Notes: a model not told the origin generated them from the letters alone. A stretch of DNA of 64,000 bases from Verrucomicrobiota bacterium (GCA_020831625.1 JAFIGD010000003.1:1-64000); one strand, 5' to 3'. Counted from the first letter of the stretch, positions 1 through 64,000 are shown. Numbers and translations are program-made.

Positions 1-131
1 CGTGTGCGCCGAAGCCGGAGGCGAAGGAGCATGGCTTGCGCCGGACAACGGATGAAGACGGGGGGGGGCACGGATTGCCTTGCCGGACCTCGGATGGTGT
101 CGGGCTTCGGGGCGGAGGATGGGTGCGCGAA

Positions 132-249
132 GCGCCTTGGAGTGCTTTAGCGAATTGTATGCGCTACAGCCTTTTGGGCTTTGGCTTGAGGGTGGTTTGG
201 GGATGAGGGCGGCAGCTCGCATGGCTCGCTGCGCGCACTCCAGGGACGC
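132..249. repeat. imperfect inverted repeat in a gene-free, GC-rich leader
   Basis: The first 465 bases hold no credible gene. Within them GCGCCTTGGAGTGC (132-145) is mirrored by GCACTCCAGGGACGC (235-249), making an imperfect inverted repeat around about 90 bases. The phrase CCTTGCCGGAC also occurs twice (near 79 and near 293). This looks like an intergenic repeat or a decayed element. The short reading frames across it have no recognisable protein features. Confidence 0.3.
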
Positions 250-348
250 TTCGCGTCGATGCCTTGGGGCCAACGGTGCAGACTGTGGACCGCCTTGCCG
301 GACTGCGGATTTATGAAGCGTTTCTCCCCGGTTTCAGGGGTCTAAGAC

Positions 349-384
349 AATTCGTACAAATAAAGTACGAATTGACTTGTACAA
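349..384. promoter_or_regulatory. operator-like GTAC palindromes upstream of the propionate operon
   Basis: AATTCGTAC (349-357) and GTACGAATT (365-373) form a perfect 9-bp inverted repeat with a 7-base AT spacer. A further self-complementary TTGTACAA follows at 377-384. Regularly placed GTAC half-sites just upstream of a long operon suggest a repressor or activator site. A weak promoter (TTGTAC 378-383, TAAAGT 401-406, 17-base spacer) can be drawn through it. The cognate regulator is not identified. Confidence 0.45.
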
Positions 385-413
385 GGTTTCTTTTTTGCGC
401 TAAAGTGGGTTCC

Positions 414-427
414 GTTAAAATTTTAAC
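414..427. promoter_or_regulatory. perfect 14-bp palindrome before the CoA-transferase start
   Basis: GTTAAAATTTTAAC is a perfect palindrome 39 bases before the first start codon of the operon. It lies in the probable 5' untranslated or promoter region and could be an operator or short hairpin. No protein partner can be named. Confidence 0.35.
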
Positions 428-465
428 CGCCCGCAGTTCGGGCTGAACGACGGAAAAAAGACATT

Positions 466-1980
466 ATGAGCCCATCGCAAATTGTGACCCAGAAGCGTAT
501 GACGGCCGACGAGGCCGCCGCCATGATTCATAACGGGGAAGTCATTAGTACCAGCGGGTTTACGCCTGCCGGCTACCCCAAAGCTATTCCTTTGGCGCTG
601 GCCAAACGCGCGGAGGCCCTGCACGCGGACGGCCGCGAGTTCAAGGTCTCGCTGTACACCGGCGCGAGTGTCGGCGACGAGCTGGACGGGGCCCTGGCCC
701 GGGCAAAGGCGCTGAACTTCCGGATGCCGTATCAGTCGAACAACGAGATCCGCGGCGGCATCAACTCCGGCGAGATCGAGTTTGTGGATTTTCACCTGTC
801 GCATGTGGCCCAGTATCTGCGCTACGGATTCATACCCAAGTGCACCACGGTGATCGTGGAGGCGGTGGAGGTGACCAACGACGGCAAGATTTATCTTTCG
901 ACCTCCGGCGGGATGAGCGCGACCTTCCTGAAAACCGCGGACCGGATTTTTATTGAGTTGAACGAGTCCATGCCCAAAGGTCTGATGGGTTTTCATGATG
1001 TGTATCTGCCCAAGTCTCCGCCGAACCGGGCTCCGCTCCCGATTTATCATCCCGGCGACCGGATTGGAACGCCCTATGTGAAGGTTGACCCCGCGAAAAT
1101 CGCGGGCATTGTGGTGACGGATATTCCGGACAAAACCCCGGCCTTCCGCGCCCCTGACCAGGACAGCGAGGCGATTGCGGCGCACACCATCGATTTCCTG
1201 TTGCACGAACAGAAAATGGGCCGTCTGCCTGAACATCTCCCGTATCAGTCCGGTGTCGGCAATGTGGCCAACGCGGTGCTGTCGGGTTTTGCGACCCATC
1301 CGCGCATCGACCCGATTTCGCTGTACACGGAAGTGATGCAGGACGGGGTGTTTGAGCTGATTGAGGCGGACCGGTTGGAAATGGCCTCGACCTGTTCGCT
1401 GACGCTGTCGCCCGCGGGTCAGGTGAAATTCCGCGACAACATCGATGAGCTGAAGCACAAGATCATCATCCGCCAGCAGGAAATGTCCAACAATCCCGAA
1501 GTGATCCGCCGCCTGGGGGTGATCTCGATGAACACGGCGCTGGAGATGGACATGTTCGGTCATGTGAACTCCACCCACGTGATGGGCAGCAAGATGATGA
1601 ACGGCATTGGCGGCAGCGGTGATTTCTGCCGGAACGCCTATATTTCGATCTTCATGACGCCTTCGGTCGCCAAGAACGGCGACATTTCAGCAGTGGTGCC
1701 GATGGTGAGTCACTGTGATCACAACGAGCATTCGGTGCAGGTGATGGTGACCGAACAGGGGCTCGCGGACTTGAGGGGACTGTCCCCGGTGCGCCGCGCG
1801 CGGCTGATCATTGAGAAGTGCGCGCATCCCGATTACAAAGAGGTCCTGACCGACTATCTGGAGTACGGACTGAAACACGCGCCCTCAAAACATACGCCGC
1901 ATGTGCTTGCCAACGCCTTTTCGTTCCATCAGCGTTTCCTGGAGACAGGAAGCATGAAGATTTCAGGAGAAAGACTATGA
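466..1980 (+). CDS. acetyl-CoA hydrolase/transferase family: succinyl-CoA:propionate/acetate CoA-transferase
   Basis: 504 aa, a normal length for class I CoA-transferases of the acetyl-CoA hydrolase/transferase family. The segment TEVMQDG (about residue 287) is the probable site of the catalytic glutamate, and the glycine-rich GIGGSGDF (about residue 384) is a conserved CoA-site motif of the family. In this operon the likely reaction is propionyl-CoA + succinate to propionate + succinyl-CoA, which primes succinate for the mutase. Acetyl-CoA as CoA donor is also possible, because family members differ in specificity. The upstream Shine-Dalgarno (GGAAAAAAG) is weak. The stop overlaps the mutA start by 4 bp (ATGA), so the genes are translationally coupled. 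The enzyme is cytoplasmic. Confidence 0.88.
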   Translation: MSPSQIVTQKRMTADEAAAMIHNGEVISTSGFTPAGYPKAIPLALAKRAEALHADGREFKVSLYTGASVGDELDGALARAKALNFRMPYQSNNEIRGGINSGEIEFVDFHLSHVAQYLRYGFIPKCTTVIVEAVEVTNDGKIYLSTSGGMSATFLKTADRIFIELNESMPKGLMGFHDVYLPKSPPNRAPLPIYHPGDRIGTPYVKVDPAKIAGIVVTDIPDKTPAFRAPDQDSEAIAAHTIDFLLHEQKMGRLPEHLPYQSGVGNVANAVLSGFATHPRIDPISLYTEVMQDGVFELIEADRLEMASTCSLTLSPAGQVKFRDNIDELKHKIIIRQQEMSNNPEVIRRLGVISMNTALEMDMFGHVNSTHVMGSKMMNGIGGSGDFCRNAYISIFMTPSVAKNGDISAVVPMVSHCDHNEHSVQVMVTEQGLADLRGLSPVRRARLIIEKCAHPDYKEVLTDYLEYGLKHAPSKHTPHVLANAFSFHQRFLETGSMKISGERL

Positions 1981-4073
1981 GTCAGCAACTTTCGCCGACA
2001 TTGGATTTGCAGGCGGATTTCGGTGCTCCGGATCCGGCACTGTGGCGCAGCCTCACCGAGAAGGTGCTCGGCGGGGTTCCGTTTGACAAAAAACTGGTGG
2101 TGAAAACGCCGGAGGGGATTCCGGTTCAGCCGATCTACGGTCCGGATGCGTTGGACGGGCTGGATCTGGCCGATACGACTCCGGGCCGTTTCCCCTATGT
2201 GCGCGGCACAAAGGCCGAGGGCTACCGGTCCGGCGCCTGGCAAATTTGTCAGCGGCTGCCGTATCCGACCGCGGAGGAATTCAATGTTGCGGCGAAGCGG
2301 GATTTGAGCCGGGGTCAGGATGCGTTGATGCTTCAGTTCGACCGCGTGGGGCGTCAGGGTCTGGACCCGGCCGACCGGGCCGGGGAGGGCGGAACCGCCA
2401 TCAGCACGCAGGCGGATTTCGATGCGGCGGTGAAGGATTTGGATCTGGCCGCGGTGGCGGTGCATGTGGATGCCGGGGTTTCGGCTCCGGCGGCGGCGCA
2501 GATGTTGTTCTCGCAGGCGGCCCCTCCCTCGGAGGGCAGTGTGTTGTTTGATCCGGTGGCGCTGTTGGCGACGGAAGGCTATTTGCCAATGACGCTGGAC
2601 CGGGCCTGGGATCTGCTGGCGAATCATCTGAAAATGGTGGATACCCATGCCCCGGCGTTCAAGAGCGTGGGCGTGGATGTGAGCTGGAGCGGAAACGCCG
2701 GCGGTCACGCGGTGTTTGATTTGGCCTGTATGCTGGCCTCGGCGGCGGAAAGCTTCCGCGCGCTGGAGGAGCGGGGTGTTTCGCCGGATCTGGCGGCCGG
2801 CAAGGCGATGGTCCGCTTTAGTGTCGGTACCGACTTTTTCATGGAAATCGCCAAATTCCGGGCCGCGCGCGGCCTGTGGGCCCACTTTGTGCGGGCCTGC
2901 GGCGGCAGTGAGGACTCCGCGAAGCTGACGCAGCATGCGCAGACCTCGATTTGGGAGCAGTCCGCACTCGATCCGTATGTGAACCTGCTCCGGGCCACGT
3001 CCGAAGCGTTCAGCGCGGTGGTCGGCGGGGTGGACGGGCTGACGGTGGATCCGTTTGACGCGGTCTTCGGGTTGCCCAACGAGTTTTCCCGGCGGATTGC
3101 CCGCAACATTCAGCTGGTCCTGCGCGACGAGGCGCATTTGACCGAAGTGGTGGATCCGGCGGGCGGCTCCTGGCTGGTGGAAACGCTGACGCAGGAACTC
3201 TCCAAAAACGCCTGGGCACTGTTCCAGGAGATGGAAGCTCAGGGCGGCCTGATCGCGATGCTGCGGGACGGAAGTCTGCGTGAGGACCTCCTCAAGATTG
3301 CGGAAGACAAAAAACTGAAGCTTTCCCGCCGTCAGGACGTAAAGGTTGGCGTGAACCAATACGCCAACCTGGACGAGAAAGCGGTGGAGATTCGCACGCC
3401 GGCGGTGGATGATCTGGCCCACGAGGCGAAGAAGCGGATTGGGAAACTGAAAGCCACCCGCGACGAAACCGAGGTCCGGAACCGCCTGAAAGCGCTGAGC
3501 GCGGAAACGCTGCCGGCAATGCCGTGTCAGGTATTGAATCAGGGTGCGACCCTGGGCGAGGTGATGGAGGCGCTGGGCGCGAAAGAAACCACCCGCGCGG
3601 TGCCGGTGAAGACCGACCGTTTGACGGCCGGATACGAGCGGCTGCGTGAAAACATGGCCCTGTATGTGGCCGAGCACGGCGCGGCGCCGAAAATTTATAT
3701 GGCTCAGATGGGACCGGTGAAGCAGCACAAGATCCGTTCGGATTTCAGTGTGGAGTTCCTCAAGCCCAGCGGCTTTGAGATCATCGCGGAAGGCAGTCAT
3801 GACGATGCCGAAAGCGCGGCGGCCGCGGCGGTGGCCTCGGGCGCGGCGGCGACAGTGATTTGTTCCACGGACGACACCTATCCCGAATTGGTTCCGGCCT
3901 TTGCCAAGGCGGTGAAAGCCGCGAATCCCAAGGTGCAGGTGATCATGGCCGGGTTGATGCCCGATCACGTGGAGGCCTTCAAGGCGGCGGGCGTGGATGA
4001 ATTTATTCACTTGCGCGCGAATAACCTCCAGTTACTCTCAGACTTGCAAGCCCTCACCGGAGTTGCCCAATGA
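1977..4073 (+). CDS. mutA: methylmalonyl-CoA mutase, small (beta) subunit
   Basis: 698 aa from the ATG at 1977, preceded by TCAGGAGAAAG. An upstream extension of the frame inside the CoA-transferase is not used. The N-terminal TIM-barrel and C-terminal flavodoxin-like halves resemble the large subunit. The C-terminal half lacks the DxHxxG cobalamin-ligand motif (it reads [12 protein letters not shown] where that motif would be), as expected for the non-catalytic subunit of a heterodimeric mutase. With MutB it isomerises succinyl-CoA to (R)-methylmalonyl-CoA. The start overlaps the CoA-transferase stop and the stop overlaps the mutB start, each by 4 bp. Confidence 0.92.
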
Positions 4074-6250
4074 AAAGTGTTCCCGATTTCACCACCATTT
4101 CGTTTGATCCCCATGCGCCGCAGTTTTCCGCGGACACCTGGCGGTCGGATTTGAAGGCCAGCACCGGCAAATCAGCGTCGGAGTTGCTGACGATGTCGTT
4201 GGAGCACATCAACATCCGGGCCCTGTACAGCAAGAATGATTACGCGGACTGTCAGCATTTGGAATACACCTCCGGGATTCCGCCGTTTCTGCGCGGGCCG
4301 TACACAACCATGTACTGCATGCGTCCGTGGACGGTGCGTCAGTACGCGGGCTTTTCGACCGCAGAGGAATCCAACGCGTTCTACCGCCGGAACCTGGCGA
4401 TGGGGCAGAAGGGTCTTTCGGTTGCCTTCGATTTGGCGACGCACCGCGGCTACGATTCGGATCACCCGCGGGTGACCGGGGACGTCGGCAAAGCCGGGGT
4501 GGCGGTGGATTCGATTCTGGACATGAAAGTGTTGTTCGACGGGATCCCGCTGGACAAGATGTCGGTGTCGATGACCATGAATGGCGCGGTGCTTCCGATT
4601 CTGGCCTTCTTCATTGTGGCCGGCGAAGAGCAGGGCGTGCCGATGGCGCAGCTCACCGGAACGATTCAGAATGATATTCTCAAAGAGTACATGGTGCGGA
4701 ACACCTATATTTATCCGCCCCTGCCTTCGATGAAGATCATCGCGGACATTTTCGAGTTCACCTCGCAGAAGATGCCGAAGTTCAACAGCATTTCGATTTC
4801 CGGCTATCACATGCAGGAGGCCGGTGCAACCGCCGACCTGGAAATGGCCTACACGCTGGCGGACGGACTGGAATACGTGCGCGCCGGGATTGCGGCGGGC
4901 ATTGACATCGACGCGTTTGCGCCGCGGCTGTCCTTTTTCTGGGCGCAGGGCATGAACTACTTCATGGAAGTGGCGAAAATGCGGGCGGCACGGGTGATCT
5001 GGGCGAAGATGATCAAGCAGTTCAACCCCAAGAGCGACAAATCGATGGCGCTGCGCACGCACAGTCAGACCTCCGGCTGGTCGCTGACCGAGCAGGATCC
5101 GTTCAACAATGTGGCCCGGACCTGCGTTGAGGCGATGGCGGCGACGCTGGGGCACACGCAGTCGCTGCACACGAACTCGCTGGACGAGGCGATCGCGCTG
5201 CCGACAGATTTCTCGGCGCGGATCGCGCGGAACACGCAGTTGTATCTGCAGCATGAAACCGCGATCTGCCGCACGGTGGATCCCTGGGGCGGTTCGTACT
5301 ATCTGGAAACGCTGACGAATCAGCTCATGGAGCGGGCCTGGGAGCATATCCTTGAAGTGGAACAGCTCGGCGGGATGGCCAAGGCGATTGAAACCGGTCT
5401 GCCGAAGATGCGGATCGAGGAGGCCGCCGCGCGGCGTCAGGCCTTGATTGACTCCGGAAAGGAAACGATCATCGGCGTGAACAAGCACCGGCTTGAAAAC
5501 GAGGATCCGCTGGAGATTCTGGAGGTGGACAACACCGCGGTGCGCGACTCGCAGATCCGCCGGCTGGAGAAACTGCGCGCGGAGCGGGACGAAACCGCCT
5601 GCCGCGCGGCGCTGGAGGCCCTGACCGCCTGTGCGGGCGGGGAGAAAGGCAATTTGCTGGAGCTGGCGGTCAACGCCGCCCGCGCCCGGGCCTCGCTGGG
5701 CGAAATTTCCGATGCGCTGGAAGTGCATTTCGGACGTCACCAGGCGGTGATCCGTTCGATTTCCGGCGTGTACAGCAGCACCTATGGAGAGGATGACGCC
5801 GTGAAAGATGTTCAGGATCTTGCTGATAAATTTGCAGAGATTGAAGGCCGCCGTCCCCGGATTCTGGTGGCCAAGCTGGGACAGGACGGTCACGACCGCG
5901 GCGGAAAAGTGGTGGCAACCGCGTTCGCGGACCTTGGCTTTGACGTGGATGTGGGCCCCCTGTTCATGACCCCGGAAGAAGCCGCGCAGATGGCGGTGGA
6001 GAACGATGTGCACATTGTGGGCATGAGTTCGCTGGCGGCGGGTCACAAGACTCTGCTTCCGGCCTTGATCGAGGAGCTGCGCAAGCGGGGGCGCGAGGAC
6101 ATCATGGTCGTGATCGGCGGGGTGATTCCCGCGCAGGACTACGCGTTCCTTCGGGAGGCGGGCGCGGCCGCGATCTTCGGGCCGGGCACGGTGATTCCGG
6201 TGGCGGCGAAGAATCTGTTATTGCAGTTGCTTGAAGGGGGAGAGGCGTGA
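4070..6250 (+). CDS. mutB: methylmalonyl-CoA mutase, large (alpha) catalytic subunit
   Basis: 726 aa, the usual length. The N-terminal substrate TIM barrel contains [20 protein letters not shown] (about residue 80), the mutase signature with substrate-contact Tyr and Arg residues. The C-terminal B12 domain carries GQDGHDRG (about residue 604), with the DxHxxG histidine that replaces the lower cobalamin ligand. Adenosylcobalamin-dependent conversion of succinyl-CoA to (R)-methylmalonyl-CoA is therefore well supported. It overlaps mutA and meaB by 4 bp each. No cobalamin riboswitch was recognised upstream of the operon. Confidence 0.96.
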
Positions 6251-7416
6251 CCGATCCCGGCAAACGCAAACCGGAATGGTCCGGCGACTCCCAAGCCTTT
6301 GCCTGCGCGGTGATGGACGGGGTCGCGGGCGGTCACGACGGCATGCCGGGGGCGCAGGTGCGTCCGCGCTTTCCGCGCCGGCGTCCGACCTTTACCGAGC
6401 AGCAGTTGCTGGACGGCGTGCGAGGCGCGGATCGGACGGTGCTGGGGCGGGTGATCTCGATGATCGAGAGCAACGCGGACCATCACATGGAGCTTGCGCA
6501 GAATTTGTTGCGTCAGTTGCTGCCGGAAACCGGACGGGCGGTCCGCATCGGCATCACCGGCGTTCCGGGCGCGGGGAAGAGTACTTTTATTGATGCCTTC
6601 GGGACGATGCTGTGCCGGATGGGGCACAAAGTGGCGGTGCTGGCGGTGGATCCGAGCAGCACCATGACGCGGGGCAGCATCCTCGGGGACAAGACGCGGA
6701 TGGAGTCCCTTTCGCGCGAGGAGCATGCGTTTATCCGGCCGTCGCCTTCGGGCGGAACGCTCGGCGGCGTGAGCCGCAAAACCCGGGAAACGATGCTGGT
6801 CTGCGAGGCGGCGGGCTTTGATGTGATTCTGGTCGAAACCGTCGGCGTGGGGCAGAGCGAGGCGACGGTGCGGTCGATGACCGACTTTTTCATGCTGCTG
6901 ACGCTGACGGGCGCGGGCGATGATTTGCAGGGGATCAAACGCGGGGTGATGGAGAACGCGGATGCGATTGTGATTAACAAGGCCGACGGGGACAACCGCC
7001 TCAAGGCGGAGCGGCTGGCGAATGAGTTCACGCATGCCCTGCATTATCTGCGCACGCCGACGGCGGGCTGGCAGCCGAAAGCGTTTTTGACCTCCGCAGT
7101 GGAGAAGAAGGGCCTGGAGGAACTCTGGAAGGTGATCACCCGCTTCCGTGAGATTACGGAGGAGAACGGAGAATTTGCAGCGCGGCGGAACCGTCAGGTG
7201 ACCGAATGGATGATGAGCATGGTGCTCGATCAGGTGCAGCAGCGTTTTCTGGGACTGGCCAGTGTGCGCGAAAAACTTCCGGAGCTGCAGGCGGCGGTGG
7301 CGGAGGGCCGGCTGCCGGCCACGGCGGCGGCGCGGGAGCTGCTGCAGAGCGCGAACTGTCCACTCTTCAAGCCCAATCAACCCGAAAAGGAAACCTGTCA
7401 TGATTCAGAAAGTTGA
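6247..7416 (+). CDS. meaB: methylmalonyl-CoA mutase-associated GTPase MeaB (ArgK family)
   Basis: 389 aa with a GTG start in a GTGA overlap with mutB. The G3E GTPase core shows a Walker [10 protein letters not shown] (about residue 101), the VDPSS switch region, ETVGVGQSE, and an NKADGDN guanine-specificity motif. MeaB loads and protects adenosylcobalamin on the mutase. An N-terminal stretch of about 45 residues, Gly/Arg/Pro-rich, precedes the conserved fold and is less typical. The 3' end overlaps the epimerase gene by 17 bp. Function follows from family and position directly after mutAB. Confidence 0.93.
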
Positions 7417-7807
7417 TCATATCGGCATTGCCGTGCGTTCGCTGGAGGAAAGCATTCCGTACTACGAGAATGCCCTCGGCATGAAACTCTTGAAAACCGA
7501 GGAGGTGGAATCCCAGATGGTGAAGACCGCCTTTTTTGAAGCGGGCGAGACCCATGTGGAATTGCTGGAAGCCACTTCGGAGGAGTCTCCGATCGCCAAA
7601 TTTATCGCCAAGAACGGTGAAGGCATTCATCACGTCGCCTTCGGGACGGATGACATCACCGGGCAGCTCAAGCAGGCCGCGGATGCGGGCGTGCGGTTGA
7701 TTCACGAAGTGCCGATGGTCGGCGCCGGCGGCAAACAGGTCGCCTTTTTGCATCCCAAATTCACCCACGGGGTTCTGACAGAATTCTGTTCGGGGGGAGA
7801 GCATTAA
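7400..7807 (+). CDS. mce: methylmalonyl-CoA epimerase
   Basis: 135 aa from the ATG at 7400 ([14 protein letters not shown]...), preceded by AAAGGAAACCTGTC. The frame extends further upstream inside meaB, but homology starts at this Met. The vicinal-oxygen-chelate fold is seen as two beta-alpha-beta-beta-beta modules. Metal ligands are the His in KVDHIGIA, the His in GIHHVAFG and the Glu in LTEFCSGG. It interconverts (R)- and (S)-methylmalonyl-CoA, linking the mutase product to the decarboxylase, which needs the S form. Confidence 0.94.
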   Translation: MIQKVDHIGIAVRSLEESIPYYENALGMKLLKTEEVESQMVKTAFFEAGETHVELLEATSEESPIAKFIAKNGEGIHHVAFGTDDITGQLKQAADAGVRLIHEVPMVGAGGKQVAFLHPKFTHGVLTEFCSGGEH

Positions 7808-7853
7808 GGCGGGGGAATGAGGGGGAATGCGTTATTGGGTTTTTGTTGTACTG

Positions 7854-7986
7854 TAACATTCCATCCCCCAACACCCCACCACTTCACCACTTCACCACCC
7901 CATCACCCCATCACCCCACCACTCAACTACCCCATCACTCCACCTACCACCCATTACCCCATAACCCCAACCCCCCATTCCCTCAT
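7854..7986 (+). promoter_or_regulatory. 133-base G-free, C-rich leader; candidate Rho-utilisation region
   Basis: From 7854 to 7986 the + strand contains no G at all and is dominated by CCCCA/CACC/TCA words, for example CCCCATCACCCC repeated. The unstructured, C-rich, G-poor RNA it would give fits the general character of rut sites for Rho. It sits between the epimerase stop and the next start, inside an otherwise tightly packed operon, and leaves the following gene without a Shine-Dalgarno sequence. A simple-sequence repeat without function is the alternative. Confidence 0.45.
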
Positions 7987-8272
7987 GTCTGTAAAAATCA
8001 TTATTCTCCGCAAAGTGCCCCAGGGCAAAGAAGCCGCGATTAAACCGCTGGTGATGAAACTTCGTGCCATGTGCATGAACAACGACGGCTATATCGGCGG
8101 TGAAACGCTGATCAATGCTGACGATCCGACCGAATTCCTGGTGATCAGCTCCTGGAAGGATGTGGGGGAATGGAACTGCTGGCTGGCGAGTGAGGACCGG
8201 GCCAAAATTCAGCAGGAAATCGACGAAATCACCGGACACCAAACGGTGTACCAGGTTTATTATCACGCCTGA
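7985..8272 (+). CDS. antibiotic biosynthesis monooxygenase (ABM)-fold small protein
   Basis: 95 aa from the ATG at 7985 ([16 protein letters not shown]). It has the dimeric alpha/beta-barrel pattern of ABM-domain proteins, including an [15 protein letters not shown] segment. The frame is open further upstream, but that part is only the low-complexity repeat. There is no Shine-Dalgarno because the leader has no G. The role in the propionate operon is unknown; ABM proteins include small oxygenases and ligand-binding proteins of undefined function. It lies 14 bases before mmdA. Confidence 0.7.
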
Positions 8273-8286
8273 GCGAAAGTACCCTT

Positions 8287-9843
8287 ATGAATACTGCCAA
8301 ATCCATTGATGAACTGATTGAGAAGCGCGCCGAAGCCATGGAGGGCGGCGGTGCGGATAAAATTGCCAAACTGCACGCCAAGGGCCGTCATACCGCCCGC
8401 GAGCGGATCAACGCGCTTCTGGACGAGGGGAGTTTTGAAGAATTCGACATGTTCAAGACCCACCGCTGCACCAACTTCGGCATGGAGAAAACCAAGATGC
8501 TGGGCGACGGCGTGGTGGTGGGTTCCGGCACGGTTGACGGCCGGCTGGTGTATGTCTATGCGCAGGACTTCACGGTGCTGGGCGGGTCGCTGTCGGAAAC
8601 GATGGCGGAGAAGATCTGCAAGGTGATGGACATGGCGGTGAAGTGCGGGGCTCCGGTGATCGGTCTGAACGATTCCGGCGGCGCGCGCATTCAGGAGGGC
8701 ATTGAGGCCCTGGCCGGCTACACCAACATTTTCTACCGCAACGTGGCCTGCTCGGGGGTGATTCCCCAGTTGTCGGGGATCTTCGGCCCCTGCGCGGGCG
8801 GCGCGGTGTATTCGCCGGCGCTGACGGACTTCACGGTGATGGTCCGCGACAACAGCTATATGTTCCTGACCGGACCCAAGGTGGTGAAGTCGGTGACCCA
8901 CGAGGATGTGGATGTGGAACAGTTGGGCGGCGCGAGCATTCACACCACCAAGAGCGGGGTCGCGCATCTGGCGGCGGACACCGGCGCCCAGGCGGTCGCG
9001 TATCTGCGCGAACTGCTTTCCTACATGCCGCAGAACAACATGACGAAGCCGCCCGTGGTGGAGAATAATGATCCCTTTGACCGCGCGGACGCGGATTTGG
9101 ACACGATTATTCCGGACAATCCCAACCAGGCGTATGACATCAAGGATGTGATTCATGCAGTGGTGGACCAGGGGCACTTCTTTGAACTGCAGCCCGAGTA
9201 TGCGCCGAACATTGTGATCGGCTTCGCCCGCTTCGGCGGTCAGTCGGTGGGCATTGTCGCCAACCAGCCGGCGGTGCTGGCCGGGGTGCTGGACAACGAG
9301 GCATCAATCAAGAGCGCGCGGTTCGTGCGGTTCTGTGACTGTTTCAACATTCCGCTGGTGACCTTTGTGGATGTGCCCGGGTTCATGCCGGGAACCATTC
9401 AGGAATACGGCGGGATCATCCGGAACGGCGCGAAGCTGTTGTTCGCCTATGCGGAGGCCACGGTGCCGAAAATCACCATCACCACCCGCAAGAGTTACGG
9501 CGGCGCGCACTGCGTGATGAGTTCCAAGCAGCTCCACGGCGACCTGAACTACGCCTGGCCGACGGCGGAAATCGCGGTGATGGGCGGCAAGGGAGCGGTG
9601 GAGATTCTCAACGCCCGCGACATCAAGGGCAAGGAGCCGGACGAGGCCAAAGCGATTCTCGCCGAGAAGGAAAAAGAGTATACGGAGGCGTTCGCCAATC
9701 CGTATGTCGCCGCCGGACGCGGGTATGTGGATGATGTGATTCTTCCGCACGAGACCCGGATCCGTATCATCCGCGGGTTGCGCATGCTGCAGGACAAGCA
9801 CATGACGACCCATCCGAAAAAGCATGGCAACATTCCCCTTTAA
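8287..9843 (+). CDS. mmdA: methylmalonyl-CoA decarboxylase alpha subunit (carboxyltransferase)
   Basis: 518 aa, matching acyl-CoA carboxyltransferase subunits (PccB/MmdA). Two crotonase-like halves are visible: the N-terminal half has [13 protein letters not shown] (about residue 125) and [16 protein letters not shown], and the C-terminal half has [15 protein letters not shown] and [10 protein letters not shown]. It transfers the carboxyl group of (S)-methylmalonyl-CoA to biotin on the carrier subunit. The family alone would also fit propionyl-CoA carboxylase. The following OadG-like, biotin-carrier and OadB-like genes, and the lack of a biotin carboxylase gene, favour the decarboxylase. Confidence 0.9.
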
Positions 9844-9855
9844 CCGGAGCCGTCT

Positions 9856-10182
9856 GTGAATATTCCCCACCTCGCTCTTTCCACGTTTGTGCTCGTCCTG
9901 GGCAGTCTGGCGGTGCTGGCGCTGCTGACGGCCTGGGTGCCGCGCGCGGTTCAGTTTTTTGAGAACCGCATGCGGCCCCAGACCCCGCTCAACACCACCC
10001 CGCTGGTGCGCGAGAACGTCGAACTCGATGACCGCACGCTCGCGGCGATCACCTTTGTGGTGCATGCCGAGGCCGACCGCCTCAAAGGACCGAATCTGAA
10101 AGTCACCTTACCGCTCAACCCCTCGCCCTGGGCTCTCTCCAGTCAAATGCGCGTATTACCCGGCAGGATACCCAACTCATGA
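9856..10182 (+). CDS. mmdD: OadG-like small membrane subunit of the Na+-pumping decarboxylase
   Basis: 108 aa with a GTG start 12 bases after mmdA, preceded by CCGGAG. One transmembrane helix spans about residues 7-28 (LALSTFVLVLGSLAVLALLT), followed by a charged and proline-rich cytoplasmic tail. This is the layout of OadG/MmdD assembly subunits that tie the carboxyltransferase to the membrane pump. Sequence conservation in this family is low, so the call rests mainly on topology and position. It overlaps the biotin carrier gene by 4 bp. Confidence 0.8.
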   Translation: MNIPHLALSTFVLVLGSLAVLALLTAWVPRAVQFFENRMRPQTPLNTTPLVRENVELDDRTLAAITFVVHAEADRLKGPNLKVTLPLNPSPWALSSQMRVLPGRIPNS

Positions 10183-10649
10183 GAACGTATAAACTAACCA
10201 TTGAAAAGAAACCGTACGAGATTGAGGTGAAAGCCTTCAATCTGAAAGAAGCCACTCTGGAAATTGACGGAAAGGTGATGATCGTCAAGGTTGACGAAAT
10301 CCTTTCCCAGCCGAACTCATTGCAGGAGCCTGTCGCCAGGGCGGAAGGCAAAAAGGCTGAGAAACCCAAAGCGGCCGCGGCCTCGAAGCCCGCTCCGGCG
10401 CGTCCCGCGAACGCGCCCGCTCCGGCGGCGTCCGGCGGCACGGCGGTGAAGGCCCCGATTCCGGGCGCGATTCTGACCATGGATGTGTCGGAAGGCGATA
10501 CGGTGGAGGTCGGTCAGTTGCTGTTGAAGATGGAGGCCATGAAAATGGAGAACCAGATCAAAGCCAATCATGCCGGCAAGGTCGTACAGATTCTGGTCAA
10601 GCCCGGCGACGCGGTCGCCCAGGGTCAGGACCTCGTGATTATTGAATAA
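10179..10649 (+). CDS. mmdC: biotin carboxyl carrier subunit of methylmalonyl-CoA decarboxylase
   Basis: 156 aa. A short N-terminal domain (residues 1-45) is followed by an Ala/Pro/Lys linker (about 50-85) and a biotinyl domain with EAMKMENQ (about residue 122), whose first Lys after Met carries biotin. It shuttles the carboxyl group from MmdA to the membrane decarboxylase MmdB. The Ala/Pro linker is typical of swinging-arm carriers in Na+ decarboxylases. It overlaps the preceding gene by 4 bp. Confidence 0.93.
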   Translation: MRTYKLTIEKKPYEIEVKAFNLKEATLEIDGKVMIVKVDEILSQPNSLQEPVARAEGKKAEKPKAAAASKPAPARPANAPAPAASGGTAVKAPIPGAILTMDVSEGDTVEVGQLLLKMEAMKMENQIKANHAGKVVQILVKPGDAVAQGQDLVIIE

Positions 10650-10687
10650 GCAACCCCCCGCCGGCTGTGCCGGATGGAGAAACACCT

Positions 10688-11815
10688 ATGGACTCCTTTT
10701 TAACCCTTTTCCGCATGACGGGCATCTCCGAGATGACCGGCCCGAATTTCTTTATGATTCTGGTCGGGGTTCTTCTGGTCTGGCTTGCGGTCGGAAAACG
10801 TTTTGAACCTCTGCTGCTCCTGCCGATCGGTTTCGGAATTCTGGTGGGCAACATTCCCAGTATCAAAAATATCGATATCGGGGTGTATGATTCCAACAGC
10901 GTCATGAATTTGATTTACAGCGGGGTGACCGCCGGTCTGTTCCCGCCGCTGATGTTTCTGGGTTTGGGGGCGATGACTGATTTCTCCGGTCTGCTTTCCA
11001 ATCCGAAACTGGCCCTGCTGGGCATTGCGGCTCAGGTCGGAATTCTTTTCAGTTTTCTGGGGGCGATGTGGATAGGGAATTTCACGCAGACTGCGGATGC
11101 GGGTGCAATCGCGATTGCCGGGGCCGCGGACGGTTTGTCGGCGACCTTCCTGGCCTCGAAAATCTCGCTGGATCTGGTGCCGCCGATCGCGGTGGCGGCG
11201 TTCACGGCGATGGCCCTTCTGCGGGTCATTCAGCCGCCGGTGATGCAACTGCTCACAACCTCGAAGGAGCGCAAAATCCGGATGAAAGCTCCGCGCATGG
11301 TGAGCAAAGCCGAGCGGATTGTGTTTCCGGTGGTGGCGTTTTTGATCACGGCGGCGATCGCGCCGGCGGCGGTGGCGCTGCTGGGGATGTTCTTCTTTGG
11401 CAATCTGTTGAAAGAAAGCTGTGTCACCGAAAAGCTGGCCAACACCGCGCGGAACGCGATGATGGACACGGTGACAATTTTGCTGGGTTTCGCGGTGGGG
11501 GTCTCCACCGATGTCAGCCGGTTTCAGAGCAGCTATCTGCTGATTTTTGTGCTGACGTATGTGTCGGTGATCGTGGCCACGGCGGCGGGGATTCTCTGCG
11601 CCAAGCTGATGAACGCGGTGTGTAAAGACAAGGTCAACCCGCTGATCGGCGCGGCCGGTCTGGGAGCGATGCCCTACGCGGCGCACGTGGCCCACAACGT
11701 CGGACAAAAAGAAGACCCGCAGAACTTCCTGCTCATGCACGCCATGGCGCCCAACATCGCCGGCCTCATCGGCTCCGCAGTCGCCGCGGGTCTGATTTGG
11801 GCGGTGGTGGTTTGA
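10688..11815 (+). CDS. mmdB: Na+-pumping methylmalonyl-CoA decarboxylase beta subunit (OadB family)
   Basis: 375 aa from the ATG at 10688, which follows GGATGGAGAAACACC. An in-frame GTG at 10667 is less likely. A highly hydrophobic polytopic membrane protein with OadB-family signatures, including AAQVGILFSFLGAMW, AIAGAADGLSATF and FFGNLLKESCVTEKL, the last in the Na+-binding region. It decarboxylates carboxybiotin and couples this to sodium export. It is the last gene of the operon; the ~500-base repeat region follows. Confidence 0.93.
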   Translation: MDSFLTLFRMTGISEMTGPNFFMILVGVLLVWLAVGKRFEPLLLLPIGFGILVGNIPSIKNIDIGVYDSNSVMNLIYSGVTAGLFPPLMFLGLGAMTDFSGLLSNPKLALLGIAAQVGILFSFLGAMWIGNFTQTADAGAIAIAGAADGLSATFLASKISLDLVPPIAVAAFTAMALLRVIQPPVMQLLTTSKERKIRMKAPRMVSKAERIVFPVVAFLITAAIAPAAVALLGMFFFGNLLKESCVTEKLANTARNAMMDTVTILLGFAVGVSTDVSRFQSSYLLIFVLTYVSVIVATAAGILCAKLMNAVCKDKVNPLIGAAGLGAMPYAAHVAHNVGQKEDPQNFLLMHAMAPNIAGLIGSAVAAGLIWAVVV

Positions 11816-11850
11816 CGTTTTGCTACGGCATTATGTGGTCCCGGAGCTAT

Positions 11851-12239
11851 GACAAGCTGTGACACGGAGCTGTGACAACCCTGGGCGCATCTCGCAATTG
11901 GTGAAAGGTAACTGCGGGCTCGGGCTTGCCCCGGGTTCGCGGAACATCTCATTCCAGGATCGCTCCCCCGCAAGTATAAGAAAGGAATGGGCTTGTCCCG
12001 TTCCGCGCAGTCCTCTCATAAACACCGGAATAAAGTGGCTGCGCGATACGGGGCAAGCCAGCATCTTGCTTTTTTCGTTTTATCCTCATCCTGGAATGAG
12101 ATGTATTCTCTCCACGGGACAAGCCCGTGGCGCGATATTGCGTGCACCAAATGTGAGATGCGCCCGACAACCCTATGACAAATGCTATGCAGAAACGTGC
12201 GACAACTTCGCGACAACGTTTGCGACAAACTTGTGACAT
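11851..12239. repeat. helically phased GACAA direct repeats flanking a palindromic element
   Basis: GACAA words occur at 11851, 11874, 12166, 12177, 12201, 12212 and 12224, with near copies GACAC at 11861 and GACAT at 12235. The right-hand group has spacings of 11, 24, 11, 12 and 11 bases, close to one or two helical turns. The left-hand group lies just outside the left palindrome arm. Direct repeats with this phasing could bind a protein cooperatively, or could be part of a mobile repeat unit. Confidence 0.4.
11883..12165. repeat. nested inverted-repeat (REP/MITE-like) element after mmdB
   Basis: An outer pair of 78-base imperfect arms (11883-11960 and 12088-12165) is inverted: both contain GGGCGCATCTC, GGGCTTG(C/T)CCC and CATCTCATTCCAGGAT when read in the same direction. 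Inside lies a second inverted pair around GGGCTTGTCCCGTTCCGCGCAG (near 11989-12011) and CTGCGCGATACGGGGCAAGCC (near 12039-12059). The core GGGCTTG(T/C)CCC hairpin therefore occurs four times in about 280 bases. No transposase lies inside. The ~500-base stretch holds no gene. Confidence 0.65.
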
Positions 12240-12317
12240 TTCGATGGGGTGAGCGTGACCAGGAGTCCGGGATTTCCGGACAACTCAAACATCAAGTGTT
12301 TAATTTGAAAGGAAGGA

Positions 12318-13970
12318 TCAATTTCCTGATGCGGGCACAATCGGGAAGGTGATGCGGAAGGCGGCGCCCTGGTTGGTCTGGATGTCGAGGGTGCCGTTAA
12401 GCTGGCGGCTGAAGTCGTCTATGAGTTGCAGGCCCAGGGAGGTTTTGCGGCGTTGCTGAAAATCGGGCGGCAGGCCTTTGCCGTTGTCGATGACCTCCAG
12501 AACGAGAGTTGCTTTATCTTTCGATGAAAGGCGCACCTGGATTTGTCCGGGTTTATCCGGGGAAAAGGCGTGTTTGCAGGCGTTGCTGAGGAGTTCGTTG
12601 AGGAGGAGTCCGCAGGGAATGGCCTGCTCGATATTCAGCTCGACGGGTGCGATTTCGAGGTTTGGCTGCACCCGGGTGTGGCGGTCGGACATGGTGTTGA
12701 GAATCTGCCGGGAAAGTTTGTTGAAATAAACGTTCATGTTGATGCTGGTGAGCGAATCGGATTGATAAACCGTTTCATGCAACAGTGACATGGACCGGAC
12801 CCGGCGCTGCATGTCCAGAACGACCTCCCGGGTTTCGGGATCCGTCAGCCGCGCGGCCTCAAGGCGCAGCAGACTGGTGATGATTTGCAAATTGTTTTTG
12901 ACGCGGTGGTGAACCTCTTTGATCAGCGTGTTTTTTTCGGCGAGGGACTGTTGAAGATCCTCGCTGAGGACTCGAAAGCGTTGTTCACTTTCTTGAAGAT
13001 CCGCCTCCTGCTGAAGCCGTTTGGTGACGTTGCGGGACACGCCGATGATCCGAAGGGGCGCGCCTTTCGCATCACACTGCACGGAGAGGGAAATCTCAGA
13101 CCAAATAAAGGAGCCGTCTTTGCAGCGTTCCTGAACCAGCCGGGTTTTGAAGGAATCAGAAGCGTTGGGGTCAGTCAGAATGTGCAGATCGTTTTCCAGC
13201 CACTTGGTCACATTCTGATACGATTCGGGGGACAGGGTTTCCGCGAGGGAGCGGGTCATGGCTTCTTCGGGGGTGTATCCGGTGTGATGCTCATTCGAGG
13301 GGCTGATATAGCTGAATCTCTGCGAGGGCAGCTCGAGAATCCAGAGGACCTCCCGCATGGAGTCGGTGATGAGCCGGATTTGTTCGTTTTGGATATGCAG
13401 GGTGTTGAGGCTGTCCCTCAGGCGGTATTGGTTCACGAGCACTTTGCCGCTGAGCATTGTCGCAAGCGGATAAATGAGTAGAAAAGTGGGCGCGACTTGA
13501 GCTACATACACCTTAGGAAGGTTCATCCATAAAATAACCACCACCAAAACGTGCACACAAAAACCGAAGAGAAGCAGGTTGGCACTTTTCGGCAGTCCTT
13601 TTGAAAGCGGTCTCCGGAAGTGGACGAGGAGGCCGGCTGCGGATGCGGCAACCACAGTGAAAATGCCGGGCACTGCGCCGATGCCGCCCAGATTCCAACG
13701 ATAGAAGACGGCCAAAAGCGCCGAGAGGCACGCGGTGAGGGGGCCGAAGAACCAACCGCCCAAACTCAAAACGACCGTTCGTGCGTCAAAAATGAATCCT
13801 TCCTCCACGCTTACCGGGTGCATCATGGCAAATATGGCGGTCAGGCCGAAAAGCAGGCCCTGTATGAGATCATGAAGAAAGCGTTTTTTGGCATAGCATT
13901 CCAAAACGAGGGCGGAAATCACGCTGATGGAAACCAGAATGGCGACGTTGAGGAGGAACTGGGTGATCAT
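12318..13970 (-). CDS. sensor histidine kinase, 5TMR-LYT/PAS/HisKA_2/HATPase
   Basis: 550 aa. The N-terminal about 180 residues form several membrane helices with the LytS-type pattern (QGLLFGLTAIFAMMHPV...; SLGGWFFGPLTACLSALLA). A PAS domain follows (about 200-325, VLWILELPSQRFSYISPS). HHRVKNNLQIITSLL (about residue 357) gives the phospho-accepting His of the HisKA_2 class, and an ATPase domain shows the N box LLNELLSNACKHAF and G box EVIDNGKGLP. The ligand is unknown. No response regulator lies next to it, so it is an orphan kinase. Confidence 0.9.
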   Translation of the reverse strand: MITQFLLNVAILVSISVISALVLECYAKKRFLHDLIQGLLFGLTAIFAMMHPVSVEEGFIFDARTVVLSLGGWFFGPLTACLSALLAVFYRWNLGGIGAVPGIFTVVAASAAGLLVHFRRPLSKGLPKSANLLLFGFCVHVLVVVILWMNLPKVYVAQVAPTFLLIYPLATMLSGKVLVNQYRLRDSLNTLHIQNEQIRLITDSMREVLWILELPSQRFSYISPSNEHHTGYTPEEAMTRSLAETLSPESYQNVTKWLENDLHILTDPNASDSFKTRLVQERCKDGSFIWSEISLSVQCDAKGAPLRIIGVSRNVTKRLQQEADLQESEQRFRVLSEDLQQSLAEKNTLIKEVHHRVKNNLQIITSLLRLEAARLTDPETREVVLDMQRRVRSMSLLHETVYQSDSLTSINMNVYFNKLSRQILNTMSDRHTRVQPNLEIAPVELNIEQAIPCGLLLNELLSNACKHAFSPDKPGQIQVRLSSKDKATLVLEVIDNGKGLPPDFQQRRKTSLGLQLIDDFSRQLNGTLDIQTNQGAAFRITFPIVPASGN

Positions 13971-14085
13971 CTTGCCGGGAGTGTGCGCTGTTTGGGATCA
14001 AACATCAAGAAAAGCTTCTTTGCATTTTACCTGAACGCGGGGGCGTGGTATGGAACGGATTCACCCTCAACCCGAACGACTCCTT

Positions 14086-15306
14086 ATGAAAATCAGAGCT
14101 TTTTCTCCCTTGCGTCCCCCGAATGATCTCGCCGATGTGGTGGCCTCTCCGCCTTACGATGTGATCGATTCGCTGGAGGCCCGGCGTCTGGCCATGGGGA
14201 ATCCCAAGTCGTTTTTACATATTAATAAGCCGGAGATCGATTTGCCGGAGACGGCGTCACTGTATGACGATGCGGTGTACGGGAAGGCGAAAGAGAATTT
14301 TGAGCGGTTTCAGCAGATGGGATGGCTGCGGCGGGAGAGCCGGCCGGGGGTGTATCTGTACCGTCAGTCGTATCAGGAGCATTCCCAGACCGGGGTGGTG
14401 GCGGTCTGTCATACAGAAGAGTATGACCGGGATGTGATTAAGAAACACGAAAAGACCCTGAAGAAAAAAGAGGACGACCGGACGCGGCATGTGAAGACGC
14501 TGCGGGCAAACGCGGGGCCGGTGTTTCTGATGGTGCGGGCGCAGCCAGAATTAAAGACTCTGATGGCCGAGGTGGAGTCGACCGCGCCGGATGTGGATTT
14601 TGTGAGTGACGACGGGGTGCGGCACACGGTGTGGACGGCGCCGGATCCGGACCGGCTGTGCGAGTTGTTCGGGGCGATTCCGGTGGCGTATGTGGCGGAC
14701 GGGCATCACCGATCGGCGAGCGCGGCGCGCTGTTCGCGGGATTGCGCGCTGGCGAATCCCTCGCACACGGGGGAGGAGGATTACAACTGGTTTTTGTCGG
14801 TGCTGTTCCCGGAAGACGCCCTGCAGGTGTTGCCGTACAACCGCCTGGTGAAGGGGCTGGGCGGGCACACCCCGGAACGCCTGGTCGAGGCGGCGCGCGC
14901 AGCGGGATTCGCGGTGAAGCCGGTCGAAGACGGAATCCCCGGAGCCCCCGGCGACATCCGGATGCTGGTGGCGGGGCAGTGGTATCAGCTGATGTTCCCG
15001 GTGACGACGGACGCGGATCCGGTGGAATCGCTGGATGTGAGCATTTTGCAGACTCACCTGCTCGGGCCGGTGCTCGGCATTGAAGACCCGCGCACCGATT
15101 CGCGGATTCGGTTCAAGGGCGGGTATGACTGCGTGAATCTGCTGGAGCAACAGGTGCGCAACGGTCAGGCCGATGTGGCCTTTTCACTCTATCCGACCCG
15201 GACCGAGGATATCATGGCGGTGGCGGACGCGGGCCTGATTATGCCGCCGAAGAGCACCTGGTTTGAACCCAAGCTCCGCAGCGGCCTGTTTGTCCACACG
15301 TTTTAA
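14086..15306 (+). CDS. DUF1015 family protein
   Basis: 406 aa from the ATG at 14086 (MKIRAFSPLRPPNDLADVVA), which matches the conserved start of the family; a Met 12 codons upstream is in frame but not conserved. Family landmarks include SPPYDVIDSLEARRL near the N-terminus, a YVADGHHRSASAARC segment (about residue 205) and a C-terminal IKFKGGYD-like region (RIRFKGGYDCVNLLE). DUF1015 proteins are widespread, cytoplasmic and of unknown function, often near serine or tartrate metabolism genes. It is divergent from the histidine kinase. Confidence 0.85.
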   Translation: MKIRAFSPLRPPNDLADVVASPPYDVIDSLEARRLAMGNPKSFLHINKPEIDLPETASLYDDAVYGKAKENFERFQQMGWLRRESRPGVYLYRQSYQEHSQTGVVAVCHTEEYDRDVIKKHEKTLKKKEDDRTRHVKTLRANAGPVFLMVRAQPELKTLMAEVESTAPDVDFVSDDGVRHTVWTAPDPDRLCELFGAIPVAYVADGHHRSASAARCSRDCALANPSHTGEEDYNWFLSVLFPEDALQVLPYNRLVKGLGGHTPERLVEAARAAGFAVKPVEDGIPGAPGDIRMLVAGQWYQLMFPVTTDADPVESLDVSILQTHLLGPVLGIEDPRTDSRIRFKGGYDCVNLLEQQVRNGQADVAFSLYPTRTEDIMAVADAGLIMPPKSTWFEPKLRSGLFVHTF

Positions 15307-15333
15307 ACGGTGGCGAACCGGGGGCAACTCTTC

Positions 15334-15759
15334 TTAGAGAGGCCAGTCCTGAAGAATCCGGGCGGTCTCCTCCGCGTGACCGCTTTCATCGGCGACCATG
15401 TCCTCGAGACGGACCGCCAGGCCTTTGTCGCCCAGTTCGTCCGCTTCTCTGGCTCGTTGGGTGTAGTCTGCGACCGCCTGTTTTTCCGCGGTAAGCACCG
15501 CTTCAATCATCTCCTTGTTCGTTCCGGCGGGCGGGACCGGACGGGCCCGGGTTGTGGGCTCGCCGCCGAGGGCGACAATCTTGTTCGCCAAAAACTGCGC
15601 ATGGCCCAGTTCATCCGTCACTTCCGCCAGGAAAAACTGGGAAAGCTGGGGCCGGTAGGGGCCGTTCGCTTTGGCCGCATACACGGTGTATTGGGTTATG
15701 GCGGACAATTCGCCCGCCAAGTCTTCGTTCAAATGGTCAATCAGTGTTTTTTTATCCAT
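15334..15759 (-). CDS. ferritin-like (bacterioferritin/DPS-type) diiron protein
   Basis: 141 aa from the ATG at 15759 (MDKKTLIDHLNEDLAGELSA). A four-helix bundle is expected, with metal-ligand patterns EDLAGELSAITQY, EVTDELGHAQFL, AEKQAVADYTQR and ADESGHAEE, i.e. paired Glu and ExxH ligands typical of ferritin-like diiron centres. A role in iron storage or oxidative-stress protection is likely. It follows the SMUG1 gene at 23 bases and may be co-transcribed with it. Confidence 0.85.
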   Translation of the reverse strand: MDKKTLIDHLNEDLAGELSAITQYTVYAAKANGPYRPQLSQFFLAEVTDELGHAQFLANKIVALGGEPTTRARPVPPAGTNKEMIEAVLTAEKQAVADYTQRAREADELGDKGLAVRLEDMVADESGHAEETARILQDWPL

Positions 15760-15782
15760 AACAATGTAATTGTAACACAGCT

Positions 15783-16496
15783 TCAGGTATCCGCAATCGG
15801 AAACACACCGGAATCCTGAAGCTGCTTTAAGACCGTTCCGGCCCAGTCGCGGTTGGCGGCGGGGCTGGCGGGGCTTGGGTGGAGAATCCGGACGACCTCG
15901 CGCCCGGGACAGGCCACCCTGAGTTTGGATTCGGCGTAGGCTCCGATCCCGACCAGGTGGCGGGGGGAAAGCAGTTCGATCATCCGGACGAGGTGGCGGG
16001 TGCAGAGATCCTCGAGGGCCTTGCGCTCCGCGGACGGTAGTTTGTCGGGGGTGAGATTGGCGCCGGTTTCGCTCATGAAGACGAGCGGACAATAGTTGTG
16101 CACGGTGCAGGCGGCGAAAAAGCGGTCGGCGGTTTGGAAGGTTTCGCGGAAAAAGTCCCAGAGGCGGCGGCCGCTGACTTCGGAGCGAGCGCAGTCGAAG
16201 CCGGTTATGGGGCGTTTGGGGTGTTCGCGGGGCGGTTTGCCGACGGGAGCCTGAATGCCCAGCCAGTCGCGGACGCGGGAGACTTCGCCGAAAGGCACGC
16301 CGGTTTGCGCCATGCCCCAGGGGCCGGGGTTCATGCCCATGAACAGAACCTGAACCGGATGTTTTGTGCGTCCCAGATAGAGCTTGTGCGGTTCCCAGGC
16401 GTATTGAAGCGGGTTGTAGACGGCGGCGACCGGCGGCGAGAACGAAAGCGTGTTTACTTCTTCGGCAAACGCGCGGGTGATTTCAATGTGGGTCAT
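15783..16496 (-). CDS. SMUG1-type uracil-DNA glycosylase
   Basis: 237 aa. The signature GMNPGPWGMAQTGVPFG (about residue 53) contains the catalytic-loop Asn-Pro and uracil-pocket residues of the SMUG1 family, and HPSPASPAANRDW near the C-terminus matches the DNA-intercalation loop. The enzyme excises uracil and oxidised pyrimidines from DNA, initiating base-excision repair. SMUG1 is scattered in bacteria and is found in PVC members. Only 13 bases separate it from the upstream VWA gene, so it may be read from that operon. Confidence 0.92.
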   Translation of the reverse strand: MTHIEITRAFAEEVNTLSFSPPVAAVYNPLQYAWEPHKLYLGRTKHPVQVLFMGMNPGPWGMAQTGVPFGEVSRVRDWLGIQAPVGKPPREHPKRPITGFDCARSEVSGRRLWDFFRETFQTADRFFAACTVHNYCPLVFMSETGANLTPDKLPSAERKALEDLCTRHLVRMIELLSPRHLVGIGAYAESKLRVACPGREVVRILHPSPASPAANRDWAGTVLKQLQDSGVFPIADT

Positions 16497-16509
16497 CTTT
16501 TCAAAAGTG

Positions 16510-17511
16510 TCAGTGATTCAGGCCGACAAAGGTGCCGCCGTGACGGTGGGCGATTTCGCGCATGAGGGTGGCGAAGCGGTAGCCGGTGTTGTTGGGGTGA
16601 AGGTTGCCGCGGATGACGACGGGGAAGCCGATGGTGTGGATTCGCGCGCGGAGGGTTCCGTCGGGATTGGTGTTGAGGCGTTCGACGGTGTTGAGAATGG
16701 CGGTCATGTTGCCGGGGCCGAATTCATCGCCGAGGACGTAAATACTCAATTTGGTTTCGGCGGAGGCGTGGCGGCGGAGGGCCTCCTGGATGCCTTCGAC
16801 GGGGGAGCTATTGCTGAAGGGCCACCAGGTGCGGAGGACGTTGATGAGGGCGCGGCGGCGGGCGGGGGTGTCGGGAATCCATTGGCCCGCGTACTGGGGG
16901 AACATGTACTGGCCCATATCGTTCATGACCTGCAGGCCTTTGAGGTCGGGGTGGGCATCGAGAATCTCCTCCATTTGGCGGAGCATTTGCTGCCAGGCGC
17001 CGTGGACCATGCTGCCGGAGGTGTCGATGACGAAGATCACGTATTCGCTGTCGACCGGAACCCCGGCGATGGGGGAGCCGGGCGGGCGGGGTTCGTTGTA
17101 TTGCGCGAGGAGACGGCGCATTTCGTCGGTGAGGGTCTGGCGGGCGGCGGCGAGCTGGTCGGCGATGGTGTTTTGCACCTGCGCCATGTCCTGACTGGCG
17201 GCGAACTCGCCCCGGATTTCGGAAAGATCCCCCCGGAGGCGGGCGAGGTTTTCCTCCTCCTCGCTGAGCTGACGGCGTTTGCCGGGGAGGTCGCGGTTGA
17301 GACGGGTGACTTCGCCCTGGAGTTCGAATTTCTGTTCCTGAAGGTCGCGGAGAAGGCCGGAGAGGTCCTCGCGGGTGGCTTCAATGACGGCGGGTTCTGC
17401 GGCTTTGCTGAGGACGAACAGCAGGATGATCGCCCCGAATCCACAACAGATGCTGTCGAGGAAGCTCAGGTTGAAAACATCGAATTCACGGGATTTTTTT
17501 CGACGGCGCAT
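16510..17511 (-). CDS. membrane-anchored VWA-domain protein with coiled coil
   Basis: 333 aa. A basic start (MRRRKKSREFDVFNLSFLDS) precedes one membrane helix (about 17-36, ICCGFGAIILLFVL), an ExbD/TolR-like topology. A coiled coil rich in Glu/Arg/Leu follows (about 45-135), and then a von Willebrand A domain with MIDAS motif VIDTSGSM (about residue 155) and a downstream YVLGDEFGPGN. The VWA part is therefore predicted to be periplasmic. It is the last gene of a four-gene minus-strand unit with 3-18 base gaps. No catalytic function can be assigned; it probably forms a metal-dependent protein contact. Confidence 0.85.
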   Translation of the reverse strand: MRRRKKSREFDVFNLSFLDSICCGFGAIILLFVLSKAAEPAVIEATREDLSGLLRDLQEQKFELQGEVTRLNRDLPGKRRQLSEEEENLARLRGDLSEIRGEFAASQDMAQVQNTIADQLAAARQTLTDEMRRLLAQYNEPRPPGSPIAGVPVDSEYVIFVIDTSGSMVHGAWQQMLRQMEEILDAHPDLKGLQVMNDMGQYMFPQYAGQWIPDTPARRRALINVLRTWWPFSNSSPVEGIQEALRRHASAETKLSIYVLGDEFGPGNMTAILNTVERLNTNPDGTLRARIHTIGFPVVIRGNLHPNNTGYRFATLMREIAHRHGGTFVGLNH

Positions 17512-17525
17512 TCAGGGATTGTACC

Positions 17526-18767
17526 CTATGGATTGCCGAATTCCAGCACTTTCAGGATTTCGGGGACGATGATTTCCTCGCCGCCGCGCTGATTGGTGTG
17601 GTTGCCGTCGCGGAAATAGGTGCGGTAGGCGCCCATGCCTTTGTCCTTGAGAATTTCCGCGAAGATGGAGAAGGTGTCGATGTGGTAGACGCCGGGGCCG
17701 GACTGGTTGGCGAGGTCGACGTACATTTGCGCGTAAGCGGACTGGGGTTCGTTGGAGACCTCGCGGTCGGAACCGTCGCGGTCCGATCCGTAATTCCGTC
17801 GGCCGGAATCGAAAGACTTCGCGCCGGTCCAGAGGAAAATTTCGACATCGGGATTTTGGGCGCGGAGTTCACGAATGATTTTTTCGTGGTTGGCGCGGGA
17901 TTCGGCCACGGAGATATTGAACCGGTTTACGGCATCGCCGCCGGGAGCGAATTCGATGATGACGGCGTCGGGTTTTTCGTTGGCGACCCATTGCAGTCCG
18001 CGGCGGAAATCGCCCTCACTGTTGACGAACCGCGTGCTGTGGGCTCCGGCGCAGGTGGTGCCGCCCAGGCGGAGTTCGCCGAGGTCTCTGAGCCGCTGGG
18101 AGAGGGTTCCTGGCCAATTGGTGCGGGCACCGGAGGCGCACTGATGCCAGGGGGCGTCGATGCGGGCGTTGGGGAACTCGGCGGTGCTGTTGCCGACGAT
18201 AATCAGATAAGGCTTTTGACCGCTCTCGAGCAGGGTGAGAAAGCGGGTTTTGCCGCCGGTGCCGAAACGGAGATCCAGATAGTTGGCCGGGAGCGCCGCC
18301 GCCCATTGGTCCCACGCGTCGGCCGGTGCGGATTGGCCCTGTGAGCGGAGTTGGGCGGATTGGCCTTCGGCGAAGACCTGGAGGTTTTCGACGAGAATGG
18401 CGAGGCGTTCGGCGCGGGGGCGTTCAATGCGGTCGAGCTGTTCGGTGAGAATATCCTGATAATGGCGGACACCGGGGTTGTCGGACAGCACGGGCGGGCG
18501 GAGGGACTCGTCGTTCCGGGCCCGGTCGCGCTCCTGTGTGAGGGCTTGCAGGTTTTCACCGGAGAGGGTTTCCATGCGGCGCTCGAGGCCGGCGACGTAT
18601 TGTTGGCGGAGAGTGGCGACGGCCTCATCGCGCGCCTCGTTGAGCTGAGCCACTTCCTGATCCAGCCGGGACTGCATGGTTTCGAGCGTTTGGGCGTATC
18701 CGAAGCGTGCGCATGACAGGATGAACAGCAGGAGGAGATGGAGTGTGTATGTTGATATTATTTGCAT
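17526..18767 (-). CDS. secreted coiled-coil/SGNH-hydrolase-like protein, paralogue 1
   Basis: 413 aa. A signal peptide (residues 1-25, cleavage near FGYA-Q) is followed by a coiled coil (about 26-125, ETMQSRLDQEVAQLNEARDE) and an SGNH/GDSL-like domain. Block I reads IVGNSTAEF with the Ser. Block III reads EFAPGGDAVNRF, where the usual Asn-Asp has Gly in place of the Asn. Block V DGNHTNQRG supplies the Asp and His. It may be an esterase or deacetylase with an altered oxyanion hole, or a binding protein. It is nearly identical to the next gene upstream over the first two-thirds. Confidence 0.75.
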   Translation of the reverse strand: MQIISTYTLHLLLLFILSCARFGYAQTLETMQSRLDQEVAQLNEARDEAVATLRQQYVAGLERRMETLSGENLQALTQERDRARNDESLRPPVLSDNPGVRHYQDILTEQLDRIERPRAERLAILVENLQVFAEGQSAQLRSQGQSAPADAWDQWAAALPANYLDLRFGTGGKTRFLTLLESGQKPYLIIVGNSTAEFPNARIDAPWHQCASGARTNWPGTLSQRLRDLGELRLGGTTCAGAHSTRFVNSEGDFRRGLQWVANEKPDAVIIEFAPGGDAVNRFNISVAESRANHEKIIRELRAQNPDVEIFLWTGAKSFDSGRRNYGSDRDGSDREVSNEPQSAYAQMYVDLANQSGPGVYHIDTFSIFAEILKDKGMGAYRTYFRDGNHTNQRGGEEIIVPEILKVLEFGNP

Positions 18768-18785
18768 CGTGTAAGGAACTTTCGA

Positions 18786-20039
18786 TTAGCTGTTTCCGTT
18801 TTCCAGCACTTTCAGGATTTCAGGGACGATGATTTCCTCGCCGCCGCGCTGATTGGTGTGATTGCCGTCGCGGAAATAGGTGCGGTAGGTGCCCATGCCT
18901 TTGTCTTTCAGAATTTCAGCGAAGATGGAGAATGTGTCGATGTAGTAGATGCCGGGGCCGGATTGGTTGGCGAGGTCGATGTACATCTGCGCATAGGCGG
19001 ATTGGGGTTCATCCGAGACTTCGCGGTTTGTGCCCTGACGTTCGGACCCGTAGTCCCGTCGCCCCTGATCGAAAGATTTCGCCCCGTTCCAGAGGAACAT
19101 TTCCATTTCGGGGTTTTGATTGCGCAGGGTGCGAATGATATGTTCGTGGTTGGCCCGGGATTGGGCCACGGAAATATTGAACCGGTCCGCGCTGTCAATT
19201 CCCGCCGCGAATTCGATGATGACCGCATCCGGTTTTTCGTTGGCGATCCATTCTAAATGGTTGCCGTGCTGGATGTATCCTCCGCTGCCTTCCACAAATT
19301 CATTACTGTTCGTTCCCGCGCAGGTGGCTCCGCCCAGCCGGAGATCTCCGATGGCTTTGAGGCGTTGGGAGAATTCGCCGGGCCAGTTGGTGCGGGTGCC
19401 GGGGGCGCATTGTCTCCACGATGCGTCGATGCGGGCATTGGGGAATTCAGCGGTGCTGGTGCCGACGATAATGAGATAGGGTTTTTGACCGCTTTCGAGC
19501 AGGGTATAGAAGCGGGTTTTGCCGCCGGTGCCGAAACGGAGATCCAGATAGTTGCCCGGGAGCGCCGCCGCCCATTGGTCCCACGCGTCGGCCGGTGCGG
19601 ATTGGCCCTGTGAACGGAGCCGGGCGGATTGGCCTTCGGCGAAAACCTGGAGATTTTCAACGAGGATGGCGAGACGCTCGGCGCGGGGGCGTTCGATGCG
19701 GTCGAGCTGTTCGGTGAGAATATCCTGATAATGGCGGACGCCGGGGTTGTCGGACAGCACGGGCGGGCGCAGGGATTCATCGTCCCGGGCACGGTCGCGT
19801 TCCCGGGTCAGGGCCTGCAGATTTTCGCCGGAGAGGGTTTCCATGCGGCGTTCGAGGCCGGCGACGTATTGTTGGCGGAGGGTGGCGACGGCCCCATCGC
19901 GGGCCTCGTTGAGCTGCGTCACTTCCTGATCCAGCCGGGACTGCATGGTTTCGAGCGTTTGGGCGCGGAGAGCCGTGCCGGTCAGGATCAGCAGACAAAA
20001 ACGGACCGGGAGGCCGGTCGGGAGGGCTTGAACGCGCAT
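18786..20039 (-). CDS. secreted coiled-coil/SGNH-hydrolase-like protein, paralogue 2
   Basis: 417 aa and the tandem copy of the neighbouring gene. It has a signal peptide (cleavage near ALRA-Q), the same coiled coil, and an SGNH-like domain with IVGTSTAEF, EFAAGIDSADRF (Ile replaces the block III Asn) and DGNHTNQRG. Across the first about 195 mature residues the two copies differ at only about a dozen positions, but the central active-site region (about 195-285) is clearly more different. It begins 3 bases after the LamG-like gene. Confidence 0.75.
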   Translation of the reverse strand: MRVQALPTGLPVRFCLLILTGTALRAQTLETMQSRLDQEVTQLNEARDGAVATLRQQYVAGLERRMETLSGENLQALTRERDRARDDESLRPPVLSDNPGVRHYQDILTEQLDRIERPRAERLAILVENLQVFAEGQSARLRSQGQSAPADAWDQWAAALPGNYLDLRFGTGGKTRFYTLLESGQKPYLIIVGTSTAEFPNARIDASWRQCAPGTRTNWPGEFSQRLKAIGDLRLGGATCAGTNSNEFVEGSGGYIQHGNHLEWIANEKPDAVIIEFAAGIDSADRFNISVAQSRANHEHIIRTLRNQNPEMEMFLWNGAKSFDQGRRDYGSERQGTNREVSDEPQSAYAQMYIDLANQSGPGIYYIDTFSIFAEILKDKGMGTYRTYFRDGNHTNQRGGEEIIVPEILKVLENGNS

Positions 20040-20042
20040 GGA

Positions 20043-21170
20043 TTATTCTCGGGCGGAATTGGACGTCGGCGTGATAAAGTCCGGCAGGAAAAAGTCGGGG
20101 AGCATGAGCAGGTCGTCGGGATCGATGCCTTCAACAATCTGCTGAATGCCCTCAAGCTGCGGCTGTCCGTCGGCGGGGCTGAGGGTCAGGGTTTGCCGTG
20201 TGCCGACCTCCGGAGGGCGGGTTTCTGGAAAGACGCGGGTGTCGAGGACATACCAGTGCCAGGCGAAAAAGCGGTCGCCGGCGGCGAGATCGTCCCCGAG
20301 GGGCTCGTCCAGGGTCCAGACGGTGGCCAGGAGGGCTTCACCGTATTCGGAGAGGTTCTCGGTCTTGGGCTCAAGGGCGTGGGCGTGCAGGGTGGCGGTG
20401 ACGGTGCGGGTTTCCGGCGGGGTGCGGGCGCTGTGCGCGGCGCTCCAGGCGGCGGCGTGTTTCTCCACCGCGTGCGGCACGGTACCGATCAGCAGATATT
20501 CCATCGCGCCGGTCCACACGGAGGAGGGGTCGGAGGTGCCGCCGAAAGCGGCGATGACATCCCAGGGGTCCTCGAAAACGGGAAGCAGGCTTTCGGCGGC
20601 GCCCTGTGCATGTTCCGCGCCGTTGAGACGGAGCGTGAAGTGTTCGTCGGTCAGGGTGAACGCGAGGTGGACGGGTGTTTCGAGTATAAGCCCGGTCAGA
20701 CGGACGGGATCGGTTTCGGGGCGCTCAATCCACAGAGCCTGATCGCGGAGCGTTACCCGCCAAATGAGATCGTTCTCGAAGGTTTTGAGCTGAAAGAGGA
20801 TGAGGGTCTCCCCGGTGCCCGCCGGGGGATGGAGGGCGGCTTCAAGGTGGAGAGAAGACGTCTCGGCGAGCGTCCGGGCCAGCGCGGGACCGACATCAGC
20901 CGATTCGATGTACCCTTTGTTCGGCGCGGCGCCGCGGAACCAGACCGGGCGGGCCTGATCCCGCAGGAGCGCTTCGCCCTCACGGGCCCAGTTCCCGTCG
21001 GCATCGACGATTTCGCCGGTGAGGGTTTGGGTGCCCCAGAACCAGAGCACGCCGTCGGATTCGCGGTTGGACGCGGGCCACGCGGGTCCGGACGCGGCGG
21101 CGGGCGGGAGCAGGAGGGCCGCGGCCAGGGCCGGACCGAAAAGGCGGATGTGGAGAAAATGTGAGGTCAT
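20043..21170 (-). CDS. secreted LamG/concanavalin-like domain protein
   Basis: 375 aa with a signal peptide (about 1-26, LFGPALAAALLLPPAAASG). Residues about 30-225 show a LamG-type jelly-roll pattern (HLEAALHPPAGTGETLILFQ; HLAFTLTDEHFTLRLNG; AMEYLLIG). The C-terminal about 120 residues form a separate domain without a recognised family. It is the first gene of the unit that continues with the two SGNH-like genes and the VWA gene. A carbohydrate- or peptide-binding role in the periplasm is an inference from fold and context. Confidence 0.65.
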   Translation of the reverse strand: MTSHFLHIRLFGPALAAALLLPPAAASGPAWPASNRESDGVLWFWGTQTLTGEIVDADGNWAREGEALLRDQARPVWFRGAAPNKGYIESADVGPALARTLAETSSLHLEAALHPPAGTGETLILFQLKTFENDLIWRVTLRDQALWIERPETDPVRLTGLILETPVHLAFTLTDEHFTLRLNGAEHAQGAAESLLPVFEDPWDVIAAFGGTSDPSSVWTGAMEYLLIGTVPHAVEKHAAAWSAAHSARTPPETRTVTATLHAHALEPKTENLSEYGEALLATVWTLDEPLGDDLAAGDRFFAWHWYVLDTRVFPETRPPEVGTRQTLTLSPADGQPQLEGIQQIVEGIDPDDLLMLPDFFLPDFITPTSNSARE

Positions 21171-21329
21171 GGTGTCCTTATGCGGAGGCTGAATTGCTAC
21201 TTATATACACTTTTCTTAACATGACCCATTCGGGATTCGCAAGGGGAAAATTGATCAGACCCTTTGATTTTGGAATGTGGCATTCAATCCTGTTTCAAAC
21301 CGCACCATGCCGGACGGCGTCAAAGGTCA

Positions 21330-22742
21330 TTAAAATCCGCGGTTCCAAACGCGGAAGTTTCGGAAGGCCATTTCGGTGCGGGCCATGGTGCGGAGGGCGA
21401 TGCGGCCGCAGGTGAGGACGGGGCCGTTGTTGACGTTCGGATCGTCGCGCAAATCGAGCACGCAGTCGCCGTCCACCACCGCCCGCAGACGGTTGCCCTC
21501 CTGCAGGAACTGCACCTTATGCCAGGTGTTGAGCGCGTAGTTGCCGCGACGGGTGGAAAAGCCCATGGTTCGGTGCCAGGGGTTTTTGATGATACCGTGG
21601 GAAATGCGGTCGTTGCGCACGTCATTGATCTCCCGGAAATATTCCCAGTGGTAGTTGCGCACATCCTCCCAGCAGATCATGCTCATGGATCCGGTGGTGC
21701 GGCGGGGATAACAGGCCATGAAATCCTCGCGCTGCATGCCGGAGGCCTGAAGCACCAGCAGGCTCAGCCCCCCCCGCGCCAGCGGCATGAACTCGTATTC
21801 CAGATAGAGATCCCCGTCGAAAAACTCCTCGGTCCAGAAGTAAAGATGCTCCTCGGCGAAGCGGGCGTGGTCCGGCAGCGGGCCGCCGCCGGTGCGAACC
21901 TCCAACACGCCGTCCTTCACCTGCGCGGCGGCGGCGTTGCCCTGCAGATAGAATTTGTCCAGGTCGGAAGCCTCTTGAAAATCCGCCTGAAAACGAAGGT
22001 CCCATTCTTCATCGGGTTTGAAGCGGAGCGGAACGGCTGTCTCACAATCGTAAAGGGCCTTGAGTGCGGCGGTCCGTTGAGGGTTCACATCCGTGGCGGA
22101 CAGTTCCGCCGGGGAGAGCACACGGGTCCAGGCCTTGAGGGACGCGAAGGCGAAGGCGGAGTTGCCGAGGTAGAGATGTTGTCCGGGGGCGTCCACCTGG
22201 AATTTTCCGCCGAAGTGATGGATGAGGCTGTCGGAGGTTCCCACCAGTACCCCGTTGGCGTAGAGGCGGTAGTCCATGGCGGGGTGATCCCAGGTTACGG
22301 TGATCTCCATCCATTCGTTGGCGTGGAAGGCAAAGTGCCCGGCTCCGGCGAAGGCGCGGGCGGGGGTGTTGTGGATTTCCCACGGCTCAAAGCCCGCCGC
22401 GAATTTGACCATGAGGTTGGGATGCCAGTAGTTGTCCCAGGCCAGCGCAAAGTGGGCGGGACCGGGATCGGCGTCGGGCTGATCGGACAGCAGGCGGTAG
22501 CGTCCGGCCCGGGGGAGGTGTTTGTTGTGCTGGGGCAGGCGTTGACAGGTGTCCAGATCCTCAAGGCACATCAGGCGCAGGGTGATCGTGCCCGTCGGTG
22601 AGCCCAGCACTCCGCCGGGCAGTTCGACGGTGTTGCCGGGGGCGCGGGCCACCCAGCCGGTATCGTTGGCACGGGTCAGCAGACGGCCGCCTTCGGCTTC
22701 GGCGGCGGTCCAGGTCAGGGCGGGGTGTTCAGCAGTCGTCAT
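21330..22742 (-). CDS. DUF1961 (YesU-like) protein with LamG-type N-terminal domain
   Basis: 470 aa from the ATG at 22742, which overlaps the preceding gene's end by 14 bp; a longer open frame upstream is not used. The N-terminal half (about 20-230) resembles a concanavalin/LamG jelly roll. The C-terminal half matches DUF1961: YFWTEEFFDGDLYLEYEF, YPRRTTGSMSMICWEDVRNY and WHKVQFLQEGNRLRAVVDG. DUF1961 members accompany polysaccharide lyases, for example YesU in the Bacillus rhamnogalacturonan cluster. No signal peptide is visible. Confidence 0.8.
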   Translation of the reverse strand: MTTAEHPALTWTAAEAEGGRLLTRANDTGWVARAPGNTVELPGGVLGSPTGTITLRLMCLEDLDTCQRLPQHNKHLPRAGRYRLLSDQPDADPGPAHFALAWDNYWHPNLMVKFAAGFEPWEIHNTPARAFAGAGHFAFHANEWMEITVTWDHPAMDYRLYANGVLVGTSDSLIHHFGGKFQVDAPGQHLYLGNSAFAFASLKAWTRVLSPAELSATDVNPQRTAALKALYDCETAVPLRFKPDEEWDLRFQADFQEASDLDKFYLQGNAAAAQVKDGVLEVRTGGGPLPDHARFAEEHLYFWTEEFFDGDLYLEYEFMPLARGGLSLLVLQASGMQREDFMACYPRRTTGSMSMICWEDVRNYHWEYFREINDVRNDRISHGIIKNPWHRTMGFSTRRGNYALNTWHKVQFLQEGNRLRAVVDGDCVLDLRDDPNVNNGPVLTCGRIALRTMARTEMAFRNFRVWNRGF

Positions 22743-25215
22743 GGGTGTCTCCGGGAGATAGGGTTCGATAAAACGTGAAGCCGCGCGGATCCGCCGCGGC
22801 GGCATTGCCAAAAAGATCGCGCCAACCGGAGAAACCCGGTTGCGGCGGCGGCAGGTTCGGGGGGCCGTCGGCGAGAAAGACCTGCGTGGTTTCCTCCGCC
22901 GGGTTGCTGAAGGTAAGCAGTCGGCCGTCATTCAGGGTTTCGCAGGCGGTCACATCGCGTCCGTCGATCATGCGCGCCAGCACCGCGAAGGATGCGGCGG
23001 CGGGATGCGGGGAGCCGTCCGGCGCAAGCAGCACCGTGAAGCTGTTGTCCTCGCCCAGACCATGGAAGTTGTGCAGGGTGTAGAGGAAAATTTTCTCCAC
23101 GCCCTCCACTCGCTGGGCCAGGATCATGCGCGCCTGCCGCTCGGCTTCATCCCAGATTGTTTGCAGATTCTCCGGCTCCTCCGGCAGGAGGCGGCGGAAA
23201 AATCCGGCCGACAAGCCTTCGGGCTGTGCCGATCCCTCGGTGTTCCAGACTGGTTTTTTCAAGCAGTCCTTTTCCAGCAGCGGCCCCAGGGCGAGGCGGA
23301 AAGTTTCGCGGGACAAATCAAACTGGAGCACGGGATCGGAAGCCGAGCTGTAATCGTGATAGCTCAGCAGTTGCACCGCATCCAGAGCTCCTCCCCCGTC
23401 GGCTTTGCGGGTCCATTCATCGCCGTCCATCCATCCGGCGATGTTGCGGTTGGTGGTGGTGTTGAGCCCGATCAGGGGCGTCCGTCCGTCCACGGCATCT
23501 GCGGCCAGACGGCAGAGGGCCGCGTAGGCTCCCACCGGGTCGTCGGGCCGGGGATACACCGCAGTGCCCTGCGGATTCCGCTCGACCGCATGGCTGAAAA
23601 ATTTGTCCAGCCAGGGCTCGTTCCAGACCTCGTACACCGGAATGTCCGCGCCGTACTGTGACACGGTTTCAAGCACATAGTTCTTCCATGCGTCCAAATC
23701 CCGCGGCGCGACGAACATATCGAAATAGCTGTGGATGCGTTCTGTTTGACCCGAGGCCCAGCGAGGCGTGGTGGTGAGTTTGCCCAGCACCGAAAATCCG
23801 GCCTCCCGGTAGCGCGCCAACACTTCCGGGCGAAAGCGCCAGGTGCCTCGTTCCGGCTCGACATTGTACCAGTAACAGATTTCCGCGCCCGGACCGTGCA
23901 GGCGGGCCCAGTGGATTCCCAGCCGTTTGGCCATTCGAAGATGACGCTCTGTGGGCAACAGGTGCGCGCCAAAGCCGGAGTCCGGATTGTCCTGTCCCCA
24001 CGGGCTCACCGCCTCGGGAATGCGGTGCAGCACGCACTCGGTCACTGCGGAGCAAACGCTTCCTTCCGCATCCTCCAGCCAGACTTCGAGGCGGTAGGAC
24101 CCCAGTGCGGATACGCCGTGATCATCCAGTATCCAGGCGACAGGACTCGAATCGGGACCGTTGACGGGAATTCGTCCTGACATCGTGCGGTCATAGAGAT
24201 CGGAGAGTGTCCATATCAGCGAGTCGCCCGCACAGACGGCCCCGCTGATGCAACGCTTGAGGTTTAACGGTTCGCCTTCTGTGAACAGCCCGTCGGGGGC
24301 CTGCGGTGCCAGGGCAATAACGGCCCGTCCGCGCTCCCCGAATTCCGCCGACGCGCCCGGCGGGGCCACGCGCAGGAAGTCCAGGTGGACCGCGATCGAT
24401 TCTTTCCAGGAAATTTCCAGCGAAAACGGCGTGACCGCATCGGCCGGGGTGAAGGGGAGGCTGACCGTGCGTCCCTCCGTGTCCGCGGTGAATTCGGTCC
24501 GGGCCAGTTCCCGCTTGTTGGAGCGGACGGTCACGCGCAGGGTTCCCTTGCCCCGCAGCCACAGGGAGGCGGTGTGGACACCCGCCGTCCAGGCCAGCAT
24601 CGGCGGCGAGCGCAGCCAGCCGTCCCGCTCCGCGGTCACGGGAAGCGCCAGACCACCGGAAGGGTCGGCAGCGAAAACGGTTTCCGGCGAATGGGAGCGC
24701 TCCAGGGTCCATCCCTGCGCCAGGCCCAGCGGAAAACGTCCGGCGGGCAGCAAATTGGCGGGAACCGGACCTGCGGCGCGGCACATCTGCTCCCGCCGCA
24801 GACCCTCGCGGTCCAGGGGACGCAACGACAGCGCCGCCACATCCCACACGCCGCGTTCCGGGATGTCCAGACAGAGGGCAGGGGAGGGAATGCCCTCCGG
24901 CAGCTCCAGCTGGAGCGTCTGCCACTCGGTGGAGGGTTGCAAGGGTTGCGTCAGCCGCGATTCTTCTGCCGCGTCCAGCACCGAAAGCTGTCCGGGCAAC
25001 ATGCTGCGGTCACGGAAGCAAAGTCTCACTTCGCCGTCTATCGGCAGGGGCACGACATGACGTCCCGGCACCAGGCGGAAAAAACGTTCGCCGCTCAGAT
25101 TGCGCTGGTCCACCCATTCGGCGCGCAGGCTGGTGGGGAGAGGATCTCCCAGCAAATTCACCGCGTCCCCGAGAAAGGCTTCCCGGTGAAGAAAGAAAGA
25201 CGGCGGTGCGGACAT
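22729..25215 (-). CDS. glycoside hydrolase, clan GH-A TIM barrel (GH39-like)
   Basis: 828 aa. N-terminal beta-sandwich regions (about 1-390) precede a TIM barrel (about 400-730). The barrel has RMAKRLGIHWARLHG, the acid/base Glu in YEVWNEPWLDKFF, and the likely nucleophile Glu in KPVWNTEGSAQ, spaced as in clan GH-A. A C-terminal beta domain follows. The substrate is not predictable; the lyase and DUF1961 neighbours suggest an acidic polysaccharide. No signal peptide is visible. The start lies one base after the heparinase-like stop, giving translational coupling. Confidence 0.82.
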   Translation of the reverse strand: MSAPPSFFLHREAFLGDAVNLLGDPLPTSLRAEWVDQRNLSGERFFRLVPGRHVVPLPIDGEVRLCFRDRSMLPGQLSVLDAAEESRLTQPLQPSTEWQTLQLELPEGIPSPALCLDIPERGVWDVAALSLRPLDREGLRREQMCRAAGPVPANLLPAGRFPLGLAQGWTLERSHSPETVFAADPSGGLALPVTAERDGWLRSPPMLAWTAGVHTASLWLRGKGTLRVTVRSNKRELARTEFTADTEGRTVSLPFTPADAVTPFSLEISWKESIAVHLDFLRVAPPGASAEFGERGRAVIALAPQAPDGLFTEGEPLNLKRCISGAVCAGDSLIWTLSDLYDRTMSGRIPVNGPDSSPVAWILDDHGVSALGSYRLEVWLEDAEGSVCSAVTECVLHRIPEAVSPWGQDNPDSGFGAHLLPTERHLRMAKRLGIHWARLHGPGAEICYWYNVEPERGTWRFRPEVLARYREAGFSVLGKLTTTPRWASGQTERIHSYFDMFVAPRDLDAWKNYVLETVSQYGADIPVYEVWNEPWLDKFFSHAVERNPQGTAVYPRPDDPVGAYAALCRLAADAVDGRTPLIGLNTTTNRNIAGWMDGDEWTRKADGGGALDAVQLLSYHDYSSASDPVLQFDLSRETFRLALGPLLEKDCLKKPVWNTEGSAQPEGLSAGFFRRLLPEEPENLQTIWDEAERQARMILAQRVEGVEKIFLYTLHNFHGLGEDNSFTVLLAPDGSPHPAAASFAVLARMIDGRDVTACETLNDGRLLTFSNPAEETTQVFLADGPPNLPPPQPGFSGWRDLFGNAAAADPRGFTFYRTLSPGDTHDDC

Positions 25216-25216
25216 C

Positions 25217-27505
25217 TTATCTCCCGCCGGAATCGGCCTTCAGTTCAAAGATCTCATGGATCCCCTCCGCACGAACCTCCACGCGTCCGGGACTCACACG
25301 GACCCCGCCCGCGAAGCCGGAGTCACAGCTCAGGACAAAGGTGGTGTGGCCGGGGGCTTCGCCTTTGCGCATCTCCACCCGCCCGGTGCGGGTCCGGCCC
25401 GCCGGATCGGCGGTGAGAAACAGCGCCTGGGCGGCGGGGAGTGCCGGCAGCCGGCACTGGATGCGCAGGGTGGGGATGGGGATGGCCCGGTTGCCTTCGT
25501 TCATATTCGCGAAACGCCAGCCCAGCAGCTCGGGTTCGGTCTGGCCCCGGACCACATCGGCGACGGTTTCGCCGCTCCCGGCCCAGGCGAAGTGGAGCCG
25601 GGGCGCGTCCGTATTGCCGAGACGCATGCCTTCGGGGGTGGGCGGCGAGAAGGGCAAATCCGAGAGTTGGAAGAGGGACGTTGCGGTTTCGGGGCGGGTC
25701 GGGTTCGGCCCCAGCCGGTCCGGCGGCGTGGCCGGATGGATGTCGCGGGGCGAAAACACATCGACCACCAGCCATCGGTCTGGCTTGAACCAGACGATGT
25801 GACGGCGGTGCTGCACAAACCTGAATCCTTTGTCCGCCAGATGGAAAAACTCCTCCGGCATCTCTCCGAAAGCGCCGGAGGTGAGGGCCACGGCCTCACG
25901 GTCGTCGAAGACAAAGCCTTCCGCCGGACCCTCGGTGCGGTTCAGACGGCCGTCCTGCCACCAGCGGCGCGACTGGCCCAGTCCGTCGAACAGCACCGTG
26001 CTGTGCGCGGTGGGGCCCACGTTGAAGCGGCGTTCCGGGGATTCGCCATACGGGGCGCGACCGGTGTCGATGATCATGGGCTGACCGTAGGCGTAGAGGA
26101 TAAATCCGAGTTTGTCCTCGTGCGCGTGGCCGCCGAACGGGCCCGCCTCGAAGAAGAGGGCATTGGCGGTGGCGCTCCAGTTTTCGCGCAGGATGCCCCA
26201 GCCCGCGTGGGGCATGGCCACGGAGGTGTGGGCGGGCGCTTCGCCCCGGGTGCCGAAGCTGGCGACATAGTCAAAGTCCGGACGGTTGAAGCGCTGCGCG
26301 GCGGGGCGCAGAATCCAGTCGGCGGAGATCGTGTCGGCATCGTTGACCTGCGGGAGGCGTCCGCCCGGCATGCGGGCGTTCATGACCCCCTCCATCATGC
26401 GTTCAAGCGCCTGCTCCACCTTCGGCTCCGGGGGAAGTCCGGCGCGTTCGGCCAGGGCGAGCATGGAGACCACGGCGGAGCGGACGGTCTCCTGATACCA
26501 AAAGGTCAGTTCCTGATAGGCTCCGTCGGGATAGACGTTGTAGGCCAGATCCTCGGAAACGCGCGACCAGGCGGTGTCGGCCCAGACGCGGGCGCGGGGG
26601 AACTCCGGGAAGAGCGCCGCCGTGGTGAGCAGTCCCTCGGATTCGATGTACATCCAGTTGTCGGGACCGGAGAATTCGACAAGGAAATCCGCCTGACGCG
26701 CCATGGCGGCCACCATGCGGACCAGGACCGTATCGCTCAAATGGGGGCTTTTCAGCAGATCAGCAAGCAACCGGGGCCAGGCGGCGCGGAGGCGTTCGCC
26801 GGCTTCGATGGTGCGCCAGGCCGGGGCGAAGGGACGGCGGTGTCCCCGCTCGCGCGGAATGAGGGCCGCCTGGGTGCGGACCAGTGCGTCCGGAATCCGG
26901 GCCTGCTCCAGCCAGGAGACGAGTTGGGATTCGAAGGCGGCAACGTAGGCGGGGTTGCCGGTCTCACGGTAGGCCCGGGCCAGATCAACCCAGTGACCGT
27001 GCCGGTTCAACAGCAGCGGCCAGTCGGCGAAGGCTGTGGGATTCTCCAGCCACTGGATGCTGTCTCCGTAGCTGTGGGTGTGCCCCAGCAGGCGCACCTG
27101 ACCGAGCCGCGCCGCCTCGCCCGCGGGCGTCGTGGCTTCGCCCGCCGGAAGCGCGGCGGCGGGTTGCAGGGCACCGCCCCAGTCCTTGGCGCGGAGGAAG
27201 GCCGCGTAGGCTGTTAGGGCGGCTTGGGGATCTTCCGCGGCCACCGCCTTGGCCACTGCGGCCAAATCGGTACGCTGCAAATCCAGGGACTGGTAAAAAG
27301 CCAGACCCGGCAGCGGAGCGGTGAGGGTTGCCCGCACCGGCGGAGCCGGGGTGTGCGGGACGGGGGCCGGAGTCGGCGCGGGTGGCGCTGCGGTTGGCGG
27401 GGCGGGCATGACCTCGGAAGGCGTCATGTCGGTCTCTTCCCGGGGCTGTCTCACGCAGGCGCTGAGGCCCAGAAGGATCAGGAGGGTTGCGGATGTTTTA
27501 GTCAT
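25217..27505 (-). CDS. heparinase II/III-family polysaccharide lyase, lipoprotein
   Basis: 762 aa. The signal peptide ends in a lipobox (LLGLSAC), so the protein is probably lipid-anchored. A Pro/Ala-rich linker (about 28-60) is followed by an (alpha/alpha) toroid (about 70-400, with NWMYIESEGLLTTAALFP) and a beta-sheet heparinase II/III domain (about 430-740) with GGHAHEDKLGFILYAYG and the Tyr/His-rich core of this lyase class. It should cleave uronic-acid polysaccharides by beta-elimination; the exact substrate is open. It overlaps the upstream gene by 8 bp. Confidence 0.88.
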   Translation of the reverse strand: MTKTSATLLILLGLSACVRQPREETDMTPSEVMPAPPTAAPPAPTPAPVPHTPAPPVRATLTAPLPGLAFYQSLDLQRTDLAAVAKAVAAEDPQAALTAYAAFLRAKDWGGALQPAAALPAGEATTPAGEAARLGQVRLLGHTHSYGDSIQWLENPTAFADWPLLLNRHGHWVDLARAYRETGNPAYVAAFESQLVSWLEQARIPDALVRTQAALIPRERGHRRPFAPAWRTIEAGERLRAAWPRLLADLLKSPHLSDTVLVRMVAAMARQADFLVEFSGPDNWMYIESEGLLTTAALFPEFPRARVWADTAWSRVSEDLAYNVYPDGAYQELTFWYQETVRSAVVSMLALAERAGLPPEPKVEQALERMMEGVMNARMPGGRLPQVNDADTISADWILRPAAQRFNRPDFDYVASFGTRGEAPAHTSVAMPHAGWGILRENWSATANALFFEAGPFGGHAHEDKLGFILYAYGQPMIIDTGRAPYGESPERRFNVGPTAHSTVLFDGLGQSRRWWQDGRLNRTEGPAEGFVFDDREAVALTSGAFGEMPEEFFHLADKGFRFVQHRRHIVWFKPDRWLVVDVFSPRDIHPATPPDRLGPNPTRPETATSLFQLSDLPFSPPTPEGMRLGNTDAPRLHFAWAGSGETVADVVRGQTEPELLGWRFANMNEGNRAIPIPTLRIQCRLPALPAAQALFLTADPAGRTRTGRVEMRKGEAPGHTTFVLSCDSGFAGGVRVSPGRVEVRAEGIHEIFELKADSGGR

Positions 27506-28250
27506 GGGCCGACACCATAAAAAAGTCAGTCATAAAGCGGGTGGCCTGTTTCACGTCGGTGGTGGCGTTGGTGACAAAAAAGAAGCCCACCTCGGTCACA
27601 TGATCGAAGTTCGGTTGAGCGGGCTCGCGGTTCCCGGCGATGCGGGCGGTTTCCCCCTCGGTTTTCAGCCGGGTCCAGGCGACCGTGCGGGGATCCTCAA
27701 TGATGAGGGTTTTCTCGCCCCAGTCGCCCTCGGTATCGCGTGTGTAGGACATGGGCGGACCCACAAAGCGCTGATCATCGGCCATGACATAAAAATAAAC
27801 CCAGCCCTCCTGATCCGGCACAAAGCCGGTGTAGGTCCGCAGGACCATCGCCTTTTCGCGGGCCAGTCGGATGGGCTGGTGTGTGTAGGGCGGTTTGAAG
27901 GATTCGCGGGTGAAGATCACCGCGCCGTAGATCACGTCCACCAGGCCCATAGCACCCTCGGTGAAGCCCAGCATGTCCAATCCGTAGGGCCCGGTGTTGT
28001 TGTCAATTTCCGCGCGGTCCACGCTTCCGTGGGCGGATCGTCCGTAGCCGCCGAAAAAGCGGGGGCCGGTATAGCCTTCCGAAGGCGAGAGAGGCTGATC
28101 AAAGTGCAGGTCGCCGCGGCCCTCGTGGAAGGTCAACGGTGTGCGCGCCTCGACCAGGTCGGCACCGCCGAAGGTGAGCACGGCCTCTGCAAAGCTGAGG
28201 CCCACACAGGTCATCAGGATCGACAACATTCCAAGGCTTCGTCTCATCAT
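27498..28250 (-). CDS. small secreted protein of unknown function, first gene of lyase operon
   Basis: 250 aa from the ATG at 28250. This Met gives a clear signal peptide (MMRRSLGMLSILMTCVGLSFAEA); a longer frame upstream lacks it. The mature part has beta-rich, aromatic segments (GPRFFGGYGRSAHG, YTGFVPDQEGWVYFYVM) and no recognised family. As first gene of the operon it may be a substrate-binding accessory protein; this is inference from position only. Confidence 0.65.
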   Translation of the reverse strand: MMRRSLGMLSILMTCVGLSFAEAVLTFGGADLVEARTPLTFHEGRGDLHFDQPLSPSEGYTGPRFFGGYGRSAHGSVDRAEIDNNTGPYGLDMLGFTEGAMGLVDVIYGAVIFTRESFKPPYTHQPIRLAREKAMVLRTYTGFVPDQEGWVYFYVMADDQRFVGPPMSYTRDTEGDWGEKTLIIEDPRTVAWTRLKTEGETARIAGNREPAQPNFDHVTEVGFFFVTNATTDVKQATRFMTDFFMVSAHD

Positions 28251-28334
28251 CGTCTCCGGTTCGGGTTTGAGGGGATGTACAGATCCTAGCCCACGGGCCG
28301 CCCCGGACACAATGGCAAAGAACGATATAAAAAG

Positions 28335-28345
28335 TGTATCGTACA
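28335..28345. promoter_or_regulatory. candidate LacI-type operator, TGTA-TCG-TACA
   Basis: The 11-mer TGTATCGTACA lies in the divergent promoter region between the secreted-protein gene and lacI-type gene. It has the inverted TGTA...TACA arms with a central CG that many LacI-family operators show. A near twin is at 29505-29515 upstream of the PEP-CTERM gene. Confidence 0.4.
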
Positions 28346-28389
28346 ACTCCGGCTTGACCGGGTTGCGTGAAAGGGGTACGGATCGGCAA

Positions 28390-29400
28390 ATGAAACGTGT
28401 GACTATTCGCGATATTGCCCGTGAGTCCGGATTCTCGTCGATGACAGTATCCTATGCCTTGAGGAATCACCCCAAAATCAGTGAGAAAACCCGCGTGCGG
28501 ATTCAGGAGGTTGCCGAGCGGCTGGGGTATCGGCCGGACCCGGAGATCAGCAAACTGATGCGGCATTTGCGGGACACCCGCCGCACCGCCTTCTCGCACA
28601 GCCTCGCCTTCGTGAATTCCTGGCCGGACAAAGAGGAATACCAAAAAGGATACGTCGGCGGGATTTACAAGGGCGCGAAAGCGCGCGCCGAGGCGCTGGG
28701 GTTTCATTTGGAGCCGTTTTGGCTGGGGGACTATCGGGAAAGCGAGGAAAAACTCTCCGCCGTGCTGCATCACCGGGGGGTTCCCGGACTGCTGCTGCCT
28801 CCCTGGCATAAACCCGACCTTGCCCCGGCGTTCGTTTGGGAACACTTCGCGGCCGTCACCACCACGCTTTCCATTCACGAACCCAAACTCAACCGCGTGG
28901 CCAATCATTTCCATCACAACATGGAACTGGCGCTTCGGATTCTCACCGAGCGGGGGTACAAGCGCATCGGCTTTGTGGAGACGGCCGACTTTCATCTCCG
29001 CGAAGAGAGCATGGCCTCCGGAGCCTATCACTACTATGCCGCCGCGCAGTCCCCGCGCCGCCGCATCCCCACGATGGTGTTCACCCCCGGGGACACGACA
29101 TCGTTGTTTGACTGGTTTGACCGCCACAAACCCGACGCCTTCATCGGCTCGCTGAAACGTCCCCACGATCTGCTGGCTGAGCGCGGGGTGCGTTTTCCAG
29201 AGGACTGCGGATTTCTCTGTCTCGACGCCCTGCAGCACCCCGCGCTCGCCGCCGTGGACGCCCGCCCGGAAGACCTCGGACACGCCGCCATCGACAACCT
29301 CGTCGCCCAGATTTTCCGCAACGAATCCGGCCTGCCGGCGCTCCCCAAGCTCACGCTCATCGAAGGGCGTTTCCGCGACGGTTGTTCCATTCGATCGTGA
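28390..29400 (+). CDS. LacI-family transcriptional regulator
   Basis: 336 aa from the ATG at 28390 (MKRVTIRDIARESGFSS). The helix-turn-helix and hinge are clear (SSMTVSYALRNHPKISEKTR; RLGYRPDPEISKLM). A periplasmic-binding-like effector domain follows (about 65-330), ending in a LIEGRFRDG-type tail usual for the family. It probably controls the divergent lyase operon and perhaps the downstream PEP-CTERM gene, since matching operator-like sites lie before both. The effector would be a sugar. Confidence 0.92.
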   Translation: MKRVTIRDIARESGFSSMTVSYALRNHPKISEKTRVRIQEVAERLGYRPDPEISKLMRHLRDTRRTAFSHSLAFVNSWPDKEEYQKGYVGGIYKGAKARAEALGFHLEPFWLGDYRESEEKLSAVLHHRGVPGLLLPPWHKPDLAPAFVWEHFAAVTTTLSIHEPKLNRVANHFHHNMELALRILTERGYKRIGFVETADFHLREESMASGAYHYYAAAQSPRRRIPTMVFTPGDTTSLFDWFDRHKPDAFIGSLKRPHDLLAERGVRFPEDCGFLCLDALQHPALAAVDARPEDLGHAAIDNLVAQIFRNESGLPALPKLTLIEGRFRDGCSIRS

Positions 29401-29454
29401 CGGGCGGGAGGGGTGCCGGAGTCTATTTTGATTTATTGGAAATGAAGAATTTGA

Positions 29455-29491
29455 ACCACGGATGAACACGGATGAACACGGATAAACACGG
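29455..29491. repeat. tandem 10-bp repeat, GATGAACACG type
   Basis: ACCACG is followed by GATGAACACG twice and GATAAACACG once. The same word family occurs at 51156-51240. It lies between the LacI stop and the PEP-CTERM promoter region. The unit is too short and has no spacers, so it is not a CRISPR. Confidence 0.85.
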
Positions 29492-29504
29492 TTTTACTCT
29501 TTGT

Positions 29505-29515
29505 TGTACGTTACA
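29505..29515. promoter_or_regulatory. second candidate LacI operator, TGTA-CGT-TACA
   Basis: TGTACGTTACA lies about 90 bases before the PEP-CTERM start. It shares the arm sequence, length and central CG with the site at 28335-28345, suggesting that one LacI regulator acts on both promoters. Confidence 0.4.
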
Positions 29516-29602
29516 CCTTTGAAACGTTTTACGGGCGGACCTTCTCTGTTGTATTCTTTGTCCTGTCAGGCGAATTCCCGTCTGCATAAAACGGAGAAGA
29601 AT

Positions 29603-30409
29603 ATGAGCAGAGCAACAAATTTCATAACCGTGTTCTTGATGAACAGCGCGGTGTTCGCCGCGTCCCTCTCTTATGAGGGGTTTGATTATGAAACCGGAGA
29701 CCTTGCCGGAAACGGCGGGGGCATTGGTTTTACCGGAAACTGGTCTGTTACAACAGGAAGTTGGAACGTCGCGGCTGATTCTTTATCATACTCCACATTG
29801 GAAACCACCGGTAATAAGGTGGTCGCCCAAACGAGCGGGACAAACATCGCCGCACGGTCCACAGGTGTCCAATCCGATTCCGGAGAATTCTGGGCCAGTA
29901 TCCTGGTGGACAGCTTATCCTGGAACGGCGGGGGGCTTACCTTCAGTGCCAATACCAGCAACTTGAATCTTAACGCTGCGGATTTCGATAATCGCGCCCG
30001 GTTTGGATTCGGTATCAACGGTTCAGATTATGTTTACACCCTGGATGGGCGAACCGGCGCTCCGGTTAACGGCTCTGTTGCTGGCGCCCCGGTGGGCACA
30101 GTATTTCTGGTTGCCAAATTCGATGTGACCAATGGATTGTTCAGTATGTGGGCTAATCCTGATTTGGACGGAAGTTCTCCCGCCGGAGGAACTCTCATTG
30201 CGGATAATGTGTCTTTCACCCGCACCGGGGCCGATTTTGCCAACGATATCCAGGTTGCAGGCCTGTTCACCAACTGGAGTGGTGTGGGACTGGATGAAGT
30301 CCGCCTTGGCACGGATTTTACCAGCGTCGCCATTCCCGAGCCGTCCACGCTGGCGCTGCTCGGCATTGCCGGGCTGTGCGCGGGTTTGTTCGCCCGCCGC
30401 CGCCGCTGA
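29603..30409 (+). CDS. PEP-CTERM sorting domain protein, lectin-like
   Basis: 268 aa from the ATG at 29603, after GGAGAAGAAT. The signal peptide is about residues 1-19 (FLMNSAVFAAS). The mature region is Gly/Asn/Ser/Thr-rich with a jelly-roll-like pattern (SLSYEGFDYETG...; VFLVAKFDVTNGLFSMWANP). The C-terminus is a PEP-CTERM signal: IPEPSTLALLGIAGLCAGLF followed by Arg residues. It would be processed by an exosortase and held at the cell surface. A carbohydrate-binding role is an inference from fold and neighbourhood. Confidence 0.9.
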   Translation: MSRATNFITVFLMNSAVFAASLSYEGFDYETGDLAGNGGGIGFTGNWSVTTGSWNVAADSLSYSTLETTGNKVVAQTSGTNIAARSTGVQSDSGEFWASILVDSLSWNGGGLTFSANTSNLNLNAADFDNRARFGFGINGSDYVYTLDGRTGAPVNGSVAGAPVGTVFLVAKFDVTNGLFSMWANPDLDGSSPAGGTLIADNVSFTRTGADFANDIQVAGLFTNWSGVGLDEVRLGTDFTSVAIPEPSTLALLGIAGLCAGLFARRRR

Positions 30410-30427
30410 TTCACCGGTACCGTTTCT

Positions 30428-30480
30428 CCCGAAATCCTCCGCTCCGCAGTCGGCGCGGCGGGTTTCCGGGTAATTTTTTT
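30428..30480 (+). terminator. rho-independent terminator after PEP-CTERM gene
   Basis: CCCGAAATCCTCCGC can pair imperfectly with GCGGCGGGTTTCCGGG across a short loop, followed by TAATTTTTTT. It ends just before the start region of the next gene. Confidence 0.65.
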
Positions 30481-30497
30481 CATCCATCAAAACCGTC

Positions 30498-31598
30498 ATG
30501 TCCGCCACAACCATACTTCGTCTCGGTGTCCTGGGTCTGGGCGAGGGCCGCAGTGTGCTCTCCGCCGCTCTCTCCGCGCCGGAGTGGGAGATTGGGATGA
30601 TCTGTGATCTGAGCGAGGCGCTGTGTCGGGAGCGGTGCCGCGAATTCGGGGAGATGCCCTGGACAACCCGTTACGCGGAGATGCTGGCGCGCGACGACAT
30701 CGATGTCATCGCCATCTACACCCCCGATCCGCTGCACGCGCCTCACATGCTGCAGGCCCTGGAGGCGGGCAAACATGTGATCTGTACCAAACCCCTGCTC
30801 GACGATCTCACGGCCGGACCGGAACTGCTCAAAGCCCAATGCGCCGCCGGCAAACAGCTCATGGTGGGTCAAAGCACCCGCTTCGTGGAAAGTATGATGC
30901 GGCAGCGGGCCGATTTCGAGGCGGGCCGCTTCGGAAAGCTCGTGAGCGTGGAAGCCAGCTACATTCACGATCACCGGAACTACATGCGCGGCGCGTGGGG
31001 GCCAGGGCTTGCTAAAACGATGAACTGGGTCTATCTCGGTCTCAGCCATCCCGTGGATCTGGTGCGCTGGTATCTGCCCGACATCGAGGAGGTTTTTGCC
31101 TACGGGAATCTCTCCCCCTTTGCCGAAAACGTTGGTTTGCAAAAACCCGACAGTATCCACGCCGTCCTGAAATCCGCCGACGGGGTGATCGCCCGGGTGA
31201 CCGGCATCTACGGCGTGCCGGAGCATCATCCCGACCGCGACGCGCTGAAGACCTGCACCCTGCGCGGCACGGCGGGAACCTCCACCTCCGATTATCCGCA
31301 ACTTCGTTACAGCCGGAATCTCGACGGTCAGGAGCCCGAGTGGATTGCCTTTCCAGAATTGAACGACTACTATTACCGCTTCGGCGGCTACATGCATCAC
31401 GCCGGGGAGTTCGAAAATTATCTGCGCCACTTCTCCCAAGCCCTCGCCCGCGGCGAATCCCCGCAGCCTGACCTCGGGGACGGACTGCGCACTGTCGCGG
31501 TCATGAAGGCCCTCGAACGCTCAATGGAGCGGGGTGTGCCGGTCCGGGTGGCGGGGATTCTGGAGGAATACGGCCTGGCGGAGTTGTCATATACTTGA
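30498..31598 (+). CDS. Gfo/Idh/MocA-family oxidoreductase
   Basis: 366 aa. The N-terminal Rossmann fold shows LGVLGLGEGRSVL and the nucleotide-contact segment HMLQALEAGKHVICTKPLLD, in which TKP stands for the family's EKP motif. The C-terminal alpha/beta domain has NWVYLGLSHPVDLVRWYLPD, with the His-Asp arrangement seen in sugar dehydrogenases of the family. It is an NAD(P)-dependent dehydrogenase for a sugar or inositol-like substrate. No signal peptide. It begins 18 bases after the terminator and is convergent with the next gene. Confidence 0.88.
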   Translation: MSATTILRLGVLGLGEGRSVLSAALSAPEWEIGMICDLSEALCRERCREFGEMPWTTRYAEMLARDDIDVIAIYTPDPLHAPHMLQALEAGKHVICTKPLLDDLTAGPELLKAQCAAGKQLMVGQSTRFVESMMRQRADFEAGRFGKLVSVEASYIHDHRNYMRGAWGPGLAKTMNWVYLGLSHPVDLVRWYLPDIEEVFAYGNLSPFAENVGLQKPDSIHAVLKSADGVIARVTGIYGVPEHHPDRDALKTCTLRGTAGTSTSDYPQLRYSRNLDGQEPEWIAFPELNDYYYRFGGYMHHAGEFENYLRHFSQALARGESPQPDLGDGLRTVAVMKALERSMERGVPVRVAGILEEYGLAELSYT

Positions 31599-31692
31599 TT
31601 CCAGGGGTCCTTTATGCCGCGTCACCGGTTTATGCGTGCAAAACCCTCTCTTTATCTGGTCGGCGACAGTATTTCCATTGATTACCATGCCT

Positions 31693-33756
31693 TCATGTGT
31701 CCTGGAAAAAGCCCGGAATCCGCAGCAGCAGCCGGCCTTCCGCGCGGGGCAGTGCCACCTGCCCCTGATGGATCTCCAGCGGAAGGCCCTGCGGTTCCAG
31801 GATGACGCTCCGGACGCGGGCCGGCAGGCTGAGCCGCTGCCCGTCAAAGCCGAGGCGATCAGACACGATATCGGAGCCTTCCGCTTTGCGTTCGGGGATG
31901 TAATGGAGCAGGGTGAGGTGGAGGTCGTTTCCGCGCCGCAGTGGATAGACGCGGACGGTGGAGGGAAGCCCCCATCCGGTTGCGGGCAGACCGATCAAGT
32001 CCTCTGCCGCCGCGGCGAAGGCCTTGAAGACCGCGAGGTTAGCGGAGCGGCGGTAATCGGTGAAAACCGGATCGGCGAAATAGATCCAGTTGCCGGAACG
32101 CAGAATAGCGGGTTCTTCGAGAATTTCTTTGCGGGGCGGGGCCTGAAAATGGGAGCAGAATTTCAGGTCGCTGCGCTGGAAGTAGGGCGCGACGCGGTCG
32201 ACCAGGGTCTCGACGGAACCGGCGGCGTTCACCCGCAGACCGCGCGGATACACAACGCGGTCGTCGGTGCCGAGGGCGTTCTTCCAGGGGGCTCGTGCGC
32301 GCCAGTAGGCGGGAGCGAAAGCGCATTCCCCGTTTCGGGTCAGCGGGGAGAACGGCCCCCAGCCCTGCTCCGCGTCCTGGAAAACGGTGTCGCCCGCGGC
32401 GAGGAGTTTGCCGCCGCGTTCCGCGAAGGCGGTGATTGCATCCCGGAATGCGGGTGAGAGGGGAATGCCTTCGCCGAGGATGAGCAGATCATATCCGTCA
32501 AGGGAATCCTGATCGTTGACGAGCACGGCATCGTAATGCAGTTCCTCACAGAGGCGGACCATGGCCTCTTCGACCAGGGTGCTTTCATGTTCGTTCCGAT
32601 CCGGATGGTGGGGGCAGACCACGGCCGCCTGCGGGCAGGGGGCGCATCCTTCATAAAACGGTTCCGCTTCGGCGCATTGGGCGAACACCCGGCCAATGAG
32701 TTCGTATGCCCCTTCGTCGAGGGTGCCGCGGGGCCCGAGCTGATCGCCCACGGAATTCGCGCCGCCCATGGCCTGGGAGCGGAAGCATTCATACTCCAAT
32801 GCGGCGTCCGGTTTGATCGCTCCAAAATCCCCCCACATTTTCTGAAAGCGGCCGGTCATGCCCAGCCAGGGTTTGCGCGTGCGCAGATTCCGGGCCACGC
32901 GGGGGAAATGATGATAACTCCAGAAACCGGACGGCAGCGATTCGATTTCAAAATGCGTCTGTTGTCCGGCGCGGGCCAGGGCCCCGAGACTGCCGTCCAC
33001 AAACAGCCGGTTTTCGGCGTTGTAGAAAATGGAGGCTTCGGGGGCCTTTCCCTGAATGATGGGTGTGAATTTTTCGGCGAAGGCCGCCTGGGCCATGGCT
33101 TCGTAGCGGGCGTGGGTCAGGGTGTCGCGGCCCATAAGTCCGTGTTTTTCGCGGAAGCGGATGGCGTGCTCGCTCCAGTCGGCCCGGGGGTGCATGACCA
33201 GCATATCCAGGAAAAAGCCGTCACAGGGATAGCGGTCGAGCAGTTCATGCAGATGGGCCTCGAAATAGTCCTGGTAGTCGGGATGGAGGAAGTTGAGCCA
33301 GCGGAAGCGTCCCGGCTGCACGGAGGTTCCATCGGAGCCGTGGGAGTTTTGCGCGAAACTGCCGTCCTCGCAGAGCTGGAGCCAGTCGGGGTGAAGCTGC
33401 GCGAGGTTTTCCTCCCAGCCCATAATGGTGTAAAGGGGGGCGCGGATGCCCTCACGGTGCAGCGCCTCGATCATTTCCCCCGTGAAATCGCGGCCGTTGA
33501 GGGCGGGGTGGGCTTCGACGATGTTGGAGGGATAATACCCCATGCCGTGCACGCATTTGGCAAAGACGATGACGCTGTTGACATGCGCCTCCTTAAACCG
33601 CCGGGCCAGGGCGGTAGCGTCGAAATCGCAGAGCAGGTCGTCGATAAAGGGCGAATTGTGAAAATCGAGGTGAATCTGCCGCAGGCAGCCGTTCCAGGGG
33701 TTTTGTGGAGTGGTCATAGCGAGGTGATGAGATGGAGATCGTTCTATTTCAGGCAT
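31693..33756 (-). CDS. glycoside hydrolase, GHL6/GH151-like with trimerisation-like domain
   Basis: 687 aa from the ATG at 33756; an internal Met at 33717 (MTTPQNPWNGCLRQIHLDFH) is an alternative start. The barrel part (about 15-370) has NSVIVFAKCVHGMGYYPSN and DGFFLDMLVMHPRADW, typical of hypothetical glycosyl hydrolase 6 and alpha-fucosidase-like GH151. A flavodoxin-like domain (about 380-560) resembles the beta-galactosidase trimerisation fold (DLLILGEGIPLSPAFRDAIT). A C-terminal beta domain follows. Specificity is unproven. No signal peptide. It is 3 bases after the upstream gene. Confidence 0.72.
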   Translation of the reverse strand: MPEIERSPSHHLAMTTPQNPWNGCLRQIHLDFHNSPFIDDLLCDFDATALARRFKEAHVNSVIVFAKCVHGMGYYPSNIVEAHPALNGRDFTGEMIEALHREGIRAPLYTIMGWEENLAQLHPDWLQLCEDGSFAQNSHGSDGTSVQPGRFRWLNFLHPDYQDYFEAHLHELLDRYPCDGFFLDMLVMHPRADWSEHAIRFREKHGLMGRDTLTHARYEAMAQAAFAEKFTPIIQGKAPEASIFYNAENRLFVDGSLGALARAGQQTHFEIESLPSGFWSYHHFPRVARNLRTRKPWLGMTGRFQKMWGDFGAIKPDAALEYECFRSQAMGGANSVGDQLGPRGTLDEGAYELIGRVFAQCAEAEPFYEGCAPCPQAAVVCPHHPDRNEHESTLVEEAMVRLCEELHYDAVLVNDQDSLDGYDLLILGEGIPLSPAFRDAITAFAERGGKLLAAGDTVFQDAEQGWGPFSPLTRNGECAFAPAYWRARAPWKNALGTDDRVVYPRGLRVNAAGSVETLVDRVAPYFQRSDLKFCSHFQAPPRKEILEEPAILRSGNWIYFADPVFTDYRRSANLAVFKAFAAAAEDLIGLPATGWGLPSTVRVYPLRRGNDLHLTLLHYIPERKAEGSDIVSDRLGFDGQRLSLPARVRSVILEPQGLPLEIHQGQVALPRAEGRLLLRIPGFFQDT

Positions 33757-33759
33757 TCT

Positions 33760-35802
33760 TTAAGAAAACAGTTTTTCCATCACCGTGTAAAAGAGTCCGC
33801 CGGAGATGTTGGACCAGTGACAGCATTGCGGGGTTTCGTCGGTGACCTTGGTGGCGCCTCCGTGGGTTGCGGGGAACACGCCCTCCTCAAAATAGGCCTG
33901 AGCGAAGGGACCCTGACGGGCGGTGCGGGCGATGCCGCGCATCCAGTCCTCGACGATGTCGCGTCGGCCGATGTTGAGCAGGCCCAGAGCGGTTTCCGCC
34001 GGCCAGGAGCCGAAGGCCCCGTTGTATTGGTGATCGGCGCGGAGGCCGCTGACCGCCGCGTCGCCGTCGTGGGGCGAGAGGGCCCGGATCCAGGAGGGGG
34101 TTTGCAGTTCGGTTTGGAAAAACGTGACAATCTCCTCCTGAACCCCCGGGGGCAGTTCGTGGCCGATGCCTTTAAGCACCAGCGCGATATCCCAGCAGTG
34201 TCGCACTTCGCGGGACCGTCCGTCGGGGAGCACACAGCGGAACCAGCCGCAGCCCTCCACGTAGAGATGCTTCAGAATCGCATCCCGGATGCCGTCCGCC
34301 TCCGCATCGGCCTTCGCCGCGTCCTCCCCGCGCTCCAGCAGCCGGTACAGCTCCGCCAGCCGCCGGAGCATCCAGGCCGCGCAGGCGTTGAGCCCGGCAA
34401 CCACATGCTCATAGGTGCTCACACACTCCAGCAGTTCATGCTTGGAGCCGTAGTCGGCCAAATTCAAGTCCGGCACCCGATGCTTCCGCCAGTCAAAGGC
34501 CAGATCCTCGAACACCTCCAGCAGCGTCATTTCACCGGATGCGGTGCCTAAATGCCGATTTAGACCTGTCACGCGACACTCGTCACTCGTCACTCGACAC
34601 TCGTCACTCCACAACTGCCATGCGGCATTGAACATGTTGTAGATATCCACGGTGTAGGGCCAGCCGGGGCCCACCGCGTCCCCGCCGCGGCCGGTGAGGA
34701 AATTGATTTGATTGTATTTGCGGACATCGGCTGTGAGCGCCATTTCAAACTGGCGCCAGGTGGCGTCGGGGTCGAGTTTTGCCAGTGCCGGGGTGGCCAT
34801 GCTCCAGTCGTTTGGATAAAAGCAGGCCTCCACCCGCCGGGGGGTGGAAATGTTGTAAAAGGCTTTGCCTCCGGTGACCCGGTGGGTGCGGCGGGACTGA
34901 AGCATGGACAGGATTGCACTGACCGCCACCGGGGTCAGCTCTTCAGGAATCTTAAGATCCGCCACCCGGCCACTGAGCGGTCCGCCGTCTGAAAAGGCGC
35001 TTTTCCAGAGCGCGCGCCAGTGCGCCTCCGCGTCCGCGAAGGCCTGGTCCGGATTTTTCAGCAGTCTTCTGGCGGGTTCAAGCGCCGCCTCCGCGGTTTC
35101 GCCCAGGCCCAGAGCGAGGGTGATATGGATGGACTCACCCGGGGGCACGTTTTCAAAGCGCCAGCAGGCATCTCCGTTCCGTCCCCGGCTTTGCGGTGCG
35201 GGGGAAAGGACCTGGGCATTGAAGGCGCGGCCGGCGTCTGAATCCGCGTTGGCCGGGGCGCGCTCCCGGGTCAGGAGTCCGTCGGGGAGGGTTTCGGTGA
35301 CCGGATCGAGTCCGGTGCTTTCCAGCAGTCCCGCGAGAGTGGTGGCCACGCCGGGCACGCCCCAGTACCAGGAGTCAATTCCCCGGTTGACGCAGCGGCC
35401 GGAGAGGCGCAGACCGATGTCCAGATCGCGCGGGCTTTCCGCCGTGTTGGTGAAGCGCAGGGTGAGCAGCGCCGCGTGTTCGTTTGGGGGCAGGGTCAGG
35501 CGGGTGTTGATTCGCCATGCCTCATGAAGCGCTTCGCGGTCGATGGACCAGGGGCACCAGCGCAGTTCGGTTTCCAGCAGGGTTGCGGCCAGAAAGGTTC
35601 CGTTCAGCGTGAGGTAGGCGGTGGACTCCTCCGCGCCGGAAACGGGGGGAAAGATCAGGTGTCGAATGGAGGAGGGGTCGCCGCCGGTTTGAAGCGAACC
35701 GAGGCCGTTGGTCAGACCGGGCCGGGAAAACTCATCGAGCGCGGTGTGGTTTAGGGGCCATTGCGAGAACCAGGACAGATCAAAGGAGGCGAGATTTTGC
35801 AT
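33760..35802 (-). CDS. six-hairpin glycosidase-like protein with in-frame repeat insertion
   Basis: 680 aa. The N-terminal beta-sandwich (about 1-250) is followed by an (alpha/alpha)6 toroid (about 270-680, with YPNDWSMATPALAKLDP and HQYNGAFGSWPAETALGLL). Acidic catalytic residues cannot be assigned safely. Within the toroid the sequence SDECRVT occurs twice in tandem, encoded by the repeat at 34571-34612, and looks like a recent in-frame insertion. The substrate is unknown. No signal peptide. It probably forms an operon with the GHL6-like gene. Confidence 0.68.
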   Translation of the reverse strand: MQNLASFDLSWFSQWPLNHTALDEFSRPGLTNGLGSLQTGGDPSSIRHLIFPPVSGAEESTAYLTLNGTFLAATLLETELRWCPWSIDREALHEAWRINTRLTLPPNEHAALLTLRFTNTAESPRDLDIGLRLSGRCVNRGIDSWYWGVPGVATTLAGLLESTGLDPVTETLPDGLLTRERAPANADSDAGRAFNAQVLSPAPQSRGRNGDACWRFENVPPGESIHITLALGLGETAEAALEPARRLLKNPDQAFADAEAHWRALWKSAFSDGGPLSGRVADLKIPEELTPVAVSAILSMLQSRRTHRVTGGKAFYNISTPRRVEACFYPNDWSMATPALAKLDPDATWRQFEMALTADVRKYNQINFLTGRGGDAVGPGWPYTVDIYNMFNAAWQLWSDECRVTSDECRVTGLNRHLGTASGEMTLLEVFEDLAFDWRKHRVPDLNLADYGSKHELLECVSTYEHVVAGLNACAAWMLRRLAELYRLLERGEDAAKADAEADGIRDAILKHLYVEGCGWFRCVLPDGRSREVRHCWDIALVLKGIGHELPPGVQEEIVTFFQTELQTPSWIRALSPHDGDAAVSGLRADHQYNGAFGSWPAETALGLLNIGRRDIVEDWMRGIARTARQGPFAQAYFEEGVFPATHGGATKVTDETPQCCHWSNISGGLFYTVMEKLFS
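34571..34612. repeat. CACTCGTCACTCG-type repeat inside a coding gene
   Basis: Read on the minus strand, a 21-base unit beginning AGTGACGAGTGTCG is present twice, differing at few bases. It adds two copies of SDECRVT to the glycosidase. The same CACTCGTCA words make up the repeat at 51320-51377. Confidence 0.85.
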
Positions 35803-35978
35803 AGGGTGAGGGTGATTACCGGGTTTTGAAAAGATGTCAGTTCCGGAGTGAGTTTACAGAAAACCCCGTAACGAATCAGGGTGCATCTTTCCTGGGTCCC
35901 GCATGATTTTTGCCGGGGCAACAGGATCATTGAGCTTTGACCCCGTTCTTCACAATGGGAAACTGTATTTTTCCAGTT

Positions 35979-36623
35979 TTAAAGACCAGCCCGATGCAGG
36001 TGAATCGCGGCGGCCAGGACGGGTTTTGCCCAGTCAGGAGTTCCGGTGAGATCGGCGGGGGCGGTGATGCGCCGGTTTTTTATTTCCAGAACCAGGACGG
36101 GCCGGGGCGCTTGTCCCATGGCCGGATCGCCTTCCGCCGAGTTGTCAAACACGCGGAGGTGATGAATATCGGGAAGCAGGCGAATAAGGTTTTCGCGGCT
36201 GCCGTTCCAGCGCTCGCGGATTTTATCCCCGGGAATGTCGTGGCCGCCCTGTTTCACCCGGGCCCGCACCCGGCGGAGATGGAGTTCCGGGCTTTCCAGC
36301 CCGCAAAACCAGATATGCAGCCGGTGTCCGCTCCGCGCCGCCTTTTGCAACAGCTCCGTGATACTCCGTCCGCCCAGCGTGGTTTCAAAGCGGTAGTCCC
36401 TGCCGTCCTCGATCGCCTGTTCAAGCAAAGACTTGCCGATCTGCCAGGCGTGACCGTTGGCCAAGGCCGGCGAAATGTCCGGGTGCAGGGCGCGGATTTT
36501 CGCGGCAATGGTGTCGGGGTTGAAGAAAAAATCGGTTGCCGTCTCGATAAATTCACCGCCGATGCTGCTTTTACCCGCTCCGTTGACACCCGCCAACACG
36601 GTGATGACAGGAGGCGGTTTCAT
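35979..36623 (-). CDS. zeta-toxin-family P-loop kinase, toxin of a TA module
   Basis: 214 aa. Walker A is GVNGAGKSS (about residue 12), followed by FNPDTIAAKI and ETTLGGRS, the arrangement seen in zeta toxins and related kinases that phosphorylate UDP-N-acetylglucosamine. Catalytic Lys, Asp and Arg positions are compatible with activity. The gene overlaps the upstream antitoxin by 4 bp (ATGA). If typical, the product blocks cell-wall precursor synthesis when the antitoxin is lost. Related P-loop proteins with other roles exist, so toxicity is not proven by sequence. Confidence 0.8.
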   Translation of the reverse strand: MKPPPVITVLAGVNGAGKSSIGGEFIETATDFFFNPDTIAAKIRALHPDISPALANGHAWQIGKSLLEQAIEDGRDYRFETTLGGRSITELLQKAARSGHRLHIWFCGLESPELHLRRVRARVKQGGHDIPGDKIRERWNGSRENLIRLLPDIHHLRVFDNSAEGDPAMGQAPRPVLVLEIKNRRITAPADLTGTPDWAKPVLAAAIHLHRAGL

Positions 36624-36988
36624 GCGAACTGACCCTTGTTTTTTCGTTGAGCGCCCCGAACTGCGGCCTCGCCAAGTTCCTCAGGTGTCGCCTCCATGAG
36701 ACGTTTTGCCCCCTCTTTTTGTTCCGGACTCTGCATGTCTTCCAGCATACCCTGACATTCTCTGCGCAGCTCCGCCAGCCAGGCTGGCTGACCGCCCATG
36801 AATTGTTCGTACAGTTCGATGGGAATCAGCACCGCCCGGGGTTTGTCGTGACGGGTGATCGCGAGCGGCCCCTGGATGGCAACCCTGTCCAGGACATCCG
36901 CAGTGTGGTTTTTCAGGTCCGTCGCAGTGACAGGCGGCATTTCACGCACTTGCGGGCAGGGATAGGATGTGTTGATTGGGTACTTCAT
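36620..36988 (-). CDS. Phd/YefM-like antitoxin paired with a zeta toxin
   Basis: 122 aa from the ATG at 36988. The Phd/YefM core is clear (MPPVTATDLKNHTADVLDRV; GPLAITRHDKPRAVLIPIELYEQF), followed by an acidic C-terminal tail (about 75-122) that would neutralise the toxin. The frame is open for 30 codons upstream, but this part lies in the AT-rich promoter region. An epsilon protein is the classical partner of zeta; here a Phd-type protein takes its place. An AT-rich region just upstream could be the autoregulatory site. Confidence 0.82.
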   Translation of the reverse strand: MKYPINTSYPCPQVREMPPVTATDLKNHTADVLDRVAIQGPLAITRHDKPRAVLIPIELYEQFMGGQPAWLAELRRECQGMLEDMQSPEQKEGAKRLMEATPEELGEAAVRGAQRKNKGQFA

Positions 36989-37161
36989 ATTAACTAATTT
37001 AGCTATTTTAGATGTTTTTGCAAGATTTTCTTTAGAGAAATCGATGACGGCACCGGAGAGTTTCAACATGCCTGCCACGGTTGAGGCACAAGCCGGGACA
37101 GACGCAAGTTGTTACACGCACGCTTGGCATATCTTCTTCAATCCGGTATGCTGGCGACTTG

Positions 37162-38103
37162 ATGAATTTTATTTTCGAACCCGTTTGCTTTGACCACGCC
37201 GCCGCGCTCATTCACAAAACCCCGTGGGAGGTTTCGGGTGATGCCGTGCTGCTTGCGGAGGCGCATCTCGCCGCCGCGCGCCGCTACCGCCTCGATGCCT
37301 GCGTGGTGGGTATGGATATTTACAACCTGGAGCCGGAGGCCTATGGTGCCGAGGTCCTGCGTCCCGACGGAAATGGAATCCCCACCCTGGCGGAGGAGAG
37401 GTTTGAGGAACTTTCCGAGTTATCGGCACAAACACTGGACTTGAACGCGGGGCGCATTCCCCTGTTGCTGGACGCGGCGGGACGTGTTGCCTCCGCAGAG
37501 CCCGGTCTACGTGTTTCGGTGGCGATTTCGGGCCCCTTCACGATTGCCGCCCAGCTTCTGGGCCTGGAGAACATGATTTGCGAGGCCTTTGCTGAGCCGG
37601 AGGCGGCGGCGGCAGGGTTGCAACACCTTGCCAACCAGGAGAAAGCCCTGATCCGGCATATCCGCGGGGCGGGCTTCAGCATTGCCGTCTATGAGTCCGC
37701 CGTGGCCCCGCCGCTGCTGTCGCCGGACTTGTTTCGCAAGGTGGTGGCACCGGCTCTTGACTCCGTACTGTGCGCCGCCGAGGGGGAAGCGCAACTCATC
37801 ATCGGCGGCAATACCCTGCCCATCCTTCCGGAGCTGTTTCATCTTTCCGCCGCCTACCGCATCTGCCCGGTGGAGACCGACCAGTCCGCCTTCCTCCAAG
37901 CCGTACCGCGCGGGAATTCCGGCACCTTGCGCGTCAATCTCCGCCCCGGTGTTTTCCTCCCCGGATGCGGCGAAGAGGCCCGGGCGGAACTCGCCCGTGT
38001 AGAAACCCTCTGTGCTTCCCGTCCCGATCTGCAGCTCCGCTGCGGTGCGCTCATTCCCTACGATGCCGACCCCGGCATTGTTGCCGCGTGCAGGCGGGGA
38101 TGA
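37162..38103 (+). CDS. uroporphyrinogen decarboxylase (URO-D)-like protein 1
   Basis: 313 aa from the ATG at 37162 (MNFIFEPVCFDHAAALIHKT). It has the single-domain URO-D barrel pattern, with VAISGPFTIAAQLLG and SIAVYESAVAPPLLSPDLFRK. It lacks the conserved N-terminal Arg motifs of true HemE, so heme synthesis is unlikely. Members of this group are often methyltransferases or of unknown function. The flanking glycosidases give no further clue. It is divergent from the Phd-zeta module. Confidence 0.7.
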   Translation: MNFIFEPVCFDHAAALIHKTPWEVSGDAVLLAEAHLAAARRYRLDACVVGMDIYNLEPEAYGAEVLRPDGNGIPTLAEERFEELSELSAQTLDLNAGRIPLLLDAAGRVASAEPGLRVSVAISGPFTIAAQLLGLENMICEAFAEPEAAAAGLQHLANQEKALIRHIRGAGFSIAVYESAVAPPLLSPDLFRKVVAPALDSVLCAAEGEAQLIIGGNTLPILPELFHLSAAYRICPVETDQSAFLQAVPRGNSGTLRVNLRPGVFLPGCGEEARAELARVETLCASRPDLQLRCGALIPYDADPGIVAACRRG

Positions 38104-38140
38104 GCACGAAGAAAACACGGGAGCGCATCAGTATGATGTT

Positions 38141-39550
38141 TCAGTCCCGGGCCATCAGGCCGATGTGAACCTGAAAATTCGCCCAGCCGCCGCGAATGTG
38201 GCCGGGGGTGTTGGAGCCGGCGACGAAAATGAGTTCTTCTCCGGCGGTGAGATGGACATCGCCTTCGCGGGTGAAGGGGACGACCTCGCGGCGCCTGGCC
38301 CGGTACAGGATGTGAGAGGTGCCCTCCTCTTCGCCCCACGGAAACGAAAGCACGTGCAGCGCGAAGTCGGTGTCCTCGTTTTGCCAGGCTTGCAGCCGGT
38401 CGGAACCGACGCGAAACGCATAGCGTCCGGTTTCGGGGGCGACGAACACGAGCACCGTGACCTCCCGTCCGGAAAACCCGAGCATGTCCCCATCGGGGGC
38501 GCGGCTGTAGAGCGGGTTGCCCTCCGGGCCGGTGAAGGCACGCTCCTCGGCAAACCACTGCATGGGATTCGGAGCCCAGTCGGCCTTGTTGCGGCCGAGG
38601 GTCTCATCCATGGCGGCGGAACGGACTTTGTCCATCCAGTGCAGACGCCAGAGGGTTTTCCCTTCGGCGGCGGCAAAGACGGGCTCCTCGATCCAGTGCA
38701 CCCCGGGGCTGGGCGCGGCAAAGCTTTTGATTGCGGGTTGTCCGTTCGCGTCCTGAAAGACGGGCACGTGCTGGGGAACCGCCTCCACGGGCGGCGGGTA
38801 CACCACCAGGTTGGGGGTCAGAGGCTCACGGAGCGTGTGAGGGCCGGGTTCGCCGCGTTGCAGGAGTTCGGGAAGCACCTCACGGAAGATTTCGTTGTAG
38901 AGGCCGTAGCCGCCCGCATGGGGATGAACCGCATCGTGGGCGAACTGGCTCCATTCGATGTCGCCCGCCTCCAGTTTTGCAGCCACCCCATGTCCCAGGC
39001 TGATGGTGGGAATGCCGTAGTGGATGGCGACCTGTTCGTGAAACCCGGCGGCGCGGGGGAGTTCGCCGTTGCGGTAGTTTTCCAGATGGGCGCGGGAGAG
39101 ATTGTAAAAAAAGACGAGATCGGCTTCCGGATTTTGCAGCCAGGTTTTGTGCACCATGCGCTCCATGTGGGCACGGCTGTCACTTTGTCCGTCATTCACG
39201 GCGAACTCGATGAACACGAGATCGGGCTTGTGCACCAGGACATCGCGGTCATAGCGTTTGGCGCCGAAATCGGAGCCGGTGCCGCTGATGCCGGCATTGA
39301 CCGCCCGGATCTCTGCGTCCGGCCAGTTTTCGCTCAGCCAGGCTCCGGTGGAGGCGACGTAGCCCGCCGCGCCTCCGCCCTGGGTGACGGAACCGCCAAT
39401 AAAGACCACGGTGAGTTCCCCGCCGCGCTCCAGGATGGCGCGGGTGTTGGGGAGCCCGTTGCGGGCGGTAAACAAGACGGCGGGCACAGGCTGGGCGGCG
39501 AGGGGAGTTATCATAAAACCAAGGAGAAGGAGGGTGAGGGTGGGGCGCAT
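38141..39550 (-). CDS. secreted SGNH/GDSL hydrolase (esterase-like)
   Basis: 469 aa from the ATG at 39550, which gives a direct signal peptide (MRPTLTLLLLGFMITPLAAQ); a TTG 11 codons upstream is possible. All SGNH blocks are intact: GGSVTQGGG (Ser), NAGISGTGS (Gly), EFAVNDG (Asn) and DAVHPHAGG (Asp and His). A C-terminal beta domain of about 200 residues, possibly carbohydrate-binding, follows. It is probably a secreted deacetylase or esterase acting on polysaccharide side groups. It is convergent with the URO-D gene. Confidence 0.85.
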   Translation of the reverse strand: MRPTLTLLLLGFMITPLAAQPVPAVLFTARNGLPNTRAILERGGELTVVFIGGSVTQGGGAAGYVASTGAWLSENWPDAEIRAVNAGISGTGSDFGAKRYDRDVLVHKPDLVFIEFAVNDGQSDSRAHMERMVHKTWLQNPEADLVFFYNLSRAHLENYRNGELPRAAGFHEQVAIHYGIPTISLGHGVAAKLEAGDIEWSQFAHDAVHPHAGGYGLYNEIFREVLPELLQRGEPGPHTLREPLTPNLVVYPPPVEAVPQHVPVFQDANGQPAIKSFAAPSPGVHWIEEPVFAAAEGKTLWRLHWMDKVRSAAMDETLGRNKADWAPNPMQWFAEERAFTGPEGNPLYSRAPDGDMLGFSGREVTVLVFVAPETGRYAFRVGSDRLQAWQNEDTDFALHVLSFPWGEEEGTSHILYRARRREVVPFTREGDVHLTAGEELIFVAGSNTPGHIRGGWANFQVHIGLMARD

Positions 39551-39732
39551 GGGATTCTGGTTCGGGATAGATATTATTTTCAATGGATGTAAAGGCGAAC
39601 GAACTATGATTATGCAAAGTGTTTGAGTATGATTAAAGCCGGAAAACAGCGTAAGACAGAGAAATCAGAGTTTACAATTAACCCGGGCATGACAGGGTCG
39701 AGGGTTTGGAATGTCCTGAATGCGGTTCGGGA

Positions 39733-39760
39733 TTGACAGTGAATTCACACGTGCTATCTT
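39733..39760 (+). promoter_or_regulatory. sigma70-type promoter with a palindromic operator in the spacer
   Basis: TTGACA (39733-39738) and TATCTT (39755-39760) are 16 bases apart. The spacer starts with the perfect palindrome GTGAATTCAC (39739-39748). This layout fits an autoregulated toxin-antitoxin promoter, with the following RHH-like antitoxin as the likely binder. Confidence 0.6.
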
Positions 39761-39795
39761 GAATAATTAAAACGTGAATACGAAAGTATAATCAG

Positions 39796-40068
39796 ATGAA
39801 CACAAAGCTCACCCTTGTAATGGAATCGGACATCATCCGTTCTGCCAAAGTATATGCCGAACGGCACGGAACATCCGTCTCCCAATTGGTTGAGCAATAT
39901 ATTGGCATGGTGTCTGCCGGCGATGCCGCCCCAACGCCCCGCCTTTCGAAACGCGGGTCGTTGACCTCCGCTTTGGCGGGTTCGATTCAGGCTCTGAATG
40001 GCGAGGAGAAAAACTTCACGGCAAAAGAACTGGTTGCCAGGGCCAAAGCGGAACGTTTCGGTTCATGA
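39796..40068 (+). CDS. DUF6364-like antitoxin (ribbon-helix-helix type)
   Basis: 90 aa. The N-terminal MNTKLTLVMESDIIRSAKVYAERHG...-type segment (first residues KLTLVMESDII form the ribbon) is characteristic of DUF6364 family antitoxins. The C-terminal part is charged and would contact the toxin. The gene overlaps the PIN toxin start by 4 bp (ATGA), a standard antitoxin-toxin coupling. The promoter and palindrome at 39733-39760 suggest autoregulation. Confidence 0.8.
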   Translation: MNTKLTLVMESDIIRSAKVYAERHGTSVSQLVEQYIGMVSAGDAAPTPRLSKRGSLTSALAGSIQALNGEEKNFTAKELVARAKAERFGS

Positions 40069-40481
40069 AAATCTTTTTGGATACAGATGTTATTCTGGAC
40101 TGTGTGTTGGACCGACCCGAATTCGCCGAAGAAGCCACCAAAGTTTTGAATCTGTGCGAAATCGGAGGAGTGGAGGGGATCACCTCCACCTTGGTGCTGG
40201 CAAACTGCCATTATGTGTTTTCCAGACAGGAAAGTGCCGCGAAATCCCGCCAGGTTATCGCCCGCTTGCGGGCTTTGTTGGGCGTTTGTCCGGTGGGAGA
40301 CCGGGAACTCGGCGAAGCGCTCGTTTCAAAATTTAAAGATCTTGAAGACGGAATTCAATATTTCACCGCGCTAAACAATGGCGCGCATGTGATTGTGACC
40401 CGGAACATCCGCGACTTTAAGTCATCCTCCCTGCCGGTAATGCTCCCCAGGGAGTTCCTGCTTGCGCACTCCCGGATTTGA
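40065..40481 (+). CDS. PIN-domain toxin (VapC-like)
   Basis: 138 aa. It starts with FLDTDVILDCVLDRPE, supplying the first acidic residues of the PIN metal site; ED and TRNIRDFK near the C-terminus supply the others. PIN toxins are RNA endonucleases that cut tRNA or rRNA. It is coupled to the DUF6364-like antitoxin by a 4-bp overlap. Its stop is only 17 bases from a remnant of a GH31 gene end. Confidence 0.85.
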   Translation: MKIFLDTDVILDCVLDRPEFAEEATKVLNLCEIGGVEGITSTLVLANCHYVFSRQESAAKSRQVIARLRALLGVCPVGDRELGEALVSKFKDLEDGIQYFTALNNGAHVIVTRNIRDFKSSSLPVMLPREFLLAHSRI

Positions 40482-40498
40482 AACCCGCCCCCTGGAGG

Positions 40499-40545
40499 TT
40501 AAAAGGAGGAACTCAGCGCTTTTCCAGCTTGGTAGGTCAGCCTTG
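40499..40545 (-). pseudogene. remnant of a GH31 alpha-xylosidase 3' end
   Basis: These 47 bases match the last 47 bases of the GH31 gene at 44558-47200 with five mismatches. Read on the minus strand they encode GLTYQAGKALSSSF and a stop, against TLTYQAGETLSSSF in the intact gene. Similarity ends abruptly at both sides. It is therefore the tail of a lost or displaced GH31 copy, lying between the PIN toxin and GH43 gene ends. Confidence 0.85.
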
Positions 40546-40602
40546 TTTACTGGATGTCCGTGGCGGAATCCTAAATTGCGCGAACGATCCGCTTCCGCAC
40601 AA

Positions 40603-42198
40603 TCATTCAGTCCGGCAGGTGAAGCAGCGGAAATCGGCGGGCTTGCGTTTTCCGCTGAGATCGATAGCGGTCAGTCCGGCAAAGGCACCGGTGAAGGTGC
40701 CTCCGAATGCGGCGTGATGCTCGTCGGAAAGAAGGGTGGCATCCTGTTCGTCACCGGCGGGGAGCAGGGGCCCCCCGGACCCGGTGGCATAGAGGAATTG
40801 GATACCCGGCCCCCGCAGGCGGAAGGCGAGCCGGATGTCTCCGCATTCCGGAAGCCGGATGCCGTCGCCGGGCAGGATTTGCTGATCTCCACCGCTGTGC
40901 CGTTTGAAGAGGAGGAGACAGCGCGCGCCGTCGTCCGTCCGGGAGACGGCCAGCAGGTAATGATTGCGGCTGGCGTAAAAGGCTGTCAGTCCGGCCATCT
41001 GCCAGGGAGAATCCGGCGTGAAATCAATCCGGGTCTCCACATAGGTCTCCACGGATTCGATGCGGCGGGCGATCAGGCTGGGGTCGAAGTGACTCATGAG
41101 CGATTCGCGCCCGTAGAGCCGCAGCCAGCCGGGACGCTCCTGAAGCGTCAGCCACGATGAATCGTGCGGCTGGCGCAGCGTTTGCCAGGCGATGGAAAGC
41201 AAGGCTTTGTCGAAGGTCTCCGTGGGGTCCTCGGCCGGAAACGGATGCGGCGGCAGCGCGGGTGCGGGCACCGTCTCCAGCGGCAGTGTGCCGCCTCCTT
41301 TGACGCGCAGCCAGTCCTCATCGGTCCAATCCACGGGGATGATGGCGGTTTCGCGGCCGAGGATGGAATAGCGCTTGGTCCTGCCGTCGGCCTCGACCCG
41401 CACCGGGCGGCTGCAGAGGTAGGTTACATAGGCTTCGCCTGCGGGGGTTTCCACCAGACAGCCGTGCCCGGCCCGCTGCAGCGGCCAGTCCGGATTGTCC
41501 CGGGCGGTCAGCATGGGCGAGGCCGGGTCCGGCTCGTACCCGCCCCACAGATCGCGCGAACGCGCCACCGTGATCGCATGATCGTAGGCGGTGCCGCCCT
41601 CCGCGACCATCAGATAGTAGAACCCGTTGCGCCTGTAGAGGTGCGGCCCTTCGGTCGCGCCGATATGCCGGGTGAAGATCCGCTTGGTTTCCCCGATCAG
41701 TTCGCGCGTTTCGGTGTCATACTCCGTGAGGTAAATGCCTTTGAAGAAGTGATGGGGACGATGAGGATCAACGGCCATTTGCACCAGATAACTGCGTCCG
41801 TCGTCATCGTGAAAGAGGGACGGATCGAAGCCGAGGGCGTTCAGATACACCGGCTCGCTCCAGGGACCCTCGATGTTCTTGGCCGTCACCACGTAGTTGT
41901 GCTGGTCCTTGATAATGGCGCGGACGATGGTGTAGACCAGATAAAAGGTGCCGTCCTTGCAGCTCAGGCAGGGTGCCCAGACACCGTCAGACGCGGCGAC
42001 GCCGCGCATGTCCAGTTGGCTGACGCGGTCCAGCGGCCGCGTCAGCAGGCGCCAATGCGCCAGGTCTTTCGAGTGGTGAATCTGCACGCCCGGAAACCAT
42101 TCGAAGGTTGAGGTCGCGATGTAGTAGTCGTCCCCCACGCGAAGAATTGACGGGTCCGGGTTAAACCCGGGAAGGATGGGGTTTTGAATGGATCGCAT
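40603..42198 (-). CDS. GH43 beta-xylosidase/arabinofuranosidase-like glycosidase
   Basis: 531 aa. The five-bladed propeller (about 1-310) opens with NPILPGFNPDPSILRV, whose Asp is the general base. LGFDPSLFHDDDG gives the pKa-modulating Asp and TEGPHLY the general acid Glu. A C-terminal beta-sandwich (about 330-531) is as in GH43 beta-xylosidases. No signal peptide, so it probably acts on imported xylo-oligosaccharides in the cytoplasm. It is downstream of two GH31 genes on the same strand. Confidence 0.9.
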   Translation of the reverse strand: MRSIQNPILPGFNPDPSILRVGDDYYIATSTFEWFPGVQIHHSKDLAHWRLLTRPLDRVSQLDMRGVAASDGVWAPCLSCKDGTFYLVYTIVRAIIKDQHNYVVTAKNIEGPWSEPVYLNALGFDPSLFHDDDGRSYLVQMAVDPHRPHHFFKGIYLTEYDTETRELIGETKRIFTRHIGATEGPHLYRRNGFYYLMVAEGGTAYDHAITVARSRDLWGGYEPDPASPMLTARDNPDWPLQRAGHGCLVETPAGEAYVTYLCSRPVRVEADGRTKRYSILGRETAIIPVDWTDEDWLRVKGGGTLPLETVPAPALPPHPFPAEDPTETFDKALLSIAWQTLRQPHDSSWLTLQERPGWLRLYGRESLMSHFDPSLIARRIESVETYVETRIDFTPDSPWQMAGLTAFYASRNHYLLAVSRTDDGARCLLLFKRHSGGDQQILPGDGIRLPECGDIRLAFRLRGPGIQFLYATGSGGPLLPAGDEQDATLLSDEHHAAFGGTFTGAFAGLTAIDLSGKRKPADFRCFTCRTE

Positions 42199-42276
42199 TG
42201 GGTATTCGTTTTCTTTTTTTAATTTTCGGACAGGCGGGTGATTTTCCCGATGGTCTGGACTATAAGGGATACGCGT

Positions 42277-44553
42277 CTACATGCCAAGTTCGAGATGAAT
42301 TTCCGAATGTTCGACCGGGTGCGGTTTTTGGCCGGGCAAGCCTCTCAGGAGGACATTCCAAGGTGCGGAACCCCTCTCCCGAACAACGCGCAGGGTCTTG
42401 CCGGCGCGGGTGCAGCGGAAGATTGCGGAGACAACCCCCTGGAGATCGGGGATCGTCACACTGATCTCCGCGCCGTCGCTCATCGGGAAGATGTGGAGCG
42501 TCACCCCGTTGGCATACTCGTAATCCGGTTTGTCCTCGTCCGCCCCGACGGGAATGACCGTATTTTCGGGAACCCACATGGGGATCTCCATGAACCCGAG
42601 CTTCTCCTTGCGCCAGGTACTGCCATCGGTGGTCTCCTCCGTGAGGAAATGTGTCCAGCGTCCCGCGGGCAGATAGTATTCCACGTCGCCGCTTTCAGAG
42701 AACACCGGCGCCACGAGCAGACCCGGCCCGAGCATGTATTGTTGGTCGAGGTGCCTGCAGGCGGGATCGTTCGGATACTGGTAGAACATCGACCGGAGCA
42801 CAGGCCGTCCTTTCTCATGCGCCTCGACCGCCGCACCATAGAGATAGGGCATGAGGCGGCATTTCTGTTTGGTGAAGAACCGCAGCACATCCACGGACTC
42901 CTCGTCGAAGAGCCAGGGAACCCGGGATGTCGCGTTGCCGTGCAGGCGGCTGTGCGAGGAGAGCAGGCCGAAGGCACACCACCGTTTGTAGATGTCCGGG
43001 GTCGCGGTCTGATCGAATCCGCCCATATCGTGGCTCCAGAATCCAAATCCGCACATGCCCAGCGAGAGCCCGCCGCGCAGGGTCTCCGCCATGGATTCGA
43101 ACGTGGCGTAGCAGTCCCCGCCCCAGTGCACCGGGAACTTCTGGCCGCCCACCGTTGCCGAGCGGGCATACAGAACCGCCCCGTTTTCTCCGAACCGTTC
43201 CGCCAGAACCTCATACACGGTCTTGTTGTAGAGATAGGTGTAGTAGTTGTGCATCCGTTTCGGGTCCGAACCGTCGTGGTAGGCCACATCCAGCGGAATA
43301 TTCTCTCCGAAATCCGTTTTGAAGGCATCCACGCCATCGTCCAACAGCTGGCGGAGTTTATCGGCATACCACGTGACCGCGCCGGGATTCGTGAAATCGA
43401 CCAGAGCCATTCCCGGCTGCCACGCGTCGGTCTGGTAGACATCGCCGTTGGGCCGCTTGAGGAGGAATCCGTGCCGCATCCCCTCCTCGAACATGGAGGA
43501 TCGCTCCCCGATATACGGATTGATCCAGAGGCATATCCTCAATCCCTTTGCTTTGAGGCGGCGCAGCATGCCGGCCGGATCCGGAAAGCATTGGGGATCC
43601 CATTCGAAATCGCACCACCGGTAGCCGCGCATCCAGAAACAGTCGAAGTGGAAGACATGGAGAGGGATATCCCTGTCGGCCATCCCCTGAATATGTACGC
43701 CGGTCGTTTTCTCATCGTACTCGGTAACGAAAGACGTCGTCAGCCAGAGACCGAAGGACCACGCCGGCGGCAGCGCCGGGCGTCCGGTCAGGGCGGTGTA
43801 GCGCTCCAGGACTTCGCCGGGTGTGGGGCCATAGATCACAAAATAGTCCAGCGAATGCCCTTCCACGCTGAACTGGACACTGTTGATGTCCTGTGAGGCG
43901 ACCTCGAACGAGACGCGGTCGGGATGGTTGACCAGGATTCCGTAACCGTTGCTGCTGAGATAAAAGGGGATGTTTTTGTAGGCCAGTTCGGTGGAGGTGC
44001 CAACATCCTCGTTCCAGATGTCGATGGACTGTCCGTTTTTCACCAGAGGCCCGAAACGCTCGCCCAGTCCGTAAATCAGCTCACCGACCCCCAGCGAAAG
44101 TTTCTCCCGCAGGTAAACGGTGTCGTTTGTTTTCATGAGACTCAGGGAGGCCGGCTTGCTGGAGGTGAGGACCCTGCCGTCGCCGAGGAAGTCGCAGAAC
44201 CAGGGCTTGGCGGCGCCCGCTCTGACTGACAGAGGCCCTGAGGTGAAGCTCACGGTCTCCTCCGTCTGAACGACAGTCCCCCTGACGTTTGGATGAGGGG
44301 TGAGATCAAACTCCGGCATGCGCGCCTTCCGGCCTTTGAAATGTTCCACCTGGACGCGGATGATCCCGGGCATCGGGGACGTATACCGCACCGTGAACAG
44401 GCTGCCGCCGATCATAGTGCCGCGCTCGCCATCCCGCGAAGTGGACAGAAAGACGGTTACGCCCTCTTTATCCGATTCGATTTCGTGGGTTCTCGCGGGG
44501 GTTGTTGGAACCACACCTTCATGGAAAAGCCAGGGACATTTGTTAAATTTCAT
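42277..44553 (-). CDS. GH31 alpha-xylosidase (YicI-like)
   Basis: 758 aa, the usual YicI length. N-terminal beta domain, then a TIM barrel with HFDCFWMRGYRWCDFEWD, the nucleophile Asp in AFKTDFGENIP and the acid/base Asp in HWGGDCYATF; a C-terminal beta domain follows. YicI-type enzymes remove alpha-xylosyl residues from xyloglucan or isoprimeverose-like oligosaccharides. The KTDFGE motif and length favour alpha-xylosidase over alpha-glucosidase. No signal peptide. Four bases separate it from the second GH31 gene. Confidence 0.9.
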   Translation of the reverse strand: MKFNKCPWLFHEGVVPTTPARTHEIESDKEGVTVFLSTSRDGERGTMIGGSLFTVRYTSPMPGIIRVQVEHFKGRKARMPEFDLTPHPNVRGTVVQTEETVSFTSGPLSVRAGAAKPWFCDFLGDGRVLTSSKPASLSLMKTNDTVYLREKLSLGVGELIYGLGERFGPLVKNGQSIDIWNEDVGTSTELAYKNIPFYLSSNGYGILVNHPDRVSFEVASQDINSVQFSVEGHSLDYFVIYGPTPGEVLERYTALTGRPALPPAWSFGLWLTTSFVTEYDEKTTGVHIQGMADRDIPLHVFHFDCFWMRGYRWCDFEWDPQCFPDPAGMLRRLKAKGLRICLWINPYIGERSSMFEEGMRHGFLLKRPNGDVYQTDAWQPGMALVDFTNPGAVTWYADKLRQLLDDGVDAFKTDFGENIPLDVAYHDGSDPKRMHNYYTYLYNKTVYEVLAERFGENGAVLYARSATVGGQKFPVHWGGDCYATFESMAETLRGGLSLGMCGFGFWSHDMGGFDQTATPDIYKRWCAFGLLSSHSRLHGNATSRVPWLFDEESVDVLRFFTKQKCRLMPYLYGAAVEAHEKGRPVLRSMFYQYPNDPACRHLDQQYMLGPGLLVAPVFSESGDVEYYLPAGRWTHFLTEETTDGSTWRKEKLGFMEIPMWVPENTVIPVGADEDKPDYEYANGVTLHIFPMSDGAEISVTIPDLQGVVSAIFRCTRAGKTLRVVRERGSAPWNVLLRGLPGQKPHPVEHSEIHLELGM

Positions 44554-44557
44554 GGGA

Positions 44558-47200
44558 TTAAAAGGAGGAACTCAGCGTTTCTCCAGCTTGATACGTCAGC
44601 GTTGCGGTCTCCGTGTGGTCAGGGAGTTTGACGAGGAAGGTCCGTTCATCTGGCGCGCCGGGGAAGGTGCCGCGGGTGGGATCCAGATGCAGGGTGGCGG
44701 TGGCGTCGTCCCAGCGCAGGGGAAGTTCGAGGTATTCGCCGTCTTCGTAGTGATATCCGTCGCCGCTGTCTTCGTAGAGCGTGAAGGCCGCGTCTTTTCC
44801 GGGATAGACGCGGAGTTCCAGGCGCTCGCCGGTGTAGGCTTTGGTGTGCTGCAGTTGGTTGGGCTCGATGGGCAGGATCGTGCCCGCGGGCACGAAGAGG
44901 GGGAGTCGCTCGATCGGGGCCCCGGCTTCAATGGTTTGTCCGCCTTCATGGCGTTCGCCGGTCCAGAAATCGTACCAGGCCTGGCCCGCAGGGAGGTACA
45001 CCTTGCGGCGCGTGACTCCGGGTTGGGTCACCGGACAGACCATGAGCCCGGAACCGAGCAGGAACTGATCCGCCACGCCTCGGGCCCGGGCGTCGTCCGG
45101 AAACTCGATCAGCAGGGGCCGGATAAAGGGCTTGCCAGTGTTATGGTTCTCCCAGGCGAGACTGTAAAAATACGGCAGCAGTTGGTAGTGGAGGGTAATT
45201 CCGTCGCGGAGAATGACCTCGGCTTCGGCATCGAAGCGCCAAATCTCTTTGGGATCGTTGGTGCCGTGGTTGCGCATGATGGGACAGAAGGCCCCGAACT
45301 GGAACCAGCGGATGAAGAGTTCGCGGTAGTCGGGATCCTTCGGATTTTTGCCGACAAATCCGCCGATGTCGGTGTTCCAATAGGGGATGCCGCAGAGGGA
45401 CATGTTGAGCGCCATTTGGATCTGTTCGGTCAGCGCCTCCCATTTGCCCTCGGTGTCGCCGGTCCAGACGGCGGCGGCGTAGCGCTGCTGTCCGGCAAAA
45501 CCCGAGCGCGGGTGCAGGCAGACACGGCGGTCCCGGCACGCCTCGCGCTGGGCCTCGTAGTAGCCCTTGCAGAGGTACAGCGAGAAGGCGTTGAGCACCT
45601 CGGCGGCATTGCCGTAATGGTTCGGCGTGAGCCCCTTCAGGAGCGACTCGGCGGTGAGCGGGTGCGTGAGCTTGGGCTCGGTGGTGTCGAGCCAGAAAAT
45701 ATCCACCCCGGCTTCGAAAAAGACCTCTTTAATCCGCTGCCAGTAGGTGTGCACGGCCTCGGGATTGTAGGGGTCGATCCAATACCCGCCATCCCGCACC
45801 GCGTTGGGCAACAGGAGGGATTTTTCGTGGAATTCCGGATACAGGTGGGAGCCTTTGGCGATCTGGGCGTAGCTCGACAGCATCAGGTTGCAGTGGAGGC
45901 GCTCGTGCAGGTCGCGGAAGATCTCCGGATGATTGGGGAAGCGCTCCGGATCGAACCAGGGTTCGCCCCAGGTGCGCGGGGCCCAGTAGCGCCAGTCCTG
46001 CACGACGACATCGATGGGGATATCGCGCTTGCGGTGTTCCTCGACCACGCCGACCAGCTCCTCTTTGTTTTTGTAATGTTCGCGCGACTGCCAGTAGCCG
46101 AAGAGGTAGCGCGGCATCAGCGGGGCGGGTCCGGTGAGTTTGTTGTAGGTGGCAATGATGTCGGAGGGGCTGCCGCTCATCACATAATAATTGGCTGCCG
46201 GGGCATGCTGGGACCAGAAGCTGAAGCGGTCGGACGGCACCGGTTCCTGCCATTGCAGATTCGCGTAGGCCCCGAGCCAGGAGGTTCCCAGCGCCGCTTC
46301 GAGACGGAACGGATATTGTTCACCGGCCACCAGATCCACGTCCACCTGATGCCGCTTGTGGGATCCGCTGTAGGAAAGGATGCATTTTTCGTTCAACCAG
46401 AGTTTGCCGCCCACGGGCAGATCGAGATAAAGACGGTGTCTGCCGGTGGTCGCCGGCCGCAGGAAGCCGGACCAGCGGGTGTAAAAGGGTTCTTCGGGGG
46501 CGTCGGCAAAGTCATGCCAGCCTTCGACAATGGACCACCAGAGTCGGTTGATGGTGGCGTCGGTGCGGCGTTCCTTCAGATCGGTAAACTCCGCGTCACG
46601 GAAATATTCGCCGCAGACTCCGCCGGTTTCGCCCTCGGGCGTGAGCCAGCATTCGGAGGGAATCGGTCGGATGGGATTGCCGAGGGCACAGTGGCTGGCG
46701 TTGTCCCAGAGGAGGCCGTAGCCGGTGCTGTTGTAGAGGAAGGGCACGACGATGGTGGTGTTTTCCTGCAGGAGGTCGAGACTGCGGCCGCGGAAGTTCC
46801 AGCCCGCGTCCAACTGATGCCCGAGCCCGTGCAGGGTGTCCGCTTCGCCGCTGAACAGAAAAGTCTGACGGCGCGCGGTGAGTGCGTGTCCGGCCACGGT
46901 TTCCGGCCAGGACTGGCGGGCATTTTCTGCGGCTTCGGCCAGGATGCGGCTCCCCTGTGCGTCGAAAAAGCTCAGACGGCCGGTGTCGTGCTCGATCTCC
47001 ACCGCGATCCCCCGCGCTGCAAGGCGGGTCCGGGTTTCGTTTTCGTCCCTGTGAACAGAATCGCAGAGGTCCGGTAGTTGCGGGACCGAGAGGGTCTGCG
47101 GCTCTTGACCGTCCGGACTGTGGGTGACCCGCACGCCGTTTTCGGCGAAAAAGGTGAGTTTAAGGATGCCGTCTTGAAGGGGGAAGGAGTATGTTTTCAT
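44558..47200 (-). CDS. GH31 alpha-xylosidase-like enzyme with PA14 insertion
   Basis: 880 aa. The N-terminal domain is interrupted by a PA14-like module (about 195-335, GVCGEYFRDAEFTDLKERR...; GRHRLYLDLPVGGKLWLNEK), an arrangement known from Xyl31A of Cellvibrio, a xyloglucan alpha-xylosidase. The barrel has VVQDWRYWAP, the nucleophile Asp in IFWLDTTEPKL and the acid/base Asp in WTGDTEGKWE. A C-terminal beta domain ends in LTYQAGETLSSSF. No signal peptide is visible. It likely cooperates with the YicI-like enzyme and GH43. Confidence 0.9.
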   Translation of the reverse strand: MKTYSFPLQDGILKLTFFAENGVRVTHSPDGQEPQTLSVPQLPDLCDSVHRDENETRTRLAARGIAVEIEHDTGRLSFFDAQGSRILAEAAENARQSWPETVAGHALTARRQTFLFSGEADTLHGLGHQLDAGWNFRGRSLDLLQENTTIVVPFLYNSTGYGLLWDNASHCALGNPIRPIPSECWLTPEGETGGVCGEYFRDAEFTDLKERRTDATINRLWWSIVEGWHDFADAPEEPFYTRWSGFLRPATTGRHRLYLDLPVGGKLWLNEKCILSYSGSHKRHQVDVDLVAGEQYPFRLEAALGTSWLGAYANLQWQEPVPSDRFSFWSQHAPAANYYVMSGSPSDIIATYNKLTGPAPLMPRYLFGYWQSREHYKNKEELVGVVEEHRKRDIPIDVVVQDWRYWAPRTWGEPWFDPERFPNHPEIFRDLHERLHCNLMLSSYAQIAKGSHLYPEFHEKSLLLPNAVRDGGYWIDPYNPEAVHTYWQRIKEVFFEAGVDIFWLDTTEPKLTHPLTAESLLKGLTPNHYGNAAEVLNAFSLYLCKGYYEAQREACRDRRVCLHPRSGFAGQQRYAAAVWTGDTEGKWEALTEQIQMALNMSLCGIPYWNTDIGGFVGKNPKDPDYRELFIRWFQFGAFCPIMRNHGTNDPKEIWRFDAEAEVILRDGITLHYQLLPYFYSLAWENHNTGKPFIRPLLIEFPDDARARGVADQFLLGSGLMVCPVTQPGVTRRKVYLPAGQAWYDFWTGERHEGGQTIEAGAPIERLPLFVPAGTILPIEPNQLQHTKAYTGERLELRVYPGKDAAFTLYEDSGDGYHYEDGEYLELPLRWDDATATLHLDPTRGTFPGAPDERTFLVKLPDHTETATLTYQAGETLSSSF

Positions 47201-47314
47201 AGGTGGGAAGTATGGCTACCAGATGTCGGAGAGAAAGACCAAACTTCATTTTCCGTTGGCAACTTGGCTGTTTCGCAACGGCGAAAGGTTGGGGTAAAAC
47301 ACATGTGCGATGGA

Positions 47315-47403
47315 TTTTACAGAAGGGAACAAAGAGAACAAAGCATCTCCTCCGAATCCCTCTAATCCAAAGCCTTCGTTTCTTTCCTTTCCTTCTGTAA
47401 AAA
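47315..47403. repeat. inverted simple-sequence repeat, TTTTACAGAAGG type
   Basis: TTTTACAGAAGGGAACAAAG (47315-47334) is mirrored imperfectly by a CTTTCCTTCTGTAAAA segment ending at 47403. The words ACAAAGAGAACAAAG and TTTCTTTCCTTTCC make the arms purine- and pyrimidine-rich. It lies upstream of the GH31 gene and downstream of the six-hairpin gene. A hairpin or a simple intergenic repeat are both possible. Confidence 0.6.
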
Positions 47404-47441
47404 ATTCGGCGGATTGGAAAGGGAGGAATGAAAAAAGAGGA

Positions 47442-48704
47442 TCAACCCGCGTTTCGTCCGAGCAGTTCGGCGGCCTTGGCGAAGACACCGGCGGCGCCGC
47501 GGAAACCGGCGGCGCCTCTTGGGGTGCCGTCGGGAAGATACCATTCGTGGAATCCTCCGGCCTCCTCCATCATGCGGGCGATGGGCAGCAGTGCCTCGGC
47601 GGCTTCGGCATAGAGCCCGTGCTGAGACAAAGCCTGGGGCACGCGCCCCCCCCACCAGGGCCAGTCACCGCCATTCTGATAGTTGAAGGGTTTGATGAAC
47701 AGGGAATTGTTGAGGGAGGGCACGTTGTAGAGCGGCCAGATGGTGAGGCCGACGCTGCGGGCCCCGGCGGCGGCGACATTGGCCTGAAGAATGGCGAAAA
47801 CCTGACGCATCTCCTCCACGGAAAGAATTCCGGCCTGCATGGCCACGGCGGTGCCGCCGTGATAGTGAATGGCGTTCTCGTCGAAATCAGCCGGAAAGGG
47901 AGAGCCCTTTTCGAGATAGACATGCGGACGGAATTTCAGGTGTTCCGCATCCCAGAGCACGTCGCGGATGGACTGGCGGAGGGCTGCGTTTTCGCGGCGG
48001 ATTTCGGCGGAATCGCGGCCGATTTGTTCGGACAGCCAGGCGAAATCGGTGAGTGCGAGGCTGAAGAGGGCGTTGGTGTAGATGCAGAGGGCCGGGTGGG
48101 ATTGCTCGTTGAGTTCGGTGAGTTCCGGCAGCCGCTCCGGGGTGAGGGGATGGCCCCGGGCGTCCTCCTCCCAGTTCCGGATCGCCTGTCCGTCCCCCCA
48201 GTCAATGGTGGTGGCGTTCCACACCAGACCGTGCTCTTCGCTCCATCTGCGGGTGCGCACCCAGTTCAGGGCCCGTTCCATCCGTTTCATCACGGTCATC
48301 CCGTCTACGGTTTCGTTCAGGAAATCGGCATCGCCTGTGGCATGGACATAGTGTTTCACCGCGATGACGAGGGAACTTTCCTGATCGGTCTCGACCGAAT
48401 TCTTATGCCCGAGCCAGTCCGGCAGGAGATCGGAGGTGTAAAAATTGTAGGCGTCGCGGCTGCTGCCTTTGGGGGTGAAGCCGTCCAGAATCGATCCGTC
48501 GGGCTGCTGGAAGGCAAAAAAGCGCAGCAGGGCCTCGCGCAGGACGGAAGGCTCCACCACCCGGGTCTGGATCTCGATAAAGGTGGCCAGGTCGCGGATC
48601 CAGACCTCCGGATACCGGTCGCCGGCGTTCAGCCCCTGGGCGAGCACCTCAAAACTATGCGAATACATCTGACGAAGGGCGGGATGAATGGAATCTGTGT
48701 TCAT
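47442..48704 (-). CDS. six-hairpin (alpha/alpha)6 glycosidase-like protein
   Basis: 420 aa, consisting almost only of a toroid domain: RYPEVWIRDLATFIEIQTR near the N-terminus, LVWNATTIDWGDGQ in the middle and FNYQNGGDWPWWGG near the C-terminus. The Asp and Glu residues in these aromatic loops are candidates for catalysis. The family is in the six-hairpin superfamily, but the CAZy family is not clear. No signal peptide. It precedes the GH31/GH31/GH43 genes on the same strand, across a 241-base gap with a repeat. Confidence 0.75.
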   Translation of the reverse strand: MNTDSIHPALRQMYSHSFEVLAQGLNAGDRYPEVWIRDLATFIEIQTRVVEPSVLREALLRFFAFQQPDGSILDGFTPKGSSRDAYNFYTSDLLPDWLGHKNSVETDQESSLVIAVKHYVHATGDADFLNETVDGMTVMKRMERALNWVRTRRWSEEHGLVWNATTIDWGDGQAIRNWEEDARGHPLTPERLPELTELNEQSHPALCIYTNALFSLALTDFAWLSEQIGRDSAEIRRENAALRQSIRDVLWDAEHLKFRPHVYLEKGSPFPADFDENAIHYHGGTAVAMQAGILSVEEMRQVFAILQANVAAAGARSVGLTIWPLYNVPSLNNSLFIKPFNYQNGGDWPWWGGRVPQALSQHGLYAEAAEALLPIARMMEEAGGFHEWYLPDGTPRGAAGFRGAAGVFAKAAELLGRNAG

Positions 48705-48802
48705 TTTTTTACGGTAAAAGAAACAGGTACAAAAAAAAGCCGGGTTTCAGTTTACGGTTATTTTCCCGATCCTGTTTGTTTGGAGGTGAATCCTTCCGCT
48801 CC

Positions 48803-48830
48803 TTGACTTTTTGGCAAAATATGGTTTTAT
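48803..48830 (+). promoter_or_regulatory. promoter of the VapBC-like module
   Basis: TTGACT (48803-48808) and TTTTAT (48825-48830) are 16 bases apart, with the antitoxin ATG only 6 bases further on. The transcript may be nearly leaderless. Confidence 0.4.
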
Positions 48831-48836
48831 GGGTCT

Positions 48837-49088
48837 ATGAAAACCACACTCGAAATACCTGAGAATTTGTTTCGGAACGCCAAAGCCACGGCGGCCAAAC
48901 GGGGGGTCACATTGAAAACGTTTTTTACGGAGGCGCTGGAAGAAAAACTTCGTACACCCGAAAGGCCGAAAAACCAAACCGCATTCAATTATTTTGGGGC
49001 AATGTCTGATTACCATGAAGAAAATCAATTGATTCTCAAAGAGATCGAGTCGGAATTTGGAAATGTGGATGTTTCAGAATGGAAGTAA
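48837..49088 (+). CDS. VapB-like antitoxin
   Basis: 83 aa. The N-terminal ribbon-helix-helix pattern is MKTTLEIPENLFRNAKATAA; the C-terminal half is acidic (EIESEFGNVDVSEWK), as expected for toxin neutralisation. It overlaps the following PIN toxin by 10 bp. Confidence 0.8.
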   Translation: MKTTLEIPENLFRNAKATAAKRGVTLKTFFTEALEEKLRTPERPKNQTAFNYFGAMSDYHEENQLILKEIESEFGNVDVSEWK

Positions 49089-49462
49089 TTCTCGATACCA
49101 ACGCCCTCTCCGCCTGGCTGGATGGCGACCCGTGTTTTAAACCCATGCTGAAAGATATTGAGAAGCTTTATCTGTCTCCAATCGTGCTTGGGGAGTATCG
49201 ATTTGGAATTGCGGCATCGAGATACCGTGTCCAGTATGAAAATGTACTGACGGAACTTCTCAGGGACATAGAGGTTTTACCTTTGGATGACCGGGTGGCA
49301 AAGAACTATGCGGACATCCGCAGAGTGCTCAAAAAGAATGGGACGCCTATCCCCTGGCATGACATCTGGATTGCCGCACAGGCAAGAAATTTTTCACTGC
49401 CGGTTCTTTCGAACGACAAGCATTTTGATTCGGTCCCCCTTCTTAGGCGCATCGGATGGTGA
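49079..49462 (+). CDS. PIN-domain toxin (VapC)
   Basis: 127 aa. The PIN fold is complete: ILDTNALSAWLDGD (first Asp), SPIVLGEYRFGI (Glu), WHDIWIAAQARNFSLPVLSNDKHFD (Asp residues of the C-terminal acidic cluster). Length and motifs match VapC RNases that cleave initiator tRNA or rRNA. It is coupled to the VapB-like gene. A 5'-truncated glycosidase remnant lies 65 bases downstream, on the opposite strand. Confidence 0.9.
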   Translation: MEVILDTNALSAWLDGDPCFKPMLKDIEKLYLSPIVLGEYRFGIAASRYRVQYENVLTELLRDIEVLPLDDRVAKNYADIRRVLKKNGTPIPWHDIWIAAQARNFSLPVLSNDKHFDSVPLLRRIGW

Positions 49463-49527
49463 ACTCTTTTTAGAGGGTTGTTTCCGTGAAATGAATGCCG
49501 CGGGCAGGGGTGGGAGAGGGCACGGGG

Positions 49528-50250
49528 TTATTGGTACAGGATCACATCGGTGGCGAAGTCTTCGCCCGCGAACCCGTTCCAGCGGAAACGGCACTCTCCG
49601 TCGTGGCACCGCCAATGGTTCGGGGTGACATTGGTGAGCCAGTCCAGCGGCTCGGCGGCGGCCAGGGGACGGCTGGCGAGATCGAGCGCCCCGCGCAGGG
49701 CGGCCTCCTGTTCGGGACCCAGCGCTTCGGGCTCAAGGGAAACAAAGAGGGGCGTGCCACTGTGGGCCAGGAGGAAAAGCCACTCGCGGTTCATCTCCCA
49801 GGGGATTTTCGTGGTCAGGCCCACGCAGTCGCCGTCGATGTCATAGAACGCGCGGTGCTGGGGCATGCGGAAGGCGAGGGTGTTGACCCCCTGGATGCGG
49901 GTGCGCTCCCAGTTCAGGCCGCTGGTGTCGCCGCCGGTGCGGTTGATGTGGCACAGGCCCGCCGTGAGGTGGCCTGGGCAGTTGCAGGCGAGGAGGACGG
50001 CGCGGTCCAAGCGGGCGATGGTTTGGTAATGGCGGATGAGAATCTCCGCGGTGATCCGCCAGAAGCACATCGCCGCAGGGCGAACCCTGACCCCGTATCC
50101 GCGGGTGCGCCCGTCCGGAGTGTGCTGGAAAAAATACCAGGGCATGACCCGCTTCGCACGCAGTCCGCGCCATTCGAGATCGGCGGAACTTTCGCAACCG
50201 CGAAACAGATTCTTCCAGGGGACGTCTTTGGCTTTGTCCCGGGGATGTTT
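49528..50250 (-). pseudogene. 5'-truncated GH36/melibiase-like glycosidase remnant
   Basis: An open frame encodes about 240 residues of a TIM-barrel C-terminal part, including WKNLFRGCESSADLEWRG, LLACNCPGHLTAG and AFYDIDGDCVGLTTKIPWEM, followed by SGTPLFVS and a small beta domain. This matches the end of alpha-galactosidase-like GH36-type proteins, which usually exceed 500 residues. Upstream the frame closes at a stop near 50251-50253 and no start codon precedes the conserved part, the first ATG (50145) lying well inside it. The N-terminal half including the nucleophile region is missing. The family call is moderate; the truncation is seen directly. Confidence 0.7.
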
Positions 50251-50316
50251 TCAGTGAACAATGCCCGCAACTCAAACGTTGAGCCGTTCCGTAAACAAAC
50301 CTCTACAGGAGATCTC

Positions 50317-51132
50317 ATGAGAATTACAAACACAATCCCCCTGCTGTTGGCCAGCTTTCTGGCAAGCGCCCATGCGGCGACGCTGATTTCAGATACATTC
50401 AACACCGATTTTAATAATTTCTCCGCACAGAATACATTAAGTGCGGACGGACTGGCCTGGAGCAGTGCAGACGGTGTGGGCGACGTTTCCGGGAGAATCA
50501 ACACCTCGGGCAGCGCCAACCACACCAACGCGGTCTATTACAGCGGCACAGGATCGGAAATCACCAAAAACTTCACCGAGATCTTCACCGCGACGATCCT
50601 GTTCCAAACCGGCTCGTCCATCACCGGGGATATCGCCCATGCAACCGCCGGATTTTTGCGCAGCACCGGTTCCGCGTTTAATGAATTTGCCGGCGGATAC
50701 GCCTTTTGGGGCGGGATGCGGAATGATGGAGGCGGAACCTATCTTCGCCTGCTGAACACCGGGGGGCAGATCGGGAACAACAGCAGCACCTTCAGTCTGG
50801 AGACCGAGAACTGGTATGCCCTGCAAACCTCCATCGCGCTGTCAGCCAACGCCACGGCCTCCTTCATGTCGGTGTCCATTTTTGATGTGGGCGCGGACGG
50901 AACCGGACCTCTGGGCACGGCCCTGGCCAGTGTCAGTGCAACGGATGTCTCGCTCGCAAACAGCGGCTTCAGCGGCAACCTCTGGGCCGGCTTCGGCGGG
51001 GGCAACAACTCCGGGTCCAATGTCGTGGCCTTTGACAACTTCAGCGTGGTCGCCATCCCCGAGCCCGGCACCCTGGCGCTGGTGGGGATTGCCCTGGGCA
51101 GCCTGCTTCTCTTCCGCCGCCGCAAATCCTGA
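50317..51132 (+). CDS. PEP-CTERM sorting domain protein
   Basis: 271 aa from the ATG at 50317, after CAGGAGATCTC. A signal peptide (about 1-21, LLLASFLASAHAA) precedes a Ser/Asn/Gly/Thr-rich beta-type region (about 22-240) resembling a jelly roll (TLSADGLAWSSADGVGD; VVAFDNFSVVA). The C-terminal sorting signal is IPEPGTLALVGIALGSLLLF with an RRRKS end. Surface attachment through an exosortase is expected; no exosortase gene is in the window. The 5' region lies beside the truncated glycosidase. Confidence 0.9.
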   Translation: MRITNTIPLLLASFLASAHAATLISDTFNTDFNNFSAQNTLSADGLAWSSADGVGDVSGRINTSGSANHTNAVYYSGTGSEITKNFTEIFTATILFQTGSSITGDIAHATAGFLRSTGSAFNEFAGGYAFWGGMRNDGGGTYLRLLNTGGQIGNNSSTFSLETENWYALQTSIALSANATASFMSVSIFDVGADGTGPLGTALASVSATDVSLANSGFSGNLWAGFGGGNNSGSNVVAFDNFSVVAIPEPGTLALVGIALGSLLLFRRRKS

Positions 51133-51155
51133 AGCCGGCTGAAGTCGCCTGTTCG

Positions 51156-51240
51156 ACCACGGACAAACACGGATAATCACGGACAAACACGGACAATTTT
51201 TCCCCGCCTCCACCCGGGCGTATCCGTGTTCATCTGAGTC
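51156..51240. repeat. ACAAACACGG-type repeats in both orientations
   Basis: ACCACGGACAAACACGGATAATCACGG and further copies run from 51156 to 51196. An inverted copy, TATCCGTGTTCATC, lies at 51221-51234. The unit is the same word family as the 10-bp repeat at 29455-29491. The segment lies between the PEP-CTERM and FAD-oxidoreductase genes. Confidence 0.8.
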
Positions 51241-51311
51241 CACCTGCCCGCAGTGCTATGCACAGCGCTGCAGGCGGGTCCGTGGTCGATTTTTGCCCTG
51301 TTGTACACATC

Positions 51312-52682
51312 ATGAATTCCACTCGTCATTCGGCACTCGACACTCGTCATTCCCCCGACACTCGTCATTCCCCCGACGTTCTCGTGATCGGCGGCGGTCC
51401 CTCGGGGATCGGGGCGGCGGTCGGGGCGGCGCGGGCGGGGGCTCGGGTCGCGCTGGTGGAGCGGCATCCGGCCCTGGGCGGAATGGGAACCAGCGGCCTG
51501 GTGAACAACTTCTGTCCGGCGCACTGGGACGGCCACCGCCTCATCATCGGCGGGGTGTTCGGCGAAATCCGCCGAGCTTTGATCGAATCCCATGCCATTT
51601 ATGCGGAACAGACTCCCGGCTGCCATCCGGCGATGGAGATTTATGATCCGCAGGCCATGGAGCGGCTGACGGAGCGGCTGTGCCGCGATGCGGGCGTGGA
51701 TCTGCATTTGTCCTCCACCCTCACGGATTTGCGGGAAGAGGAGGGATTCGTCTGCGGGAGCATCAACGGTCAAGCTTTCCGCGCACGGACGCTGGTGGAC
51801 TGCAGCGGTGACGCGGGGTTCGCCCGCGCCCTCGGCTGCGAAACGCGCATCGAACGCGGCCGCCTGATGCCCCTGACCTACTGTTTTCTCTTCGGCCCCA
51901 TTGACCTCGATGCGCTCGGCGCGGAGATGCCGGAGACCCTGCGCACTGACCCCGTCAGCGGCGAGCGCCACATCTATTTCAGCTCCGAGGAAACCGGCAA
52001 ACTGGGTGAGCTGTTCCGCGCCGCGCGCGAGGCCGGCGACTTCACCATTCCCCGCCGGAATCTCCCCATTCTCGCCAGCGTGCCGGGCCGTCCCGAATAC
52101 GCCACCGTCAACATCGGACGGGTGTTTTGCGAGGATCCGACCGATCCCGAACTGCTCGCCGCCGCCAGCCGGGAGGGCGAGGAGCAGGTGCATCTGGCCC
52201 TCGCCTGGTTCGCCAAATACTGGCCCGGCATGAAAGATGTGAAACTGGTGCAGCTCGCCCGTCAGATCGGGGTGCGCGAGACACGTCAGTTGGTGGGGAA
52301 AACCACCCTCACCCGCGAGGATGTCCTCGGCCTGCGGCAGTTCGACACCGTGATCGCCCAGTGCTGGTATCCCATCGACGTGCATCATCCCGACGGAAGT
52401 GGAACCACCATGCATGCGTTGCCTCTGGGAGAGCACTACGACATTCCGCTGGACTGTCTGATTCCCGCCGCCGGTTCCGGCAGGGTGCTCGTTGGCGGCC
52501 GCTGCATTTCGGCGACCCAGGAGGCCATGAGCAGCTTCCGGGTCTCGCCGGGTGTGATGGCCATCGGCGAGGCGGCCGGGGTCACCGCCGCCGTGGCGGC
52601 GCGGGATGGCGTGGAAATCGGCGCGGTGCCCTACGCGGAGGTCCGCCGCCTGCTGGAAGCCAATGGAGCAATTTTGACCTGA
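51312..52682 (+). CDS. FAD-dependent oxidoreductase, repeat-derived N-terminus
   Basis: 456 aa from the ATG at 51312. The FAD site is VLVIGGGPSGIGAAVGAARA (about residue 23), then GGMGTSGLVNNFCPAHWDG, the FAD_oxidored (PF12831-like) pattern. The C-terminal part has YDIPLDCLIPAAGSGRVLVGG, as in this family. The first about 21 residues (STRHSALDTRHSPDTRHSPD) come from the CACTCGTCA repeat and are not part of the fold. The substrate is unknown. It is followed after 14 bases by the short LacI-like gene. Confidence 0.87.
   Translation: MNSTRHSALDTRHSPDTRHSPDVLVIGGGPSGIGAAVGAARAGARVALVERHPALGGMGTSGLVNNFCPAHWDGHRLIIGGVFGEIRRALIESHAIYAEQTPGCHPAMEIYDPQAMERLTERLCRDAGVDLHLSSTLTDLREEEGFVCGSINGQAFRARTLVDCSGDAGFARALGCETRIERGRLMPLTYCFLFGPIDLDALGAEMPETLRTDPVSGERHIYFSSEETGKLGELFRAAREAGDFTIPRRNLPILASVPGRPEYATVNIGRVFCEDPTDPELLAAASREGEEQVHLALAWFAKYWPGMKDVKLVQLARQIGVRETRQLVGKTTLTREDVLGLRQFDTVIAQCWYPIDVHHPDGSGTTMHALPLGEHYDIPLDCLIPAAGSGRVLVGGRCISATQEAMSSFRVSPGVMAIGEAAGVTAAVAARDGVEIGAVPYAEVRRLLEANGAILT
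51320..51377. repeat. CACTCGTCATTC repeat at the 5' end of a coding gene
   Basis: Two identical 18-base copies (51339-51356 and 51357-51374), starting GACACTCGTCATT, follow a partial copy. They code the residues between the start Met and the FAD-binding fold. The word matches the repeat inside the glycosidase at 34571-34612. Confidence 0.9.
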
Positions 52683-52696
52683 ACCCGGAGACGATT

Positions 52697-53347
52697 ATGC
52701 ACACCGAATCCTCTGTTAGTATGACCGAACTCGCCCGCCTGGCGGGTGTGACCCGCACGACCGTATCCCTGGCGCTGCGCGGCAATCCCCGAATCTCCAA
52801 AGCCACCCGGGAACGAATACAAACCCTGGCGCACGAGGCGGGGTATCAGCCCGACGCCGAGGTGTCGCGGGTGATGAGTTCCCTGCGGCGGGGCGGCCGT
52901 GCTCCGCAGACGCTGGTCTGGGTCACCGACCACAGTCCCTGTCCGAAATTGTGTGAGGCGCTTTACGCCGCCTCCGGACGGCTGGGATACCGGTTGGATG
53001 CGATCCGTGTGGATTCGCCCCCGATTCTTCCCGCCCGCCTGGCGGGAATCCTCAACACCCGCGGCACGAATGGCGTATTGCTCAGTCTGGTGCGCAAACC
53101 GGATTATGTGGCGGGGATGGATCTTTCTCCGTTCAGCGTCTGTTCACTGGGTGGGCATACGGAGGGTCTGCACACCGTGGAATTGATCCCGGAGGCTCCG
53201 GCGTGGTGCGCGGAGGAAGCCCTGCTGCTGCTCGATCAGTTGCTGCGTCTAAACCAGCGGGGATTTCCGGAGCGTCCCAAGCGGGTCACGCTCCGAAATC
53301 CGCTCCGGGGCGTGCCCCTGGAGCAAGCAGAGGCTGGAGACGCTTGA
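52697..53347 (+). CDS. short LacI-family regulator with internally reduced effector domain
   Basis: 216 aa from the ATG at 52697, after CCGGAGACGATT. The HTH and hinge are intact (MTELARLAGVTRTTVSLALR; YQPDAEVSRVMSSL), and the tail (LLLLDQLLRLNQRGFPERPK) matches the end of normal LacI proteins. About 110 residues of the binding domain that would lie between are missing when compared with the 336-aa regulator at 28390. The 3' end overlaps the convergent IclR gene by 62 bp. It may bind DNA without normal effector response, or be decaying. Confidence 0.75.
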   Translation: MHTESSVSMTELARLAGVTRTTVSLALRGNPRISKATRERIQTLAHEAGYQPDAEVSRVMSSLRRGGRAPQTLVWVTDHSPCPKLCEALYAASGRLGYRLDAIRVDSPPILPARLAGILNTRGTNGVLLSLVRKPDYVAGMDLSPFSVCSLGGHTEGLHTVELIPEAPAWCAEEALLLLDQLLRLNQRGFPERPKRVTLRNPLRGVPLEQAEAGDA

Positions 53348-54074
53348 CGAGGCGATGCAACTGAGCCACGAGATTCTCCTCGCCCAACAAACGCCAGGCC
53401 TGGCGCGGGAACATGAGAGCCGCCGCGTGGCGCACCCGCTGTTCGCCGTCCCACAGGGGAGCGGCCACGGCGACAATCGAGCTTTCCGACTCGCCGATGT
53501 TCCAGGCGCAGCCGTTCTCGCGGGCCTGGAGCAGGGCCTCCACGAAGGCATCCGGATCCGCGTTGCAGCGGGATGTTGTTTTCACCTCGCCGGGCCCTGG
53601 CATGTAGGCGTCCCATTCCTCGCGGGGCATTGCGGAAACAATGGCTTTGCCCGCCGCCGTGGCCCAGACCGGACCTTCCGCGCCGATCGTCTGCGATCCG
53701 CCCAGCGCCCCCGCCGCATAGCTGATGTACGTCCGCTGTCCCGACAACACCGCGATGCAGGCGGTGACCTCCTCCTCCTGACTGAAGGTCAGCAAGGCGT
53801 GGGAGACTTTGGAGTTCACCCCGTAGTTGCAGGCCACATTGTGCGCCAGCCCCAGGACCTGGGGAGTGACGTGGTAGGTGCGGTTTTTCACGTTCTGCTC
53901 CACCAAACCCAGCTCGATCAGGGTTTTGAGCATGTCGTGGGTGGTGGACAGCGCCATGCCGAGGTGTTCCGCGATCTGGGAAACCCCAAGAGACCGGTGG
54001 CTGCGGATCAAAAACTCCAGGAGGGAAATTCCTATTCCAAACCCGCTGTGGGCGGCATCTTTGGTTCGACTCAT
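53286..54074 (-). CDS. IclR-family transcriptional regulator
   Basis: 262 aa from the ATG at 54074 (MSRTKDAAHSGFGIGISLLE). The winged helix covers about residues 12-75 (LGVSQIAEHLGMALSTTHDM), and the effector domain (about 85-250) contains ATAAGKAIVSAMPREEW and AVAAPLWDGEQRV, the IclR pattern. It lies divergently to the URO-D-like gene and probably controls it. It is convergent with and overlaps the short LacI gene. Confidence 0.9.
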   Translation of the reverse strand: MSRTKDAAHSGFGIGISLLEFLIRSHRSLGVSQIAEHLGMALSTTHDMLKTLIELGLVEQNVKNRTYHVTPQVLGLAHNVACNYGVNSKVSHALLTFSQEEEVTACIAVLSGQRTYISYAAGALGGSQTIGAEGPVWATAAGKAIVSAMPREEWDAYMPGPGEVKTTSRCNADPDAFVEALLQARENGCAWNIGESESSIVAVAAPLWDGEQRVRHAAALMFPRQAWRLLGEENLVAQLHRLVKRLQPLLAPGARPGADFGA

Positions 54075-54158
54075 GGCGGGACCTTGTGTGAAAACCCGCC
54101 CGGGGTCAAGCCTGAGCAAACTGGACTTTTCTTTATTTCAAAAAAATCCTTGAACGGA

Positions 54159-54188
54159 ACAGACACGGCAATCCGCGTCTGTTATACT
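54159..54188 (+). promoter_or_regulatory. inverted-repeat operator overlapping the promoter of the URO-D gene
   Basis: ACAGACACGG (54159-54168) and CCGCGTCTGT (54173-54182) form 10-bp arms with one mismatch and a 4-base spacer. A -10 box TATACT (54183-54188) follows directly, so the repeat covers the -35/spacer region. A site for the divergent IclR regulator is the simplest reading. Confidence 0.55.
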
Positions 54189-54228
54189 ATAGTTTTCAAC
54201 ATCATAAATCATAGCCAAGGAAAATGAA

Positions 54229-55350
54229 ATGTCTGCACAAAACGGTTGGGATGCCTTGAACCTGAACCCCACAGACCGGATTCCCCGCTCTGAACTTTCC
54301 GCCCAGAAACACTGGGATCTTATCACGCGGGTGGTCGGGCTTCCCGTGGACACGCCCAGAGAACGGGAGCTGGCTTCCGCGGCATTCATCAAGGCCTGGG
54401 ATTGGGACTACTTCTGGTATGTTTATCCCTGTATCAACAATCTGCCTCCGGGCGGACGCATGTCCAATCTGCCCGACCACGGCGGCCCGGAATTTCTCAC
54501 CCGGTTAAATCCGCAGGCCCCCCGCAGCCGCATGGGGCACGCCGAATACGAAAAAAAGGCCGACGGACAGAGCGATTTCAGTTCCCAGGTCTCTCTCGCA
54601 TTCCGCGATGAGGACGAGGCTCTGGCCCTCGATCCGGTGAAGGCTTACGGCACCTTTGATCTGGACGCCCTGACCCGGGAGTTCGAGACCGCCTATGCGG
54701 AACTCACCGCCTGGTGCCCCGACACTGTGCAGATGGGCGGGGTGTATGTCTCCCTCTTTTCCGGGCTGATTGAAATCTTCGGATGGGAGATGCTGCTGGT
54801 GCTGATGCTGGAGCCGGATTTCGGCAAGGTGGTGGAGGGTTACGCCGAGTGGTCCTCGCAGTTGTTCGAAGCCTACGCCCGCAGCAACATCCCCGTCATT
54901 AATGTTCACGACGACCTCTGCTGGACCTCGGGACCGGTGTCGCATCCCGCCTGGTTCCGCGAGCACATCTTCCCCCGCTACCGTGAGATATTCGGCCGCC
55001 TCAAGTCGGCCGGAAAAAAGGTTCTCTTCACCTGTGACGGCGATATGACCGCCTTTTTTGACGACATCGTCGACTGCGGTGCGGACATGATCATCACCGA
55101 ACCCATGTCCGATTTTGATTTGTTTGCCAAAAAACACGGCCAAACCACCGCCTTCTTCGGCGTCATGGACACCCGGGTGCTGCTGAGCAACAACAAACAG
55201 CGGATTTTCGACGAAGTGGAGCGCCTGATGAACCGCTACCGCGACTGCCCCGGCTTCTTCATGGGCGTGGGCAATCACATTCCGCAAAACACCCCGATCG
55301 ATGCTGCCCTCTGGTATCAGGAGGCCTACGAAAAATTCTCGGTGCGTTGA
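54229..55350 (+). CDS. uroporphyrinogen decarboxylase (URO-D)-like protein 2
   Basis: 373 aa. Barrel features of the URO-D superfamily are visible: VINVHDDLCWTSGPVSHPAW, KVLFTCDGDMTAFFDDIVDCG and GVMDTRVLLSNNKQRI, the typical core of bacterial URO-D-like proteins found beside sugar genes. The N-terminal RIPRSELSAQKHW lacks the HemE Arg motif, so heme synthesis is unlikely. It may be a corrinoid- or sugar-linked methyltransferase; function is not known. Regulation by the divergent IclR protein is likely. It converges on the GH29 gene with a 15-base gap. Confidence 0.75.
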   Translation: MSAQNGWDALNLNPTDRIPRSELSAQKHWDLITRVVGLPVDTPRERELASAAFIKAWDWDYFWYVYPCINNLPPGGRMSNLPDHGGPEFLTRLNPQAPRSRMGHAEYEKKADGQSDFSSQVSLAFRDEDEALALDPVKAYGTFDLDALTREFETAYAELTAWCPDTVQMGGVYVSLFSGLIEIFGWEMLLVLMLEPDFGKVVEGYAEWSSQLFEAYARSNIPVINVHDDLCWTSGPVSHPAWFREHIFPRYREIFGRLKSAGKKVLFTCDGDMTAFFDDIVDCGADMIITEPMSDFDLFAKKHGQTTAFFGVMDTRVLLSNNKQRIFDEVERLMNRYRDCPGFFMGVGNHIPQNTPIDAALWYQEAYEKFSVR

Positions 55351-55365
55351 GGTTTATTTCCGGAT

Positions 55366-56667
55366 TCAGGTGTTTGCGGTGATCATGTGGCCGGCCTGCA
55401 TCCAGATCTCGAGCGGGGTTTCGAAATCAACCCGCACGACGGTGGCGTATTTGTCGAATTCGGCGGCGGGGAGGTCGATCCAGAGAATGCCCGGAATATT
55501 GGCCCAGGGCGCGCCGCCGAGCACGCGGTGGGTCAGGTCATGCCCGGTTCCCACACAGCGCACGCGTTTGACCCTGGCACTCAGTCCCTTCACGGCGATG
55601 TCTTTCCAGGGGCGGTCGAAGACAAAGAGAAACAGACTCTTCCGGTCCTTGGACAGGGTGCTCGCCCCGTAAAAGAGTCCGGGCGGGAGGCCGGCGACGG
55701 TGCCGTACACGGCGGGTTTGTGTTTGGCGATCCAGGCCCCCAGTGTTTCCAGAGTCCGGACTTGCGGGGCGGGCACGGTGCCGTCGGCTTTGGGCCCGAT
55801 GTCCAGGAGCAGTTTGCCGCCCATGCTGATGACTTCGGCGAAGGTGCGGATAATCTGCCGCGGGGTTTTGTAGTTTTTATCCCTGGGCTGATAGCCCCAG
55901 GAGTCGTTGATGGTCATGCAGAATTCCCAGGGGCCCTCGGGCGCGACGGTGGGAATGCCCTGCTCGGGGGTTTCGTAGTCGCCATAGCCGCCCATGCGCG
56001 AGTTCAGGACCACGCCCGGACACCAGGTCTGCAACTGTTGCCCCAACTGCTTGAATTTCCAGTGTTCCGGCGCCGGCTCCCAGGAGCCGTCAAACCAGAA
56101 CAGATCCGGTTTGAAGCGGTCGCAGAGTTCCTTGAGCTGGGCGCGGTGGAATTTTAGAAAACGCTTCCAACGCTCCGGTTTCTCGACCCCGTCCATCGGA
56201 TGTCCGAAGGGGTTGTTGTGCCTGGCGGGATCATAATCCCATGGGAGCATGGTGGGATAATCGGGATGATTCCAATCGAGGTGCGAAAAGTACAGCCCCA
56301 CGTGCATTCCCTTTTTGCGGAGGGCCTTCACCCACGGAGCGACCACATCCCGCCCGGCCGGGGTTTGTTTGACCACGTTCAGGTCGCTCGCGGCCGTATC
56401 CCACAGGGCCACCCCGTCGTGATGCTTGGTGGTCAGCACCGCGTACTGAGCCCCGGCCCGTTTGAACAGATCCGCCCAGGCGTCCGGATCGTACTTGGAC
56501 GCGGTAAAGCCCCCGCACTGCGCCATGTAGTCCTCATGGGAGATCTCCCCGTTGTAAAAAGACCAGGACTCACTGACCCCCTTCACGGCATAAATGCCCC
56601 AGTGAATAAAAATTCCGAGTTTGGCGTCGGAAAACCAGGGGGCGATGGAGGATGTGTTTTTGTTCAT
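55366..56667 (-). CDS. GH29 alpha-L-fucosidase
   Basis: 433 aa. The TIM barrel opens with WFSDAKLGIFIHWGIYAVKG; YAVLTTKHHDGVALWD and the catalytic nucleophile Asp in LFWFDGSWEP are characteristic of GH29. The C-terminal beta-sandwich is short. No signal peptide, so it should act on fucosylated oligosaccharides inside the cell, which fits the fucosylated xyloglucan that the GH31 neighbours suggest. It is 34 bases after the six-hairpin gene on the same strand. Confidence 0.92.
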   Translation of the reverse strand: MNKNTSSIAPWFSDAKLGIFIHWGIYAVKGVSESWSFYNGEISHEDYMAQCGGFTASKYDPDAWADLFKRAGAQYAVLTTKHHDGVALWDTAASDLNVVKQTPAGRDVVAPWVKALRKKGMHVGLYFSHLDWNHPDYPTMLPWDYDPARHNNPFGHPMDGVEKPERWKRFLKFHRAQLKELCDRFKPDLFWFDGSWEPAPEHWKFKQLGQQLQTWCPGVVLNSRMGGYGDYETPEQGIPTVAPEGPWEFCMTINDSWGYQPRDKNYKTPRQIIRTFAEVISMGGKLLLDIGPKADGTVPAPQVRTLETLGAWIAKHKPAVYGTVAGLPPGLFYGASTLSKDRKSLFLFVFDRPWKDIAVKGLSARVKRVRCVGTGHDLTHRVLGGAPWANIPGILWIDLPAAEFDKYATVVRVDFETPLEIWMQAGHMITANT

Positions 56668-56701
56668 AGCGTTTGGAGGGGTGAGGATGGAGGGTTCACG
56701 T

Positions 56702-58909
56702 TCAGGAGGGCAGGGGCGGTGATTTGGCGATGTCCAGTTTGGTATAACCCGCAGGCAGGGTGATTTCGCGGGCGGGAAATCCGTCGATCTCCACCGCGAG
56801 CGTGAAGGAGAGATCGGTGTTGATGTGAAGCGCGGCGCGGGTTTCGTCGACGGGCGCGATGTGGAGCGACACCGTGCAGGGGCCGAGCGGATAGTGATTC
56901 ACGCCGTACGCCTTTCCGGGCCAGGGACGCCACACGAGGCGGCGCTGCACGGCATCGGGTTCGAGGCCCAGCACCACCTCCAGCAGCAGCGCCACCGGGC
57001 TGACCGAGGTCCAGGAATAATTTCGGTGGCTGACACTGCCGCGTGCGCTTTTTTCGGGGCAGTAATTCTCCCACAGCACCCCGGTTTCCGCGAAGACCTC
57101 CGCCATGCACTGAAGGTGGCGCAGGGTCAGTTCCCGCGCGGTCTGCCGCGCGCCCGCCCGCCAGAGTCCCTTCAGCGCCGCATAGCTGGTGGGCGTCCAC
57201 ACCGACCCGCGCCAGTAATTGCCGCCGGGCTCGTACTGCGGCGAATCGGCCGCCAGGCTGGGCATGGGATGATGCCGGTTGAAGCTGGCGGGGTCCAGCG
57301 CGTGCCGCTCCAGGGCGGCCACACGGTCCGCCGGAACGCAATCGGCCCACAGCGGCCAGAACGCGGTCACCACCTTGTTGGGATTGTGTCCGCCTCCCTC
57401 CAGCGAGGTGCAGTAGATCTCCTGCTCCGCATTCCACAGCCGCGCGTTCAGGGCGGCGGCAATCTCCGCTTTTTCGGCGGACCAGGTTTCGGCATCCTCC
57501 GGCTTGTCCAGCAGCGCGGCGATGACGGCGAGGCTTCCGGCGACCTGCGCCATTTGCGAGGTGAGACAGGGATAGCCGAGCCCGAGAGACGGACTGTTGT
57601 CGAGGCCGTTGGCCAGACCGGTGGTCCAGTAGGTGCCGTCCGGCAGCCGGCGGTTGTGTTTGAGCCAGGCGAACTGATCGGCCAGCAGCGGATAGACCGC
57701 GGCCAGGCGGGCGGTGTCGCCGGAAATGCGGGCCGTCTCCAGTTCGGTCACCGCCATCATCGGCGGATTCGGACTGAAATCGGGCTCAAACAGCACGGGA
57801 ATATTGTAGCGCACATCGCAGTGGCGGTGCAGATACCCGCCGTCCTGCTGACGCGAATACAGTCCGTCAAACGACGCCAGATGCGGAAACGCGCGCCAGG
57901 CGTAGCGGGTGGACAGCATCGTGAAGCCGGTGTCCCACACAAACTGACTGTCCGTGAACCCCTCCTCTGCGGTGCGCACATAACCGCAGGGCATGCCGCT
58001 GAGGGGGGACACCGGGCTCCAGAGCCGGCAGAGCATGCGCCAGGCCCCTTCGTACATCTGAGCCAGGCCCGCCCACGCTTCGGGGAGAACCACCCGCGGC
58101 GCGGCGGCGAGCACCTCTTCCGGGTCCGGCGCGGGAATGTCGACGTGTTCGCGGCGCGGGGCGCCTTTGCCGGTGGATTCATACACCGGCATCGAAACGG
58201 TCGCGGCCCCCAGCTGGTCCTCCACCGTGAGCGCAACCCGGCCCACCTCCTCCAGGTAGGGTTCCGCGCGGGATTCGTTGCCCGCGGCGCGCGCGGCCGG
58301 CGGTTCGCCGCCATATCCGGTCACCGGGACGTACACCCGGCGTCCGCCCCGACCCTGCACCGGGGAGGGCTCCGCCTCGATGAGCAGGTTCGGGGCGGCC
58401 GCGCTGCTGAGGTGCAGGCGCGGCGGCAGCATCTGATTGTCCCACGTCTCCAGTTCCCGGTTCAAGGGACGGAACCCATCCAGTTCGCGCACCAGCACCT
58501 CCTGCCAGAGCAGACCGTTTTTGCGCATCTGCGCCGGACCCCAGCGCAGGCAGACCGCCGGACCGGACCCGCCCGGCTCCAGGGTGTCGGAGATCTCCAG
58601 CGTGTCCGGAAAGCGGCGCGCCAGTGCCTCCAGGGTGGCCGCCCGGTTGCGGGAAGGACAATGGTCGTCCACCCAGCGCATGTGGTGCGGCCGCCGTCCC
58701 AGCTCCACTGTCAGCGGATAGCTCCCCGCCGTCACCGGCACCAGCACCTCCAGCCGCATCTCCCGCTGGGAGAGGCTGTACAGCAGATCCTCATCCGCCA
58801 GCAAATGCCGGCCCAGCCACAGTTTCAGCGGACGGCGGGAGGTAATCCGCAGCCGCAGCAGACCGTTTTCGGGGATATGGAGTTCGGCGGGGACGGGTTT
58901 GAGGTTCAT
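56702..58909 (-). CDS. six-hairpin glycosidase, GH63/trehalase-like
   Basis: 735 aa. A beta-sandwich (about 1-260) is followed by an (alpha/alpha)6 toroid (about 280-650) with DSQFVWDTGFTMLSTRYAW, GLANGLDNSPSLG and YEPGGNYWRGSVWTPTSYAAL, the typical GH37/GH63 arrangement in which the Asp of LDNSP and a Glu near the C-terminal WENY supply acid and base. The substrate is open; glucosyl or mannosyl linkages are usual in the group. No signal peptide. It is co-directional with GH29. Confidence 0.82.
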   Translation of the reverse strand: MNLKPVPAELHIPENGLLRLRITSRRPLKLWLGRHLLADEDLLYSLSQREMRLEVLVPVTAGSYPLTVELGRRPHHMRWVDDHCPSRNRAATLEALARRFPDTLEISDTLEPGGSGPAVCLRWGPAQMRKNGLLWQEVLVRELDGFRPLNRELETWDNQMLPPRLHLSSAAAPNLLIEAEPSPVQGRGGRRVYVPVTGYGGEPPAARAAGNESRAEPYLEEVGRVALTVEDQLGAATVSMPVYESTGKGAPRREHVDIPAPDPEEVLAAAPRVVLPEAWAGLAQMYEGAWRMLCRLWSPVSPLSGMPCGYVRTAEEGFTDSQFVWDTGFTMLSTRYAWRAFPHLASFDGLYSRQQDGGYLHRHCDVRYNIPVLFEPDFSPNPPMMAVTELETARISGDTARLAAVYPLLADQFAWLKHNRRLPDGTYWTTGLANGLDNSPSLGLGYPCLTSQMAQVAGSLAVIAALLDKPEDAETWSAEKAEIAAALNARLWNAEQEIYCTSLEGGGHNPNKVVTAFWPLWADCVPADRVAALERHALDPASFNRHHPMPSLAADSPQYEPGGNYWRGSVWTPTSYAALKGLWRAGARQTARELTLRHLQCMAEVFAETGVLWENYCPEKSARGSVSHRNYSWTSVSPVALLLEVVLGLEPDAVQRRLVWRPWPGKAYGVNHYPLGPCTVSLHIAPVDETRAALHINTDLSFTLAVEIDGFPAREITLPAGYTKLDIAKSPPLPS

Positions 58910-58971
58910 GGGTTTTTATGTGAACTACGGTCTCAAACCCGGAATACAAGGTGAATACACCGCCCTCTGGT

Positions 58972-59029
58972 TTGACAGTTAACGGTGTCTTGACCTTGAC
59001 TTGACCCAAAAGATGGTCTACTCTTTGAC
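58972..59029 (+). promoter_or_regulatory. TTGAC direct-repeat region upstream of the Phd-PIN module
   Basis: TTGAC occurs at 58972, 58990, 58996, 59001 and 59025. Two of these could be -35 boxes and the rest operator half-sites. A TCTACT element at 59017-59022 may be the -10 box. The pattern is suggestive of autoregulation by the antitoxin; exact promoter position is unclear. Confidence 0.4.
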
Positions 59030-59030
59030 C

Positions 59031-59279
59031 ATGAAGATGATGAACGTAAGCGAAGCGAAAGCACATTTCTCATCCGTGGTGGAGCAGGTGATCTCAGGGG
59101 AGAACGTTTGCATCAGCAAACGGAACGTGCCGGTGGCGCAGATTATCCCGCTTTCCATGGAGAGTTCTCGAAAACGGCATCACACACGGGTGGGGTGGGC
59201 AAAACAGTCCGGAGTTGCCATTCTTGGCGATCTCACCGAGCCCGTATTGCCGGAATCGGAGTGGGATATGCTCAAATGA
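59031..59279 (+). CDS. Phd-type antitoxin
   Basis: 82 aa from the ATG at 59031 (MKMMNVSEAKAHFSSVVEQV). It shows the Phd/YefM pattern, with GENVCISKRNVPVAQIIPL; a C-terminal toxin-binding tail follows. Upstream in-frame Met codons lie in the promoter. It overlaps the PIN toxin by 4 bp (ATGA). Confidence 0.85.
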   Translation: MKMMNVSEAKAHFSSVVEQVISGENVCISKRNVPVAQIIPLSMESSRKRHHTRVGWAKQSGVAILGDLTEPVLPESEWDMLK

Positions 59280-59665
59280 ATGTGCTTTTGGACACCTGCG
59301 CAATTCTGCATCTCAGCATTGCCGCTCCCTGCGTCACCGCCGCCACCCACAAAATTCTTGCGGATGCGGAAAGTGTTTTTCTCTCACCGATTTCAACTGC
59401 TGAGCTCGCCTGCCTCCAGGAAAGGGGGCGCATTCAACTTCCCATGCATTGGAAGCCCTGGCTGCGGGCCGCGATTGCGGAAAACGGCTGGGAAATTTCC
59501 CCCATTAGCCTGGACATCATGGAAGAAGCGTATTCGTTGCCGGGTACCTTCCATTCAGATCCCGCGGATCGTGTCCTCACCGCAACCGCGCGTTTGGAGC
59601 GGCTGTTGCTCTTGACCACGGATCAGAAGATTCTCGAATATCCGCATGTCATTTCAGGGTGGTGA
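59276..59665 (+). CDS. PIN-domain toxin
   Basis: 129 aa from the ATG at 59276, in the overlap with the Phd gene; a longer open frame inside the antitoxin is not used. PIN residues are in VLLDTCAILHLS, STAELACL and DPADRVLTATARL. Phd-PIN pairs are common type II modules. Expected RNase activity is from the family. Confidence 0.88.
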   Translation: MNVLLDTCAILHLSIAAPCVTAATHKILADAESVFLSPISTAELACLQERGRIQLPMHWKPWLRAAIAENGWEISPISLDIMEEAYSLPGTFHSDPADRVLTATARLERLLLLTTDQKILEYPHVISGW

Positions 59666-59763
59666 ACCATCAACCCCGTCCCGTGCTTGGGGACTTCCGC
59701 CTCAGTTAAACGTCAACCATGCCCGGACTTCTCTTCCTCTGCTCCTGTGATACGCTTTTAGGA

Positions 59764-61452
59764 ATGCACAAAGCGCCTTTTTCCATCTACAGCACCTGGG
59801 GCCTTCACGACGAGCTGGGCGACACCGTCCGCTTATCGGAAGACCTCGCCTTTTCCGCCCTGAACGCCCTTGACCGCTGGGCGGATCACGGGCTGAAACC
59901 GGACGTCTTCCATTTGGACGCCTTCTGGTATGACCCGGCCCGGGGCTACCGTCATTTTCATCCGCAATACTGGCCGCGGGGTTTTGAACCGTTTCTGGAC
60001 GCGCTGCGCAAACGGAACTATATCCCCGGCCTCTGGTTCAGCACCACCGGACTGACTCTGGAGCCGCCCGCCTGGGCGGAGAGCCGCTGTCCCGACGGGC
60101 ATTACAGCCTTGTCGACGGTCCCTACGCCGACATCCTCGAGGGCGATCTGCACCACGCCGCCGAGGCCTGGGGCGTGCGCCTGTTCAAATTCGACTTCGC
60201 CAACTTCACCGCATCCCGCACCCCGGACCGGGCTCCGCAGGAAACCCGCGCCCTCGCGGTCGAGCGCCTCACCGGCATTCTCAACGGACTCCGCGCCGCC
60301 TTCCCCGGCATCCACGTCATCAGCCACGTCGGCTACGCCCGCAATCAGCATCACCAGCGGCAGGGCTGGCCCCATCCGGTTGCGGTCGATCCCGCGCTGC
60401 TCGAAGGCATCGACGCGGTGTTCAGCGGCGATCCGCAGTGCATGGACATTCCGCAGACCCATCTTACCCGCAATCTCGATCTCTATCAGGACCGGGCGGT
60501 GTGGAAACTGCATCAGGCCGGCTTCCCGCTGCACCGCATTGAGGATCATGGCGTGGTCATGGCCAACACCAACACCGCCTGCTTCCGCGGCCGCGCCGGC
60601 CTGCGCCGCTCCCACATCGGTCAACTCGCCCGCGGCGCGCGGCGCGATCTCTATTACGGCGATCCCTCGCTGCCGACCGACGCCGATCTCGAGTCCATGG
60701 CCCGTTTCCGCGCCCAGTATTTCGACGCCTGGACCCGGCGCCTCACCACCCGGCTTCTCGGTGACGGCGAACCCGGCACCGCCCCCTGGCACGGCACCCT
60801 CACCGGCGGCGCGGCGCGCGGACTGCTCACCCTCGTCAACCCCGGCTTCAACCCCGTCACCGTAGACCTGCCCCTCACCGATCTTTTCCGGGCCGGACTG
60901 CTCTTTCACGACGGCGCGGAAGCCCCGGCACTGCAAACCGCGCCCGACCGGCTCCGCGTCACCCTCGGACCCGAACAGATGGTGCTCATCGGCCTCGGAG
61001 CGTATGCCGGTGAAGCCCCGGAAGCGTTCGCGGACCCCGAAGCGCCCCTTTACCGAACGATTTCGCCGCTCAACGCCGCCGTGCGCGATTTTCCGAACTT
61101 CGGAAAAGGGATCTCCGGGTTTTCCGAGACTCGGAAAATCCTTGTCACCGCCCGCGCCTGGGATGGAAAGCCGGAGGAACCCGGTCATGTGCTCCCGTTT
61201 GTGTTCGGGGAGCAGCCCACGCCCGAAGGCGCGACCCGCGAGGCGCGGGCGCATGCGCTGCTGCCGGTCCGTGCCTTCGACGCGGAGGGGAGGGCGGTGA
61301 TGCCGCTGGCGCGGGTGCCGGATGTGCCTGTCTGGTCCGGCATTTCCTGGGTGGCCTGTGTGTTCCCGCCAATTCCCGGCGGGCGCATCGAGGTTTGTCC
61401 CGCCTTCGATCCGCCCCGCCGGGTGGAGGTGGAGGTGTATGGCGTGGAATAA
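59764..61452 (+). CDS. glycosidase, clan GH-D-like TIM barrel
   Basis: 562 aa from the ATG at 59764 (MHKAPFSIYSTWGLHDELGD); an upstream Met at 59719 is possible but gives no proper signal peptide. The barrel (about 1-320) has VFHLDAFWYDPARGYRHF, the likely nucleophile Asp in LFKFDFANFT, and an HHVQ-like downstream Asp in VFSGDPQCMDI. The C-terminal domain is beta-rich. It resembles alpha-galactosidase-like enzymes (GH27/36 relatives); the exact substrate is unclear. It lies 98 bases after the Phd-PIN module. Confidence 0.68.
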   Translation: MHKAPFSIYSTWGLHDELGDTVRLSEDLAFSALNALDRWADHGLKPDVFHLDAFWYDPARGYRHFHPQYWPRGFEPFLDALRKRNYIPGLWFSTTGLTLEPPAWAESRCPDGHYSLVDGPYADILEGDLHHAAEAWGVRLFKFDFANFTASRTPDRAPQETRALAVERLTGILNGLRAAFPGIHVISHVGYARNQHHQRQGWPHPVAVDPALLEGIDAVFSGDPQCMDIPQTHLTRNLDLYQDRAVWKLHQAGFPLHRIEDHGVVMANTNTACFRGRAGLRRSHIGQLARGARRDLYYGDPSLPTDADLESMARFRAQYFDAWTRRLTTRLLGDGEPGTAPWHGTLTGGAARGLLTLVNPGFNPVTVDLPLTDLFRAGLLFHDGAEAPALQTAPDRLRVTLGPEQMVLIGLGAYAGEAPEAFADPEAPLYRTISPLNAAVRDFPNFGKGISGFSETRKILVTARAWDGKPEEPGHVLPFVFGEQPTPEGATREARAHALLPVRAFDAEGRAVMPLARVPDVPVWSGISWVACVFPPIPGGRIEVCPAFDPPRRVEVEVYGVE

Positions 61453-61491
61453 ACACGGCATCCCCGAGCAGGTCTAGAGCGCGCGGCCCGA

Positions 61492-61675
61492 GTAAATGGA
61501 TTGTTTGACCGCAACACGGTCTGGATCTGGGACACCTGCTTTATGGCCGCGTATTGCAAGTACGCTCCGGAGCGTTTTCCGGGGGGGGGAGAGTTTTGAG
61601 AACTTTTACGGACCGCTGCACGGGGGCGCATTCAGCCCGCTGGTGATACAACATCCCGACAATCCCCCGCGTTTT
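61492..61675 (+). pseudogene. frameshifted fragment of a six-hairpin glycosidase
   Basis: Two adjoining reading frames encode NGLFDRNTVWIWDTCFMAAY, then CKYAPERFPG, and, in a different frame, SFENFYGPLHGGAFSPLVIQ with HPDNPPRF. Together they give a continuous about 60-residue stretch of the six-hairpin group. The frame changes at a run of nine G (61581-61589). Both ends are cut off, so this is a remnant. The rest of 61453-61802 holds no gene. Confidence 0.8.
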
Positions 61676-61759
61676 CGGCGGCCATGTGCCCTGGCCCTCC
61701 GTTTCGCGCGACGCCCCCGCACAGGAGAGGCGAAGCCCCCGTCGCCTGTATTCATTCCG

Positions 61760-61790
61760 GCGGCGGGGCCCCGCCGCTCCGTTGTTTTTG
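61760..61790 (+). terminator. GC-rich hairpin with a T-rich tail
   Basis: GCGGCGGGGCCCCGCCGC (61760-61777) is a perfect palindrome, followed by TCCGTTGTTTTTG. It could end transcription of the + strand remnant or the GH-D-like gene, or be part of the intergenic region before the convergent XylR-type gene. Confidence 0.45.
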
Positions 61791-61802
61791 GGGTGCCGCC
61801 GC

Positions 61803-63005
61803 TCAGTTGAATTCCCGCCGCCAGTCCCGGGGTGTGGCACCCTCGCGCTCGCGGAACACGCGGCCGAAAACGCTTTGACTGGAAAAACCGCAGCGGAAGG
61901 CGATATCACCGACGGAATCCCTGGTGTCCCGCATGAGCTGCCGGGCCAGATCCATGCGCATCCTCAGGATCATTTCTTTGACCCCGCAGGGATAATGCTC
62001 CGCGAAAATCCGTTCCAGACTGCGCCGGGAGATGTTCACATACGCGGCGACATCCTGAACCTGCACCGGCTCGCCCGCCTGCACCTGTTCCCAGATCCAG
62101 CGCGCGGCCCGGCCCGCCACCGGATGCGCGCAGGCGTAGCCCGCCGTGGAGGACCGGCCCACGGTGCCCACCGGTGCAAACCGGCGCACCAGCCCCTCCG
62201 CGGGCACGTCCTCCTTGCGGCCGAAATCCGTCATCCAGCGCACAATCGCCTGGCCGATCGCGTAAAATCCCGGAATCACCGAACTCAGCTCCGGGCGAGC
62301 GTCCACCCAGGTGTAGCGGGTATCGCCGCCGTTATCCACCCCGATCACCCCGCTGGTGTGCAGGCGCTCCGGAAAATCATCCCGCAGGATATCCAGGATC
62401 ATGCCCGCCAGCCAGTCGTTTGCCCCGAAAAAACCGGTGTCGGGCGGCAGGTCGCGGATGACAGGTGCCAGGGCTTCCGCCACCTTTTCCGCATAGAGTC
62501 CCGGACTCCAATCCTTCTCCATGGGGACGGACGGAAGCACCTCTGTCCGCACCGTCCCGCCTCTGCGCTCCACCTCCCGCGCAAAGCCCTGCAGGCGCTC
62601 CTGCGAAAAACACCTTGCCGGATAGCCCATCCCCCAGAAACTCCGGTATCCCGCCTCCCAGAGGTGAACGGCCGCGAGCCGCCCCACCGTCGCGTCGTCG
62701 TTCATAAAATGCAACAGCCCCGGTGTGGGTTCAAGGGTGTGACTGACCACAAACACCGGGTACGGCCTACCGGCCAGATCCCTCGACATTTCAGGCAAAT
62801 GTAGGGGAACCACCATGCCCGCACAGCGTTTGTTTTCGGGAATGTCCACATGCCGCGGGTCCGCCAGTTTGAGTTCCAGCACCGGACGGTGCTTCCGCGC
62901 CTCCTCCTTCAGTCCCCGCCACAACTCCACCCCCACCGGCTGGTTCAAATCGTAATGCACGCTCAGAAAACGGTGCGCCTCCGCAGATGGATGGTTGGTC
63001 TTCAT
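61803..63005 (-). CDS. XylR-type AraC-family transcriptional regulator
   Basis: 400 aa. A periplasmic-binding/LacI-like sensor domain (about 15-285; GYRSFWGMGYPARCFSQERL, DTGFFGANDWLAGMILD, GVIGVDNGG) is fused to a C-terminal AraC DNA-binding domain (about 295-395; VNISRRSLERIFAEHY, SVGDIAFRCGFSSQSVFGRV). This is the XylR architecture that senses a sugar. It is divergent from the last PEP-CTERM gene, sharing a 152-base promoter region. Confidence 0.92.
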   Translation of the reverse strand: MKTNHPSAEAHRFLSVHYDLNQPVGVELWRGLKEEARKHRPVLELKLADPRHVDIPENKRCAGMVVPLHLPEMSRDLAGRPYPVFVVSHTLEPTPGLLHFMNDDATVGRLAAVHLWEAGYRSFWGMGYPARCFSQERLQGFAREVERRGGTVRTEVLPSVPMEKDWSPGLYAEKVAEALAPVIRDLPPDTGFFGANDWLAGMILDILRDDFPERLHTSGVIGVDNGGDTRYTWVDARPELSSVIPGFYAIGQAIVRWMTDFGRKEDVPAEGLVRRFAPVGTVGRSSTAGYACAHPVAGRAARWIWEQVQAGEPVQVQDVAAYVNISRRSLERIFAEHYPCGVKEMILRMRMDLARQLMRDTRDSVGDIAFRCGFSSQSVFGRVFREREGATPRDWRREFN

Positions 63006-63157
63006 CCAACCCTTTTAACCGTTCCAGATTCAAATATCCACACGTTTGTCGCATTTCGTCGAATATTTTGCCCGTGACGGTCTATCGGAAACCGGGTGGA
63101 GGGAGTAGAATGATCAGAATCAGAAAATCTGAAATCCCCACAAACAGGAGCCACCCT

Positions 63158-63967
63158 ATGCATTGCACCAAAACATCTCTTCTCACCGCCCTCACCCTGG
63201 GCTTCACCGCCGCCTCTCTCCACGCCGCGCCGATGTCGCTGGCGAGCTTTGGGTTTTCGGATGCGCCTGTAATCGAGACAAATACCACGACAGCGATGAA
63301 TGAAGGAGTGGTCTTGACCTCCACGGCCGAAACGGTCGGGCCGGGAATCAGTGCCGCCACCTTTAGCGTGGTGCGAGATAGCACGACCAACCAATCTCAA
63401 TCCGGCATCGCCAATGTGGCAGGCTCCAGCAATGTCGGTGCGGCCCAGATTTCCGGGCAAACAAACAACACCTATGCATGGGAAACTGCAGGTCTGAATT
63501 ATTTTCAATTCACGCTGGATTTTGATGGCAAAACCGCCAGCGAGATTGACCTTGCTTTGGGAAGTTTAGTGCTTAACGGCCGCACTGCGGTTGAGTGGAC
63601 GAATACCGGGGTCTTGGGCACCTACAACAGCGGTCGCGGATCCTCCATCACCCTCCGGTCCAGTCTCGACAATTTTGCCGCGAATATCGGCAGTGAAGTG
63701 ACCCCCGCTTTTAGCAACACCAATAATGATTGGGTCACCACGACGATAGATCTTTCTAGTTTAAATGTACTTCTTGGAACCCAAGAATCGGTCACTTTCC
63801 GGATTTACACCCGGACGAATACCCCGACCCAGACCGGAAACAATCTCTTTAACCGCACCCAGCTCAACTCGGTGGAACTCACCGGAGTGGCGATTCCCGA
63901 GCCGGGGACGCTGGCGCTGGTGGGGATTGCGTTGGGATCGCTGCTGCTCTTCCGCCGGCGCAAGTAA
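63158..63967 (+). CDS. PEP-CTERM sorting domain protein
   Basis: 269 aa from the ATG at 63158, after AACAGGAGCCACCCT. A signal peptide (about 1-24, LLTALTLGFTAASLHAA) is followed by a Ser/Thr/Asn-rich beta-type region. The C-terminal sorting signal IPEPGTLALVGIALGSLLLF plus RRRK is identical, at protein level, to that of the gene at 50317 although many codons differ. It is likely controlled by the divergent XylR-type regulator. Surface display through an exosortase is expected. Confidence 0.92.
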   Translation: MHCTKTSLLTALTLGFTAASLHAAPMSLASFGFSDAPVIETNTTTAMNEGVVLTSTAETVGPGISAATFSVVRDSTTNQSQSGIANVAGSSNVGAAQISGQTNNTYAWETAGLNYFQFTLDFDGKTASEIDLALGSLVLNGRTAVEWTNTGVLGTYNSGRGSSITLRSSLDNFAANIGSEVTPAFSNTNNDWVTTTIDLSSLNVLLGTQESVTFRIYTRTNTPTQTGNNLFNRTQLNSVELTGVAIPEPGTLALVGIALGSLLLFRRRK

Positions 63968-64000
63968 GGAGAGAGATCAGACAAATCCGGACGCTTCGGA

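Follow-up and report, generated by a model that had tools for sequence, protein, structure and literature searches.

At positions 16,510 to 21,170 of a 64,000 nt stretch of DNA from a Verrucomicrobiota bacterium (GCA_020831625.1 JAFIGD010000003.1:1-64000; termed the window), four closely packed genes lie on the minus strand (Table 1). The host assembly (G000) is a 4.89 Mb draft of 111 contigs whose closest named relatives are Kiritimatiellota metagenome bins, and the window belongs to its contig C43. ORF calling reproduced exactly the four genes described in an initial annotation, with gaps of 3, 18 and 14 bp; the last of these is a clean junction between two intact ORFs. Upstream of the group, the part of the window between 21330 and 58909 is rich in polysaccharide-degradation genes, including those for a DUF1961/LamG protein, a heparinase II/III-like lyase, GH43 and GH31 proteins and an alpha-L-fucosidase.

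Table 1. The four-gene locus and the gene that follows it in the window.
Feature	Position	Strand	Remarks
LamG/ConA-like protein, predicted secreted	20043..21170	-	375 aa; gene 1 of the LamG-SGNH module
SGNH-a	18786..20039	-	417 aa; signal peptide, N-terminal coiled-coil domain, C-terminal SGNH/GDSL domain
SGNH-b	17526..18767	-	413 aa; tandem paralogue of SGNH-a
VWA2	16510..17511	-	333 aa; basic N-terminus, transmembrane helix, coiled-coil, VWA domain
Uracil-DNA-glycosylase (UDG) superfamily gene	15783..16496	-	neighbour, probably unrelated; 13 bp past VWA2

The N-terminal helix of VWA2 (FNLSFLDSICCGFGAIILLFVL) resembles that of ExbD and TolR and contains the motif FLD with Asp19. Hydrophobic windows of this helix begin at residues 11-28, and inspection of its sequence reveals no SHLS motif. 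With Pfam, the protein gives a weak match to VWA_2 that falls below the cut-off (E=0.003). A scan of GTDB genomes with VWA2 yielded 126 relatives; the locus counts given here refer to the best 80 of these (45-77% identity; Kiritimatiellota, Acidobacteria, Gammaproteobacteria and a few others). The helix aspartate and the MIDAS motif DxSxS are each invariant in 80 of these 80 homologues, and the window protein retains the invariant residues, both of these features among them. The ExbD/TolR-like anchor that had been proposed for this protein is upheld.

The best 80 relatives are found in a conserved operon with the order ExbB/TolQ-like gene, gene X, VWA1 and VWA2. In 80/80 loci the gene immediately upstream of VWA2 is VWA1, a VWA-encoding paralogue, at a distance of -1 to 96 bp (median 2). 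VWA1 likewise carries the helix aspartate (77/77 in the best-80 loci) and a MIDAS motif that is nearly invariant across homologous loci, and the two VWA proteins of the host genome are 29% identical. An ExbB/TolQ-like gene is present near VWA2 in 70 of the 80 loci, which agrees with the earlier expectation that VWA proteins with such an anchor belong with ExbB-like motors, and 8 of the remaining 10 loci are cut by contig ends. Contig ends do not explain the other two, L019 and L055; L019 represents a second split motor, with VWA1 and VWA2 together on one contig (G019:C303) and ExbB on another (G019:C316). Within the class, VWA2 occurs in 10 of 346 genomes, and VWA1 adjoins it in the nine other than the host. 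ExbB of the motor type was present in each of the ten relatives with VWA1 that were searched; the two searched relatives without VWA1, G005 and G011, had no such ExbB. The motor ExbB passes the Pfam model MotA_ExbB (1.1e-12), and several of its threonines (190, 213 and 223, numbered by the L001 row) are invariant in the alignment.

Gene X, located between ExbB and VWA1, is missing in nine of the 80 loci. Its representative in the host genome (L088:7550-8575) matches no Pfam or NCBIfam model. The predicted structure of the protein (pLDDT 87.7) has Ssz1/Hsp70 as its top Foldseek match (E=1.4e-11, TM 0.56), and on this model an Hsp70 nucleotide-binding fold is assigned with high confidence. Homologues of X also have an FHA-like C-terminal part, recognized by a weak profile match.

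Analysis of the host genome revealed that its motor genes are split. As the initial annotation had said, no ExbB/TolQ gene is present in the window; the genome nevertheless encodes one, on contig C80, where ExbB (C80:68866-69531), X and VWA1 (C80:70564-71646) lie together. This ExbB is 87% identical to that of L001. C80 carries no VWA2, and the only copy in the genome is that of the window. A few bases past the VWA1 stop codon, a large convergent gene begins that was named AsmA-like from inspection of its sequence; it matches no Pfam model. Neither VWA1 nor VWA2 is a standard ExbD by the Pfam model PF02472, a search with which gave 11 ExbD matches in the host genome, neither VWA protein among them. 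We therefore rejected this classification for VWA2, whose likeness to ExbD is confined to the helix. None of the 11 ExbD genes is located within the window or beside the C80 operon.

Three further members of the genus (G001, G002 and G003; G001 and G003 are the same genomes as L001 and L002 under second labels) were used for comparison. The motor operon is intact in G001 and G003. In G002, ExbB, X and VWA1 are followed by the same convergent AsmA-like neighbour as on C80, with VWA1 and the AsmA-like protein being 94% and 74% identical to their counterparts. VWA2 was not detected in this 530-contig draft, and the G002 contig with the LamG and SGNH genes ends inside SGNH, where VWA2 would come next. 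The conservation of the operon elsewhere, the absence of VWA2 from C80 and the recurrence of the same junction in G002 indicate that VWA2 has been displaced, and the simplest history places this event in the ancestor shared by G000 and G002. The complete displaced arrangement is known from one draft genome, the support from G002 consisting of the absence of VWA2 and the contig break.

Since the host assembly is a draft of 111 contigs and shows the complete arrangement alone, we considered whether VWA2 could have been joined to the wrong contig during assembly or binning. The clean 14 bp junction of intact ORFs and the grouping of VWA2 with its genus speak against such an artefact, as does the finding that the VWA2-less junction of C80 recurs in G002 at 74-94% protein identity. 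We regard an artefact as highly improbable.

The displaced gene is also neither foreign nor decaying. In trees, the window VWA2 groups with G001 and G003, as do VWA1 and ExbB; this agreement argues against horizontal replacement, and acquisition of VWA2 from outside the genus was ruled out. Comparison with genus relatives gives dN of ~0.19 and dS of ~1.0-1.1, and thus VWA2 is under purifying selection, which excludes decay. A different possibility is that VWA2 has been neofunctionalized as a free-standing protein, leaving a motor that uses a VWA1 homodimer. The separate contig of VWA2 in the host genome and the G002 operon in which ExbB, X and VWA1 persist and VWA2 went undetected would both fit this explanation. 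However, G002 is a draft of 530 contigs and its LamG-SGNH contig breaks at the critical point, whereas the window protein keeps the helix aspartate and the MIDAS motif and has diverged from the shared relatives about as much as VWA1 has. Neofunctionalization is for these reasons unlikely, and VWA2 has very probably remained the partner of VWA1 within the ExbB motor.

The three genes upstream of VWA2 have a separate distribution. The window LamG protein is not recognized by Pfam on its own (E=0.14); its identification as LamG-like, made in the initial annotation, gains support from a homologue that passes Laminin_G_3 at 4e-8 and from a predicted beta-rich fold of moderate confidence (pLDDT 68; no solved structure matched with a TM-score above 0.40). 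Most Foldseek matches of this model were to clostridial toxin binding domains. These were dismissed as relatives (TM-score at most 0.40, ~10% identity, mostly rmsd >12 A) and are attributed to a common lectin-like fold. Searches of PDB sequences with LamG and SGNH profiles gave no match. In other Kiritimatiellae, lipoprotein-like propeller-LamG proteins are homologous to it over their C-terminal half, and the genes of these proteins lie beside genes for AlgX-type SGNH acetyltransferases in four genomes (L141, L142, L144 and L145). In two of these four loci, Pfam also identifies MBOAT O-acyltransferase genes. The composition of such neighbourhoods suggests a polysaccharide O-acetylation locus.

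The two coiled-coil/SGNH-like proteins named in the initial annotation were confirmed as such, since they match Lipase_GDSL_2 at 3.7e-10 (above the cut-off) and 1.3e-7 (just below it). They are fusions whose N-terminal coiled-coil domain is common to other secreted proteins of the family. Although 82% identical overall, they form a mosaic in which the coiled coil is 96% identical (dS 0.29) and the SGNH core (191-345) 70% identical (dS 0.91). This pattern is consistent with gene conversion that would homogenize the shared part while the two SGNH cores stay distinct. The block I serine (S194) and the block V Asp-x-x-His residues (D387 and H390) are invariant in nine SGNH proteins. In contrast, the block III asparagine of the oxyanion hole, which is kept in five single-domain relatives, is replaced by Gly, Ile or Thr in all four full-length fusions. 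This replacement makes SGNH activity doubtful and is also the reason why SGNH-a and SGNH-b were not filed as canonical SGNH esterases. The proteins share with SGNH/GDSL carbohydrate esterases and AlgX-type acetyltransferases their secretion, the serine and Asp-x-x-His residues and, through the LamG relatives, the proximity of AlgX and MBOAT genes. They differ from both groups in the missing block III asparagine, in their N-terminal coiled-coil domain and in giving no AlgX Pfam match.

LamG-SGNH pairs are present in the host genome, in G002 and twice in G001, where both pairs are on contigs other than that of VWA2 and the motor operon is intact. Wherever the downstream end of the pair is assembled in other members of the genus, no VWA2 follows. 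LamG-SGNH is a separate module, which probably acts on glycan ester groups.

This distribution bears directly on the initial view that all four genes specify a single envelope complex. In such a complex, VWA2 would tether the secreted LamG and SGNH proteins in the periplasm, ExbB would act in trans, and the assembly would recognize and deacetylate wall or surface polysaccharide. The tight spacing on one strand is compatible with this proposal, as are the glycan-related neighbours in the window and the occurrence of LamG relatives near AlgX acetyltransferases. Between the LamG gene and the gene upstream of it lie a ribosome-binding-like AAGGA motif and a hairpin resembling a terminator (21355-21336); promoter- and terminator-like sites, hairpins included, are not more frequent than chance in the region, which is also in keeping with one unit. 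However, the run of short gaps on the same strand continues past position 16510 into the UDG-family gene, a DNA-repair-type gene, and then a ferritin-like gene, so spacing alone is a weak argument here. Moreover, relatives of LamG or SGNH occur in 0/80 of the best 80 VWA2 loci, VWA2 is found in many genomes that lack them, and the two pairs of G001 are on other contigs than VWA2. A search of other genomes for the four-gene order gave none, the broken contig making G002 uninformative on this point. While a glycan role for the LamG and SGNH proteins remains plausible, the single four-gene system is thus unsupported, and we judge it improbable.

We consider it likely that two unrelated modules have been joined at this locus: a displaced subunit of an ExbB motor, VWA2, and a secreted glycan module, LamG-SGNH-SGNH. 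The motor itself is a prediction from its genes and from published AF3 models. It would be driven by the proton motive force and consist of an ExbB/TolQ-like pentamer surrounding a two-helix axle, in which VWA1 and VWA2 would form a heterodimer replacing ExbD/TolR, with the Hsp70-fold protein encoded between ExbB and VWA1 as a putative partner. In an ancestor within the Kiritimatiellota genus, VWA2 would have left the operon and landed behind a LamG-SGNH gene pair, and the window protein presumably still joins the C80-encoded ExbB and VWA1 in trans. The passage of protons at the conserved transmembrane aspartates may then turn or move the axle and hence the periplasmic VWA heads, which may bind a metal-dependent ligand in the envelope. 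Independently, LamG would bind an external or surface polysaccharide on which the two SGNH isoforms might remove or transfer ester groups. By moving next to LamG-SGNH, VWA2 could have gained a real regulatory or functional connection to this module that is invisible in other genomes; such a link, having adjacency in one genome as its basis, is unsupported. A more elaborate reading, in which an asymmetric, proton-driven motor with an obligate VWA1-VWA2 heterodimer as its axle is regulated by the cytoplasmic Hsp70-fold protein and was wired to the LamG-SGNH glycan proteins by the gene move, appears doubtful.

Several known systems resemble this predicted motor. The ExbB-ExbD, TolQ-TolR and MotAB motors are 5:2 complexes with which it shares a MotA_ExbB protein and a transmembrane aspartate in the anchor. 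Unlike them, it has a coiled coil and a VWA domain in place of the periplasmic domain of ExbD/TolR, as well as two different axle subunits. ExbB also matches ZorA models of the Zorya ZorAB system weakly (2e-5), and no other Zorya model matched among six proteins tested. The gene content is also unlike that of Zorya. Given only this weak ZorA similarity, we rejected a Zorya-type anti-phage defence function.

The closest description is that of the TPH-vWA motor class, proposed in 'Origin and Evolution of Bacterial Periplasmic Force Transducers' (Mol Biol Evol 2025; PMC12204202), where it is the second vWA family. According to the available text of that paper, the class comprises a TolQ-like gene and heterologous VWA gene pairs without TolR/ExbD, in Proteobacteria and Verrucomicrobia. 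The pore helix has a conserved proton-binding aspartate and no SHLS motif; a threonine ring of the ExbB pentamer faces this aspartate in a 5:2 complex set in motion by proton flow, and the function of the class is given there as unknown (PMC12204202). The system described here agrees with that text in its ExbB partner in the same genome, its heterologous VWA pair, its lack of a syntenic tolR/exbD and its pore-helix aspartate. It differs in that VWA2 is split from ExbB-X-VWA1. The available text makes no mention of the Hsp70-fold gene that separates ExbB from VWA1, nor of the PEGA-FGE, TPR and lipoprotein-like genes found ahead of ExbB in gammaproteobacterial and acidobacterial loci. We regard as new the split of the motor genes, the Hsp70-fold partner and the larger gammaproteobacterial and acidobacterial cluster. 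A literature search on the parts of this larger operon found nothing.

What looked like an orphan gene group can thus serve to test a class of motors about which little is known. That VWA2 has stayed conserved outside its operon speaks for a need for both VWA proteins. The system is widespread in Kiritimatiellota, Acidobacteria and many Gammaproteobacteria, which include the cultured marine genera Halioglobus and Seongchinamella, so that knock-outs should be feasible. Leads on the job of the motor are provided by the Hsp70-fold protein and by two components of the longer operon, a PEGA-FGE protein and an M48-peptidase-like gene. In this longer form (L028:1-11713 and about 60 further loci), lipoprotein-like, TPR and PEGA-repeat plus FGE-sulfatase genes precede ExbB, and in many Gammaproteobacteria VWA2 is followed by two small lipoprotein-like genes and the M48-peptidase-like gene, which was recognized by sequence inspection. 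The best NCBIfam match of the FGE domain is GldK, at 1.4e-27 and below the cut-off.
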